A DNA stretch of 64,000 nucleotides. It comes from Undaria pinnatifida. Its lineage: Eukaryota; Sar; Phaeophyceae; Laminariales; Alariaceae. Below are positions 1 through 64,000 of the stretch, piece by piece. The first letter of the stretch is position 1, and each line of letters begins with the position of its first letter. Where the stretch lies: NCBI GenBank assembly GCA_012845835.1, contig JABAKD010000019.1:4259994-4323993 (forward strand). Reading direction: 5' to 3'. Made by a program: the position numbers and the translations under genes. The notes below the pieces were generated by a model. The model was not told the DNA's origin and did no database searches. It was given only the letters and a program-made list of their open reading frames with translations.

Positions 1-1393
1 TTCTATTTAAAAAGACGGTTTTCGGCACTTTTGTTGTGTGTGTGTGTTTTTTGTAACCCAAAATCGTCGAAACGAAATGACAGTCTTCTTGTTTTTTTTT
101 ACAGTTTGAACACGTTTTGTTTGTACCTACTACTGCTGTAGTAGGCCGTGGGTTGGTTTATCGTAGTTGGTCTTTTCAATTTTACCAAAAAGGAAAAAAA
201 AATGGCGCTTCGTATGATAGTACTTGTATCATATTTTTTGTTTCTATCTTCTGAATAATGAACGGTGCTCCTTGCAGAACCCAAAACCGTCGGACTAGTA
301 GTGTGATAATTGTGTTTGCAGTGTGACTGTGTGCTTTTTTCACCTATTGCTGCGGGCGATGGATGTGTTCGTTTGTTCGTCTGGTTAGACTTTTCAGTTT
401 TTTCAACAAAAAAATGGTCCTTAAGTGGGTTGATGAGGCAACAAAGCAGCATGTCATTATTTTATACTATGCTGTAGGTAAGAAAACCACGGGAGGCGGT
501 TGACGGGGGGGAGGGAGGCGGTAAGGAGTTATATGGGAGCGAGAGGCATGCTTCGTCAATGTAAGAAAAGCATAGGGGGAGGGGGAAGGGCTGGGTGTGA
601 TTGGACGATTGGCCTAAAAAGGTTAATAAATTAGGGGGGGGGTACTCAATTTGTGCATGGCCGTAGTCGCATGATCATAGACCGTCGCATCCCTACTATG
701 CCGGGACGGAGGACGTCGGTTTTCACCAATCAGGCAGACATTGCTTGCACCAAGCGCAAAGCGCCGTGAGGTGTTCGGTGAGTCGCATGAAGGGTGAACT
801 ACATCCTTCCAAGAACCGCTCGTAAGACGGACTTCGGCTCCTTTTGCGCCTATTTTCTTGCTTATGGATGACAGCGTTCACCAATTAGTTACTTTGTTTT
901 CTGGTGTGTCCACTCCAGAGACAGGAATGAGTATTACTCAGTACTATGTAATTGCCTCGTGGGTGCCTTACCATATTCGCACTACGTGATGCGATCATTC
1001 CCCTTGTACGGTGTTAGGGCTCTTCACCCCTCACAATATGATGTATACAGTAACTCGATAACCCTCGTGGTGACCGCCCAAACCAACCAAACGAACAAAC
1101 AACAAAAAACAAAAAAACGGTACCCTGGTTGTCTAGCTCACGCTGTGACTGGCATGTTTTACAGCGTCTTTGTCAACAAACGCCAACCCCAATATACACA
1201 TAATGTTTACGGCGTCGGTGCCAACCGAGGCCAACTATTATATACCAGGTATATATTAAGGGTTAGGACAATTAGTCGAGAACGGTTAAAAAATTGGGGG
1301 GGGGGTAGAGAGACCAGGAGAATGCGTTTTCGTGTCAGAATATGTCGTTCTATGTCCACCACTAACGTGTGTAACGCTTGCCCTGTGTTTCAG
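1..1393. other. Upstream region, no gene recognised
   Basis: Positions about 55-90 resemble the inner part of the GACGCGTGC-ended MITE in reverse orientation, so a truncated copy may cross the window edge. A family-I repeat lies at 641-860. The rest shows no coding signal I can support; an upstream exon or promoter of the hydrolase gene could be here. Confidence 0.4.
641..860 (+). repeat. Family I repeat
   Basis: TACTCAATTTGTGCATGGCC, CATCCCTACTATGCCGGGAC, AATCAGGCAGACATTGCTTG and GAGTCGCATGAAGGGTGAAC. Five copies in the window. Confidence 0.8.
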
Positions 1394-4300
1394 GTTCGCG
1401 CGATGCACGAGCTCGACAGGGGACAAATGGTGTGGGGGGATTGGAGCGAGCACAGCCGGGCGTTCGTAACCGACAAGCAGGCGTATAGACCGACCAAGCC
1501 GGCGCGGCACATCTGGATACTGGTGCACGGGATGAGAGGGGACGTCGACGACATGCAGTACATGGCAGGGTGCATTCGCTCGAGGTGGGTCTTGGTGCTG
1601 GCGGTGGCGTGATGGTTGCTAGTGGTGGTTGGGGTTAGAATGGAGATGGTGGGGGAGGGGGGGAGGGCGGGGGGGGGGGGGGGGGGGGGGGGGGGTAATA
1701 TGTTGCTTGCCTTAGTGATTTGATCAACCATTGACCACGCACCCCTTTGGAGCCGGAGCACCGTTCCTACTCGAAATAAAAACGCCTCCGACATTTGGGC
1801 GCTCATTACGTCTCTTCCATGTATTTCGCAAGTGTGTTTTGTCTTCCTTATCTCCGTCGTGGCGGTGGGGGGTGATGGTGGTGGTGGTGATGGTGGTGCA
1901 TGCTACGGTGGAGGTGCACCACTTTTTTTTCTATTGATCCTCCTCGATTTGGGAGCTTGAGACCTCTCTAAGGCAAAAACTGATGCAGAGAAAAAATAAA
2001 AGTGCTACCGGATTAAATATGCCATGGCCTAGGTACACGGCGAGAATCATGCCAAAAAACAAAATGTCGTATTTCCGACGATTTAGGCCAGGTTGAGGAG
2101 CCCCGTCATTCAGAAACCATTTCACACCAAAAATGCTCGTACCTCTATCGTAGCACGCGTCTTATGCTGCTGCTGGTGGCTGGTGGTGTCTGGTGCTGGT
2201 GGCTGGTGGTGCTGGTGCTGGTGCTGGTGGCTGGTGCTGGTGCTGGTGGCTGGTGGTGGCTGGTGGTGGCGATGGTAGTGGTGGGGGCTGTTGTGGTGGC
2301 GGTAGTTGATGGTAGCGTCGGTGTTTATGGTGTTGGTGGTGTTGGTGTAAAGGGTGTTGGTGGCGGCATCGTTGAGTGGGTTTGCCACGTTGGCTCCTGG
2401 GAGCCGTCGGCATGCGGGGGATGCTCGTGTGATCCGTGGCAGCATAACACGTTCCCGAGTATTCTGGAGTACGATCACTTTTTTTTAATACTCGGGTAAG
2501 GGAGAAAAGGGAAGAACAACATTTTTTTGGCAGATGTATCACACGTTGGTTTAGAACACCAATATTGAACTGTGTTATGATAGCTGCTGTAGTCGTAGAC
2601 GAGAGGGAGGGGTGGGGGGGGGGGGGGGCGGACGTTGGAACGCCGCGAATTGTGTTCTGGCGATATGGCAAGCGATTTGTTTTCTCGGGTCTGAAACGAC
2701 TCGAAGATTGCTGTGGCATGTTTGCGAACGTCCGGCAGATCTTGGACAACAAAATGCTTCATGACCTAGATATTTCAGGAAAGATCTGTATGCTCTGTAT
2801 GGCCTATGGCTCATGTTACCGGGTGGGAGCCGTACGATCTACGTGATCTAACAAATGTTTTCCAGGCCTGGATCTGCACTCTCTGTGTTACGTACATATC
2901 CTGCACAACGTTTCACCACGACATATACAGGATCTACTGTTATAGAGCATATAGATAATCTGATTATCTAAATCATGACATGTCAGAGCTGTGCATATGA
3001 TCTACATCGTGATCTATCCGAGGTGTGCGTATGATCTGCAGTACATCGTGATCTATCCTATCTGTGCATGTGATTTAGATCGTGACCTATCCGAGGTGTG
3101 CATATGATATACAGTACATCGTGATGAATCACAAGGTGTGCATTTGTTTTGGACCATGCCAGAAGGCGCGTTTACAAAAAGATCGGAGGAGATGGGGTGA
3201 TATGGTGTTTGCAGTTTCCGGTTGGATCACTATCGCCCGTCCGCTACCGCTGCCGCCGCCAGCAACTTTTGTGTTTGCTGGGGTCGAAGGCCACTTTTCC
3301 TTTTTTCAACTCCACGTGTTTTCGATTATCGGCATTAGATTACTTTTACTATTAATCTGGTTACGTCGAGCTTACGAACCCTTTCCCCCCCTCCCTTCCC
3401 CCCTCCCTCCCTCCCTCCCTCCCTCCCTCCTTCACACGCGCCCTTGTCGTCTTATTTTTGCGAACAAAACGTACCTCTTGATGTCTTGTCTCACGTCAGG
3501 CATGGGTCGGACGCGCACGTGGTAGTGGCGGAGTGTAACTCTGCGGCGTTCAAGACCTTGGACGGCATTAGCAAGGGGGGAACCAGGCTTTACGAGGAGG
3601 CAATGCAGGTGACCCCTATACGGATCATACAGTGTTGTTTTTCGATCGGTGGAAGGATCGTTGATACGGTACCTGTGGTATTTTTTTGCTGCTGCTGTTG
3701 CCGCCTTCGGCTGATGTCGTGGAAAGGTGGGGGAGAAGGTGGGTCTTGGGTCTGTAGCGCCCGTGAGGTGTGTTTGGTGTGCCACGCGCTTGCTTTCCGG
3801 GTCCCTCTTTGCTGTTGCTGGATCAGCGGGGACGTTGCTTTTCCTCGCATGTGTTCACTCCTCTACAATGCCCCCCCCCCCCTGTCCTCCCCTCCTCGGA
3901 GGCGTTGTTGTATGCTCGCTTTGCAAACGTCACTCTCCGCCTCTCGCGCTCTCTCGCTCCGGTGACCTTGAAGTGTGTTACAGCTCATCGACACCTGGAA
4001 CTATGTCCCCCCACCTTCAGTGATGTGCATCGACGAATAGCGAAAACCTCGCCCTCCCCACCCCCTCCACTCCTCCGACCCCACTCTTCCCCAAGGAGGA
4101 GGGGTAAATAATACCTGGCACTTACCTCCCCCTCCATCTCCTGGGCATGATATCTCCCGTGCATCAAACCCCCCCGTCCGCCTGCCCCCTCCCTCTATCC
4201 TCGGAGTGGAGCGGACGTTAACAACGCCATAGCTACCCGGCTTTTACCCCTCCCCCCCACCCCAAATGAGTAACCGCCCCCCCCGCCGTCCCCCGTCCCC

Positions 4301-7300
4301 CAGGGGAAGGCGTTAATTATGATATCGCTCATCGGCACCCTCCCCCCCCCCCCGACATGATCCCCTTACAGGAGGCATAAATGATGTAGCATGTCAGCGG
4401 CATTTATCTGCCCCCCCTTACGCGGAAGTCGCCTCACACGTGCTTCTTACTGGGACTCAGTTACCCTTCATGCAACTCGCCGAACACCTCACGGCACTTC
4501 GCGCTTTTTGCGTGCAATGTCTGCCTGGTTGGTGAAAACCCGACGTGCTCCGTCCCGGCATTGCAGGAACGCGAGGGTCTATCGCCATACGCCTACGGCT
4601 ATGCATGAAATGAGTTCACCCCCCCCCCCCACCCCCTGCCTGGTTGGTGAACACCCGACGTGCTCCGTCCCGGCATAGTAGGGATGCGAGGGTGTATGGT
4701 CATACGACTACAGCCATGCACAAAGTGAGTACACCCCTCGCCCCTCCGAGGGGCATCAACAATGTCCTAGCTCATCGGTACTTACCCCCCTCCCCGTTAT
4801 CCTCCCCCCCTCTTCGTTGTCCTCCCCCCCTCCCCTCCGTTAACGTGTTTGGGGCTGCCAGACAATTGATAGTGTGCCCACGGCGGAGTACATATCGTTC
4901 ATCGGACACGGCTTAGGCGGGATTTACGCCAGGTTGGTTCTTTTAATTAGTTCAGCATTAAGTGATGATTAATTGACGACTTATTATATGTGTGTTTCAA
5001 TAGGGTAATCACTTTAAGACCACCCCGCGGCAGGCTTATGTTGGGTGGATAGGCCTGTCGCAGGGTGGTCTTATCTCTGCTACTCGTATGGCCTTATCTT
5101 CTGTAGATACTGCAAATGTTGATGCTGTACTGATTCCTACTACTTTTTTTTTTCGTGACACGCTGATTCACCTGGTGTATTATCCCGAAAAATCTTAAAC
5201 CGGACGGTCTTAAACGGGATGGGGACTCGATAGGGGAAGTGTCGGCCACCTGAAGAGTTTGTTTTTCGTGACAAGCCGATTCACCTGGTCTTATCTCCCG
5301 AAAAATCTTACCCCGGATGGTCTTAAACGGGATGGGGACTCCATAGGGGAAGTGTCGGCCACCTGAAGAGTTTGTTTTTCGTGACAAGCCGATTCAGCTG
5401 GTCTTATCTCCCGAAAAATCTTACACCGGATGGTCTTAAACGAGATGGGGACTCGAGAGGGGACGTTTCGGCCACGCGAAGCTTTTCTTGCTTTTCGGGT
5501 CATTTGGGGGCATAGGAAAACTACGCCCGCGGAATGTACCTGGAATTCCATTCTAACGCGCCGGCAAGGCACCCGCAGCCCATGCCGAGCAGGCTTTTGT
5601 TTGTTTTCGGGCACGGTATTGGGGCTGACGGGGCCGCGGCGAAAGAGGGGGGAGAATAATTCTTACTTAATGCTGCCATTTCAATTTTCTTATCGTCTAG
5701 TTTTAGGTGGGTACATTCCCAGTTCAGCTCCTTAGTTCGTTGGTACTCGTCGTTTTTGAGCATCCTGGTACATTTTTCGGTACTGTCATGTGTACTGGTT
5801 CGAGGGGGGGGGGTGGTGGTGTCGTTAGCTTTGAGATTTTGTTCAGCTTTTGTCCGCTTTCTGGGACCAAGCGGGGAAGACGGAGCGGAACGCTTTTGGT
5901 GCAAGAGTTGAAAAGGCCTGGTCACGTCGCGCGGAAGAGAACCAACACATTCAACAGCCCCCCCCCCCCCCCCCCCCCCCTCCCCGTGCGATCTTCTTCT
6001 TGGGGAATCTCCTCCTCGTGTCCCTGTTTCTTATGTTCGCTTGTTTCTGTTCGTTTCGTCGGCCATCCTCGCGGCCAGCTCTTCTAACATTGCCACCCCC
6101 CCCCCCCCTCCCCAACCACTACCATGTCCCTTCCCTGTTATACAAACCCTTTTGTACTATCTAGATACGCCCTGCGCCTGCTGAATGACGCCTCCGTTTT
6201 TACGGATCGGCTGTCCCCGATGAACTTCATCACGCTTGGGACTCCGCATCTAGGCTCTCTCATGGTGAGCTCATGCACCCCCCTCTCCCCTCTCGGCCAC
6301 ACTCGGCTACAGCATGTTTTGTTTGTGTTTGTATTTGTAGCACCCACAGCCAGTCGACGTAGGCTCCGGTCAACGCAAGCGCTTTGGCGATGTGTCCCCA
6401 TGTATTGCTGATGCTGCAGTCATGTGCGCGTGCGTACGTTTATTTGTCGAGTGGTTTGTTCAGCATGTTGATTTGTTTTGATCGCCGGAAGAGGAAAGCT
6501 ACTGACTGTCGGCGGAACCTGCTCATGTGGCGATCGCATTGGCGTCCGATTCAATCGATTCCGCGTGTGTTTGGGGGCATGGTACTGTCGCGACCACAGG
6601 AAGCGAAGGATACGTCAGCTAGCGCTGAATGGCGAATGCCATTGAGTTGTATTGACCCACGACGTGTGTGAAAATGCGTGGAAGTGTGGTGAGCTTAAGC
6701 TTCTATGTTTCCCCATCCGCCGGAGGATTTGAAAGAAAAAAAAACTTTCAAGGTAAGAGGTGCACCGTTTTTTTTTCTTTTTTTCTGAGGCTTTTCCGTC
6801 GCTTAAGGAGCTCCATACAAAAAAGAACAAGAAGTGATTATGCGAAAAATAAAAGTTGTATTATATGTACCCCATGAACAATCCCGTGGCGAACGACGAT
6901 TACTGCAAAAAGAATATTCGTAGAATATTCGTGGATTTGGGGTGAAGGAAGAAACCCGTAGAATACTCGTAGAATATTCGTGGATTTGGGGTGAAGGAAG
7001 AAACCCGTAGAATATTCGTAGAATATTCGTGGATTTGGGGTGAAGGAAGAAACCCGTAGAATATTCGTAGAATATTCGTGGATTTGGGGTGAAGGAAGAA
7101 ACCCGTAGAATATTCGTAGAATATTCGTGGATTTGGGGTGAAGGAAGAAACCCGTAGAATATTCGTAGAATATTCGTGGATTTGGGGTGAAGGAAGAAAC
7201 CCGTAGAATATTCGTAGAATAGTCGTGGATTTGGGGTGAAGGAAGAAACCCGTAGAATATTCGTAGAATATTCGTGGATTTGGGGTGAAGGAAGAAACCC

Positions 7301-10300
7301 CCGTCGTGGGAATATATTTTCAGCCGAAAAAAGTGCCACCTAAATCTATCGCAGCGCGCGTCTTCTGGCCAGAGTTACGACTGTGCGGGAGCCGCCCCCA
7401 CACACCCCTCAGGCCAGACCCCGCGAAGTTGCGCGTACGTGCCAGAGGCTATTTTCGGATTAGCACGTAATGCATTATTAGCGAGTAATGTGTGGCAGCT
7501 CCCTATGTGCAGGTCCGCACAAAAGACGGTTTTCGTGCCAGACCTAACCCTAGCCCGAATCCGACCCCACACCTGACCCTAAAACCCTAGCCCGAACCCG
7601 AACCCAATGCTCTGGGGGACTCGAGATCTGCTCTCGAGGTCGGCAGGGGCAGTCCTGCCATACATCCATCGCCTGCATTTACGTGCAAAAATGAAAACCT
7701 TGTACGTACGCGTGCAATAAAACGCTTGGTCCCCACAGGCACACACACACCCGTTGGGGCTTGGGCGCGTTGTGTGTCGACGGCGCTGCTTGGCTTTTGT
7801 TGTGCTTTCGATTAATTGATTACCCCTGATAAACCTGTTGTATAGTTTTTGTTCTCGTTTGTTGTGTCGTAAATATTATACGAACATATGTTCTGTCCTT
7901 TACTGTCCTCCTTTTTTTTCTTTTTTTTTTGTCTGTTTCTGTTATTTTTTACGTTTCATTTTGTCGTCTACTTTTTGTGCCATTTTTGTGTGTTTGCATC
8001 ATCTATGTACATATTTTATGAGGATGGTTTCTAAATGACTTGTTCTGACTTTCTTGTGCATGTCCGTGTTCTTTTTTCGTGTTTTTTTGTGTTCTTTTGT
8101 TAATGTTCTCTTGTTAATGTTTTTCTTCTCTTTTTTGTTTTCTGGTGTATTACACTTGAACGAATCCCCGTGGTTCGGCGTTTCGGATGAATTGCATCCG
8201 GCAGGCGAGTGGTGGCACGATCGGACGCATGGTGGACAGCGAAACGCCGGACCAGCTAGCCCTTAAGGACACGGACATGCAAAGGTAAGACTAAGATAGT
8301 GCTCACAATTTTTTTTTGCTCATCCCATTTATTATCTCCGAACTTTTTTATTCATTCATTCATTCAAAAAAATCAACCAATTGAAGAAAAAAAAAAAAAA
8401 AAATCATTCTAAAAATTCATCTAAAAAATTATTCAAAAAATTCATTCAAAAAAATCATTCAAAAAATTCATTCAAAAAATTCATTCAAAAAATTCATTCA
8501 AAAATTAATTCAAAAAAATCATTCTCTCCCTCCCTGCTTTAGTCGTAACTCACATCTGGGATCACTAAGAAAGCTCTTCCCCCCCCCGCCCCACTACGGT
8601 ACGCGCCTTATTCCTTTTTTTCGCGAGAACGCTTGAGCCCATTATTTCTTCCCTCGTCCACTCGTCGACGTTTGTCTCAGAAAAACCCATCCCACGCTAG
8701 GCGTGCAGCGAATTCTGAGAACTTTCGGAGCTCTTAACACGACGATATCACCATCACCCTAACCATCACCCGAAACACGACTTCGAAAACATTCGCTCGC
8801 GCAACCCACCCAAAATTTCAGATTTTCCGTGCGCTAGTCCTAAAAGCAGTCGTTGTGCTCGTAAAATGTTCGCACTATGGATAACAGCTAGTTCCACAGA
8901 CGTAAGCTACGATCGAGGCTGCTTTTCTTTTTTGTGTGTTCTGAGGTTGTTATAAATTTGGGAGCTCAAGACCTCTCCTTAAACTGATTTCAGGAGAGAA
9001 ATCAACAAGCTGCTGACCGGAATGAAAAACCCCATGGCCTAGGTACATACACAACGAGAATCACATGCAAAAAAAAGGAAATGTCGTATTTCCGACGATT
9101 TTTGGGTTAAGGAGCCCCGTCATTCAGGAACGGCTTTCCATAAAAAAAGGCATACCTCTATCGTAGCGTGTGTCGGCACTTGAGAACGCGAGAAGGTGAG
9201 ACACCTTAGCTCACCCAAGAGTGCAATCCTTGTCGTGGGATGACGCTTGTTAGTACGGAGTCTCGCCAATCAGGAAGGTTTTGGCCAAAACAATGCGCTA
9301 CGTTTATGGTAGTTGGCGTCGGTACCGTGTAGTCCCGTACCCCCACCCCATCAGAAGTCGGGCGGAGGAGGGGAAGGAGGAGGAGGAGGAGGAGGAGGAG
9401 GAGGAGGAGCAGGAGGAAGAAGGCGCACAGAGCTGCCCTTGTGGCAAATGCGCGAGGGTGAAGCTCATGGTGGACGGGATCTGTCTGTACAAGGAGTGAA
9501 CGGGGTCTGTTGAAAGAGGGTCGAGGAAAGTATTTTTTAACTAGTTTTCAAGGACGTCAGCCGTGAGTATTATTAGTCGTATGTGACATGGAGACATGGA
9601 GAAGTATGGTACACTATTGTTAAGCAGTAGCGAGGAAACGATCGCTGTCCTGGGAGATGAGATGGTGGGCCCACAGACGGCCGAACAGAAAGGGCGTGAG
9701 GCAAGCTCGCACAACAGGCATGGAAGAAAACGTAGCGAGAGCCCAAAGGTCGGAGGTGTCACGATTGGAAGTAGAAACACGCTCCTCCGTCTCGAAAGGA
9801 ATCCGTGGTCAATGGCCAAAATGACTTAAGTCAAGCAGCAAGTGAGCCCCCCCCCCCCCTCCCCCCCCCACCCCATTTCCCATTACGCTTGACACACAAC
9901 TCCCTCTCCTCCTCCTCTTCCTGCCTCCTTGTCACCCCCCCCTCCCCCCTGCTCAATATTTGTGTCAGCAGAGGTGGCGGCCCAACTAGGGACGCCTACG
10001 GGGAGGGTGGGGCCAACAGCATGAGCCGGGGCTCAAACTATGGCGTTCCCTCGAGCAGCATCAGGCGGGCGGGCGGAGGCACGAGGCCGCCCATCCTGGC
10101 GAGGATGACAGGGGAGGAGTATCTAGCCCCCCTTAGACTTTTCAGGAGGCGTGTTTTGTACGCGAACGTGAAGCTGGACACCACTGTGGAGTACCCTAGC
10201 GCGAGCGTGAGGTTCGACGACCCCTACGTGTACGTGCCGGATCAAGACCTGTGAGTGGGCTTTGTTTTTTTTTGTTTTTTTTGGTCGTCGTGTGTTTGTG

Positions 10301-13300
10301 TGTGTGTATTTTGCGTGTGTTTTTCTTGGTGGGTCTGTAAGTTGGTGTGGGTGGGTGAGTGTGATGGTTGTTTTATTCATTGAGGGTGCGTTCTGGGTGT
10401 TGTTTTGTTCTTGTTTTTTCCTTTGTTTTCGTCTTTTTTTTGCTGGGTGTTTGCCTGGATGTGGGTTTATGATATCATTCGTTGGGCGTGTGTGGGTGGG
10501 TGTTTGGTTTGTTTTGAGGGTTGGGTGCCTGGGGATGCTTTATCTTTTTGTCTTGTTCGGGGGAGTTTGTCACGGTGATGTCTGGAAACTTGCCTATGGG
10601 TGGATGGGCGGGTGTGTGTGTTTGTTTGCATGTTCGATTGTTGTGTTCGGGGATCGCAACGTGTGTCCCTGCTTGGGCGGCTCCTCGTCCGGTCTTGACT
10701 GCAGCACTAGCCGCTCGGACATATAGTTCACGATCTAGATTATGTAGAGCTTGTAGATCCTTATACCCGACGTGTGAACACTAAGTCATTCGGAACCGAC
10801 GCTAAGCGCACAATGCGACGTCTGCTCCTCTCTCTTCCCTCCCCCCCTGCCCACTCCAAAACAATGCCGACCAGGGAAAACATGTGCTCTCCGCACTATG
10901 ACCACGTAATGGTGACCAGCAGCTCGGGCAGCAGTGAGCCCATGAACTCCAACGTGGTGCGGGGTCCGGGAGGGGGTTTCCCGACAGCCCTCGCGGAGGC
11001 GGCGCCTGAGCCGGGGATGTGGGAAATAATGGTAAGCGCTGCTGGCGAGCAAACGTGTTTTATACGAGGACAGTGTCGTAACATGCTTCTATTAATAGCG
11101 GTACGGTGGGGATGCGCCTGCTTGAGAAAAATGGTTGTACCTTCCCCCCCAGAAGTGGATTTTGCTAGGAGTGAATGAAAAATGTGCGAATCCGACGAAA
11201 AAAGTACAAAATTGAAAAAAAATGAAATAAATAAGAACCCTCCCATTAAAGTGAAGAAACTCACTCACATGATATCTTTATTTCAAGTACCAACAACGCA
11301 GCTCGCGAAGATGAGTATCGACCCTAAATTCGTCGAACTCACAGCTGACGTCCTTAGAATAATTTTATAAAATGCCATGGCCTGCGGTAGTTGTTACAGT
11401 GTATACGGAGTACCTGGTATACATCACGAGTAATAATTAAACCCAAAAATGTTATTAGCCCCTTTTTTTAAGCCCCCAAACTCCTCCCTACACTAAGTTC
11501 AAGTAAATTTGTCCATGTAACGAGTACCAGGTAATAATTAAACGCAAACAGGCAAATAACCCCTTTTTTTGAGCCCCCAAATCCCTCCCTGTACTAACTT
11601 CGAGTAAACTTGTCCATATAACGAGTGACGATTAAAGGCAAAAAGGCTGTTAACCCCTCTTTTTGAGCCCCCAAATCCCTCCCTATACTAACTTCAAGTA
11701 GATTTGTAGAAAAAAAGGGTTTCCAGCTGTGAAGGCGTTAACGTATCCCAACTTTTACTCGAGAGATGCCTGCTACGATAGATATAGTACTCTTTTTTTT
11801 GGCAAAAAATACTCGCTACGTTTCGGGTCACGTTTAACCCACTGACGCGCGTGCTACCGTAGAAGTGCGCCCCTTTTTTTTCAGGGTTCCTGAATTCGGG
11901 AGGTTAAGACATGTCCTTCTTAACCCAAAGCACTGATTTGGACGAGAATTAAAACCTGCTTTATCGCGGATGAAAATCCCATGGCCTACAAGTATGATAG
12001 GTACACAACGAAAATCGTGCGGAAAAAAAAATGTTGTACGATGTTTCCGAAACCTCTTCACACGAAGACTGACACCTCTATCGCCGGGATTTCACTTCGT
12101 GTTTTTTGCGTTTGTATACGATACCAGGTATACTTTTTGCGTTTTTTTGCTTTACACCTCGGCCGTGTGATATTGTTGACCGGGTTGCAGTTTGGATTGT
12201 GCTCAAAATAAGCTTTTGTCTAGGAGGGTGTATAGAGGTCCTCCGTGTGAGGAGGAACATTAACGCCTTCACAACTGGAAACCCGTTTTTGGGGACAAAG
12301 TACTTGGAAAAAGTGTAGGGAGGGGTATAGAGCTCCTCTAGCGACGGGGATCGTTAACGCCTTCACAACTGGAAACCCGCTTTTGGGGACAAATTACTTG
12401 GAAATAGTGTACGGAGGGGTGTAGAGGTCCTCAAGTGAGGAGGAGCAGCAACGCCTTCACAGCTGGGAACCCGTTTTGGGGGACAAATTACTTGGAAATG
12501 GCGTAGGGAGGGGTATAGAGTTCTTCTAGTGAGGAGTATAAGAAAAGAAAGTGGAAACCCGTTTTTGAGGGCAATTTACTTGGAAATAGTGTAGGGAGGG
12601 GTATAGAGGTCCTCAAATGAGGAGGAGCAGTAACGCCTTCACAACTGGAAACTCGTTTTGGGGGGAAAATTACTTGGAAATAGTATAGGGAGGGGTATAG
12701 AGCTCCCTCTAGTGAGCAGTGTTGAGAAAAAATGAAAAACATGCACCTCTGCCGTAGCTAGTTCGGTTTTTGCACCATATTATTAACAGGTAGTTAACTC
12801 AATTTTTTTCACCATGTTATTAACAGGTAGTTCATTCCATGTTTTCCGCCGCATTATTCCCACGCAATTCATTCCAATTTTTGCACAATATTAGTAGGAG
12901 ATAGTTAATTCCATATATATATTTTTTTTATTTTTTTTTTGGGGAGGGGACGAAAACGACCTAAAACCTTTGTCGCAGGAGCCCCCGCGTCCGTTTCGGC
13001 GTGATCGGTATATTGGTGAATAAAAATAATCTCGGCGAATTATGACAATTGAGGAGACGAATTTATATCTATTATATATATTTTTACATGGTGGTTTTGT
13101 GCATGTGTTATTTTGCTCGCTTTACGTGTTGTGTACAAGTAGCTATGGATGGTGGTGGGGACGTTGGAGGGGGGGGGGGGGGGGCTTGGAAGAAAGAGGG
13201 GAGGCAAGAATGATTCAAACCTCTTGCTCATTGGGGTTAATTGGGGAGGGGGCGGCGCGGGGCGGGGGGGGGGGGGGGGGGGGCGGGGGGCAGATGCCTT

Positions 13301-13869
13301 GGTTGTTGGGGGAGAAAGTTAGCGGGCGAGAGACGGATGCTTTCATGTGCTGCGCTCAGAGAGCTGTGCGACACTGTGTTGTTTTGTATCTCTCAAGTCT
13401 CTCGTTGACGCGTGCTGCACTCAAGAGAGCTGTATCGTTCTGTATCGCAAAATCTCTTGTTGACACGGCCCACGGTTTTGCCCGAGGTTGGCTGCAGGCG
13501 TCAATTTGCTTAGGATTTCAGCAATCGACCCCCCCCCCCCCCCCCCCCCTCCTCCTTCTGCCCGGCTGCTCAACGCCCGTCAATCCTCACCAAACTCTCT
13601 AACCCAAGGCCCAAGTGCTGGACTCGGTGGGCTGGGAGAGGGTCGACATATTCAACTCCGAAGGCATGTCCCCGTACAAGGACCTCGTTGTCGCGAGCGA
13701 GTGGCTCAACTCCGAGGGCACGAGCATCGTCTGCCACCTCGTCGATAACTCCCCCAACAAGCCGCTTCTTCCGACAAAAGACGCGGGAGAAGTGGAGCCG
13801 GGGGGCGGGGGGAGGGAGGAGGAGGTGGAAGATTTGATTAGTGGGCTCGACGATGATGACAGTGCATGA
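1394..13869 (+). CDS. DUF676/ROG1-like alpha/beta-hydrolase, probable pseudo-lipase
   Basis: Eight exons read in one continuous frame: 1394-1584, 3500-3608, 4862-4932, 6165-6264, 8205-8284, 9972-10250, 10875-11031 and 13609-13869 (TGA), about 415 residues, with GT-AG introns and matching phases. Family marks in order: HIWILVHGMRGD (first strand and oxyanion loop), VVVAECNSA, YISFIGHGLGGIYAR (nucleophile elbow), FITLGTPHLGS, then LRLFRRRVLYANVKLDTTV, which carries the usual acid residue, and a C-terminal WERVDIF...IVCHLVDN block. DUF676 proteins such as yeast ROG1 are serine lipases acting on acylglycerols or phospholipids. Here the elbow reads GHGLGG where GHSLGG is expected (codon GGC at 4910-4912), and the C-terminal AHN-type histidine appears to be tyrosine (13675-13677), so catalysis is doubtful. 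The glycine- and serine-rich stretch in exon six and the acidic tail look like lineage-specific additions. The first coding exon follows a good acceptor at 1392-1393; translation starts at ATG 1403 or in an unseen upstream exon. The exon-five acceptor is the weakest junction. Confidence 0.87.
1695..1830 (-). repeat. Family H fragment, reversed
   Basis: GTTGCTTGCCTTAGTGATTT, CAACCATTGACCACGCACCC and CGCCTCCGACATTTGGG are the reverse of the distal part of the 9.4 kb copy. Confidence 0.6.
1896..2161 (+). mobile_element. MITE, GACGCGTGC family, copy 1
   Basis: About 265 bp with imperfect terminal inverted repeats of consensus GACGCGTGCTACGATAGAG. The body shares with other copies the blocks GGGAGCTTGAGACCTCTC, CCATGGCCTAGGTAC, GTCGTATTTCCGACGAT and GGAGCCCCGTCATTCAGAA. 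No coding capacity. Lies in the first intron of the hydrolase gene. Confidence 0.8.
2164..2345 (+). repeat. TGCTGG/TGG simple-sequence array
   Basis: Imperfect CTGGTGGCTGGTGCTGGTG units for about 180 bp, starting right after MITE copy 1. Confidence 0.9.
2740..3140 (+). repeat. Family J repeat (GATCTA-rich)
   Basis: CTCATGTTACCGGGTGGGAG, CGATCTACGTGATCTAACA and a tandem set of ACATCGTGATCTATCCGAGG-like words. It aligns with the reverse of 26.7-26.96 kb. Confidence 0.75.
4388..4620 (-). repeat. Family I repeat, reversed
   Basis: GTTACCCTTCATGCAACTCG, TTTTTGCGTGCAATGTCTGC, CGTGCTCCGTCCCGGCATTG and CTATGCATGAAATGAGTTC. Confidence 0.8.
4625..4735 (-). repeat. Family I half-copy in tandem
   Basis: Repeats CTGCCTGGTTGGTGAA, CCGACGTGCTCCGTCCCGGC and CAGCCATGCACAAAGTGAGT directly after the larger reversed copy. 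Confidence 0.78.
5015..5073. repeat. 21-bp-arm inverted repeat
   Basis: TAAGACCACCCCGCGGCAGGC at 5015-5035 pairs with 5053-5073 with two mismatches. It sits just upstream of a three-copy tandem array that also carries the TGGTCTTA word, in an intron of the hydrolase gene. Confidence 0.85.
5145..5478 (+). repeat. Tandem repeat, about 114 bp, three copies
   Basis: Units share TTTTTCGTGACAAGCCGATT, CACCTGGTCTTATCTCCC, GATGGTCTTAAACGGGATGG and AGTGTCGGCCACCTGAAGAG. The last copy diverges most. Confidence 0.92.
6755..7362 (+). mobile_element. MITE, GACGCGTGC family, copy 2, with internal minisatellite
   Basis: The left part matches the family (CTGAGGCTTTTCC, AAGGAGCTC) and the right end reads ATCTATCGCAGCGCGCGTC. 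Between them sits a 49-bp tandem array not found in the standard copies. The left terminal repeat is poorly preserved. Confidence 0.6.
6910..7297 (+). repeat. 49-bp minisatellite, about eight copies
   Basis: Near-identical units built from GTAGAATATTC twice, GTGGATTTGGGG, then TGAAGGAAGAAACCC. Because 49 is not a multiple of three the array cycles through all frames and is open in a long minus-strand frame, which is an artefact of the repeat. High identity suggests recent expansion. Confidence 0.95.
8354..8522 (+). repeat. ATTCAAAAA minisatellite
   Basis: About fourteen units of ATTCAAAAAATTC type with an A-run inside. Confidence 0.9.
8692..8850 (+). repeat. Family D repeat
   Basis: ACTTTCGGAGCTCTTAACA, ACACGACTTCGAAAACATTC and GCTCGCGCAACCCACC. 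Three dispersed copies in the window, noncoding. Confidence 0.72.
8899..9174 (+). mobile_element. MITE, GACGCGTGC family, copy 3
   Basis: Ends GACGTAAGCTACGATCGAG and CCTCTATCGTAGCGTGTGTC are inverted repeats. The body carries GGGAGCTCAAGACCTCTC, CCATGGCCTAGGTAC and GGAGCCCCGTCATTCAGGAA. About 276 bp, noncoding, in an intron of the hydrolase gene. Confidence 0.82.
9368..9412 (+). repeat. GGA microsatellite
   Basis: About fifteen GGA units, in an intron of the hydrolase gene. Confidence 0.9.
9430..9835 (+). repeat. Family H transposon remnant
   Basis: Contains AGAGCTGCCCTTGTGGCAA, AACGATCGCTGTCCTGGGAG, ACGGCCGAACAGAAAGG and AAAGGAATCCGTGGTCAATG. The translated words EETIAVLGDE and ERNPWSMAK are conserved against the 55.6 kb copy, so this may once have been coding. 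Family unknown. Confidence 0.6.
11295..11375 (-). repeat. Family C fragment
   Basis: CGCAGCTCGCGAAGATGAG, TATCGACCCTAAATTCGTCG and AACTCACAGCTGACGTCC. The same words recur at 39.4 kb and, diverged, at 22.4 kb. Confidence 0.75.
11440..11735 (-). repeat. Family B, three reversed units
   Basis: Reverse units share AGCCCCCAAATCCCTCCCT, TACTAACTTCAAGTAAA and TTGTCC, with an ATAATTAAACGCAAA-type spacer. The last carries CAGCTGTGAAGGCGTTAAC. Confidence 0.85.
11844..12091 (+). mobile_element. MITE, GACGCGTGC family, copy 4
   Basis: Left end GACGCGCGTGCTACCGTAG and a degenerate right end ACACCTCTATCGCCGGG. The body retains CCATGGCCTA, GGTACACAACGAAAATCGTGC and TTCGGGAGGTTAAGAC. Confidence 0.7.
12215..12727 (+). 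repeat. Tandem array of a ~105-bp unit (family B)
   Basis: About five units containing AACGCCTTCACAACTGGAAA, CCCGTTTTTGGGGACAAA, TTACTTGGAAATAGTGTAGG and GAGGGGTATAGAGGTCCTC. Single or few copies of the same unit occur elsewhere in the window, so it is both tandem and dispersed. Confidence 0.92.
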
Positions 13870-15539
13870 CGCTGGGCGAGGTGTTCGCGGCAGTTTGCAG
13901 GGGGGGAGAGGTTAGGGGTTGGGCTGGGGGGGGTGGCTGGGTTGGGGTTGGGGGGGGTGGCGGCAGACGCGCATTTTGCTCGTCTGGCGTCTAGGTTTGC
14001 GTGCGTTCATGCACAGGAAAAAAGAGCACGCTAAATATATATTTTCATTTTGCACGTGATCGCCGGGTAGTAACCGGAGGCGCGGAGCAGTTTTTGTTCT
14101 CTCTTGAGGTTGAGGGCGGGGGGGGGGGGGGGGGGGGCGGGGTTGTGTTACGTTGTTGTGCTCGTCCCCGGGGGTTTTTTAGTCGGGGTTTGTTTATCGT
14201 GGCGGGCGGCGCTGTAAAAGGGGGGGGCGGGCGGGGGGGGGGGGGGGCAGTAGGCTGAACAGCTCGTCCGCCCGTCTGAGGTAGATGCGGAAGATGCATA
14301 TTATTTGTGGGACCTCGCTATTTTTTTGGCTTGTGTTGTGTTATGGTGCGTGATCGATCGTCTGGTTTGTCACACAGTTAGCTACAGTAGTTTTTACGGG
14401 AAGAAGAGTGAGTGAGCCGGAGGGAGAACCCAAAATGCATTTGCTTCATTTTTGCGTGTGTGTTTGTGATGGTTCCTTTCTTTTTGAATTTTGGGGGCGG
14501 CGCGCTTGATGTGCGCAGGCAATGCTTTTTTTTAATGAAAGTATTCGAGTTTTGCTTGTGGTGAGCGAGTCCTGTTGGAAGGGCAGTCCAACGGTCTGTA
14601 CTGCGGCCATATATAGCAATGCGTGCTATGCAATACTTCCTGCAATTCGTTTGTCGTTCGAGGGTGCTTATCCGTAACCATGTGTGCGGTCGCTGCCTTT
14701 CAGCAGCTCGTTAATCGAGGGCGATCAGACGCGGTAGCCGCGCCTGCATTCTTGACCCCCATCCGTTCACTTGGGAGCGGCGATAAGGTGTGTACCACAG
14801 CCTTTTTGAGGGGATTGGGCAGTGTGGTTCTACAATAGGGATCGTCTACTGCGGTGCAGGGTTGCCTCTGGCTGCAATGGTCACTTACACGAGGGTTGCT
14901 TCGATGTTGCATCGGTTGACATGCCGTTAGATATTACCGTCCGCCAGCTCGACAGTATAGTCAAGGGCGATCGTAAGTTTGGAGGAGGTAGTATGGGAAC
15001 GTTTCGCAGAAAATGCGGGAGGGAGGTGCTGTCTCGATGGAAATATTTTCCCCATGAAGACGTCGGCTTGCCGGTAACATGGTGCATCTTACGTTGCAAT
15101 GTGAAGAGTTGGCAGGGGCTAAGAACTGGGTTGCTATTATATGAGGCACAGTATTCACCCATGACCCTCCGGTGGGGAAGGCGTACTGGGTAGACAGAAT
15201 CGTAGGCACACTAGACTGCACTGCTGTCCGACCACGAGGCGGACACTCCGCGGCAGGAAGAGTCAATCTAAAAGACAAGAAAAAAAATACCGCTGTCAAC
15301 TGCTGCTATTATTTACTGTGTATGTGTTTTCTTTTTGTTCACGTTGTTGGTGTATTGTTCTGCCTTACGCATGCGTAACATACTGTCCACCTTGTGCATG
15401 GGTGGATGGAAACCCCTGCCCGTTTCGAGTTGCGGTACGTACCAAAGGTCACGCCGTTCCGGGGGGGGGGGGGTGGCTCAGGGCATAATGCCCTCTAAAC
15501 AGAGCCCACACTACCTTGTTTGATACCTACCTTCACGAT

Positions 15540-15650
15540 GGTACACACTCCGTAACACGCGCGATCGAAGTATCACACGCAGCCGGCAAAGCTGAGTTTT
15601 GATCAAAAAATCATTTTTGGTCGATCTCACAGATAAAGTGTACTGGTAGT
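15540..15650 (-). repeat. Family C repeat, truncated and reversed
   Basis: TACACACTCCGTAACACGCG, CGATCGAAGTATCACACGC and TGGTCGATCTCACAG. Confidence 0.75.
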
Positions 15651-15840
15651 TCCAATTTCTTTAAATATACCTCATACCCGTATGTGTCCCCTAATTAAGC
15701 ATGCCTTTTCCAAAGATACTAACATCCATTCCCGCTCCACAAACCCCAGATTTCCTACGTTCAATCTTTCAGAAACCAATTCTTGTCGAATTACTTTTTT
15801 TTCTTCATTCTTACTTTTTCTTTCTTCCTTTGAGTGTCAT

Positions 15841-15972
15841 CCCACAATAGAGGGGTGCGGCGAAAGTTTCGGAGCTATTAACATGAGGAGGGAGATAGCT
15901 CAATTTTTCGCCCTTCACGTGACGTTCGAAGGCATTCTTTCGCTCGCGCAATCCGACCAACATTTCCATGTG
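15841..15972 (+). repeat. Family D repeat
   Basis: AGTTTCGGAGCTATTAACA, GTGACGTTCGAAGGCATTC and GCTCGCGCAATCCGACC. Confidence 0.72.
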
Positions 15973-18900
15973 CGCTAAGGGTCCTAAAACAAGTATAATA
16001 ATAATAAGACGACTCGTCGCATACCTCGTACCCGTATCAGACCAAGAGTCGTTTTAAGGTAGCCCCCCGAGCTTTTCTTTTTAACGAAATCGCCGGTTTT
16101 GAAACCAGCTCCCGGCCGTATCTCCTGGAATACGGTGCCCCTTGCCAAGCCGACGTCGTCGTTCGATAGTAGTAGCAGTCCTTCCTTTGCAAAAACAAGA
16201 ATATATTTAGACTACACGCGAAGTTTTTTTTGTCATGGGGCATCCTTCCTCGTGTCGAGCAGCCATGAAACGTTCATTAAAGAGAATCTCGGCGGGGTTT
16301 TTCGGTGGGGGGGGCTATATCGACGAATCAATCCTAACCGGTAGCTCCTTGCTTTTTGTGAGCTCAGCCGGCCTGGGAAACGTTTGACCCCAAAAAGTGC
16401 AACCCCTTGCGTGGGCGGGATGACTCCGGGATGACTCCCGTGCAAGTTGCCTGATGTGCTGCTGCTGATGCTGGCTTGCTTGTGTTCCGCCGTCGTACAA
16501 TTCATTGCGTTCGGCATTGCACCGCCAAGTGACCTTGCTGCGTTTTTGCAAATATACCGACCGGTATAGACTTATGCATCTTTGTTTCGTGTTTTTTTAG
16601 CACAGAGTTCGCCTCTCTAGGAGGGGAAATCGGCACGGACACTGGTTTCGCTGGATGCAAATTGGATAGATGGAAATGTCAATTTAGCGTTAGCATAAAC
16701 ATACACGAGCGCGAGTGGGTCCAGCGCAGCATAGGCGTGTTCGGCACGTGGGTGAAGCAGCTAGCTACTACGCGGACCGCGTGTTTTGTGTGTTGTGGCT
16801 GCCGATCTCCGATGTGATGGGGGCGCCAATTGGTCAGGCCAACGTTTGGGAGCGCGTGGGGGTGGGGGGGCGGGCACTAAGCGGTCACGGACGGACGTGT
16901 TGGAACATCGCTCCACGTGAGATTCCTTTATTTATCGGGAAAATAACAAGCCCTCTTTTTTAGGGGATTTCCTTGTACTTCGTAAGTACACCATCATACA
17001 GGCGATTCAGCTTGGTACGATTTTTCGACGAGAGTTTTTGGTCGTGGTCCGGCGCAGTGTTTCTCACGACATCACCCGTATAAAGTATGGATATTAATAG
17101 TAGTGATACGAATACCAACCACCGTAAAAAACGTACCCCCCTGGTGGTATTGTTTTCCGCGTGTATGCTATCACCATGAATGTTTCCAAGCTTTGACCCA
17201 CTGCGGTACAAGGCTGTCAGTACTCTATTATGTAGTACGTATGACGGTGTCATACGGACTGCCGACGATTGATGTTAGATGTGCTGTCGTGTACGCTTTC
17301 CCGTACGACTGCTTCAGTACCAGTAGTAGTAGAAGACGGTTCGAGCTCGCGCCTGGCTGCAGACCGCACATAATTAAATGTCGTGGGAAGCACACAACAC
17401 CCCGGATAATTAATAAACAGGTACTTGTACGACGTTGGGGAAACTGTTGAAACACGTCCCCGGTTCAAAAGAAAACTTCCGAGTATGGTCATTAACCGTG
17501 TCGTGTTGAAAAATGATCAAGTAAAGAGGGAAGTAGCGCGGTTAGATCCGCAATTGAATCTGAAATTCACAATAAAAAACCGTCGCGTGAGGTATGAACA
17601 GGTGCTTCCGACAACTTAATAATTACCAGGTAGACTATACATCGGACGTGTTTTTTAGTTCATTCGTAGGTACCGGGTCAGAAACAACACTGTGACGGAT
17701 TTGAACCGGGAAGATTCGGGGTAAAAATGGGAGCGCACACCACACCACACCACACCACACAAACCAGGTGGAGCTTTTACTGCTGCATGCGGTACCGGAA
17801 GGAAATGTATGTACTGTAGTACTGGAAGGAAACACCTCTGGAGTGCGAAAAATATATGAAAATCAGACGAAAACGGAGACAGTCCAGCCAGCTATCATCG
17901 GGAAAGAAGCAGGATCACAGCCGTCCCCCGTCAACGCTAAATCAACTAATTAAACTGTAACTCAAGGGTTTTACCACTGACCGACCGCAAAAAGAGCACC
18001 ATCATATGAGCACCATCATATTTAGACTTTACTCGTATCTCCGATGGCGATAAGATGGCGATACAGTAGTAACACCCCCCCCAAAAAAATGTGAGTGAAC
18101 GTGTACGATGCAAATTCATCGGTAACGTTTCAACAGGAGAAGGTCTTGTTGCGCGTAATCAGTTGGGTGCGGACTCGGTAAATAGCAGATAGATGGCACA
18201 CAATCACGCGAGACTGCAGCTCGCAAGGGCAAACACCCGCATTAGTTTAGTCCCTACGCCATCGTCTTCAAAGCTATCGCAACCTCAAAACTCCCCAAGT
18301 TCACCATGTTGTCGGCCAAAGCGATGAATCATGTGCGTAACAGAACCCCCCCCCCCCCCCCCCCCTCCGTTTCTTTTGCTACTTTCACGCCAAGGTTAAC
18401 GAGGAAGACAGAAGCAACCAGGAGAGGCTAAAAACCCACGCAGTTGACCCTTGCCATCACGCCGTAAGAAGACACGCTGACGATTCCCCCTTCCCCCTTC
18501 CTCTAAGCTGAGGTGTGATTTTGTTTTCAGTTTTTCTTCTCTCTGATTTTCCGTTTTGTCTTGTTCTCGGTTCTGGACCGTCGAAGTTGACAAATTAAAA
18601 GAAACAAAACAATTAAAATAGGGCCGCCGCTGAGGAGGTTTACGCAGGATGGAAATCCGGTCAATATTAATATGTGCTATATTAATATGCTGTTAATAAG
18701 TGCGCGAGGAACGTCAACTTCGGGTTTCGCGCGTCAAGTGGACTCCACAACGCTGGGACACAACACGCTACATCGCGCAACACAAAACGCAGTCCTTCGC
18801 AGACGATATCCCCACCCCCCAATCGCAAAAAGCCTCCAACAGGGGAAGCAAAACCATGCTTCACTTGTGACGCAATAATACCGAAATGTCATGTCCAATC

Positions 18901-19294
18901 GACGCGCCCAAAAATCCTGGAACTTGGACCTTCATTTTTTGTTTTTTTTCCCTCGCATAATAAAAGGGGAAAGGGAACAACGAAAAAATAGTCCCACAAA
19001 AAAAAAAACGGCAAGAAGCCAAAAAAACGAGGCCGACCAAACGATGGGAGGGTCGTGCGTACATTTATGTGTGTACGTACAACGTAGCAAACGGTTTCTC
19101 ACGAAAGCCACACATTACCCCCCCGTCCCCCCCGTCCCCCCGCCGACGCCGGCGAAAAAACAAGAAGAGAAACTATTCAAAACGAAACGCTTCATGGGTA
19201 GCCAGCCGTCCCGTCCCGTCCCCTCCCCCCCAATCCATGCCGTCCGTTCTGCCTATGGTTGTTTCATCTTTCTCGTATTTGATGTGATAAATGT

Positions 19295-22013
19295 TTACTG
19301 GATGCCGCCGGTGTATACTCCGCGCGAGATCTGTTCGAAAGCGGGCATGCCACCCGTGATGAGGTTGTGGGTGACGAGGCCGGAGATGCCCATCATGGCC
19401 GCGCGTCCGTTGTGGAGCTCCTTGAGCTGGCAATGGCAACCACAAAAATCCAACAACAAAAAGGCAAACGTGCACAACAAGGGGAAAGGAAAAGGAAAAA
19501 TGTCGAGGGAAAGAGAAACGCACGCGCAACGCAGCAAGAGGTAAGATAAAAGGAGTTGAAAAACAGGAAACAGAAAAAAAACACAGCACCGATTATCCGA
19601 TTTATCATTCGGATGGCGCGCCACGGCAACAAGCAAAAAAACACACACACACATACACCCGAGATCGAAAACACCTACAGTACTCGCATACAATGCCAGG
19701 TACAAAAGAAGCAAACACACACACGAGAAAAGTACGAAGCACATTCAAGAAAAAACCAAAAAAAGAACAACAAGACATGAAACGTGACTGTTTTCCCACC
19801 TGGAAGTTGCGCCACGTCGAGTCCCCCTCCCCGCCGTCGAACAGATCGGTCGACCCCACGTAGTCCCCGGGGATGTATCCCGGCTTCAGCTTGATCTGCG
19901 AGATCACGTACTCAAGGAAACCGATGAACATCACGATCTACATGCACCAGCAAAACACGGCGGCGGGCAGAAGAGTAGAGCAGACAAGAGGGGGGGGGCG
20001 AAGGCGAGAGTAAGAGGCAGGGACAACATGACCATGATCATCTGAACCAACGGCGTACGGGAGTGAACACAGGACGACACCGTGGCATACATTATATCGA
20101 GACCCGCACATGAAAGCTAAGGGATTTAAATACCACCACCACACATAAATATGTCAGGAGGCGGACGGCACTATGACCCCTTGATCGACGGCAAGTTTCC
20201 AATCATTTACCTTGACCGACGCCAAGCTACGAGGTTTTAGTGTGGAATCATCCGTTTCACACCCTTGACCGACGGACGTTTTCCCTTCAAGGATCGTCTC
20301 CTCTGACATACCTCCTACTACATAGCGCAGCGTTCACAGCCCTCGAAACCGCCCACACATCTAACCCCTGTCACCCCGACCCGCAACCAAAAGCCTGAAA
20401 CCGGGGGATGGGAACCCGGGGATGGGTTCTAACAATCTCCCCTTAACGCCTTTACAATTGGAAACCCGTTGGGGGGGGGGAATTACTTGATATTAGTATA
20501 GGGAGGGGTTTCGGGGTTTGGAAGGGGATAACCCCCGCCTGCAACGAAATCAGAAACTCGGGCATGGCTTCTGAAAACTCCCGTAGTATTGACATCAATT
20601 TGTCCTTCGAGGCAGAAACTTACCCGTTTCAGCAGGCGCTGACTTGAGCAAGGGGCGAGGGGGTGGAGTTATGGGGGCAGGGGACGGTGGCACGGTCCCC
20701 CGCCGATCAACGAACGAGGGCGATGCCAATGGAAACACAGCAGAGGATTGCCCGGCACTAAAAAAAAAAAAGGGCGAAAAAACCAAGGGAGCTCTTCAAC
20801 CGACCCTTATCCAGGCCGGCTGGTTGGATGGCCGGCTAAAGTTAATGACGCCGATGTTCACGTACGTACAGAAAAGAAAAACGTGCGAGGCACACCCCAA
20901 CGAACAGAACACAAAGGTCTGCCCCTGACCCCGGGGGGACAGCACGCCTACCCTCTTGCCATGACTGCTGTACATACTACATGACAACAACTGCGTATGC
21001 CAATTCTCAACAGGTGAAAAAATATAGTGACGTCCATGACCTGGCTCTCTTATTCATGCGGAGGCTGTGAGTATTTCATGAGGTATTGTAGCATAACGTC
21101 AACTACGGTAACGTTGAGAAAATTTTCTATTAATAGTAGAGATAAACACTACACCCACCCACCCACCCACCTACCCGCACACACCGACCGACAACTACAG
21201 ATACCCAAAGCCATCCACCCACCCACCCACTCACCTACCCATACGCACCCATTTGTACCCCCCCCCACGACCGACCCATACCCCCCCCCCAACCCACCCC
21301 CCCACCTACCGACCCATACCCACCCACCCACCCACCTACTAAAAAGAGAGCGTGCTGTGTGCACAATCCACACATTTTTCATGCTACAGCACACAATAGC
21401 TCCCGCCACAAAAACAAATGGTCGTCGAGCGACGTGCTTCGTATGTACCAGTATACACCTTCACCACAACAACAAATGGTCGTCGATCGACGTGCTTGGC
21501 ATGTACCAGCAGTACGCACCAGAAGTATGTACCAGTAGTACTTACGTATTACGAGTAGTCAGTCTGTACCTGCAAGATGCCCTCCGGCGGCACCTCGAAT
21601 ATGGCCTTGCAGGGGTTGGACGACAGACCTCCGTTGTACAACGGGTGCCAGTTTTCCTGAAAAACACGAAAAACACGAAAAACACGCACCACCAAACCGC
21701 ACGCAATGATGGCGGGGGGCAGGGAGGGAGGGGGGGGGGGGGGGGGGTGAGTGGGGGTAGGAGGGAGGGGGCGCTTTTGAGCACCCCGAAATAACGGTGG
21801 CGGCGAGGAGGAGGTGACTGAGGGGCGCGTGGTTCTTAATATCAGGTGTTTTGTTTGTCTCGATTCCTCGAGAGAGCTCACTCTGAAGAGCAGCCAGTCG
21901 GGATAGGGAGCAAAAGCTACGACGGGAATGGTCCTGTTCACGGTATCATCTTGGGGGCTGGAACCCAGTAACTACCCGGCACACAATATCATCGAAGCGT
22001 TAATGCGCTGACG

Positions 22014-22044
<31 letters not shown>

Positions 22045-25000
22045 GGAGTGCGGAAATTTTTGAGCATGACGCAAAAAAAAGCGGTGGTGGTGGTCAGTGG
22101 GGTGGTGGGGCCAGGTTCCAATGCTTTAGTAGCAAGTTTTTGTTATTCGCTCGCAAGGGAGAGAATCAGTCGCGAAAGAGCCTGCAGTTGTCTAGGAGAG
22201 ATAAAGGTAATGTAGTATATTAGTGCGCAGAACGGTCATGGACCGAAACCGCCCTCGGTGAAATCGCCCTGTTTTTCACCCTGCCAGCATCCAGGGGGTT
22301 GAGTCAACGATGGTAGCTTCATAGAGTGACACACCTGTAAAAACGCGCCCGGCCAGTATCAACGCAGCTCGCAAACATCAGAGCTTGCATAGATGAGTAT
22401 CGACCCTACAGCAATATTAATCGAACCCACACGAGGACGTACGTGAAATTGTGTTCTCTAAAAACCTAGCCCATTTCAAAAACGCAACTATTATCCGAAC
22501 ACAGCAAAAATACCGCATGCAGTTGTGAAGGCATCAGAAGCACCGCACTCTGAAAAAAACGGCCAAACATCCCGTGACGACGTTCGCAGACGCGAGCGGG
22601 TCTTTTGCGAGCTGTTCATACAAGCACACAAACAACAAGAAAAAAATCCACTGGGGGGGCTGAGAACGAGCCGTTACCATGATTACATGGGCGGACAAAA
22701 CGTTGCAGCAAGGTTTTTTTGGGTGACCTTTTGCCCACACTTGGGCGGGCAAAACGTTGCTTTGGTACTATTAATACATGGGTGGACAAAACGTTGCATG
22801 CATGCTGCAACGTTTTGTCCACCCATGCATTTATAGTACCGACTCGTTCTCAGCCCACCAAGCGGATAACCGGTGCCTTTTTTTTCGTATGCAGCGGGCG
22901 GCGTTTCTCTCAAAAAAAGCAATTACGATAGTACCACCCTTCTCCCACTAGTATTAAACACCATCTACCATGCAATATGCGACACCAGCTACGTAACAAT
23001 CTCTTATTCTTGGCCAGGCGGAATGTTTATGTAAGGCAAGGTATGTGTCCCACACAATTATCAGTAAACGAAAACTCGGACCTGAAACTCTTAACTGCCA
23101 AATGCTCAAGTGCTGTCGCTCATTCTCTGTATGCGTGTATACACCAAGGAGGGACAATGCTGGCCAAAAAGAAAAACTGACCATTTAGGCAAAAAGCGAA
23201 AACGTCAGGGAGCCGGGTACGTTGTGGATGTGGATGTTGAATGCAGTTCCCCCATCCCGGGGAAGCGGAATGATTCACTGGTATCCTATCACGCGGGGAC
23301 ACGACTGCCGTGACGTCTTGCTAAGAGCGTGTTCCAAGGTGTCGCGCGCTGCAAGTAACATGCCGACGAGAAACCATTACTCGGAATGATACAGCAGTAC
23401 GAGCGAAGGCTGACAACCGCAGCTCGAGCTGGCCGGGTCGACGCAGCACACAACGCGCAGACACCACTTCCACGAACGCGTGGTAGAACTAACTCCACGT
23501 CGATTCCAACACTCTCCGAAACCAATTTCTAGAACGCCTGTACGGGAGCCGGAGCTGCATCTACAAGGCCGCTTTGTCTCGAAACAACAGCACGTATTCC
23601 AGCGCGCCATTACCTACTGCAAGTATCACCGCGCACGTAAAACGCCCAGCAGTGAGAAGGTGCTTCACCTCTCGAAAACAACAGTGGGCGTTGTGGAGGG
23701 GGCGGGGGCGCTCTGAACTGCTCATTTGTTTCGCTTGACTACGCAGAGTCCACAATACCACAAAAAGGATGGAATAACCCACCCCGCCCCCACCCCTTCC
23801 CCCTCTTCTAATGCCCGGCCGATGACGTGTAACTACAACGAGAGAAAAAAAAAAAGCGTTCTACAGAAAACAATGAACGGGATGCGGAGGAAGGGGGGGG
23901 GTTAGAGGGATCCGCACAGACTAAGTAGCTTGTACAGCTGTTGCGAACACTCGTACAAATAGGTATATCCCCCCCCCCCCCCGGCCCCCCCTTGCACCGA
24001 AGCATCCGCTCTGCAACAAAAAAGCGGCGGAACCACGACTCGCGCAGGCAGCAGCACAAGATTTTCGCCAGTAGCATATGCAAGCATTGGGCACTAGTGC
24101 ATACACATCTACTTTCCAGCTTCTGGACAAGCCGCGGTCACAGGTGTAAACCCTTTCTCACGGTTCTTGCCTTCAATTTTGATCGCGCATAGGGTTCAGC
24201 AGTCCCACTGCTCGTCGATTTTTCATACCAGTGTTACTAACTCACGCTCTCGCGCTTTCCGCAAATCAAGTTGTGCACAAGAAAAAGTCCCCACGAATAT
24301 TTACGAGTACGCACTCGAGGGAATTCGAACTCACGAAACTGACCTATACCAGGCTCAAGGATAACCTGATACGCCACCGGGGCGACCGGACTATGTACAC
24401 CAGGTCAAGTATTATATTGCTAAACACGTACGTACTGCTGTAAACTTCAGTCGTAACCCCTCTGGAACTGAAAACCCGTTTATATTCATAACTGATTCAA
24501 CCTTCGATCGTATCACCTCTACAACTGCAAACCCGTTTGGGGAATATTTACTCAGATTAGTGTACGGAGGGGTTTGGGGGCTCTAAACCCACTGGAAACC
24601 CGTTTTTGACTGGTGTAACCATAAGTCGTAACCCCTCTACAACTGGAAACCCCTTTTGAGAGGACCATTTTACTTGGAATAAGTGTAGGGAAGGGTTTCG
24701 GGGCTCTGACAATAACTGAAACCTTTAAACCTTTCACTACCCCAAAAATGTATTCCACAAAATTTCCAACAAGTCTGTCGCCAAAAGCTTGTGTACAGTG
24801 CAGGACAACGGTAGTTCTAAAGGGGTTCAAAACTACCTGGTACATACAGAACACCCCCACGTTAGGCGACAAACAGCTTCGATCTAGTGCGGGGAAAATG
24901 TTGCAGAAGCAAAAAGCTTTCAACAACGACTAAGGGCTAGCTAGCTAGCCGGAAGACCGCGACCCCACGAGCAAACGCTCGGGAGTAGACAAACGTAAGG

Positions 25001-28000
25001 CCAACGGAACATCGCAGCCGATATCACGTTAAGACCTCCCGGGTATACCATTGGAATTACCAGGGCAATGCCAACATGTAACCAACGCAAAACCAGTGGA
25101 ATAACACCAAAAAAAAAAGGAGAAAAATCAAGGTGATACCAGGTTACCATGAAAGGAGTACAAGAGGGAAATAAAACGCCTGGGACCTCCGTAGGGTACC
25201 CGTGCAATACAGGACAGCCAGGACGACACCAGAGGGAAACTCGACGACACCTGAAAGCAGTCGTCGCTGCTACGCCGCCTCCATTCACCTCGCATTCGGG
25301 CCCGGCGAACCCCAAGTTTCGACATTATACGATGGTTCCAAGTATGATTCTCCTGACTTCTATGATAGGAGTTAGGTGGCACGCCTCCACGTTTGTTCAT
25401 TTTCTTCCGGTCGTGTACACTAACATCTGTGCAGGCCAACAAACACTACACACATGGCAGGTAGCAACGAACACCGACAACCGTACTATATACGGCATGC
25501 ATTTCGACGGGGGCATCTGCCTCCCGGCTATGTGTGATTATCACGTCACAACAGTAGCGAGCATAGTGCAACAGCAGTACTGCACGGGGTCGCCCGGCGT
25601 ATGCAACTACGACATAAAAGCGCCAGTAGCAGTGATGTATTATAGCAGCAGCAATCGCACACACGGTGCATGAAAACAGTGTACCAGTGTTACGAATTGA
25701 TAGTGTCGTCAATGGCCGGGCGGCAAAGCGAGACCGAAAAAAAGGGGTGAAGCAGCCAAAAAGAGAGCACGGCATCGGATGAGACAAAGCGCCTCCTTAG
25801 CTGAAACGGCGTTGTAACGGTTCATACAGCAGTGGGTAGCCCGATCAAACGCCTTTACAACTGCAAACCCTTTTTTTTTCACAAAAGTACTAGAAATAGC
25901 GCAGGGAGGGATTTTGGGGCTCTCCAGGGGTCAAGAGCGCCGGCGGGATAAGAGCGTTCGGGAGTTTAGTGCGGTCAAATCGGCGTGTCCCGTCTATACA
26001 AAAAAGCTGAATATTTTCCACTACAGATACTCGTACAAGCAATGTGTAGTCAAGAGCGCTTGTTTCGGCTTGTCGGCTTGTCACGGGGAGCTCTTGAATC
26101 GGGGTACCCCCTGCATTATAGCAACAGTACTAACAGCAGTAGTGTCTGTCCTTCACACCGGGTATGTTCTGTTTGGCGAGGTCCAAGTCTCGCGCGTGTA
26201 CTGGGAATACAACGTGCACTTGTAGTCGTGATGCCCACCAGAGTAACAGCTGTAAACAGGCGCCCCCCCCCCCCTCATTTATCAACCATCACTAACGAAT
26301 TCGCGGACACCACCGTGTATTGGAGAGGCAGCGGCACGGCTGTACCGCGAGACCAGTGCAGACTACAAAATAAGTTGTAAAAAATATAACTGCTGTTATC
26401 AACGGTAGTTTTTGATACTTCAGTACAGGTAGTGACTAACGTAAAGCGCGGTTGTTTGCTTCAACGGCATGAGCGCAAAACACGACAGAGATACGCATCC
26501 ATATCGGACGAGTGTTTCTACTCGAAGGGTGCTCAACTGATGGTGCATCAATCGTACACCATACGAGCACCGCTGCCAAGTTTCACGTACTAAAATAATA
26601 CGGGCAGTGGCTGTGTACGAGTACAGGTATCTCGTAGTATCACCCTGTACATGGTGAAGGTGAGGTGCAGCACCGCCAGTAACTGTGCAACGCCGAACAC
26701 CGAACACATTCACGCCTCCGACAGATCTATCGCGATCTAGACCATCTATGTCCATATCATCTACGTAGATGATCTACTTCCAAGTCTACAACAGTATGCA
26801 GTCGTATTAAGATGTTGTGCAGGGTGTGAATGTAATACAGGGTGCAGATTAAATCCAGGAATCATGTTCTAGATCACACAGATCGCACGGTTCCCACCCG
26901 GCAACATGAGCTAGACTATACAGATCTTCCCTGCAAGATCCCTAGAAAGATCTGCCGCAGATAAAGTGGGGATCGACTACCTGTCCCTAGGTGTGAAAAA
27001 AAGCATCTACCACAAAAAGCAGCCGGGCAGTCGGCCTCGTAGGGAATTCGACCGGAGTGCAACGGGCAACCCAACGACACCTGCAACGACGATCAGCACG
27101 ATACACGATACTCGTGGAGCCGTTACAAGCACTTTGTTAATCCGTCGGTACGACCTATGCACCATACCGCTGTGTTTTAGGTCGTTACTCTGATCATCCA
27201 CACCCTTTCAAACTGCAGCCACATTGTTGGCTCAATACTTGAAGATGGTGTGGGTGCATTTTCGCAGCGTCACAGCAGCACTGGTGTAAAGCGCTTGAGT
27301 GGCAATCAAAGGAACAAAAAACAGACGAAAATACTAACCTGGGTGAGGAACCCGACGACGGCGAGCATCGCCGTGCGGCCGTGCTTAAGCTCCGCCTCGC
27401 GGTACGAGTTCAGGCGCTCCTCGGGCCCCTTGGAGAACCCCATCGGGTCGAAGAATCCCAGGGGTGCGCTCGCGCCGACCATGTCCGCGGCCACCATGGA
27501 AAGCGACGAGGACGCGGGCCGTGCCACCGAGGCGACGCGGGAGCCGACGAACGGGCCGCTGGGCACGAACGCCGATGCGCTACAAGTATCGTGATCATTG
27601 GGGGTATTGTTGCAACGATCGTGATGTCGCGTAAATTGAGCGACGACGGAAGGGGGGGGTTGGAGGGGCGGGGGAGGCGGGACGGGGAGAGGGAGAGCGA
27701 GGGGGGGGGGGGGGGGGGTTATGTGGGGTGTTGTGTCGTGCCAATAGCTAAGGGTGAAAGTGCTGTTGTGTACTTAGATGCGGCGTACTACTCTTCATGG
27801 TAGCATGGTAGCGCCGGCACCGAAAACACTACCTGGTATCGCGGTAGCTCGTACCATACTACTGCTATTAATAGTACCATACTGCTTGTACCGGAAAGTA
27901 CAAGAAATGAAAACAAAGCGACAGACCCAACGCAACAGGAGAGCTTCGGTTCTCTTAGTTTTTTTACTGGCATGTTTACGTCCTCACCGCGAACGGCGAA

Positions 28001-29701
28001 TAACTCCGTTAGTTGGGACTTGGGACGCTTTGGGAGCAGGAAGTTGAAGAGCTTAAGAAAGTTCGTGCCAGTACGTGGCGAGGTGAGGCAGACACCAAGA
28101 AACCGGTAACATGGAACATGGGGACCCTCGCAACTCCGGCCACGCCGAGCCGCCGGGGAAGCGGGGGTAAGGGGTGTGTTCCAACTATATAGGTACAGCA
28201 GCAGTAGGGGTCGCCCGATAGTGTGACATCCCTATATAAGGCGGTATCCCGATATCAGGCGGTCAAAAAGGCTTGGCGCGACCGGGGAATGGCACTCATA
28301 ACGTGGCACGAACACTGCGGCTTTTCCCAATACGGGGATCATATTGCTCGGACACGCCCACCGCCTTCTGATAATCCGAAGTTGCTTCTACACTGTACCG
28401 GGAAGGACGACGATACACGCGCAGCATGGCGAAACTGCTAGCGATACTGCTGTGCAGCAGTAAACGTAACGCTGCACGCTCTCACAATTAGGCACGCTCT
28501 AACTCTTGATAGTAGATACACGATAACACCCGCATTACAATAAATACATACTCGTGGTACAAGTATAAGATAAGACTCTTGATAGACTCGCGTTGCTTAA
28601 TGTGTTAGCTCGCCATGCAAGGTCCTCTCCCAACGGGGCTAGTGCTACTCGTATACCATGTATATGCTGCCCAAAGTTCGTCAGCGGTTCATGGTACAGG
28701 GATATACCTGGTGGTGTAATCTTACGGCAACGCATGCATGGATTAGACTGAACACATTATCATCATTGACAGCTCGCGCTGCTGAAATTACACTTGCGGG
28801 GACTTGTCTGGCTCCGCCCTGCCCTCTGAATAGCAGCTGCGGGCGGTGGCAGCCGTAGAGATGGATGGGTGGGTGTTGTTCCACCTCATGAGCCTAAAGG
28901 CACGTATCCATGTATTGCAGCCACACACCACTCGCTGGCACACAAAGGTTCAAATGCTGCTGCGTCAACATGCTACAAAAAATATGAATAGTACATAACC
29001 TGGTATGATGGGAAGCCCTAACGCTGCTGTGTCGCGCGTAAAAGAGAGGACACCAAAACTGGGGTACGTACGAAGGGAAGGCGTAGACGAGGACTCGAAG
29101 GCAGTCAACATGTATCTAGTTTTTTATGTACAGATCGCGATTTTCAAGGGCGATGAGAACATGCAACATTTTTTAGGTGTCGGTACATATTGCCGCGCCG
29201 CAACTACCGACGAGATACGCTAACCACACGTTGCGTCATGAGAACAGATGCATCTAGCCATCTTCCGGGTATTGCGTGAAGTATTGCTGGTGCACACGAG
29301 TACACAAAGGATGGTGCGTGTGACGGTAAAAGACCCTCGAGCGACCTTCATCCTCGGGCATGATTCAGTCGATGTGGGGTAGAGCTACAAATTGCATCGC
29401 TTAAAAAAACAGCCGGGTGCTGCGCACACGCTGGCCAAGGGATCTAATCACGGACACGAACCGAAGCCTGATTCCTCGCTAGCGCTTCCTCCAGCAGCAG
29501 CCGCCCCAAGCCGCTTCCCAGTTGCTGCACACGCGACCTCACAGCGAGGCAATTCAACACGATGACTGACTCATGAGGGACCAAAATCACGAGAGGCATG
29601 GCACCAAACACACATACGCATGTAAGGACATTGCTCGCCGCCGGGTTCTGGAGAAGCACTCACCTGGCTAGCACGGCCGTCAAAGCGATCACAGACTTCA
29701 T
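19295..29701 (-). CDS. Fucoxanthin-chlorophyll a/c light-harvesting protein (LHC family)
   Basis: Five exons on the minus strand, 29701-29664, 27579-27339, 21656-21570, 19937-19800 and 19426-19295 (TAA), give about 211 residues, the usual FCP length. The N-terminus MKSVIALTAVLA is a signal peptide running into ASAFVP, the stramenopile cleavage motif that routes proteins through the ER into the complex plastid; a transit-like Ser/Arg stretch follows. The mature part has GFFDPMGF, helix one REAELKHGRTAMLAVVGF and helix three LKELHNGRAAMMGISGLV. Both helices keep the Glu plus His-Gly-Arg or Asn-Gly-Arg chlorophyll ligands and the interhelix salt-bridge residues. The middle helix IVMFIGFLEYVISQI lies in exon four. 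The protein should bind chlorophyll a/c and fucoxanthin-type pigments in the thylakoid and pass energy to the photosystems. Introns are 2084, 5682, 1632 and 373 bp; the first splits the ASAF motif in phase 2. Whether it is LHCF or another LHC subgroup cannot be told from this reading. Confidence 0.95.
20145..20320 (+). repeat. Family K repeat
   Basis: ACCCCTTGATCGACGGCAAG, ATTTACCTTGACCGACGCCA and CCCTTGACCGACGGACGTTT. The partner is at 52.6 kb in reverse. Confidence 0.75.
20441..20520 (+). repeat. Family B, single unit
   Basis: TTAACGCCTTTACAATTGG, AAACCCGTTGGG, then ATTACTTGATATTAGTATAG and GGAGGGGTTTCGGGG. Confidence 0.85.
21152..21340 (+). repeat. CCCA/ACCC array
   Basis: CACCCACCCACCCACC blocks broken by short unique words and C-runs, in intron three of the antenna gene. 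Confidence 0.88.
22370..22450 (-). repeat. Family C fragment
   Basis: CGCAGCTCGCAAACATCAG, AGATGAGTATCGACCCTA and CGAACCCACACGAGGACGT. Confidence 0.65.
22649..22864. mobile_element. Foldback / inverted-repeat element
   Basis: Outer arms share GGGCTGAGAACGAG in inverted orientation and both reach a block CCCACCCATG / GGACAAAACGTTGCA. At the core, 22777-22798 and 22806-22827 are perfect 22-bp inverted arms around a 7-nt loop. Three direct or inverted GGACAAAACGTTGC blocks occur. No coding. In intron two of the antenna gene. Confidence 0.8.
24103..24391 (-). mobile_element. tRNA-derived SINE, copy 1
   Basis: Read on the minus strand it begins with a tRNA-like head: GGTGGCGTATCAGG resembles a Pol III A box and GTGAGTTCGAATTCCC a B box. 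A conserved body (TTCTTGTGCACAA, GCGGAAAGCGCGAGAGCG, ATCGACGAGCAGTGGGA) and a tail ending near AAGTAGATGTGT follow. It is alignable along about 290 bp with the copy at 62.4 kb. In intron two of the antenna gene. Confidence 0.75.
24450..24715 (+). repeat. Family B, several partial units
   Basis: Repeated CGTAACCCCTCTACAACTGG, AAACCCGTTT and TACTTGGAATAAGTGTAGGG blocks, three to four partial units in a row beside the reversed SINE. Confidence 0.8.
25852..25925 (+). repeat. Family B, single unit
   Basis: GCCTTTACAACTGCAAACCC, then AGTACTAGAAATAGCGCAGG and GAGGGATTTTGGGGCTCT. Confidence 0.8.
26690..26965 (-). repeat. Family J repeat, reversed
   Basis: GATCACACAGATCGCACGG, TTCCCACCCGGCAACATGAG and CTATACAGATCTTCCCTGC mirror the 2.8 kb copy. 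Confidence 0.75.
28208..28360 (+). repeat. Family F repeat (GGCGGT)
   Basis: TATAAGGCGGTATCCCGATA, GGCGGTCAAAAAGGCTTGGC, GCGACCGGGGAATGGCACTC. Upstream of nothing recognised; lies in intron one of the antenna gene. Confidence 0.75.
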
Positions 29702-30309
29702 ATTGTTCGTAGGAGATGGGAAGCTAGACGTGTTGAGCTATAACTGTCACGATCTAGTAACCAAGCAGAATAGAGAACGAGCACGTGAGAAGCCTTGACC
29801 GAAAAGGGTTTCGTACAGATGTTCAAGAAGTTTTTGTTGAACTAAAATCAACATAAAACTAAATTTCTTGAAGGAGATCTTGAGAGCAAACCCGGGGATC
29901 GGGGTTGCACTTTTTTTTCCCGACCAACAGAGCTCAACACAGCAGTAGCAACGGGCATAGACCGAGAATCGGCCGATGATATCATAGGAGTACGATACGC
30001 AAACAAAGAAGTATTGAGCACTTGCGGCACCACCGTCACCATGAATTCAGTTGTATCGCCTTGTATAACATAATAGGCCTTGGAGGTGGCAATGTACACC
30101 GTAATAATTACAAGTTTATCGGTATTGTTGTTGGAATAGGAATCCCATTGTTTGTGCTCAGTTGTTGCAGGCCGCGCCAAAGATTGACATGCGAAACACG
30201 GCACGATCCGTACGTAACTCGTATGGCCAAGTCAATGCAGCTCAATGTCCTCGATGTCTCCGTCCGGACCCCCAACGAAAAATCCCGGCATACGTTCGTT
30301 GTATATTAT

Positions 30310-30545
30310 AAAAAATGAAAAATACACGTCAACTGTGAGATCGACCAAAAGTGTTTTTGTGATCAAAACTCAGACAGCTTTGCAAGCTGCGTGTGATGCT
30401 TCGATCGCTCGTATTACGGGGTGTGTACCCTCGTGAAGGATTCAGGTCGGTGACTCGCCTGCTAATGCCAGGGTCAACAGGACTAAGACGTTCAGCCTTG
30501 TCCTGCGCACGGAAACTGTATAACCCGCGTGAGGGGGACAAGTTG
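30310..30545 (+). repeat. Family C repeat
   Basis: Shares AACTGTGAGATCGACC, CAAGCTGCGTGTGATGC, CGTATTACGGGGTGTGT, AGGGTCAACAGG and CGCACGGAAACTGTATAACC with other copies. Noncoding, about 235 bp. Confidence 0.82.
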
Positions 30546-30764
30546 TATACTTGTATGTATCCCCGGGAAGTGGCTGGTGGCTCGCGTGTCTGTTTTTTTC
30601 ACACTTATGATGGTTGGTGATTTGCGTTCGATGCTCATACAACACAACAGGACGATCGTTCACTTGAAAAAAAAGCATGACACGAATTCCAAGTAAAGCA
30701 TGTCATAGGTAGAGACGGGAGGAGGTCAAAATCGGGGATCGGGGGGGGGGGGGGGGGGTATTTG

Positions 30765-30875
30765 TCGCATCATGCTTGGCCGGAATCCCGACCAGGTAGA
30801 CATTGCTTGCACCACGCGCGAAGTGCCGCCAAGTATTTGGCGAGTCGCATGAAGGGTGGACGGGGGGGGGGGGGA
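30765..30875 (+). repeat. Family I repeat
   Basis: CCAGGTAGACATTGCTTGCA, CCACGCGCGAAGTGCCG and CGAGTCGCATGAAGGGTGG, flanked on both sides by G-runs. Confidence 0.75.
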
Positions 30876-31564
30876 GGTAATCATCGTATCACGCACAGCG
30901 TAACAGGTAGTTCATAGCACCACAGGGACGGGAGGATGGGGGGTACTGAGCGGTCTCAAAAAGGCTTTCTCCTTTCTTCCGAAATGACAAAAACTGAGAC
31001 CTGGTATTAATACCTCACTCAGTGCTGCGAACAAAAAAGGGCGTTTGTTTTGCCCCAACTGCCGTTTGTCAAGTTTCATGCAGAACAGATACCCGACGCG
31101 CAGCGTTTGGACGCGGAATATCTGCCCATGGTACCACCGCACGCAGTGTCAGCACCCATCTTTGCTAGGTATATAGTCTAATACAATACCTGGTGCCTGG
31201 TATTGTTGCGTTGCATGGGTGTGCCATTTGCGCACGATGATTTTCGACTCGAAACTTTTTCTTGTACCTGGTATGCTTAATCATGTCCCTTTCCAGGCCT
31301 TGGCTTCTGTCTTGAACCTCAGATCGTCCTCTCCAACACCGGTGCACTATTTCGTCAACCGGTCCCTCCCTCCCTCTCTCCCTCCACGTCGGCCGTGATG
31401 AAATTAACTCCGTCTCATTCTTTTCAGCCAAACCCACCACTCAGTACTTGCGTAACCAGCTCAAAACCTGCATGATATGCACACGAATATACGCCCGTCA
31501 AAAATGGTAGCCGCCCTTCCCACCCCCCACGCGCGCGTTCTGCGCTTCCATCAACATTCATATA

Positions 31565-34500
31565 TCACCATATCGAACTAAGCAACTCAACAGCACACCG
31601 CACCTTGGGACGACTGGCGAGGCCCCGGAGGTCGCGACACGGGAAACACTTCAACCACAGCAAGACCATCGTCAGACGAGCACCAACCGTGCGCACAGGA
31701 TACAAATTCTCGCGCGCGTAAAAAACGAATATGAAAACAACAAAAAACAAGCAAACAAGCACACATGCACACACCACGCTACAAAACTGGATCGATCAAT
31801 TAGAAGCGCCTAGATTCGGAACAAAATCTCCAGCCGCCTCTTCACCAGCCCACTCTCCCCTCCCGACATTTTCCCAGCACGCGGGGACAGAACAGAGAAA
31901 AAACATGGCCTTCACAACAAGTCCAAAACACATCGAATCGATTGGAAATCGTCAACGAGTATGCTTCCAGAGCTAGACTAGTAAAGAGAGGGCGCATCAA
32001 AACGTTTATTCGTCCTGTCACCATACCAACCACAGCACACGATCACATCACCGTCACACACACCAGACTCCCGCGCACCCACACGAGAACACAAACCAAC
32101 ACACATACGTCCTCCAACCCTTGGTCAACGCGGTGCCTGTGCCCCGTATACACCTGCCATCACCACGTATGGCAACAAGCCGCTTCTCCAATCGCTCTGA
32201 CTCCATCCCCCACACGCTAGGGATCAAGCTTACAAGTGCAACTACTGCTACTACTGCCGCCACTGGACCACCACTTCAAACATCGTAACGTTGACCGGAG
32301 TTGGGTGCAATCCGTGGTGTGCGATGCAGTCATCATCCCGCCGTACGTACAAACAACGCCTCTCATCCTAACGTGACACCTGTGCGCCGTTGCACTTATG
32401 CACCCTCCACCACCACCGCCACCACCACCACCATCACCATCATTATCACCATCACCATCACCACGACCATCACCACCACCTTCAATACCACCACCGCCCC
32501 CCCTCGGAAAAACATACTGTACAGCTGCACTGCACCACGGGGTGCCTCTTGGGTAGGTTGGGGTGAAGCAAGTGCAGATGCAGTGCAACGCAGAAGGGCA
32601 GTGCCACAGTCGCGGTCGCGTGCGCGAAATTCCCGTCCCCATACCGGTTGAAACTCAACGGGAAGCGTGAGCTAGCGTAGGGTAGGGACGGGTACCAGCA
32701 TCAGCACCAATAACCACGCTTTCGGCGGACTAAGCCAGGGTAGGGTGCGATAGGGTAGCAGGACCAGCACCAGGAGCCACGCTTTCTTCACTGCTCGGTA
32801 CGGGGAGGGGGGGGCTGCAGGAGGGCCTGTCGGCAAAGTGGGGCAACACGCGAGAAACCAACACCAAAGGAGAACGTTAATCGATGCCGCAGCCATTGAA
32901 AAAACACAATTCGACATACCTGATAGCAGGTACAAGGTAACTTTTAGCAGTTCCAACCATATCTGGGGAGCGCGATAACCGACGCCGGGTGACAGAAGAG
33001 GAATTGGTTGGGTTGGGTGGGGTTGCGTTGTTGATCGTACAAAGCACAGATTGAGAGCTCCAACACTGGGCTCCGTGGTGAGCATGCCAAAAACTTAGCG
33101 GTGTTTATTATGGATATTAGTGGCTTTATCATGGGATTATTGTGGATGTTAGAGGTGTCATCATGGATGTTGGTGGTTTTAATAAGGGCGTTAGTGGTTT
33201 TCTCATGAATGCGCGAGACGTAGACAACCTTTCGCGAATCGCAAATAGCCAAAACCTTTGCCCGTCATATGAGCAACTAGCGGATGCTGCTGCGGCGGGC
33301 GCCCTCACGATATACCAGTCAGGTATGTGTATTATGTACAAGGCGCTTCCCACCGCGGGCGGCATTCGCCACCCGCTACGCTCGCTCAGAAAGGAAAGAT
33401 ACAACATATTCCGTGGAGCGGACAGAGGTCCACACGACTCATTGTTGGTGTAAACTGGCCATTTTGATCATGCCAGGAACCCCCCCTCCCGCCAAGCTCC
33501 AGGAAAACAGCCGGGACGCCATATGCGTGAGTATACCGTATGCGCCTGGCATATTAACCCTTTCAGCACCGCATTCCTGATGTGGGGACAAAACGCTTGG
33601 AATCAGAGGGTGGAAATTATACGAGATGGAAATGTCTGCGTTGACGTCTGTGACTGCAACAGAGCTTTGGTCTCTCTCTAGGACCACGAATCGGCAAGAC
33701 ATCGGGTGTGCTGGACGTCCATTGGTGGAAAGAGCAGATTGACAAGACACATATTTACACGGCAGCATGGAACATGTGGTTGTTTTGGCAGCAAATAGAC
33801 GGCTGCTTTACGTCAGGTAAGTCACGCCTCAAGTTCCATATTGAACATATATAACGTCTTGACGGCCGTCCCTCACAGGGCTAAGGGTCAGCTGTGAAGA
33901 ATTAAAATTCGTTGATGGCTTCATTATTATGCATTAAATTCAGCGAACAACAACGAGGACAAAAGGCAAATTAAATACTCGTACTAACATGCCCATGGTG
34001 GCTCTTGGCAAAACACTTTGCAATTTCTGTCTGCTGGCTTGCGTTGTCGCACTTTGCTGTCTGATCGACACGTACGAAAAAAAAAAACAGGAACAAAGGA
34101 AAAGAAAATAAAAGGATCGGAGAGGAAAAAGCAATTTTCCCGCCGACAATTCAAAACTCAAGAGTAGACCAGGAAGCCAGAAAACTGCCGAGGGCTGCCA
34201 CCGATGGGACCGAAGTTGAAATTGACGCGTGGTACGATAGAGGTAGCACATCTACAGCAGTAGGCTTTTTTTGGTTTTCTGAATGACGGGGCTTCTTAAC
34301 CCGAAACCGTCGAAAAAGGCCATTTCGATTAAAAAAATGGTTCTCGTTCTGTACCTAGACCATGGGATGTTTTATCCGGTAGTGCTCAGTTATATTTCTT
34401 TCTCCAAATCAGCTTTTCGGGGAGAGGTCTTAAGCTCCGAAATTGAGGAATCTCAGAAAAAACAATGGTTGGTGCACCCTTATCGTGGTAGGCGTGAAGT

Positions 34501-37500
34501 GAGCCTACATTACTTTCTTCTACATTTCCCGGAGTATTCTTCCGCCCCAGAGACATCGGATCTTGTTTCGTGACTAGAGGAATACGGCGAAGAGTTAACC
34601 TATTTTGGAACGCACCCCCGTTTCGGGAGACAATTAAATTACTTGGACTTAGTGTAGGATGAATAAACGCTGCAGGAATTTTGGACAATGTGAGATCAAC
34701 ACAACAAAATCCCCATCAACACCAACACCACCAACACCAACGCCACCAACACCAACAACAACTCGGCGCAAGTTACCTTGTTGACGAGGGGGAACTTGCA
34801 GACGGACCAAAATAGCCACGGCATCCACACGCGGCACTGCACCGGCCGAGAGCAGAATATCAACCATCCAAGCACCAGCGCGAAAGGAAGGAGCATAAGC
34901 GCCACCGCAGCAAAGAAAAACTGGTTGGAAAGTGTTGATAGTTTTACGGAGGCGCGGCGTGGGTGGGGGTGGGGTTTGGGGGTCAGTAAGAGCTGACGCA
35001 CCACTAGACAAAGCAAAAAAGTGCGCTAGACAAGTCAACCATGAGGGAAACAAAATAGCCGCACTCGTAGAACGTCTGGGTCTCCAAGTGGAGCTGTTGC
35101 GTATCTATACGAGAGGAGCAAGCACTTGGGTGGTGCGGAACAATGAAAATAGAAGCCCGGCCATCGTTGTGCGCCTAAGCGGGACAGAAATACGACAGCA
35201 ACGCGATTCCTCATGTTGCGACGACTGTACCCGCGTCCCGTACCCACTCCATCCCTCGTGACGGAAATGTGTCTTTCCGATACTAGCATTTACCATTCGT
35301 CCTGTTGTCCTGGAAGCCAGCTAGAAAATATAAAAGGAACGAGATAGCGGTCACATTCGACAAATGCCAACACGCAACAACACCCTTTTCCGCGCGCAAT
35401 GACATACAGCGTGCCACGTGCGGTGAGCCGGTTGTGGTACGTGCTGCCCTCGTAATAGGCGAGCTGCTGGTGCTCAATATGTACGGAACTACCAGGTTTC
35501 ATCATCTTGGTGTATTAGTACTGCGCGAGCAAATAAAAAGCCACACCCGCATGTAAAACCACCGTTACTCTCCCTAGTGAAACACAAATAAAAAAAAGGA
35601 CAAAGAAAAAAAAAAAGTAGTGACGTAGAAAACAGAAAAAAAGAACAAAATAGCACACATACAACGCGCGCCACGCCACTCACCCCTCCCATCAGCGTCA
35701 GCGGCAGGAAAAGCAAAGCCATGAAGACCACCGGCACGGCCAGCGCCATCAAGGTCATGGAAACCCCTCCCCCCACGACAGCAACGGCGCCGCCTGAAGC
35801 CAGCTTTTGGGTTTTGGTCATGCGTCCGCTCACCCCTCCGACAAGGGCGACGGGTTTGTAGATCAGGTCTAAGACCTTGTCCACCGCAACATCGATCTTC
35901 GCCTAAGCATGCAAAGCACAAGAGAGGTGACATGCATTGTTATGACATTGTTATGATATTTTGTTGTCCATCGAGGCAACCGGGGATCCACCAGACAGGG
36001 TGTCCCATACCACACCCCACCCCACCCCACAGCACACCGCACCGCACCGCACCGCACCGCACCGCACCGCACCGCACCGCACCGCACCGCACCGCACCGC
36101 ACCGCACCGCACCGCACCGCACCGCACCGCACCGCACCGCACCGCACCGCACCGCACCGCACCGCACCGCACCGCACCGCACCGCACCGCACCGCACCGC
36201 ACCGCACCACACCGTACCACACCACACCACACCACACCACACCACACCACACCACACCACACCACACCACACCACACCACACCACACCACACCACACCAC
36301 ACCACACCACACCAACCCCGCCCCCGCCCCTCCTAACTGCCACCAAAGCCCAGCACCCACCTTCTCTGTAACCACGCCCGTCTTGGCCACGGGAACCTTC
36401 AACTGCGTCAAGGGCGCGCGGAACTTAAGCTAATGGGAAGGCCAAGGGAAAGGGTATGCCAGGCACCACAAGCCAACGACACGGACAGGTCCAGCACACA
36501 GAGAGATGCACAGGAGCGACGCAGAGAGCAGGGGCAAAAAAAAGGGGAAGCAGGGAGAGGGGTTACAGGAGACGAGGAAAATAGACGAATGTGACACGGA
36601 AAAGTCGGCAAACTAGAAGGCTGTATAGTAAAGAGACGCGCGCTACAATAGACGTATTAAATAACACTATTTGGCGAAAAATATTTTCCCGAGTAACGGG
36701 GCTCCTCACCCCAAAATCGTCAGAATGTCATAATTCTTGTTTTGGCACTATGGAGACTTTTCATACCTAGCCCATGGGTTTGGTCATCTGTTTTGCACTT
36801 TCACTTTAGTCTATTAAACAAGTCAGTTGTTGGGGTGAGGTATAGAGCCAGTTCGTCAAGCCGCCACCACCCTCAGGCAAAAAAGAGCCAGTGCACCTTC
36901 ACCGTACTGCTAGTAGTAGTGTCGAGAAAACGATCGCTATCCTAGGAGATAGATCGGATTAGCCATGGGCGGCCGAGCAGGAACGGGACAAGATCCTGCC
37001 GAAAACAAAATAACGCACTTGGAGCCCCAAAACCCCTCCCTACACAAATTCCAGGTAAGTTGTCCCCAAAAACGTGTTTCCAGCGGTAAACGGCAGGGAA
37101 AAAGAGAAATGAGCGCCCATAGTGTTGCACACGTCTCCAATAGGAGAAGGAACAATGTTCGGTCTCGAAAGGGATGCGTGGTCAATGATCAAACGGCTAA
37201 GGCAACCAACAAACGAGTACCCCGCCACCCCAAGGAGCTTCGTGCTTGATACAAGCGATGCCTGTCTGGTCGGCGAAAACCAGACGTGCGCCGTCCCGGC
37301 ATTAAAGGGATGCGAGGGTCGTGGCCCTGTGAATTACGGCCATGCATAGTAAGTCGTTACCCCCGCCACCCCCCCCCCCCGCCCCTTTCATCCTACCTCG
37401 ACGTGGTACTGGAGCTTGAGGATAATCGTTCCCATGTTTTGCATTCCCGGCTTGGCATTTCCAGGCATCGGCACTTCTATGACATGCTCCGCTCCCCCGA

Positions 37501-40500
37501 CGCCCGGGAAACCCCATTCAGAAGAAGGGATAAAGCCTGCCACGCTCACAACTCCTTCCCTGGGTCCGTCCTTCTCCATAAGACTGATTTGCAGCCCGTC
37601 GCTGTTGGGGTTCAGCGGGATTAGCGAAGCATCAAGAAAGTTGGGAAATGTTCATGTACATGGATTATAGGGTTACATGGGGTTGTGGAAGCTTCATCAA
37701 GGCAGAAATGTGTTCAATGAGAAAATTTCCACGGAGTTGGGAACGCGTCGCTCAAGGCGGGAATATAGTCACTTACCTGGTATGTGCATTACGTGTAATT
37801 GTCGTTTTTGCCTCTTTTTCGGACACGTCTCTTCGTGCTCGCACCTTTATCCGAAACGTCAGAGGGGTCGGCACACTTGGGACCTTGGGGTCGCGTTGCC
37901 AGAGGGTTGGGCGCAATCCGTGCAGTGCGTCGCGCGTGGCAAGCCGTTTTTTAATTTTTGGCTTGGGCATATTTAAGGCAAATCCTCGACTTTCCGCAAG
38001 TCAAATGCTGGGGATGGGGTTCCGCATCCCCTATCCCCGTGTAGATTCGGATGCAAATGGTGTACATTTCCTTATTTTTGGTCGTGAGATATCTGCTCGC
38101 ACATCGCATGGCTTCCCGAAACCATGTGGTTACCCTGTACAGAGACGGGTTGGGGATATTAGTACGCATGTTTGGGTGCGCTACGCGCCATATGTCATGC
38201 ATATAGTGCGTGTATTATGCGCTGTGTATCACGCTCGCGCCGTCCATGTTATTTCCCCGGGTTTTCTCCTTCGACAGGCGTTCACCTTGAACATGACATA
38301 TTTTCTCAAGCGGTAAGAATGGGCCAAGCAGCCCATCAGGCTCATAAACAACTCGTGACAACTTTGACAAGACTGACCGACCAAGCCGACATCAGTCACC
38401 GCATGGCCCAAGCGCCAGGAACACCTCCGAACAGCTTTCTCCTCTGAGGGACTTTCACCCACGTTGTCAGCGGCAGCTCGTGCTACTGCAAAGCACCAAC
38501 GCGGGGTGGGCGGATTCCCCGGGTTGCCCGGCGTTCCCCGAGCATTGCGCTTGGACCGCAATCATTCTCACTTTCTGCTGTGAGACTGTCGTAGCCGGGG
38601 CAACGACGTGGTCGCGAAAATTGGAGGGTAAGCTCACGCCGTTGTAATATGTGTCTGATGCGTTCGCCTGGCTTCGGCGTTGAAATTAAAGTCTGTTTTC
38701 GGCAAGCCTGCACGGGTTCGATCTTCGGAGCGGTGAGTTGCTGGTGTGTTCGTGTTTTCTTTTCCTTGACTTGAGTCATGTGCTGTCGTTGTGGAAGCTA
38801 GAGGGCAAGCCACGCGCGCCTACATGGTGTTGCGTACTGCTGCTGCTGGGCGACAGCAGAGGACACGCCACGCTCACACACATCGTGTAGCCCGCTGCTG
38901 GTGCTGGGCAGCAGCTGCTTGGGGGTTATGTTTTCGGGGGTCTGTGTATGTGTTGGCGTGCTTTGTTCTCTGTCTCATATGCTGATATTGTTAACAGGTA
39001 GAGGGCGAGTTCATGCTGTTGTACGATACGCCACGCGCGCATGCATGGTGTTGCCTGCTGCTGCCGTTGCTTGTGTATGCTGGTATGTTGTGTGTATGTT
39101 TTCCCCTTCAGTCATGTGCTGCTGTTGTTGAGGTAGAGGACACGCCGCTCAACTGGCTTCGGCGTTGCGATTAAAGTCTGTTTTCAGCAAGCCTGCACAC
39201 GGGTTCGATCTTCGGAGCGGTGTGTTGCTGGTGTGTGGGTGTGTCTTTCTCGTTGATTGAGCCATGTGCTGTTATTGCTGAAGATGGAGGACGCGCCACG
39301 CGCACATGCATGGCGTTGCCTACTGCTGATGCTGGGCACAAGACGTGCTGCGTGTTGCGTGGTGTATGTTGTTGTGATATCATGGTGGTAGTTGTGGTGG
39401 TTGTTGTACACACAGCTTGCCAAGATGAGTATCGACCCTAAATTCGTCAAACTCACAGCCGACGTCGTTAGAAAAAAATCATAAAATGTGAAATCCCGTA
39501 TCCCATATCCCGTGATAAATGGGAAATCCCCCACCATGTATCTCGTGGTTCCGTGAATAAAAGCCAAATCCCGTTCCCGCACAAACATATTCCGCCCAAA
39601 AACTCAAGAAAACCGTTTCCACACAAACAAACCCGCGGATTCCGTTCCCGCACGAACGAATCCCGCAATAATCCCCAAATCTCGTCCCCGGTTAACGCAA
39701 GAACGACGAATCAAACCCGTGACTTGCCATTTGCGTGCATATCGCCCGGACGTTTATTATGCAAGCTAGTCCTCCCGCGCAGGACCGACTAATCCCGCGA
39801 AACCCGTTCGGGACCGCACGAACGAATCCCGCAATAATCCTCAAATCTCGAATCTAGTTAATGCAAGAATGGCGAATCAAACCGGCGACTTGCCACTTGC
39901 GTGTATATCGCCCGGACGTTTATCAAGCTAGTCCTCCCGCGCAGGACAGAATAATCCGCGAATTCTGTTCCCGCACGAACGAATCCCGCAATAATCCTCA
40001 AATCACGTATCCCGGTAATGCAAGAACGACGGATCAAACCGGTGAAATGCCACTTGCGTGTATATCACCCGGACGTTCATCAAGCTAGTCCTCCCGCGCA
40101 GGACAGACTAATGCGATATACAGCAGTTTGCCAAGTCGCCGGTTTAATTCTCTCAGATAAAAAGCAGTATATCTTTGTCATTTTTTTTCCCGAAAACATG
40201 TATGCCCAGTTTTAGTGGGAGCCCCCCTCGCTCCCATATGACACACACGGCCCTGACCGACATAGCATGAACGTTAACGAGGCAGTACCAGTTAAGGCAG
40301 GAACAGTTGAGCATACAAAATAAAAGGTTCCCGAGGTGTTGGGGAGGCATTATAAAGATGGGAATACCTTAGAGTAAAAAAAAGGATTTCCATGTTGCTG
40401 ATGAGGCATTGTTAAGGTGGGCATAGCTTACACGTACAAATTGAAAATTGGTGCTCCACTAAGTTGGGGAGGCGGAAATATATTTACATTCGGGTTGATA

Positions 40501-43500
40501 CGGAGTCGGGGCGGCATAGCTAACGCGGGAGTAGACGTACGGACCTGTTAAAAAATGTAGGATTTCCACATGGTTGGAAGGGCATTGCTAAGGCGGGGAT
40601 AGCTGTAAACATATAGATGGTGAGGGTTCCACGGCGTTAGGGGGGCATTGTTTAAGCGGGAATGCCTTTACATACATGGATTACAGAGGCTGTGCGGCGT
40701 CTTTCCGTCCGCAGGCATGCTTGCTACCCCAAGATCTTAGCTCTCTAATAAACGATCTGGCGCGATGCACAACACAGCACACTAGTGCGGCACGGTTGTC
40801 AAACAGCAACATCAGCCAAAAAACAGCTATTGGTGACGATGAGCAACACAGCACACGTTACGCTGCGCTGTTATCAAAACAAAAAATCAACTTGAAACTA
40901 GCTAAATATTCTTCTTCTAAGAGTAAAGGTTTCAAGAGTCCTGGAAGGCAGTTTGTCATGCATCACAACAAACGCTATAAGAGCCCGGGACGGCAGTGTG
41001 TCATGCACCAGAATAAATGTTGTAAGCGTCCTGGAAAGGCTGTCATGCCTCGCATGCGGCGACGCGTGCATCGCAGCAGTCATCAAAGCCCTCAAGACCA
41101 CCCCTGCATCCCTCACAGCCCTCGAGACCGCCACCAACACCCAACCTCAACTCAAAACGCAAGCCCTAAAACCTCGGGTTGGCTCTCATCTTATACATCG
41201 CCCACCAGGTACACATTATGGTCTTCATATTATGGCCGTGACTGTTATTTTCCCTTCGGCGTTTTCCATACCATGTATAAACTTGCCCGGGGTTCTCAAA
41301 TGTTGCTGGCGTTTTTCGTTACGCCCTATTGGACATTAAGCAAGGGAGGTGGGAAAAAATGTCACTCGTCGGGTAAGGAGATACTTGAGCTTCACTGACT
41401 GTATTCGAGAAGCCTGACGTGTCTTCTGATAAGCACTGCTAAACCTTGCGAGTCCTCTGCCAGGCTTTGCATGGAAACCCTCTGCGCCAGCTTTCAAGTA
41501 TGGACCCTGCGCGTCTGCTTTTAGCTAGAAACCTCGCATACCATCTGTAAACAGAAAAAACAAAGCTCTAGCCAATCAACAGCGTGCGCCGGTCGGTTGC
41601 GCGTTGTTGCGAGGTTCTCACGTGCTGGAGGCGTTGCGGAAGGTGAAGATCTCTTGCCAGGAAGGGTTTGCGTCGCAGTCCTGAGACCAAAAGGAACCAC
41701 GTCGAACGGTCAACGCGAAAATTGCGCGATTAACAAAAAAAAAGCGAAAAAAACAACGAAACAAGCAGGAATACAACACAAAAGCATGGCAAAACACGAG
41801 AAAACAACGTAACCCCAAATAAATGGAAACCAAATAAGGGAAAAAAACAAAATAAGTCAAAATCAAGCCAAAGAAAAACAACACACAAAAAAACGAACAT
41901 CAGACATCACGCACGAAAGCAGATATCAAAACGAAACACACCACACCACACCAATTCACCTAAAACTACAACGTAAAAAAAAATGTCAAAACGATGGGGG
42001 CACCTACCTTAACGGCTGTGGTGAGGCTGTCGAGAGAAGACCTGAGCTTAACTAGGACGTACGGGTTGCAGGTGCCGAACACGGCGAGATTCTGATTTTG
42101 AAAAAAAAAACACCCACCCATCCACCCACCGAGGTAGAGGCAACGACGACGAGCGGCAACACGTGTGTCAGGAAAAAAAAAATCAGGAACGGAGGCGGTG
42201 GAGGAGGAAAGCGAGGAGGACAGAGAGGAGGGAAAAATTAAACCCTTTTAGCGCCGCATTCCTACCATGGGGACAAAAATCTTGGCGTTAGACGGGGACT
42301 TAATGTTGCAATGGGTTAAGCCAAAAACGCCAACGGAGGACGAGAACAACGAGAAAAATATATGTACCAGGCACAGCAGCAGTAACATCAGCAGCAGTGA
42401 TATACGGAAGCCGCCACCCGAATACTTTTGTCGGGAAAGGAAGCGGATCGATAGATGACGTCCTTGTTGGTCCGGACCTCGTGCCGCCGATGGGATCAAA
42501 ACTATTGTGTCCTCCCCGGCTGCTGGGTTCACGCGCGTTAATCCCTCCTCTAGACTACGTGAAGCTACGGTAGCCTGCAACAGTAGCCTATAACAGTAGC
42601 CTGCAACAACAGCCTGCAACAATAGCTTGCAACAATAGCCTGCAACAATAGCCTGCAACAGTAACCTGCCGAAGCTTACGACAGTAGTATAAAACAGCAT
42701 AGCCTCGGGCATGAGATGAACATCGCGGTTGGGGTTCAGTACCCTCCTATGTACAAAAGCCCACACTATTGATAGTAGCCGACAGCAGTTGCCTACAACG
42801 TAGTATTCTACAGTAGCCTACACCAGCAGCAACCTACTACTTCGAACTATAGCGAAGTAGTCTACTAAATTCTACTACAACAGTCACCTGCTACCAATGC
42901 TCTACGATACTATCAATAGTCTGCTAGATCACCTTACCCCGATTTTTCGCCGTCCCTCGTTCGAGTCGAGACGGTTACGTGCGACTCATTTACGTAACAC
43001 ATCTGCTCAAGACGGGTCAGGCAGCGAGTGACGCGGGTCCAAAAAAATAAGCAAGGGCAGGACGCTCTGCATACAGCTGTTTGTTGGAGTTGTAGGACTC
43101 CAATGCGACCGGCGTAACAACACCCTCGACGCATGAATCATCGTGTGAGCACCGCACGCCCACTCCAAGGCTTTTTTGGCGGTACAGTATCGCTACACGT
43201 GGGCCCCAAACGGGTAATCGATTTCGCTACACACACACAAAAAAAATCACGTTTGTCCGAAAAAACATGGGTGCAGTACTCACGAGGCTTTCACGAGGGC
43301 TGGACGGTGGCACACGGTGGCACATGTCGCAGTAAAAGCGCACACTCTTTTTCTCTTCTTTTTTCTGAGGTGATCGAGTTGATGAGCTCTATAACCCACC
43401 CACAAACACAATAATAAAAGGCGAGAAAAACATGGCAAGTGCAACTCGATCAATCCCCCACTCCCGGTTGACAAGATAAAAAAACGAAACGCTATGCATG

Positions 43501-45112
43501 AGACTATGTTGCGAAACAAGAACGATAGTCCGACGGTAATCTATCGTCAGACCCTCGAACACGAAAACTAATTACCTGGTAGCCGTCTTTACACTAGCAC
43601 GAAAACAAAAAAGAAAAAAATCGCCACCCCCCTCCCCTATAATATTATAAAAAAGGAAAATACACTCCAGCTGTGAGATCGAAGATTTCGTCGAAACTCA
43701 TCTTTGCAAGCTGTGTGTGATACTCCGATCGCGCGCATTACGAGTTGTGTGTCCTCATTAAGGATATAGGTCGGCGACTCCCCTTACAACTACAGTGTAG
43801 CTATCAGGGTCAACAGGATGATTTTAGTCAGTCTGTGCGCGGAAACTATAAAACCCGTTTCTGAGGGGGACAAAATCTGACAGCTGTGAAGGGAAATGTA
43901 TCCTTTTATCAAGTGAACCTTGTGAGTCGAATAACCGGTGAGGGGGGTGGGGCGGAGTTTTGAAGGACGTGGGGGCCTGGTTTTGATCAAAAGCGAGCGG
44001 GTTTGGAGGGGGGGGGGGGGGGGGGGAAAGGGGGCAATTTGTGCATGTAAGCTATAAATCCTTTCGAGGGGATAAATCTGACGGTTTTGGCGCCAGTATA
44101 TTATTGGGGGCGGGGGGGGGGGTTGAGGCGGGGGGGGGGGGGGGGCGCGGGGGGGGCAGCTCAATATGTGCCTGGAAACTATACATTATTTTGAGGGGAT
44201 AAATGTGACGGTTTTGGAAATAATACATCAGTTCATCATGTATATCCTGGGGTAAGTCGTACAATCGGTGAGTAAAGAGAGGGTGGAGTGTTCGAGGGGG
44301 TGGGGTTGGGATGGGTTGGGGGAGAGGTGGGGGGTGTGGGGGCGGGGGGTGGGGCGGGGGAGGTGGGGGGGGGGGAGGAAGGGCTTTAGGTGAGGGGTTT
44401 GTTATACGTGTGGTGCTAGGTCTAGGCGATGGTGCGGGTGATGGGGAAGAAGGGGGCGTTCGAGGCGGGGGGGGGGGGGGGGGACACAGCGGCATGGATG
44501 GCTCTCGAAAGATAATGAGGTGATATCCTGTGCGTGAAGTGTTTATTAATGTGGCGGATTTCGATATTTTGGTGGGGCGTTTGAGTAAGGGAGAGCAATA
44601 ATATATACCAGGTACCTGGCACTATTGATGGTTCAGTAGTCCCGTCCGTCAGAAAAATACCCTATTACTAGTCGAAACCGTCAAGTACGCTTTGAGTCAT
44701 CTCACGGCAGGGGTGCAGCACATTCCAAGAAATTTCCGAGCTCCTGACAGGAGGACCTCGATCTCACCCCAAAAACACGACTACGAAGGCATTCGCTCGC
44801 GCAAGCCGACCTACACGTCCACGCGCGCCGGAACAACAAAACAACTCGTACAAAGTACCAGAATAGCCCGCGCTTCCATGACTTCAGGAACGCTCAGCCG
44901 GGCAGAAAAAAAAACGGTCCAAAAAATGCAACGCCTACCGTGAGATGACTCCCTTACCGTACCAAGCGACAAAGAAATCTACCAGATCCACCAGATCTAC
45001 CATATCTAACATATCTACCTTATCTACCATAGCTACCATAGCTACCATATCGTACCTGGAGGTCGACACCCCTGACGACCTTGACCACCAAGTCTCCGGT
45101 CACTTCCGTCAT
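31565..45112 (-). CDS. C2-domain protein with C-terminal membrane segments
   Basis: Phase-matched minus-strand exons: 45112-45056 (start MTEVTGDLVVKVVRGVDLQ), 42091-42008, 41680-41622, 37601-37397, 36429-36361, 35902-35684, 34920-34777, then a tentative last exon from 31708 to a stop at 31565. The product is about 327 residues. Residues 1-135 form one C2 domain: DLVVKVVRGVDL, NPYVLVKL, NPSWQEIFTF and LQISLMEKDGP are the expected strands. Residues about 195-255 are strongly hydrophobic, enough for two or three membrane helices, with a Gly-Gly turn at the exon 6/7 junction; a basic, cysteine-containing tail follows. C2 domains normally dock on phospholipid. The Asp-containing loop-one motif (D..G.SDPY) is VFGTCNPY here, so calcium binding looks lost. 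The layout recalls C2 tethering proteins such as MCTP tails, but I recognise no named family. Exon eight has a weak alternative donor after residue Lys at 31604, so the 3' end is uncertain. Introns contain several repeats and a CACCG/CACCA array. Confidence 0.78.
34224..34496 (-). mobile_element. MITE, GACGCGTGC family, copy 5
   Basis: Reverse-oriented copy: GACGCGTGGTACGATAGAG at the left, CCTTATCGTGGTAGGCGTG at the right, with TCTGAATGACGGGGCTTC and GAGAGGTCTTAAGCTCC inside. About 273 bp. Lies in the last intron of the C2 gene. Confidence 0.8.
34596..34665 (+). repeat. Family B, partial unit
   Basis: AACGCACCCCCGTTTCGGG and AAATTACTTGGACTTAGTGT with the usual spacing. Confidence 0.6.
36032..36208 (+). 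repeat. CACCG pentanucleotide array
   Basis: About thirty-five unbroken CACCG units, directly followed by a CACCA array. In an intron of the C2 gene, 50 bases before the next exon when read on the minus strand from 36,361. Confidence 0.97.
36209..36315 (+). repeat. CACCA pentanucleotide array
   Basis: About twenty CACCA units adjoining the CACCG block, with one CACCGTACCA junction. Confidence 0.97.
36634..36785 (-). mobile_element. MITE, GACGCGTGC family, truncated copy 6
   Basis: Begins GACGCGCGCTACAATAGACG and continues with ACGGGGCTCCTCACCCC, AAAATCGTCAGAATGTC and TACCTAGCCCATGGG, matching about half of the element in reverse. The far end is missing or unrecognisable. Confidence 0.65.
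36905..37215 (+). repeat. Family H remnant with nested family B unit
   Basis: AAACGATCGCTATCCTAGGAG, GGCGGCCGAGCAGGAACGG and CTCGAAAGGGATGCGTGGTC flank the reversed family B unit at 37,018-37,092, so one repeat inserted into the other or the two travel together. Confidence 0.6.
37018..37092 (-). repeat. Family B, reversed unit
   Basis: GGAGCCCCAAAACCCCTCCC, TACACAAATTCCAGGTAA, GTTGTCCCCAAAAACGTG and TTTCCAGCGG are the reverse of the standard unit. Confidence 0.8.
37250..37360 (-). repeat. Family I fragment, reversed
   Basis: ATGCCTGTCTGGTCGGCGAA, CAGACGTGCGCCGTCCCGGC and TTACGGCCATGCATAGTAAG, 30 bp upstream of a C2 gene exon. Confidence 0.75.
38660..39340 (+). repeat. Degenerate long tandem repeat
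   Basis: Blocks TGGCTTCGGCGTTGAAATTA, AGTCTGTTTTCGGCAAGCC, GGGTTCGATCTTCGGAGCGG and CACGCCACGCGCGCATGCAT recur about 480 bp apart, with extra partial units between. The GGTTCGATC word is B-box-like, but no tRNA fold is evident. Confidence 0.75.
39412..39485 (-). repeat. Family C fragment
   Basis: CAGCTTGCCAAGATGAGTAT, CGACCCTAAATTCGTC and AACTCACAGCCGACGTCG, nearly the same as the 11.3 kb fragment. Confidence 0.75.
39640..40115 (+). repeat. Tandem repeat, about 160 bp, three copies
   Basis: Units share ACGAATCCCGCAATAATCC, GCAAGAACGACGAATCAAAC, TGCGTGTATATCGCCCGG and AAGCTAGTCCTCCCGCGCAG. In an intron of the C2 gene. Confidence 0.9.
40220..40690 (+). repeat. Degenerate ~75-bp tandem repeat
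   Basis: Recurrent GGTTGGGGAGGCATTG, TTAAGGCGGGAATAGC and TACATACATGGAT-like words, about six diverged units. A related stretch is seen at 37,640-37,770. Confidence 0.7.
40925..41050 (+). repeat. 45-bp minisatellite in an open frame
   Basis: Two and a half units beginning AAGAGTCCTGGAAGGCAG, translating in one frame to KSPGRQ-VMH-NK repeats. The frame is open from 40,676 to 41,398 (240 codons) but lies antisense in an intron of the C2 gene and has no recognised domain, so no CDS is called. Confidence 0.7.
42555..42680 (+). repeat. 14-15-bp minisatellite
   Basis: About eight units of AGCCTGCAACAATAG and close variants, 460 bp upstream (in C2 transcript sense) of the second C2 exon. Confidence 0.88.
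43660..43885 (+). repeat. Family C repeat
   Basis: CAGCTGTGAGATCGAAG, TGCAAGCTGTGTGTGATAC, TCCGATCGCGCGCATTACG, CAGGGTCAACAGG and GCGCGGAAACTATAAAACCC. The clearest full-length copy. Confidence 0.88.
44695..44832 (+). repeat. Family D repeat
   Basis: AAATTTCCGAGCTCCTGACA, ACACGACTACGAAGGCATTC and GCTCGCGCAAGCCGACC. Confidence 0.72.
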
Positions 45113-47339
45113 TATGAGGTGGGTCGCGACGCTACAGCTCGATATATGTCAGCCGCTTGCCGTTGTTTTTTCCTGTTCGTTTCAGCGAGGGTTTTCCATA
45201 TATGCCGAGGCCGATGCCGTTCAAAGCGAGGTGTTGCCGGGGGGGGGGGGGGGGGCACGACGAAAATAAGCAAGTTTGTGGTAGTTAGTTCAGATATCCG
45301 TTGAGATATTCGTTGGAAGATTCACAGTCAATTTTTGACGAGGCGCACTGATACAACTCACAAAAATAAAACGTTTCACGGCATGGTGTAGACACCACGA
45401 AGATACCTCAAACATCTCAAGAGTCAGTTTGCTAGTCAGTGGAAAAACAACCATCGTTCCAATTAACGGAGGTGTATATATATAATGAAACGTACAAACA
45501 AAAAATTAATTCGAGAAAGAAAAGGTGGGCGTCAGGGATATCTGCGTCGTCGTGTCTGCCTCTCCGTCCGTTGTCGCTCTCGCTATCCAAGCTTGGGGGT
45601 TACACAGGGTTCGAAGTGATACTAAAAAAGCTTCCGTGCCGGGTTGGGGGAATCTGACGCGCCCCCATGTGCTTCCAGCATTATGACCCGATCTACTTCT
45701 TGAAACGCCCCTAGCTCAACCCACGGGATCAGCATGACTTCGAACCTCCGAGAGCCCCGTCCCCTGCCCCTGCCTTACGAGGCTCATTGAGTTTTGTCCA
45801 GTCCGATTCCGGCAACAAAGCACGTATCACCAAATGCTGGAGCACTTGAACAGTTGTAAAAAAAGGCCTGTTTCCTATACCACGTACCGTATATTCGCAT
45901 AGTAAAGTGGGGAAGACGGTTCTAAATATTTGATAAAATGTGATAACATGGTACATACGACGCATAACGTTTATATATCGTAGAAGTCAGGTTACGCGTG
46001 TGTACGCATGGATACCTGCAACGCCAGGCCTAAAATGATATGCCCGTCTCTCGATATCTGCGGGCTAAGCTGGAGGCCTGCATCGCCACGGACACCACGC
46101 CGCCTCCGTGGATCGTGGAGATGCCTGAGTGCGGGCGGCCTTTGGGCCCTTCGCAGACAGCCTTCGACGAGCTCAAATCGACGTTTGCTTACCTCCAACA
46201 CACCGTCATCAAGGTGTCTCGCGGACGGGAAAAGACCGTCCGCTTCGATGCTCGCAAATATGGATTTTTACCCAATCGTATTCGCAATCCAGCTCTAGCT
46301 AGCATATCCTTCAGTCCCCGGGGCAACGGCAGCGCAAGCTGTCCCTACTTACGATCCATATTACTACTCCAGCAGCGCAAGCTGCTGCCGTTGTATACGG
46401 ATACGCAAGTATGTCGACCCGACTTGATCTCTGGGGATCTACAGCAGTGCTTACATGCCCAGTTGCGCAGCGATGCCGGTCCGGGGATCCTGCTGTGCTC
46501 ATGGGTATACATATAGGTGCGGGTAACCGCTTCTTTGCGAGCACACTTACGCCGTACGGCACCACGTTAAAGTTAGTGTGTTATTTTTTCATATCTACAT
46601 ATCGCACACGCTGTGCAACTGTGCATAACCCGCCGCACCTAAACGAGCAACGATTCTGTTCGTGGTGCATGGCACAAAATGTGCTCAACGTCTTACGTAT
46701 GTCGATTTTCCACGACATTGAGTACAAAGACTAAAAGCAGTAGCCGCTACGAGTAGACATCTCACGTTTAGGCGGAGTCCTTCGTTTTCTACAACGGACC
46801 GGTATTCGCGTGATTTATGAATTTAACATCTCTGCTTGAAAGGCAGTTGACTAGGGCTGGGCCCTGGTCCTCCATCTTGCTGGCAGTGCTGCACCGCAAC
46901 AGACGACGGGTGTGCCAGTGCCGCTTATACTCTACCTACTTGAGTACGTCCTACGATAACGCCTCGTAATACAACGAAAAAAACATCTAACTACGCGGCG
47001 CCGAGCGCCGAGAGAGGTGCACGCAAAACAAACGAGAGGAGGGGGGGGGGCATACACTTGGTCCGCTTTGTCTCAGTTGTACGGAGTCAATGTTCCACCC
47101 CCTGAGGCACAGGAATCGCCTCTGAAACGCAAACCAAACAAAAAATGAACGCTCCTAAGATCCAGTGAGACCAAACGCGAATGAAACTGCCACTGGTAAG
47201 GCCTCTTCGGGTGCGCCTCTGGTGAGGCCCCGTCATTAGGCAGGCGGGGGGACGATGGTCGCGGTTTTGCCGCGACCGACCAGTGAACCGTCCACTGCTC
47301 GGATCCAGGGTATGATACTGAACAGAGACAAGAGGATCG
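45113..47339. other. Region between C2 gene start and LINE
   Basis: The 5' side of the C2 gene. Apart from the exon-like stretch at 46.0-46.2 kb and a short hairpin at 46,221-46,243 (8-bp arms GCGGACGG/CCGTCCGC), I see no gene or recognised repeat. Confidence 0.4.
46040..46201 (+). CDS. Unidentified exon-like open stretch
   Basis: An open frame of GC-rich, coding-like codons translates to a hydrophilic segment containing AKLEACIATDTTPPPW, IVEMPECGRPLGPSQ and DELKSTFAYLQHTVIK, with a possible acceptor at 46065-46066 and a weak donor after 46212. It lies between the start of the C2 gene (divergent) and the LINE. I recognise no family and find no partner exon. On the minus strand a good-looking donor (GGAG|GTAAGC) overlaps the same place, so the coding strand is not settled. 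It could be an exon of an unseen gene, a gene fragment or chance. Confidence 0.25.
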
Positions 47340-50300
47340 AACTCACGTGAGTAAGCACCAAAGTCGGGAAGGAGATGGACGTGGCGTGTCGGGACTGCTA
47401 CCCCCTTCACGTTGGCACTTAGGCAAGAACCGGGCTGGGCGTCGGGAGACGGAGAGAGGGAAATACTCTCTCGGAAAAACGGACGGTGGAAGGGAGAAAA
47501 TCGGATGCTCGGCAGAAGAGGAGGAGACGCAGGAGGTTTCGAAGGGCTGCTCAGAAAATACGCAAAGGTGCAAGGGCTAGGTCGAGAGCAGGGGAACTCG
47601 TCGTGGGTACGTACAACGTTCGCACACTTGCTTCCGAAGGCACGGAAGGCATAGGCCACGCCGAGGTGATCCTGTAGACTTGCGAGGACGCAAGTTGTGA
47701 TATCATAGGATTGCAGGAGGTGAGGCGGAATGGACAAAGTACTTTACGGCGGCGGGGTATGTTGTGTCTTGCTCAGGAGCAGACGGAGGAAATCACGAAA
47801 AGAAGGGGAACCACGGGGTAGGCTTAGCTGTTAGAGAGTCTATCGTGGCAGGGATGGATAAGGGCGACGTCGCGCTTGAGTGCATCAGTGCTAGATTGAT
47901 GAAGGTTCGCATCCAACTCAAAGAGAAATCCAACGGGGTGCCTTTCATTGTAGGCTATGCTCCAACTCTCGACAAGACCACCAGCGAAAATGATTACTTT
48001 TGGAGTTCACTTGACGAGGTAGTCAAGGGGGTACCCAGTAGGGACCACCTCCTTGTCCTGATGGGCGCAAATGCTCGTACTGGCACGAGAGGGATCGGGT
48101 GGACCGACAGCAAGGTATTGGGTGCATACGGACGTGACGAACTGAACGACAACGGAGAGCGACTATTGATTCACGGAACTGATAACAAACTCGCCCTCCT
48201 CAACACGTGCTATGCTACACCTACTCGTGGTATATCGTACGTTTCAGAGTCCTAACCGAGGAAAGGCCCAGTACAGGCTTGACTACATACTGACACGGCA
48301 AGTGGATAGACGATTGGTACGTAATGTCACTGTGCGGACCCCACCCAGGGAGAACGCCGAGTCGGACCATCACCTCGTAATCGGAAATATTCGCCTTTTG
48401 GGCCGCAGCGCACCAAATCGTCCAACGAGAGTCATCAAAAACCGGCGAGCTACTGATCTACCAAGATTAATGGCGGACCCGCATCTCTGAATGAATTTCC
48501 AAGACGCGATAGCAGTCAAGCTTGCCTCCCCGATACCCAATACCAATGCCGGAAGCGTTGATGACATGACCTCATCACTAACCGAGACGCTACTGTCGAA
48601 TGCGGCCGACATAGCGCCCCCTATTCGGCGCAGACAAGTACCGGGGGGCTAGTGTGCGACCGAGGAGACGAAAGCGGAGTTGAACGCACGATGGCAGGGC
48701 AGGGAAGACGAGAGGAAACGGGTCCGTTCTGCTCCAAACGATCGTGGTCTACGGCGAGCCTTGAAGGCGACCACCAAACAGCTTAAACGCACGCTGACGG
48801 AAGCTGTACGAAGGTTCTTCGAAGATTACGTTAGCCAGCTCGAAGGGCGTATCCGAGAAGGTGGTCAATTTGGTTCCTACAAACACTTAAAGGGGATGGA
48901 TGTGGAAGGGAAGAGGACGTTTAACCCGCAGTACATCAAGGACGAGGAAGGTCGATTGCTGCGGGAAAATGCCCTCATCCACGAGCGGTGGGTGAAGCGG
49001 TTTCATAAACTGCTTAACACCAAGTCGCCGACCCTTGACCCGAACATTGTGGACGAACTTGAGCAGTGGCCCCCGTGCAGACCGCTGGACGATGTTCCGT
49101 CTAGGTACGAAGTAGAGGAGGCGATCCTTGCTTTGGCAAACCGAAAGGCGGTAGCGCCCGATGGTTTTGGCCGACGAAGGAGAATTGAACACTCTTGGAA
49201 AGTTCTACGATATCATCGTCGCTGTGTGGAGGGGAGGTGGCGTGCCGCAACAATGGAAATATGCAACGACTTAGGTGCTTCACAAGAAGAAAGATCGGAC
49301 TGAGTGTGGCAATTATCGTGGAATTTTCCTCGTGGCTCACGCCGGCAAAGTACTCCTCAAAGTCATCGCGGGTTGCCTGAGTGACTATTGCGAACGCGAG
49401 AACATTCTGCCGGAGGAATAGTGTGGGTTCAGACCCCAACGCTCGACGGTTGACATGATGTTCGTAGTACGACGACAGCCGGAACTGGCCCGGAAGAAGG
49501 ACACCCCCTTGTACCTCCCCCTTGTACCTGTGCTTTGCGACCTCACCAAAGCATATGACTCCGTCGACCGAACCCTTCTGTGGGATGTCCTGGCTCGTTT
49601 CGACGTGCCACCGAGAATGCTCGCCGTCATCCGCCAATTCCACGACGGCATGCAAGCATGCGTGCGGCTGGATGCTGCAAAGTGCTCGAAAAATTTCGAC
49701 GTGGGGCAAGGTCTCAGGTAAGGATGCGTGCTCGCGCCACTGCTGTTCAACATGTTTTCACGGCGGTACTGCGTGTGGCCGAGAAACGCTTCTTCGTTGA
49801 TGCAGCCATCACGGATAACATGGTGCAGCGCCAACGAAAGAAGGAGAAAGGCGAGAAGAAGGGCACTCCACGCACACGCACAGTCGACGGGCGGAGGGGG
49901 AAGGAGGAGGAGGAGGAGGAGGTGCAGAGATTTGTGGAGTATGCTGTACGCGGACGATGCGGGCATCGTATCGCGATCATCAGAAGGGCTGGAGAGGATG
50001 ATGACGGTGATCGTGACTGCGCGCTCGGCGTTCGGGCTTACGGTCTCCGGGGCAAAAACAGATATTATGTGCCTGCAAACCAAAGGCGGGGGGAAGGTGT
50101 CGTTCACAATCAATGCAGCCTGCCAGGTATACAAACAAACAATCGAGTTTGTGTACTTGAGCGGGGATATCACCGCAGACAGAGACCTGAGCATTGAAAT
50201 AACGCGGCGTCTTCAGAGAGTCTGGGCGTGCTTCCAGCGGTACAAGATGGAAATCTATGATCGCCCGGGTGCGCGCTTGCGGTTGAAGGTGCGGTTGCTG

Positions 50301-51230
50301 AAAGCTGAGGTGGTCGAGACTCTTCTTTACGGGGCATGACGTGGAGCCCGAACAAGCCTGAGTATGACAGGCTATGACGGGTTCACCACTCCGTGCTTGT
50401 TCGATGCCTCGGATGGCGGAAACGGAAGCGCGACGACCACACCCTATCGTACGCCGACGCGCTTGCCAAGACAGCTTTCAAGAGCATAGAGGCGATAGTG
50501 CGCAAACGGAGGATATTGTTTGCGGGATTCGTACCACGTATGGGGGAGGAGCGTCTGCCACAGAGGATGATGTTTGAGGAGATTGTTGGGGGTAAGGGCT
50601 ACTCAGGGGGGCAAGAGAGGGACTGGCTGGCTCATCTGAAGGAGGACATGTCGGTCTTTGGAATCAAATTCGAAGGGTGGCGAAAGGCTGCTCAGAAGAC
50701 CGGCAGATGGTTTCGACGACTGGAGGAGGGAGCCGAGTTGTTCACGCGGAATTTGCATGAAACGGGGAGACGCAAAGCTGCAGAGCGACGCGCAAAGGCT
50801 GCGGCAGCGCCATCCACCGTCGGCATCTCTAAGCGGCCGGCGGGAGGGGGGAGGAGGGAGGGGGGAGGGGGGAGGGGGGAGGGGGGGAGGGGGGGAGGGG
50901 GGGAGGGGGGGAGGGGGGGAGGGGGGGAGGGGGGGAGGGGGGGAGGGGGGGGAGGGGGGGAGGGGGGGAGGGGGGGAGGGGGGGAGGGGGGGAGGGGGGG
51001 AGGGGGGAGGGGGGGAGGGGGGGAGGGGGGGAGGGGGAGGGGGGAGGGGGGGAGGGGGGAGGGGGAGGGAGGGAGGGGGGACGGGGGAGGGGGGGAGGGG
51101 GGGAGGGGGGAGGGGGGGAGGGAGGGCGTCCTGCCCAAGAGACTGAAGTCTGGGTCTGGCCATAATCGTCTTAAAATTTGTGGGGCTTCCAATGGCCGTC
51201 ACAAGAGAGCGTAAGACCGCCGTGACTTCT
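47340..51230 (+). mobile_element. Decayed APE-type non-LTR retrotransposon (LINE)
   Basis: Translated pieces in successive frames follow the order of a CR1/Jockey-like LINE ORF2. An APE endonuclease comes first: GTYNVRTLA near 47.60 kb, GLQEVRR near 47.72 kb, then the NGERLLIHG, YRLDYILT and SDHHLVI blocks to about 48.4 kb. The reverse transcriptase follows: NRKAVAPDG near 49.14 kb, [20 protein letters not shown] near 49.56 kb and the catalytic YADD at about 49.95 kb. The C-terminal part has KAEVVETLLYG, RILFAGFVPRMGEERLP and WLAHLKEDM. The element nicks target DNA and copies its RNA into the site. This copy is dead: stops fall at about 47,675, 48,490, 48,651, 49,721 and 50,339, and the frame shifts near 47.75, 48.22, 49.17, 49.43 and 49.8-49.9 kb. 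No ORF1 or target-site duplication was recognised, and the 5' limit is approximate. Fairly recognisable residues suggest moderate age. Confidence 0.92.
50847..51125 (+). repeat. G-rich (GGGGGGA)n array in LINE 3' part
   Basis: About 280 bp made of runs of four to seven G separated by single A, with occasional GGAGGGAGG variants, close behind the LINE's last recognisable protein segment. It reads open in several frames only because it encodes Gly/Arg/Glu or Pro-rich peptide. Strong G-quadruplex potential on the plus strand. Confidence 0.9.
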
Positions 51231-51339
51231 TCGCATTGTTGCGTTCTCTCCCCAGTGCCATTCATGATGCACTTGATACCCTCTATGAGCCCACTTCCGT
51301 CTTTAGTCAGTTCCTAGGGTCCGCTATTATGACATTTTT

Positions 51340-51485
51340 TCCCTTCTCCTTTCCTTGATTCCTCTGCTTGTCTTTTCTTGCTTTTCTTGTCTTTTCTTGT
51401 CTTTCCTTCCTTTTTCGCTTTTCGCTTTCTTGTATTTCCTTTCCTTTCCTTCATCTTCTTTTCTTTTCATTGTTTTTTTTTTTCC
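51340..51485 (+). repeat. Pyrimidine-rich tract (CTTTTCTTGT-type)
   Basis: About 145 bp of nearly pure pyrimidine with repeated TTTTCTTG and CCTTTC blocks, ending in a T run. It lies 110 bp after the end of recognisable LINE sequence and could be that element's 3' tail or an independent array. Confidence 0.7.
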
Positions 51486-52009
51486 AATTGACTCGCGTCT
51501 GTCGTGCATATGTGTAGTGATAGGTACTACGTGTAATATATACGTGGTAGTCTTTCTTGGGTGGCAAGCGGTGTAGTCGGTTTTTCCAGGCGCGAGTAGT
51601 GAGACGTATGCACCAGTATGGGCCTGGCACATCGTAGGCTGACGTCCCGATTTCACTTTTATATGTTTTCTGGTGGAGGCATGAATTGCGTCAGCTGTGA
51701 TGTATGCGTATACCACCTTTGGTTTGTGTTTTTTCCCTGGGGTATTCCTCAGCTCCAGAGTGACTGGAGCCTGTCCTGTGACCACGGACTTGATTATGCT
51801 AGTTAATGTGAGAACAACAACTGGCACAACCAGTACAAATTTGTACTGGCTGGAGTCATATACTTCGAAGTATATATACTAGGGCCGAGCTCTACTAATT
51901 GACACATCGGCACGTGCTATTGACTGATGTTGCCACTTGCCACTGCTGTTGTTATTGTCTCCCTCACTGGAGCACACGTTACATCTCGTGCCCCCAGCGT
52001 TCGGCGTGT

Positions 52010-52165
52010 AGTAGGGTTTTCCCTAAAATAAGGCGGTCTGAAGAAGGCGGCACCCCGATATAGGGCGGTCAAAATCGCTTGACGCGACTGGGGAATCGCA
52101 CTCATACCCTGGAATGAGCGAGGCGGCTTCCTCCAATAAGGCGGTCATGTCGCCCTGCCACAACA
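52010..52165 (+). repeat. Family F repeat (GGCGGT)
   Basis: AATAAGGCGGTCTGAAG, CCCCGATATAGGGCGGTC, CTTGACGCGACTGGGGAATC and CCTCCAATAAGGCGGTCATG. Confidence 0.78.
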
Positions 52166-52624
52166 CCGCCACCGCCTTCCCGGGGGGGGGCTGCTGTAAG
52201 CCCAAGTAGTTTGATTGGGCAGGAACAAAGTTGCGTCACATCACGACTCACGACGACAGAAAATATGGAGAGTTTCAGCACTACAGAGAGCGCCAACGCG
52301 CCTATTCGTAATCGTAGCGGCTATTAATAGAGCCCCTCCATCTCGTCGCCCAACCCTGATAATGCGCCCTTCCTTCCTTCCCACCCCTGCGCTCCAGGTG
52401 CTGCTATTAATATTAGGGCCTAATAGAACAAACGACACAAGTCACCCCCCACATTTATCATGCACCGCATCTGGTACCGGGTACTATGAATATGAGACGC
52501 ACTGCTGCAGCTACTGGTGTTGATGCGTCTTTGTTTTTAATATTACCAGAATACATGTGCCTCCTGTCGCGTTTGAGAAATCCATTGGCCACAGGCCAGA
52601 AGAAACGATATCAGGAGACAGTCA

Positions 52625-52770
52625 GTCAAGCGAGACCGTCCGTCGGCCAGTCAAGCGCATAAAACCGACCTTTCCATACTGAAACCTAGTACTTTGGCGT
52701 CCGTCAAGGTAAATAGCAAGAAAATCACCGTCGGTCAAGGAGTCAAGGGGCCGTCCCCTGACATCTTCGC
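52625..52770 (-). repeat. Family K repeat, reversed
   Basis: CCGTCCGTCGGCCAGTCAAG, TTGGCGTCCGTCAAGGTAAA and ACCGTCGGTCAAGGAGTC. Confidence 0.75.
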
Positions 52771-54597
52771 CCGGAATAGAGTTGGGGTTATCATCAAGTT
52801 CGTAAATATAAAGAACGTTTTATCTTTCACATGCCAACAAAACGGTCCTTAAATTTCCGTACCGAAGTAGTGGTAGATCTTTTGGGCTTGCAACACATGA
52901 GGTCTCCAACAGAGTGCAAGCGGCCAAGCAACGAACGGGTGAGTGAGGTCTCAATCCCACACACTTCTCGAGCGTCCGGGTGAATGCTGGGAATTTATGT
53001 TATGTGTCTGTGAACCTGCTGCTGTGGCGCGCGTGATATCAGACGGTTTGGTTGTTGCTGCTGTTTGCCTCACGGGTTGGAGGCGCTACGAAAGAACGAA
53101 CATGTCCGGCCGTACACTAACTGTCAGTGAGTGCTGGTGCTTCTTGTGCGATTCAGCGTAGAAGCGGAGCATGAAACATCACCCCAGCAAACACCCCATG
53201 TGCTAGCTTCAATTTATCTCCAACCACTCTACTGCAAATGAACAGCACGCGCGCGGATGCTAGATTCAATGCACACTCACTGGTGGGGGTGGAGGGGCTT
53301 GATGGAGTGTCTTTGGGCGTGTGGGGAAGAACGTAGAAGTAGTTCAGTTTCGCGCGTGCGGAAAAATTATCACAGGGATTTCTAGTGTATTCGGAGGCGA
53401 ATTTCACGTACGTCCTTTCGTCCTTTCATGTTGTCATGTTCGAACCTTGAACCTCCTCTCGGTGCCCATCTCTCGTTACACGACGTGCAACCTCTGTCCC
53501 GCTTCCCGTGAACACTATGAAGGTGAGCGTTGAAATTATTTCGGCGAGCGCGGTCATGGAATGTTGTGCTCGTCGGTGCTTTCGTTCCAATGGGTCCTCC
53601 GTAAATTGAACCAGGCTCTCCTAATGCAATGGCCGCATAGCATGTGTGGCATCAAGCATGTGTTGGTGACAGGATGTGCTTCTCTGAGCACGGTGCCATG
53701 GTGGCGGTCATTTAGCATGCGCGGGCGCACAGCGGAACATCCATAGCATGGTTGCGCTCGTTGCACTCGAGATGGAAAAAGAAAAAGAGCTGTGCCCCGC
53801 GTTTCGCTTTTCTAACATGCCAACAAGCAAGCAAATCTGCGGCGTTCGACTGCCGCAAGAGTACCTTGCGCGTTTCGTTTTGCGTACATATATGAAAGTC
53901 CGGAAGGTGGCGTGATACCTCTGCCGGTTCATGTTTGACAAGCGAAACCTAAACCGACGCACCGCGCTCTTGAGCCTGACACTTGTAACTACAGCTACGT
54001 GGACGGTACCGGCGATGCGCAGCAGCCATGGAGGCGCCTTTACCGCGCTCTCAACCCGCGACTTATATCAGATAAAGAACCAAAATATGTATTTCGCTCT
54101 ACCTGGTACATGTTTTACAGGGTCTTTTACGGTTCACGAGCGGGCGTCGACTCAGCTACCCTAGCCCTAAAAGCCCTAATCCAAGCCCCACACCTTACCC
54201 AGGCTAAGGCCAAGGCTCCGACCCGACCCAATGCCTGATTAGAATGTCCGGACCAGTTCAAATATTGAAATACATTTGGTACCTGGTGCGTTATGTGGTA
54301 TTGTATGTTTTGTGAGTTGAGAACGCCGCCGAGGCTGCTGCAGCCGTGCTGCAGCCGTGGGCGGTGCGATTGAAGTACCCTGCCTGCCTACAGAGCAGCA
54401 GCGCCAATATCGAAAACACCAACCACCCGGGACAGGTGTGTAACCTTTTTCGGCCGCTAACAACACCCCCCGTCCCAGCTCCAATGTGATTATACCAAAG
54501 GTGGATTACGTACCACGAAGTTCGTAAAACATCTGGAAACAGTATTTGTTGTAGTGCAGATGACCATAACTAACAAAAATACTAGGATGCTACATTC

Positions 54598-54875
54598 CAG
54601 GGCTTTTCACGGGTCATGACCCAACCCGCGGGTCGAGTCAAGGGGGTTTCAAAATCTTGCGGGTCGGGTCGAGTCGGGTCAATAGGCCTCGAAATCTCGC
54701 GGGTCGGGTCGGGTCGGGTCAGGAGGATTTAAAATCTCGCGGGTCGGGTCGGGTCGGGTCAGGAGGTTTTCAAATCTCGCGGGTCGGGTCGGGTCGGGTC
54801 GGGTCAAGACGTCTCGAAATTCTCGCTGACCCGACCCGACCCGACCCGACCCGACGCGACCCGTGAAAAGCCCTG
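54598..54875. mobile_element. hAT-like MITE with GGGTC array
   Basis: Ends CAGGGCTTTTCACGGGTC and GACCCGTGAAAAGCCCTG are perfect 17-18 bp inverted repeats with the CAGGG start typical of hAT elements. Flanking octamers CTACATTC and CCAAATTC match at six of eight bases, in keeping with an old 8-bp target duplication. The interior is about five units of CGCGGGTCGGGTCGGGTC plus a short spacer, then the complement near the right end. No transposase. Confidence 0.75.
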
Positions 54876-55399
54876 CCAAATTCGACGAGTAATACAGATA
54901 CTAGTAATGGGCAGAACTGGGAATGTACCCACTTAAACCACATGAAAGAAACGCGAGAAAGCTGAAACTTCAAAATTTAGTAAGGAGCTTGCCGAAAGAG
55001 ATACTGCGAGCATTAGCTGACAGGGGTGCATGGGAGAAAGTAACGATGGGGCGAGGTGGAATACGGTGGGATACCGTAGTCGCAATATGTGGAAATACCT
55101 ATTATTCGGAGGAAACCAAGGAGACACGCTCCGTCCATACGATCGTAGAGAAGTTTGAGGGGGTACAAGGGAAAGGTTACAGCTACGAAGAACGTAAACA
55201 AGGAAGAATGTTTAGAGATACGTGGGGGGTCAAAGAAAGAGACCGGAATGAAAAGTTATTGACATGGCCCGCTGGACTGCGCGAAATAAGTTTGGGGTGT
55301 GCAAGACCGTAGTAAAAGAAAGTACCACAGGTTCGAAGGGAAAGGCTAGAGCTAAGAAGGACGTGCTTGAGGAATGACAGTTGGAGATGCATGCTTATG

Positions 55400-55795
55400 C
55401 GGCGTTAAAAGGAAGAGATAGGAATGAAAGAGTATTTTCACGGCCCAATGGACTACGCGAAACCGCCTTTACTGCATTTTCTTGTGGGGAGCCTGGACCA
55501 GCCAGAAAGGGGAGGAACAACGCTCACAGAGCTGCCCTTGTGGCAACGCAAGCTGGGTACGTTAGATGATGGCGGGAAAGCGATCGCTATCCTAGGGCAT
55601 AGATGGTGGCGACGGACGGCCGAAGAAGAACGAGATATGGCAAGCAACAGCAGTTATTATGTAGTACGTGGTATATGGAAGAATTTTGCTGAACACCCAA
55701 AAGTTTGAGGTGCCTCTATTATGAATAGGCGCGGTGCTCCGTTCTGAAAGGGATGCGTGGTCAAAATGGTCAAATGACTAAAGCAAGCAACATGT
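55400..55795 (+). repeat. Family H transposon remnant
   Basis: AGAGCTGCCCTTGTGGCAA, AAGCGATCGCTATCCTAGGG, GACGGCCGAAGAAG and AAAGGGATGCGTGGTCAAAA align with the 9.4 and 36.9 kb copies. The translation has GKAIAILGHRW and SERDAWS. An open stretch just upstream (54,923-55,312, with ERDRNEKL) repeats its ERDRNE-like words near 55.42 kb and may belong to the same element. Confidence 0.6.
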
Positions 55796-55901
55796 GAGTT
55801 CGCCCCCGCCCCTCAGCTTCATCCCCCTTACTGCGACACCATTTAACGTGTTTATTTTTAACCCGCATATATTTCCCCCCCGTCTCTCTCTCCGGCTTCA
55901 G

Positions 55902-63679
<7,778 letters not shown>

Positions 63680-63756
63680 GAAGGTTTTCGTGTAGGTGTC
63701 ACAAGGCGTGTCACCCGCCAATTTGGCCGCTCGTGTACCCTTTTTCTCCTAGTATA

Positions 63757-63845
63757 GACGCTCTTAATGCCTTTATACCTGGAAACCTTTTCGGGACAAA
63801 CTACTTAGAATTGGTTTAGGGAGGGGTTTTGGGGCTCTAAAGGGG
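63757..63845 (+). repeat. Family B, single unit after the last gene
   Basis: TTAATGCCTTTATACCTGGA, AACCTTTTCGGGACAAAC, TACTTAGAATTGGTTTAGGG and AGGGGTTTTGGGGCTCT. It may fall in the 3'UTR of the tRNA-binding gene. Confidence 0.82.
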
Positions 63846-64000
63846 TTGAATCGGGTGCACCGCTCTGTACCAGCGTACAGATAGATAGCTGCGTACTTGC
63901 CGTAAAAGAGATGGCGCTTGGTAACACTTGAACTTGACGTTATCGATCGGAGGCTCGCTTGAGTTCCGAGACCGTTGGGGTTGATGTTGGTGCTGCAGTG

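Follow-up and report, generated by a model that had tools for sequence, protein, structure and literature searches.

A DUF676 hydrolase domain with glycine at the nucleophile position, probably a non-catalytic module of a predicted multidomain scaffold in Undaria pinnatifida

What becomes of a hydrolase domain whose nucleophile is gone? A gene in a 64-kb stretch of the Undaria pinnatifida genome (here the window, whose own numbering is used unless a contig is named) raises this question, since its DUF676 domain has glycine where the family has its catalytic serine. The domain may have been kept for a role other than catalysis, it may still act by another route, or it may be decaying; alternatively, the glycine or the gene model could be an artifact. 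The initial annotation favored a maintained non-catalytic protein, regulatory or lipid binding, over a decayed gene. This is the best-supported reading of our results, and it is strengthened by the SAM, PDZ, PH, and FN3 domains encoded upstream, but the evidence supports it overall only in part.

Eight exons on the forward strand, between positions 1394 and 13869, join into one in-phase frame of 415 codons followed by a stop codon at 13867-13869. The seven introns between them are all GT-AG, and every phase is compatible, in agreement with the initial annotation of eight in-phase exons with intact splice sites and no stop. The span given there (4862-13869), however, contains only six of the eight exons, and the chain starts at 1394. 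When compared with Pfam, the joined exons match DUF676 (PF05057) with an E value of 3.9e-33 and 115.2 bits, above the curated cut-off of 20.3 that defines membership, and this match is not due to chance. A search of the protein against NCBIfam gave nothing over cut-off, and an Rfam scan of the 64-kb window gave nothing.

Numbered within the 20-exon model described below, exon 13 (1394-1584; GT-AG, entered in phase 0) encodes the last FN3 strands and then the beginning of DUF676, including HGMRG, the presumed oxyanion-side motif. Exons 14 (3500-3608, with AECNS and DGISKGG) and 16 (6165-6264, with FITLGTPHLGS) encode the DUF676 core and were placed by splice sites, phase, and Pfam; between them, exon 15 (4862-4932) holds the nucleophile elbow. 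Exons 17 (8205-8284) and 19 (10875-11031) were placed by splice sites and phase. Exon 18 (9972-10250) encodes a low-complexity stretch and then the acid motif LYANVKLDTTV, while exon 20 (13609-13869) encodes the C-terminal region, an acidic tail, and the stop codon. For the C-terminal fragment alone, the match to DUF676 covers positions 172-212 and scores 13.4 bits, under the cut-off of 20.3. Two tandem arrays lie in the introns, one at 5145-5475 (113-base unit, 2.9 copies, 91% match) and one at 6911-7300 (49-base unit, 8.0 copies, 98% match).

The elbow in exon 15 reads GHGLGG (4904-4921), and its middle glycine, encoded by GGC at 4910-4912 (+), occupies the column of the nucleophile serine; both the motif and the codon are where the initial annotation had put them. 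An active DUF676 serine esterase carries this serine in a GxSxG motif, which GHGLGG does not provide. Having kept the family match with the nucleophile replaced, the domain is a pseudoenzyme as judged by sequence only. With glycine in place of the nucleophile serine, the acyl-enzyme of the serine-hydrolase mechanism cannot form.

An alignment to relatives, which had been proposed as a check, sets this glycine against serine. Namely, a search of plasmid sequences at E values up to 1 found 10 weak records, among which four from Burkholderia were excluded before counting, and all six of the relatives fetched have serine at the elbow column. Plasmids yielded no relative at an E value of 1e-5, nothing matched in phages or viral contigs, and 16 pattern matches among genome contigs included no relative. 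Five solved bacterial lipases were matched as well, and in the three with printed alignments the glycine aligns to the S of GHSQGG. The same elbow could result from an error in assembly or base calling, or from a private allele, at a codon that usually reads AGC (Ser), as GGC is one transition away from AGC and a single assembly forms the basis of our reading. Yet the presumed histidine triplet also differs from the family motif AHN, and the assembly combines PacBio long reads with a read set for genome survey and correction (PMC7058681, in an excerpt where the row label is missing). We consider an error or private allele highly improbable.

Could a serine-bearing elbow be encoded by an exon other than exon 15? 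We scanned the region between 3500-3608 and 6165-6264 for phase-compatible open stretches of 30-400 bases bounded by AG and GT. There are 155 such stretches between exons 14 and 16, and GxSxG occurs in four of them: three represent the same GLSQGG frame, and one lies in the 113-base tandem repeat. The GLSQGG frame (5004-5176, +) sits in a hairpin, with inverted repeat arms at 5015-5035 and 5053-5073 and a fold energy of -44.4 kcal/mol, and was judged an intronic decoy, not an exon. Its translation, WIGLSQGGLISATRMA, mimics a serine-hydrolase elbow. By eye, neither the hairpin frame nor the repeat frame extends the family pattern, and an alternative serine-bearing exon 15 was rejected because only the exon at 4862-4932 continues this pattern on both sides. 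An alternative exon with a family-like GxSxG, which the initial annotation had named as a finding that would speak against it, was not found in the region between exons 14 and 16.

To place the gene among its relatives in the same genome, we used the DUF676 profile at E values up to 10, which gave seven matches among the best-scoring candidates: two in the window gene, three in a gene on contig C34, and one each on C38 and C31. Serine stands at the elbow column in both of the other Undaria genes over the DUF676 cut-off, whereas the window gene has glycine; the initial annotation had suggested looking for a second, catalytic paralogue, and two serine-bearing ones exist, with the elbows GNSLGG (C34) and CFSMGG (C38). 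The C34 paralogue (C34:7251418-7253430, -) has a long low-complexity insert between its elbow and its acid motif. No SAM, PDZ, PH, or FN3 domain was recognized by eye near it among the candidate exons of 30 kb. An exon piece resembling the start of a SAM domain, DMSAWSREEVKSFVNALERVVGEDN, lies 13 kb downstream (C34:7238269-7238428, -) and, searched alone, has no match in Pfam.

In the C38 gene (C38:1566000-1575999, +), the CFSMGG stretch was read by eye and lacks a Pfam match of its own. Upstream of it, two frames match DUF676: one passes the cut-off with 21.0 bits, and the other, with 12.9 bits, does not. Downstream lies FVTLACPHLG, which can be aligned to FITLGTPHLG in the window gene. An open frame at the same locus reads ANPRDGFVPLHSAA, which we take to recall the acid region of FAM135. 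The match at C31:2344963 scores 17.9 bits and was excluded from the count of family members, being under the DUF676 cut-off; it reads GHSLGGAVA and is presumably a lipase of another type. No close copy of the window gene was found elsewhere in the genome among the scored candidates. Beyond its own exons, the DUF676 part matches the C34 paralogue best (E value of 0.0145), and the matches of the PDZ-PH-FN3 part are weak (E values of 0.009 and worse).

The C34 paralogue also informs on the rest of the catalytic triad. The Asp codon GAC at 10177-10179 (+), which we take to encode the triad acid, is kept, because LYANVKLDTTV aligns with RAYANRRGDFMV of this paralogue (YANVKLD versus YANRRGD), Asp against Asp; the motif had been reported as kept, and this alignment bears it out. 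In this respect the domain resembles an active DUF676 serine esterase. The catalytic histidine, in turn, is probably lost. The tyrosine codon TAC at 13675-13677 (+) belongs to PYK (13672-13680), which presumably stands where the family has AHN, the catalytic histidine motif. To compare the histidine, we looked for the final exon of the C34 paralogue but did not find it among the candidate exons around that gene. In the 1035-residue model, the three residues are Gly737, Asp873, and Tyr972. With the nucleophile serine and probably the histidine lost, an acyl-enzyme and ester hydrolysis by the usual route would therefore not be expected.

Catalysis might still proceed with another nucleophile or by a serine-independent mechanism. 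The domain keeps HGMRG, GTPHLGS, and the acid Asp, histidines remain in SPHYDH (exon 19) and CHLVDN (exon 20), and migrated residues are used by some pseudoenzymes (PMC10211241, in excerpt). Yet the elbow, FIGHGLGGIY, contains no Ser, Cys, Asp, or Glu, and the four GxSxG motifs in the neighboring introns belong to the hairpin decoy (three) and the tandem repeat (one). Retained catalysis is quite improbable in our judgment.

The DUF676 exons are unlikely to be the whole gene, as exon 13 begins at a splice acceptor and continues through closing FN3 strands, VRAMHELDRGQMVWGDWSEHSRAFVT, into DUF676. We placed 12 more in-phase exons in the 30 kb upstream, which gives a 20-exon, 1035-residue model (C25:4241136-4273862, +) with 17 GT-AG and 2 GC-AG introns among its 19. 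By profile match, the domain order is SAM, a low-complexity linker, PDZ, PH, FN3, and DUF676. The gene had been taken for a member of a hydrolase family; this holds for the DUF676 part, which is, however, one domain of a larger predicted protein that extends beyond the window. For the whole model, Pfam reports DUF676 at 111.7 bits (cut-off of 20.3), fn3 at 28.4 bits (cut-off of 25.0), and, both with a small margin, PH at 27.5 bits (cut-off of 25.1) and SAM_2 at 21.7 bits (cut-off of 20.5).

The PDZ domain remains under its Pfam cut-off of 23.2 everywhere (13.0 bits in the whole model and 18.5 bits at best, on a short piece) and is not listed for a 769-residue piece searched at E values up to 0.1; compared with solved PDZ domains, the region matches GRIP best (E value of 2.2e-6), as well as PTPN13 (E value of 1.1e-5). 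A PDB search with the PH-FN3 piece found 49 sequences; each matches the FN3 part, and none is a PH chain. The best whole-sequence match is titin (E value of 2.9e-9, summed over many repeats), and the best single-domain chain is 1x4z (E value of 5.1e-5). The SAM part has no significant match in the PDB, with Neurabin-1 as the best (E value of 0.01). The upstream exon borders were set by hand with homology in view and could shift, the weakest junction being that between exons F and G inside PH, and the model omits a 96-base in-phase stretch between exons G and H. This exon-like stretch, QYNEVVRSVVASCDSHHGNQPYEHVDAVYTVQ (+), is located between the two FN3 exons, about 3.0-2.9 kb ahead of the window. 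Its final part looks by eye like that of exon G, so a cassette or a duplicated exon is possible. The introns flanking the second SAM exon have the GC donors CAG/GCAAGT and GAG/GCAAGT (C25:4241252 and C25:4244724, +).

A model of this length could also arise by misjoining two genes, one encoding SAM-PDZ-PH-FN3 and the other DUF676, and an intron of about 3.5 kb does separate exon H, the last upstream exon, from exon 13. Yet a single open frame in exon 13 runs from the closing FN3 strands into DUF676: the Pfam fn3 match extends 5 residues into it, and the DUF676 match begins inside it. Its acceptor also fits exon H in phase 0. We find a misjoin barely credible.

The whole model has no stops and no broken junctions in 1035 codons and 19 introns, which limits neutral divergence since a loss of constraint to less than 1.7%, a rough Poisson bound that counts only stops and splice bases. 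Restricted to the window exons, the bound is about 4.9%, and 1.6% when indels are also assumed. All these values are rough, as they come from a Poisson model with zero events in which a transition is weighted at twice a transversion. Third-position GC is 0.756 in the model, whereas the introns that separate the window exons have a GC content of 0.49. Because homology guided the choice of exon junctions, the probability of the phase fit was not used as support.

The DUF676 part alone could be a dying module, drifting neutrally within an otherwise maintained gene: its nucleophile is replaced, its histidine probably too, and exon 18 contains low-complexity sequence. It nevertheless retains eight intact exons and a DUF676 match of 115.2 bits, and neutral drift would leave stops and splice sites unharmed only up to the divergence given for the window exons. 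We regard such drift as unlikely. The intact chain and the neutral bounds argue against a decayed gene, although selection on the hydrolase domain is not proved thereby.

Overall, the domain is probably a C-terminal non-catalytic binding module of a maintained 20-exon SAM-PDZ-PH-FN3-DUF676 scaffold of about 1035 residues. It has kept its fold motifs and presumed acid, with Gly in place of the nucleophile Ser and, probably, Tyr in place of the catalytic His. The PH domain and the hydrolase pocket may read a membrane lipid or an acyl ligand; alternatively, the pseudo-hydrolase surface may bind a partner. SAM, PDZ, and FN3 would oligomerize and dock signaling proteins. We infer non-catalysis, the binding of a ligand or partner, the scaffold role, and the use of the exons as modeled. 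If real, the protein is a candidate kelp signaling scaffold, and it would be a defined example of how a lipase fold becomes a binding module.

Yeast Rog1 is a DUF676 serine esterase. The window gene shares the family match (E value of 3.9e-33) with such esterases but lacks the nucleophile serine and, in our model, is fused to SAM-PDZ-PH-FN3. In excerpts of the respective reports, Rog1p is described as a second MAG lipase with minor activity (PMC4882453), and a DUF676 esterase of Leishmania is captured by a fluorophosphonate activity probe (PMC12117450). Non-enzymatic proteins of the alpha/beta-hydrolase fold include NDRG3 and the neuroligins, and such members have scaffold roles and control protein-protein interactions (PMC7022630, in excerpt). 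Like the window gene, NDRG combines a hydrolase fold with replaced catalytic residues, yet it belongs to another hydrolase family. All of the triad residues are replaced in NDRG3 (PMC7022630), whereas the window gene keeps the presumed acid. Among the matches listed from open-licence papers, we met no DUF676 pseudoenzyme, alone or within a SAM-PDZ-PH-FN3 protein. NDRG proteins, to our knowledge, lack the SAM-PDZ-PH-FN3 scaffold domains. What would be new here is a hydrolase-fold pseudoenzyme, a known type, in the DUF676 family and with this architecture. The gene itself is not reported among the matches listed from open-licence papers, which include PMC4882453, PMC9464883, and PMC12117450, as far as their excerpts go.

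The upstream half of the model recalls the animal scaffold CNK/CNKSR, in which SAM, CRIC, and PDZ are followed by PH, with a linker (PMC11257983, in excerpt). The SAM, putative PDZ, PH order and the linker would be common to both; in the model, SAM and PH exceed their Pfam cut-offs, whereas PDZ stays under its own (13.0-18.5 of 23.2 bits), although its region matches PDZ domains in the PDB. The SAM domains of CNK2 and Aveugle are among 11 weak PDB matches of the SAM part (E values of 0.24-1.2). Unlike CNK, the model has no CRIC match, either in residues 1-395 at E values up to 1 or over the whole model. We know of no FN3 or DUF676 domain in CNK. The likeness is one of domain order only, and the shared SAM-PDZ-PH order may be convergent. 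It is possible, though rather doubtful, that brown algae, independently of animals, built a CNK-like membrane scaffold (SAM-PDZ-PH) with a dead DUF676 domain as a sensor of a lipid or acyl ligand. If true, this would be a signaling hub in a lineage with independently evolved complex multicellularity.

Elsewhere in the window, an open frame at 27306-27773 (-) matches chlorophyll a/b-binding protein (PF00504, E value of 3e-15) and is part of a light-harvesting complex gene. A run of open frames at 47701-51214 (+) looks like a degraded LINE-type element; within it, 49722-50339 matches the reverse-transcriptase profile PF00078 at 26.1 bits, under the cut-off of 29.6. Finally, an open frame at 55782-56357 (+) has a signal-like stretch ending in SAPKCQAFVRPS, presumably a heterokont plastid-targeting motif of the ASAF type.
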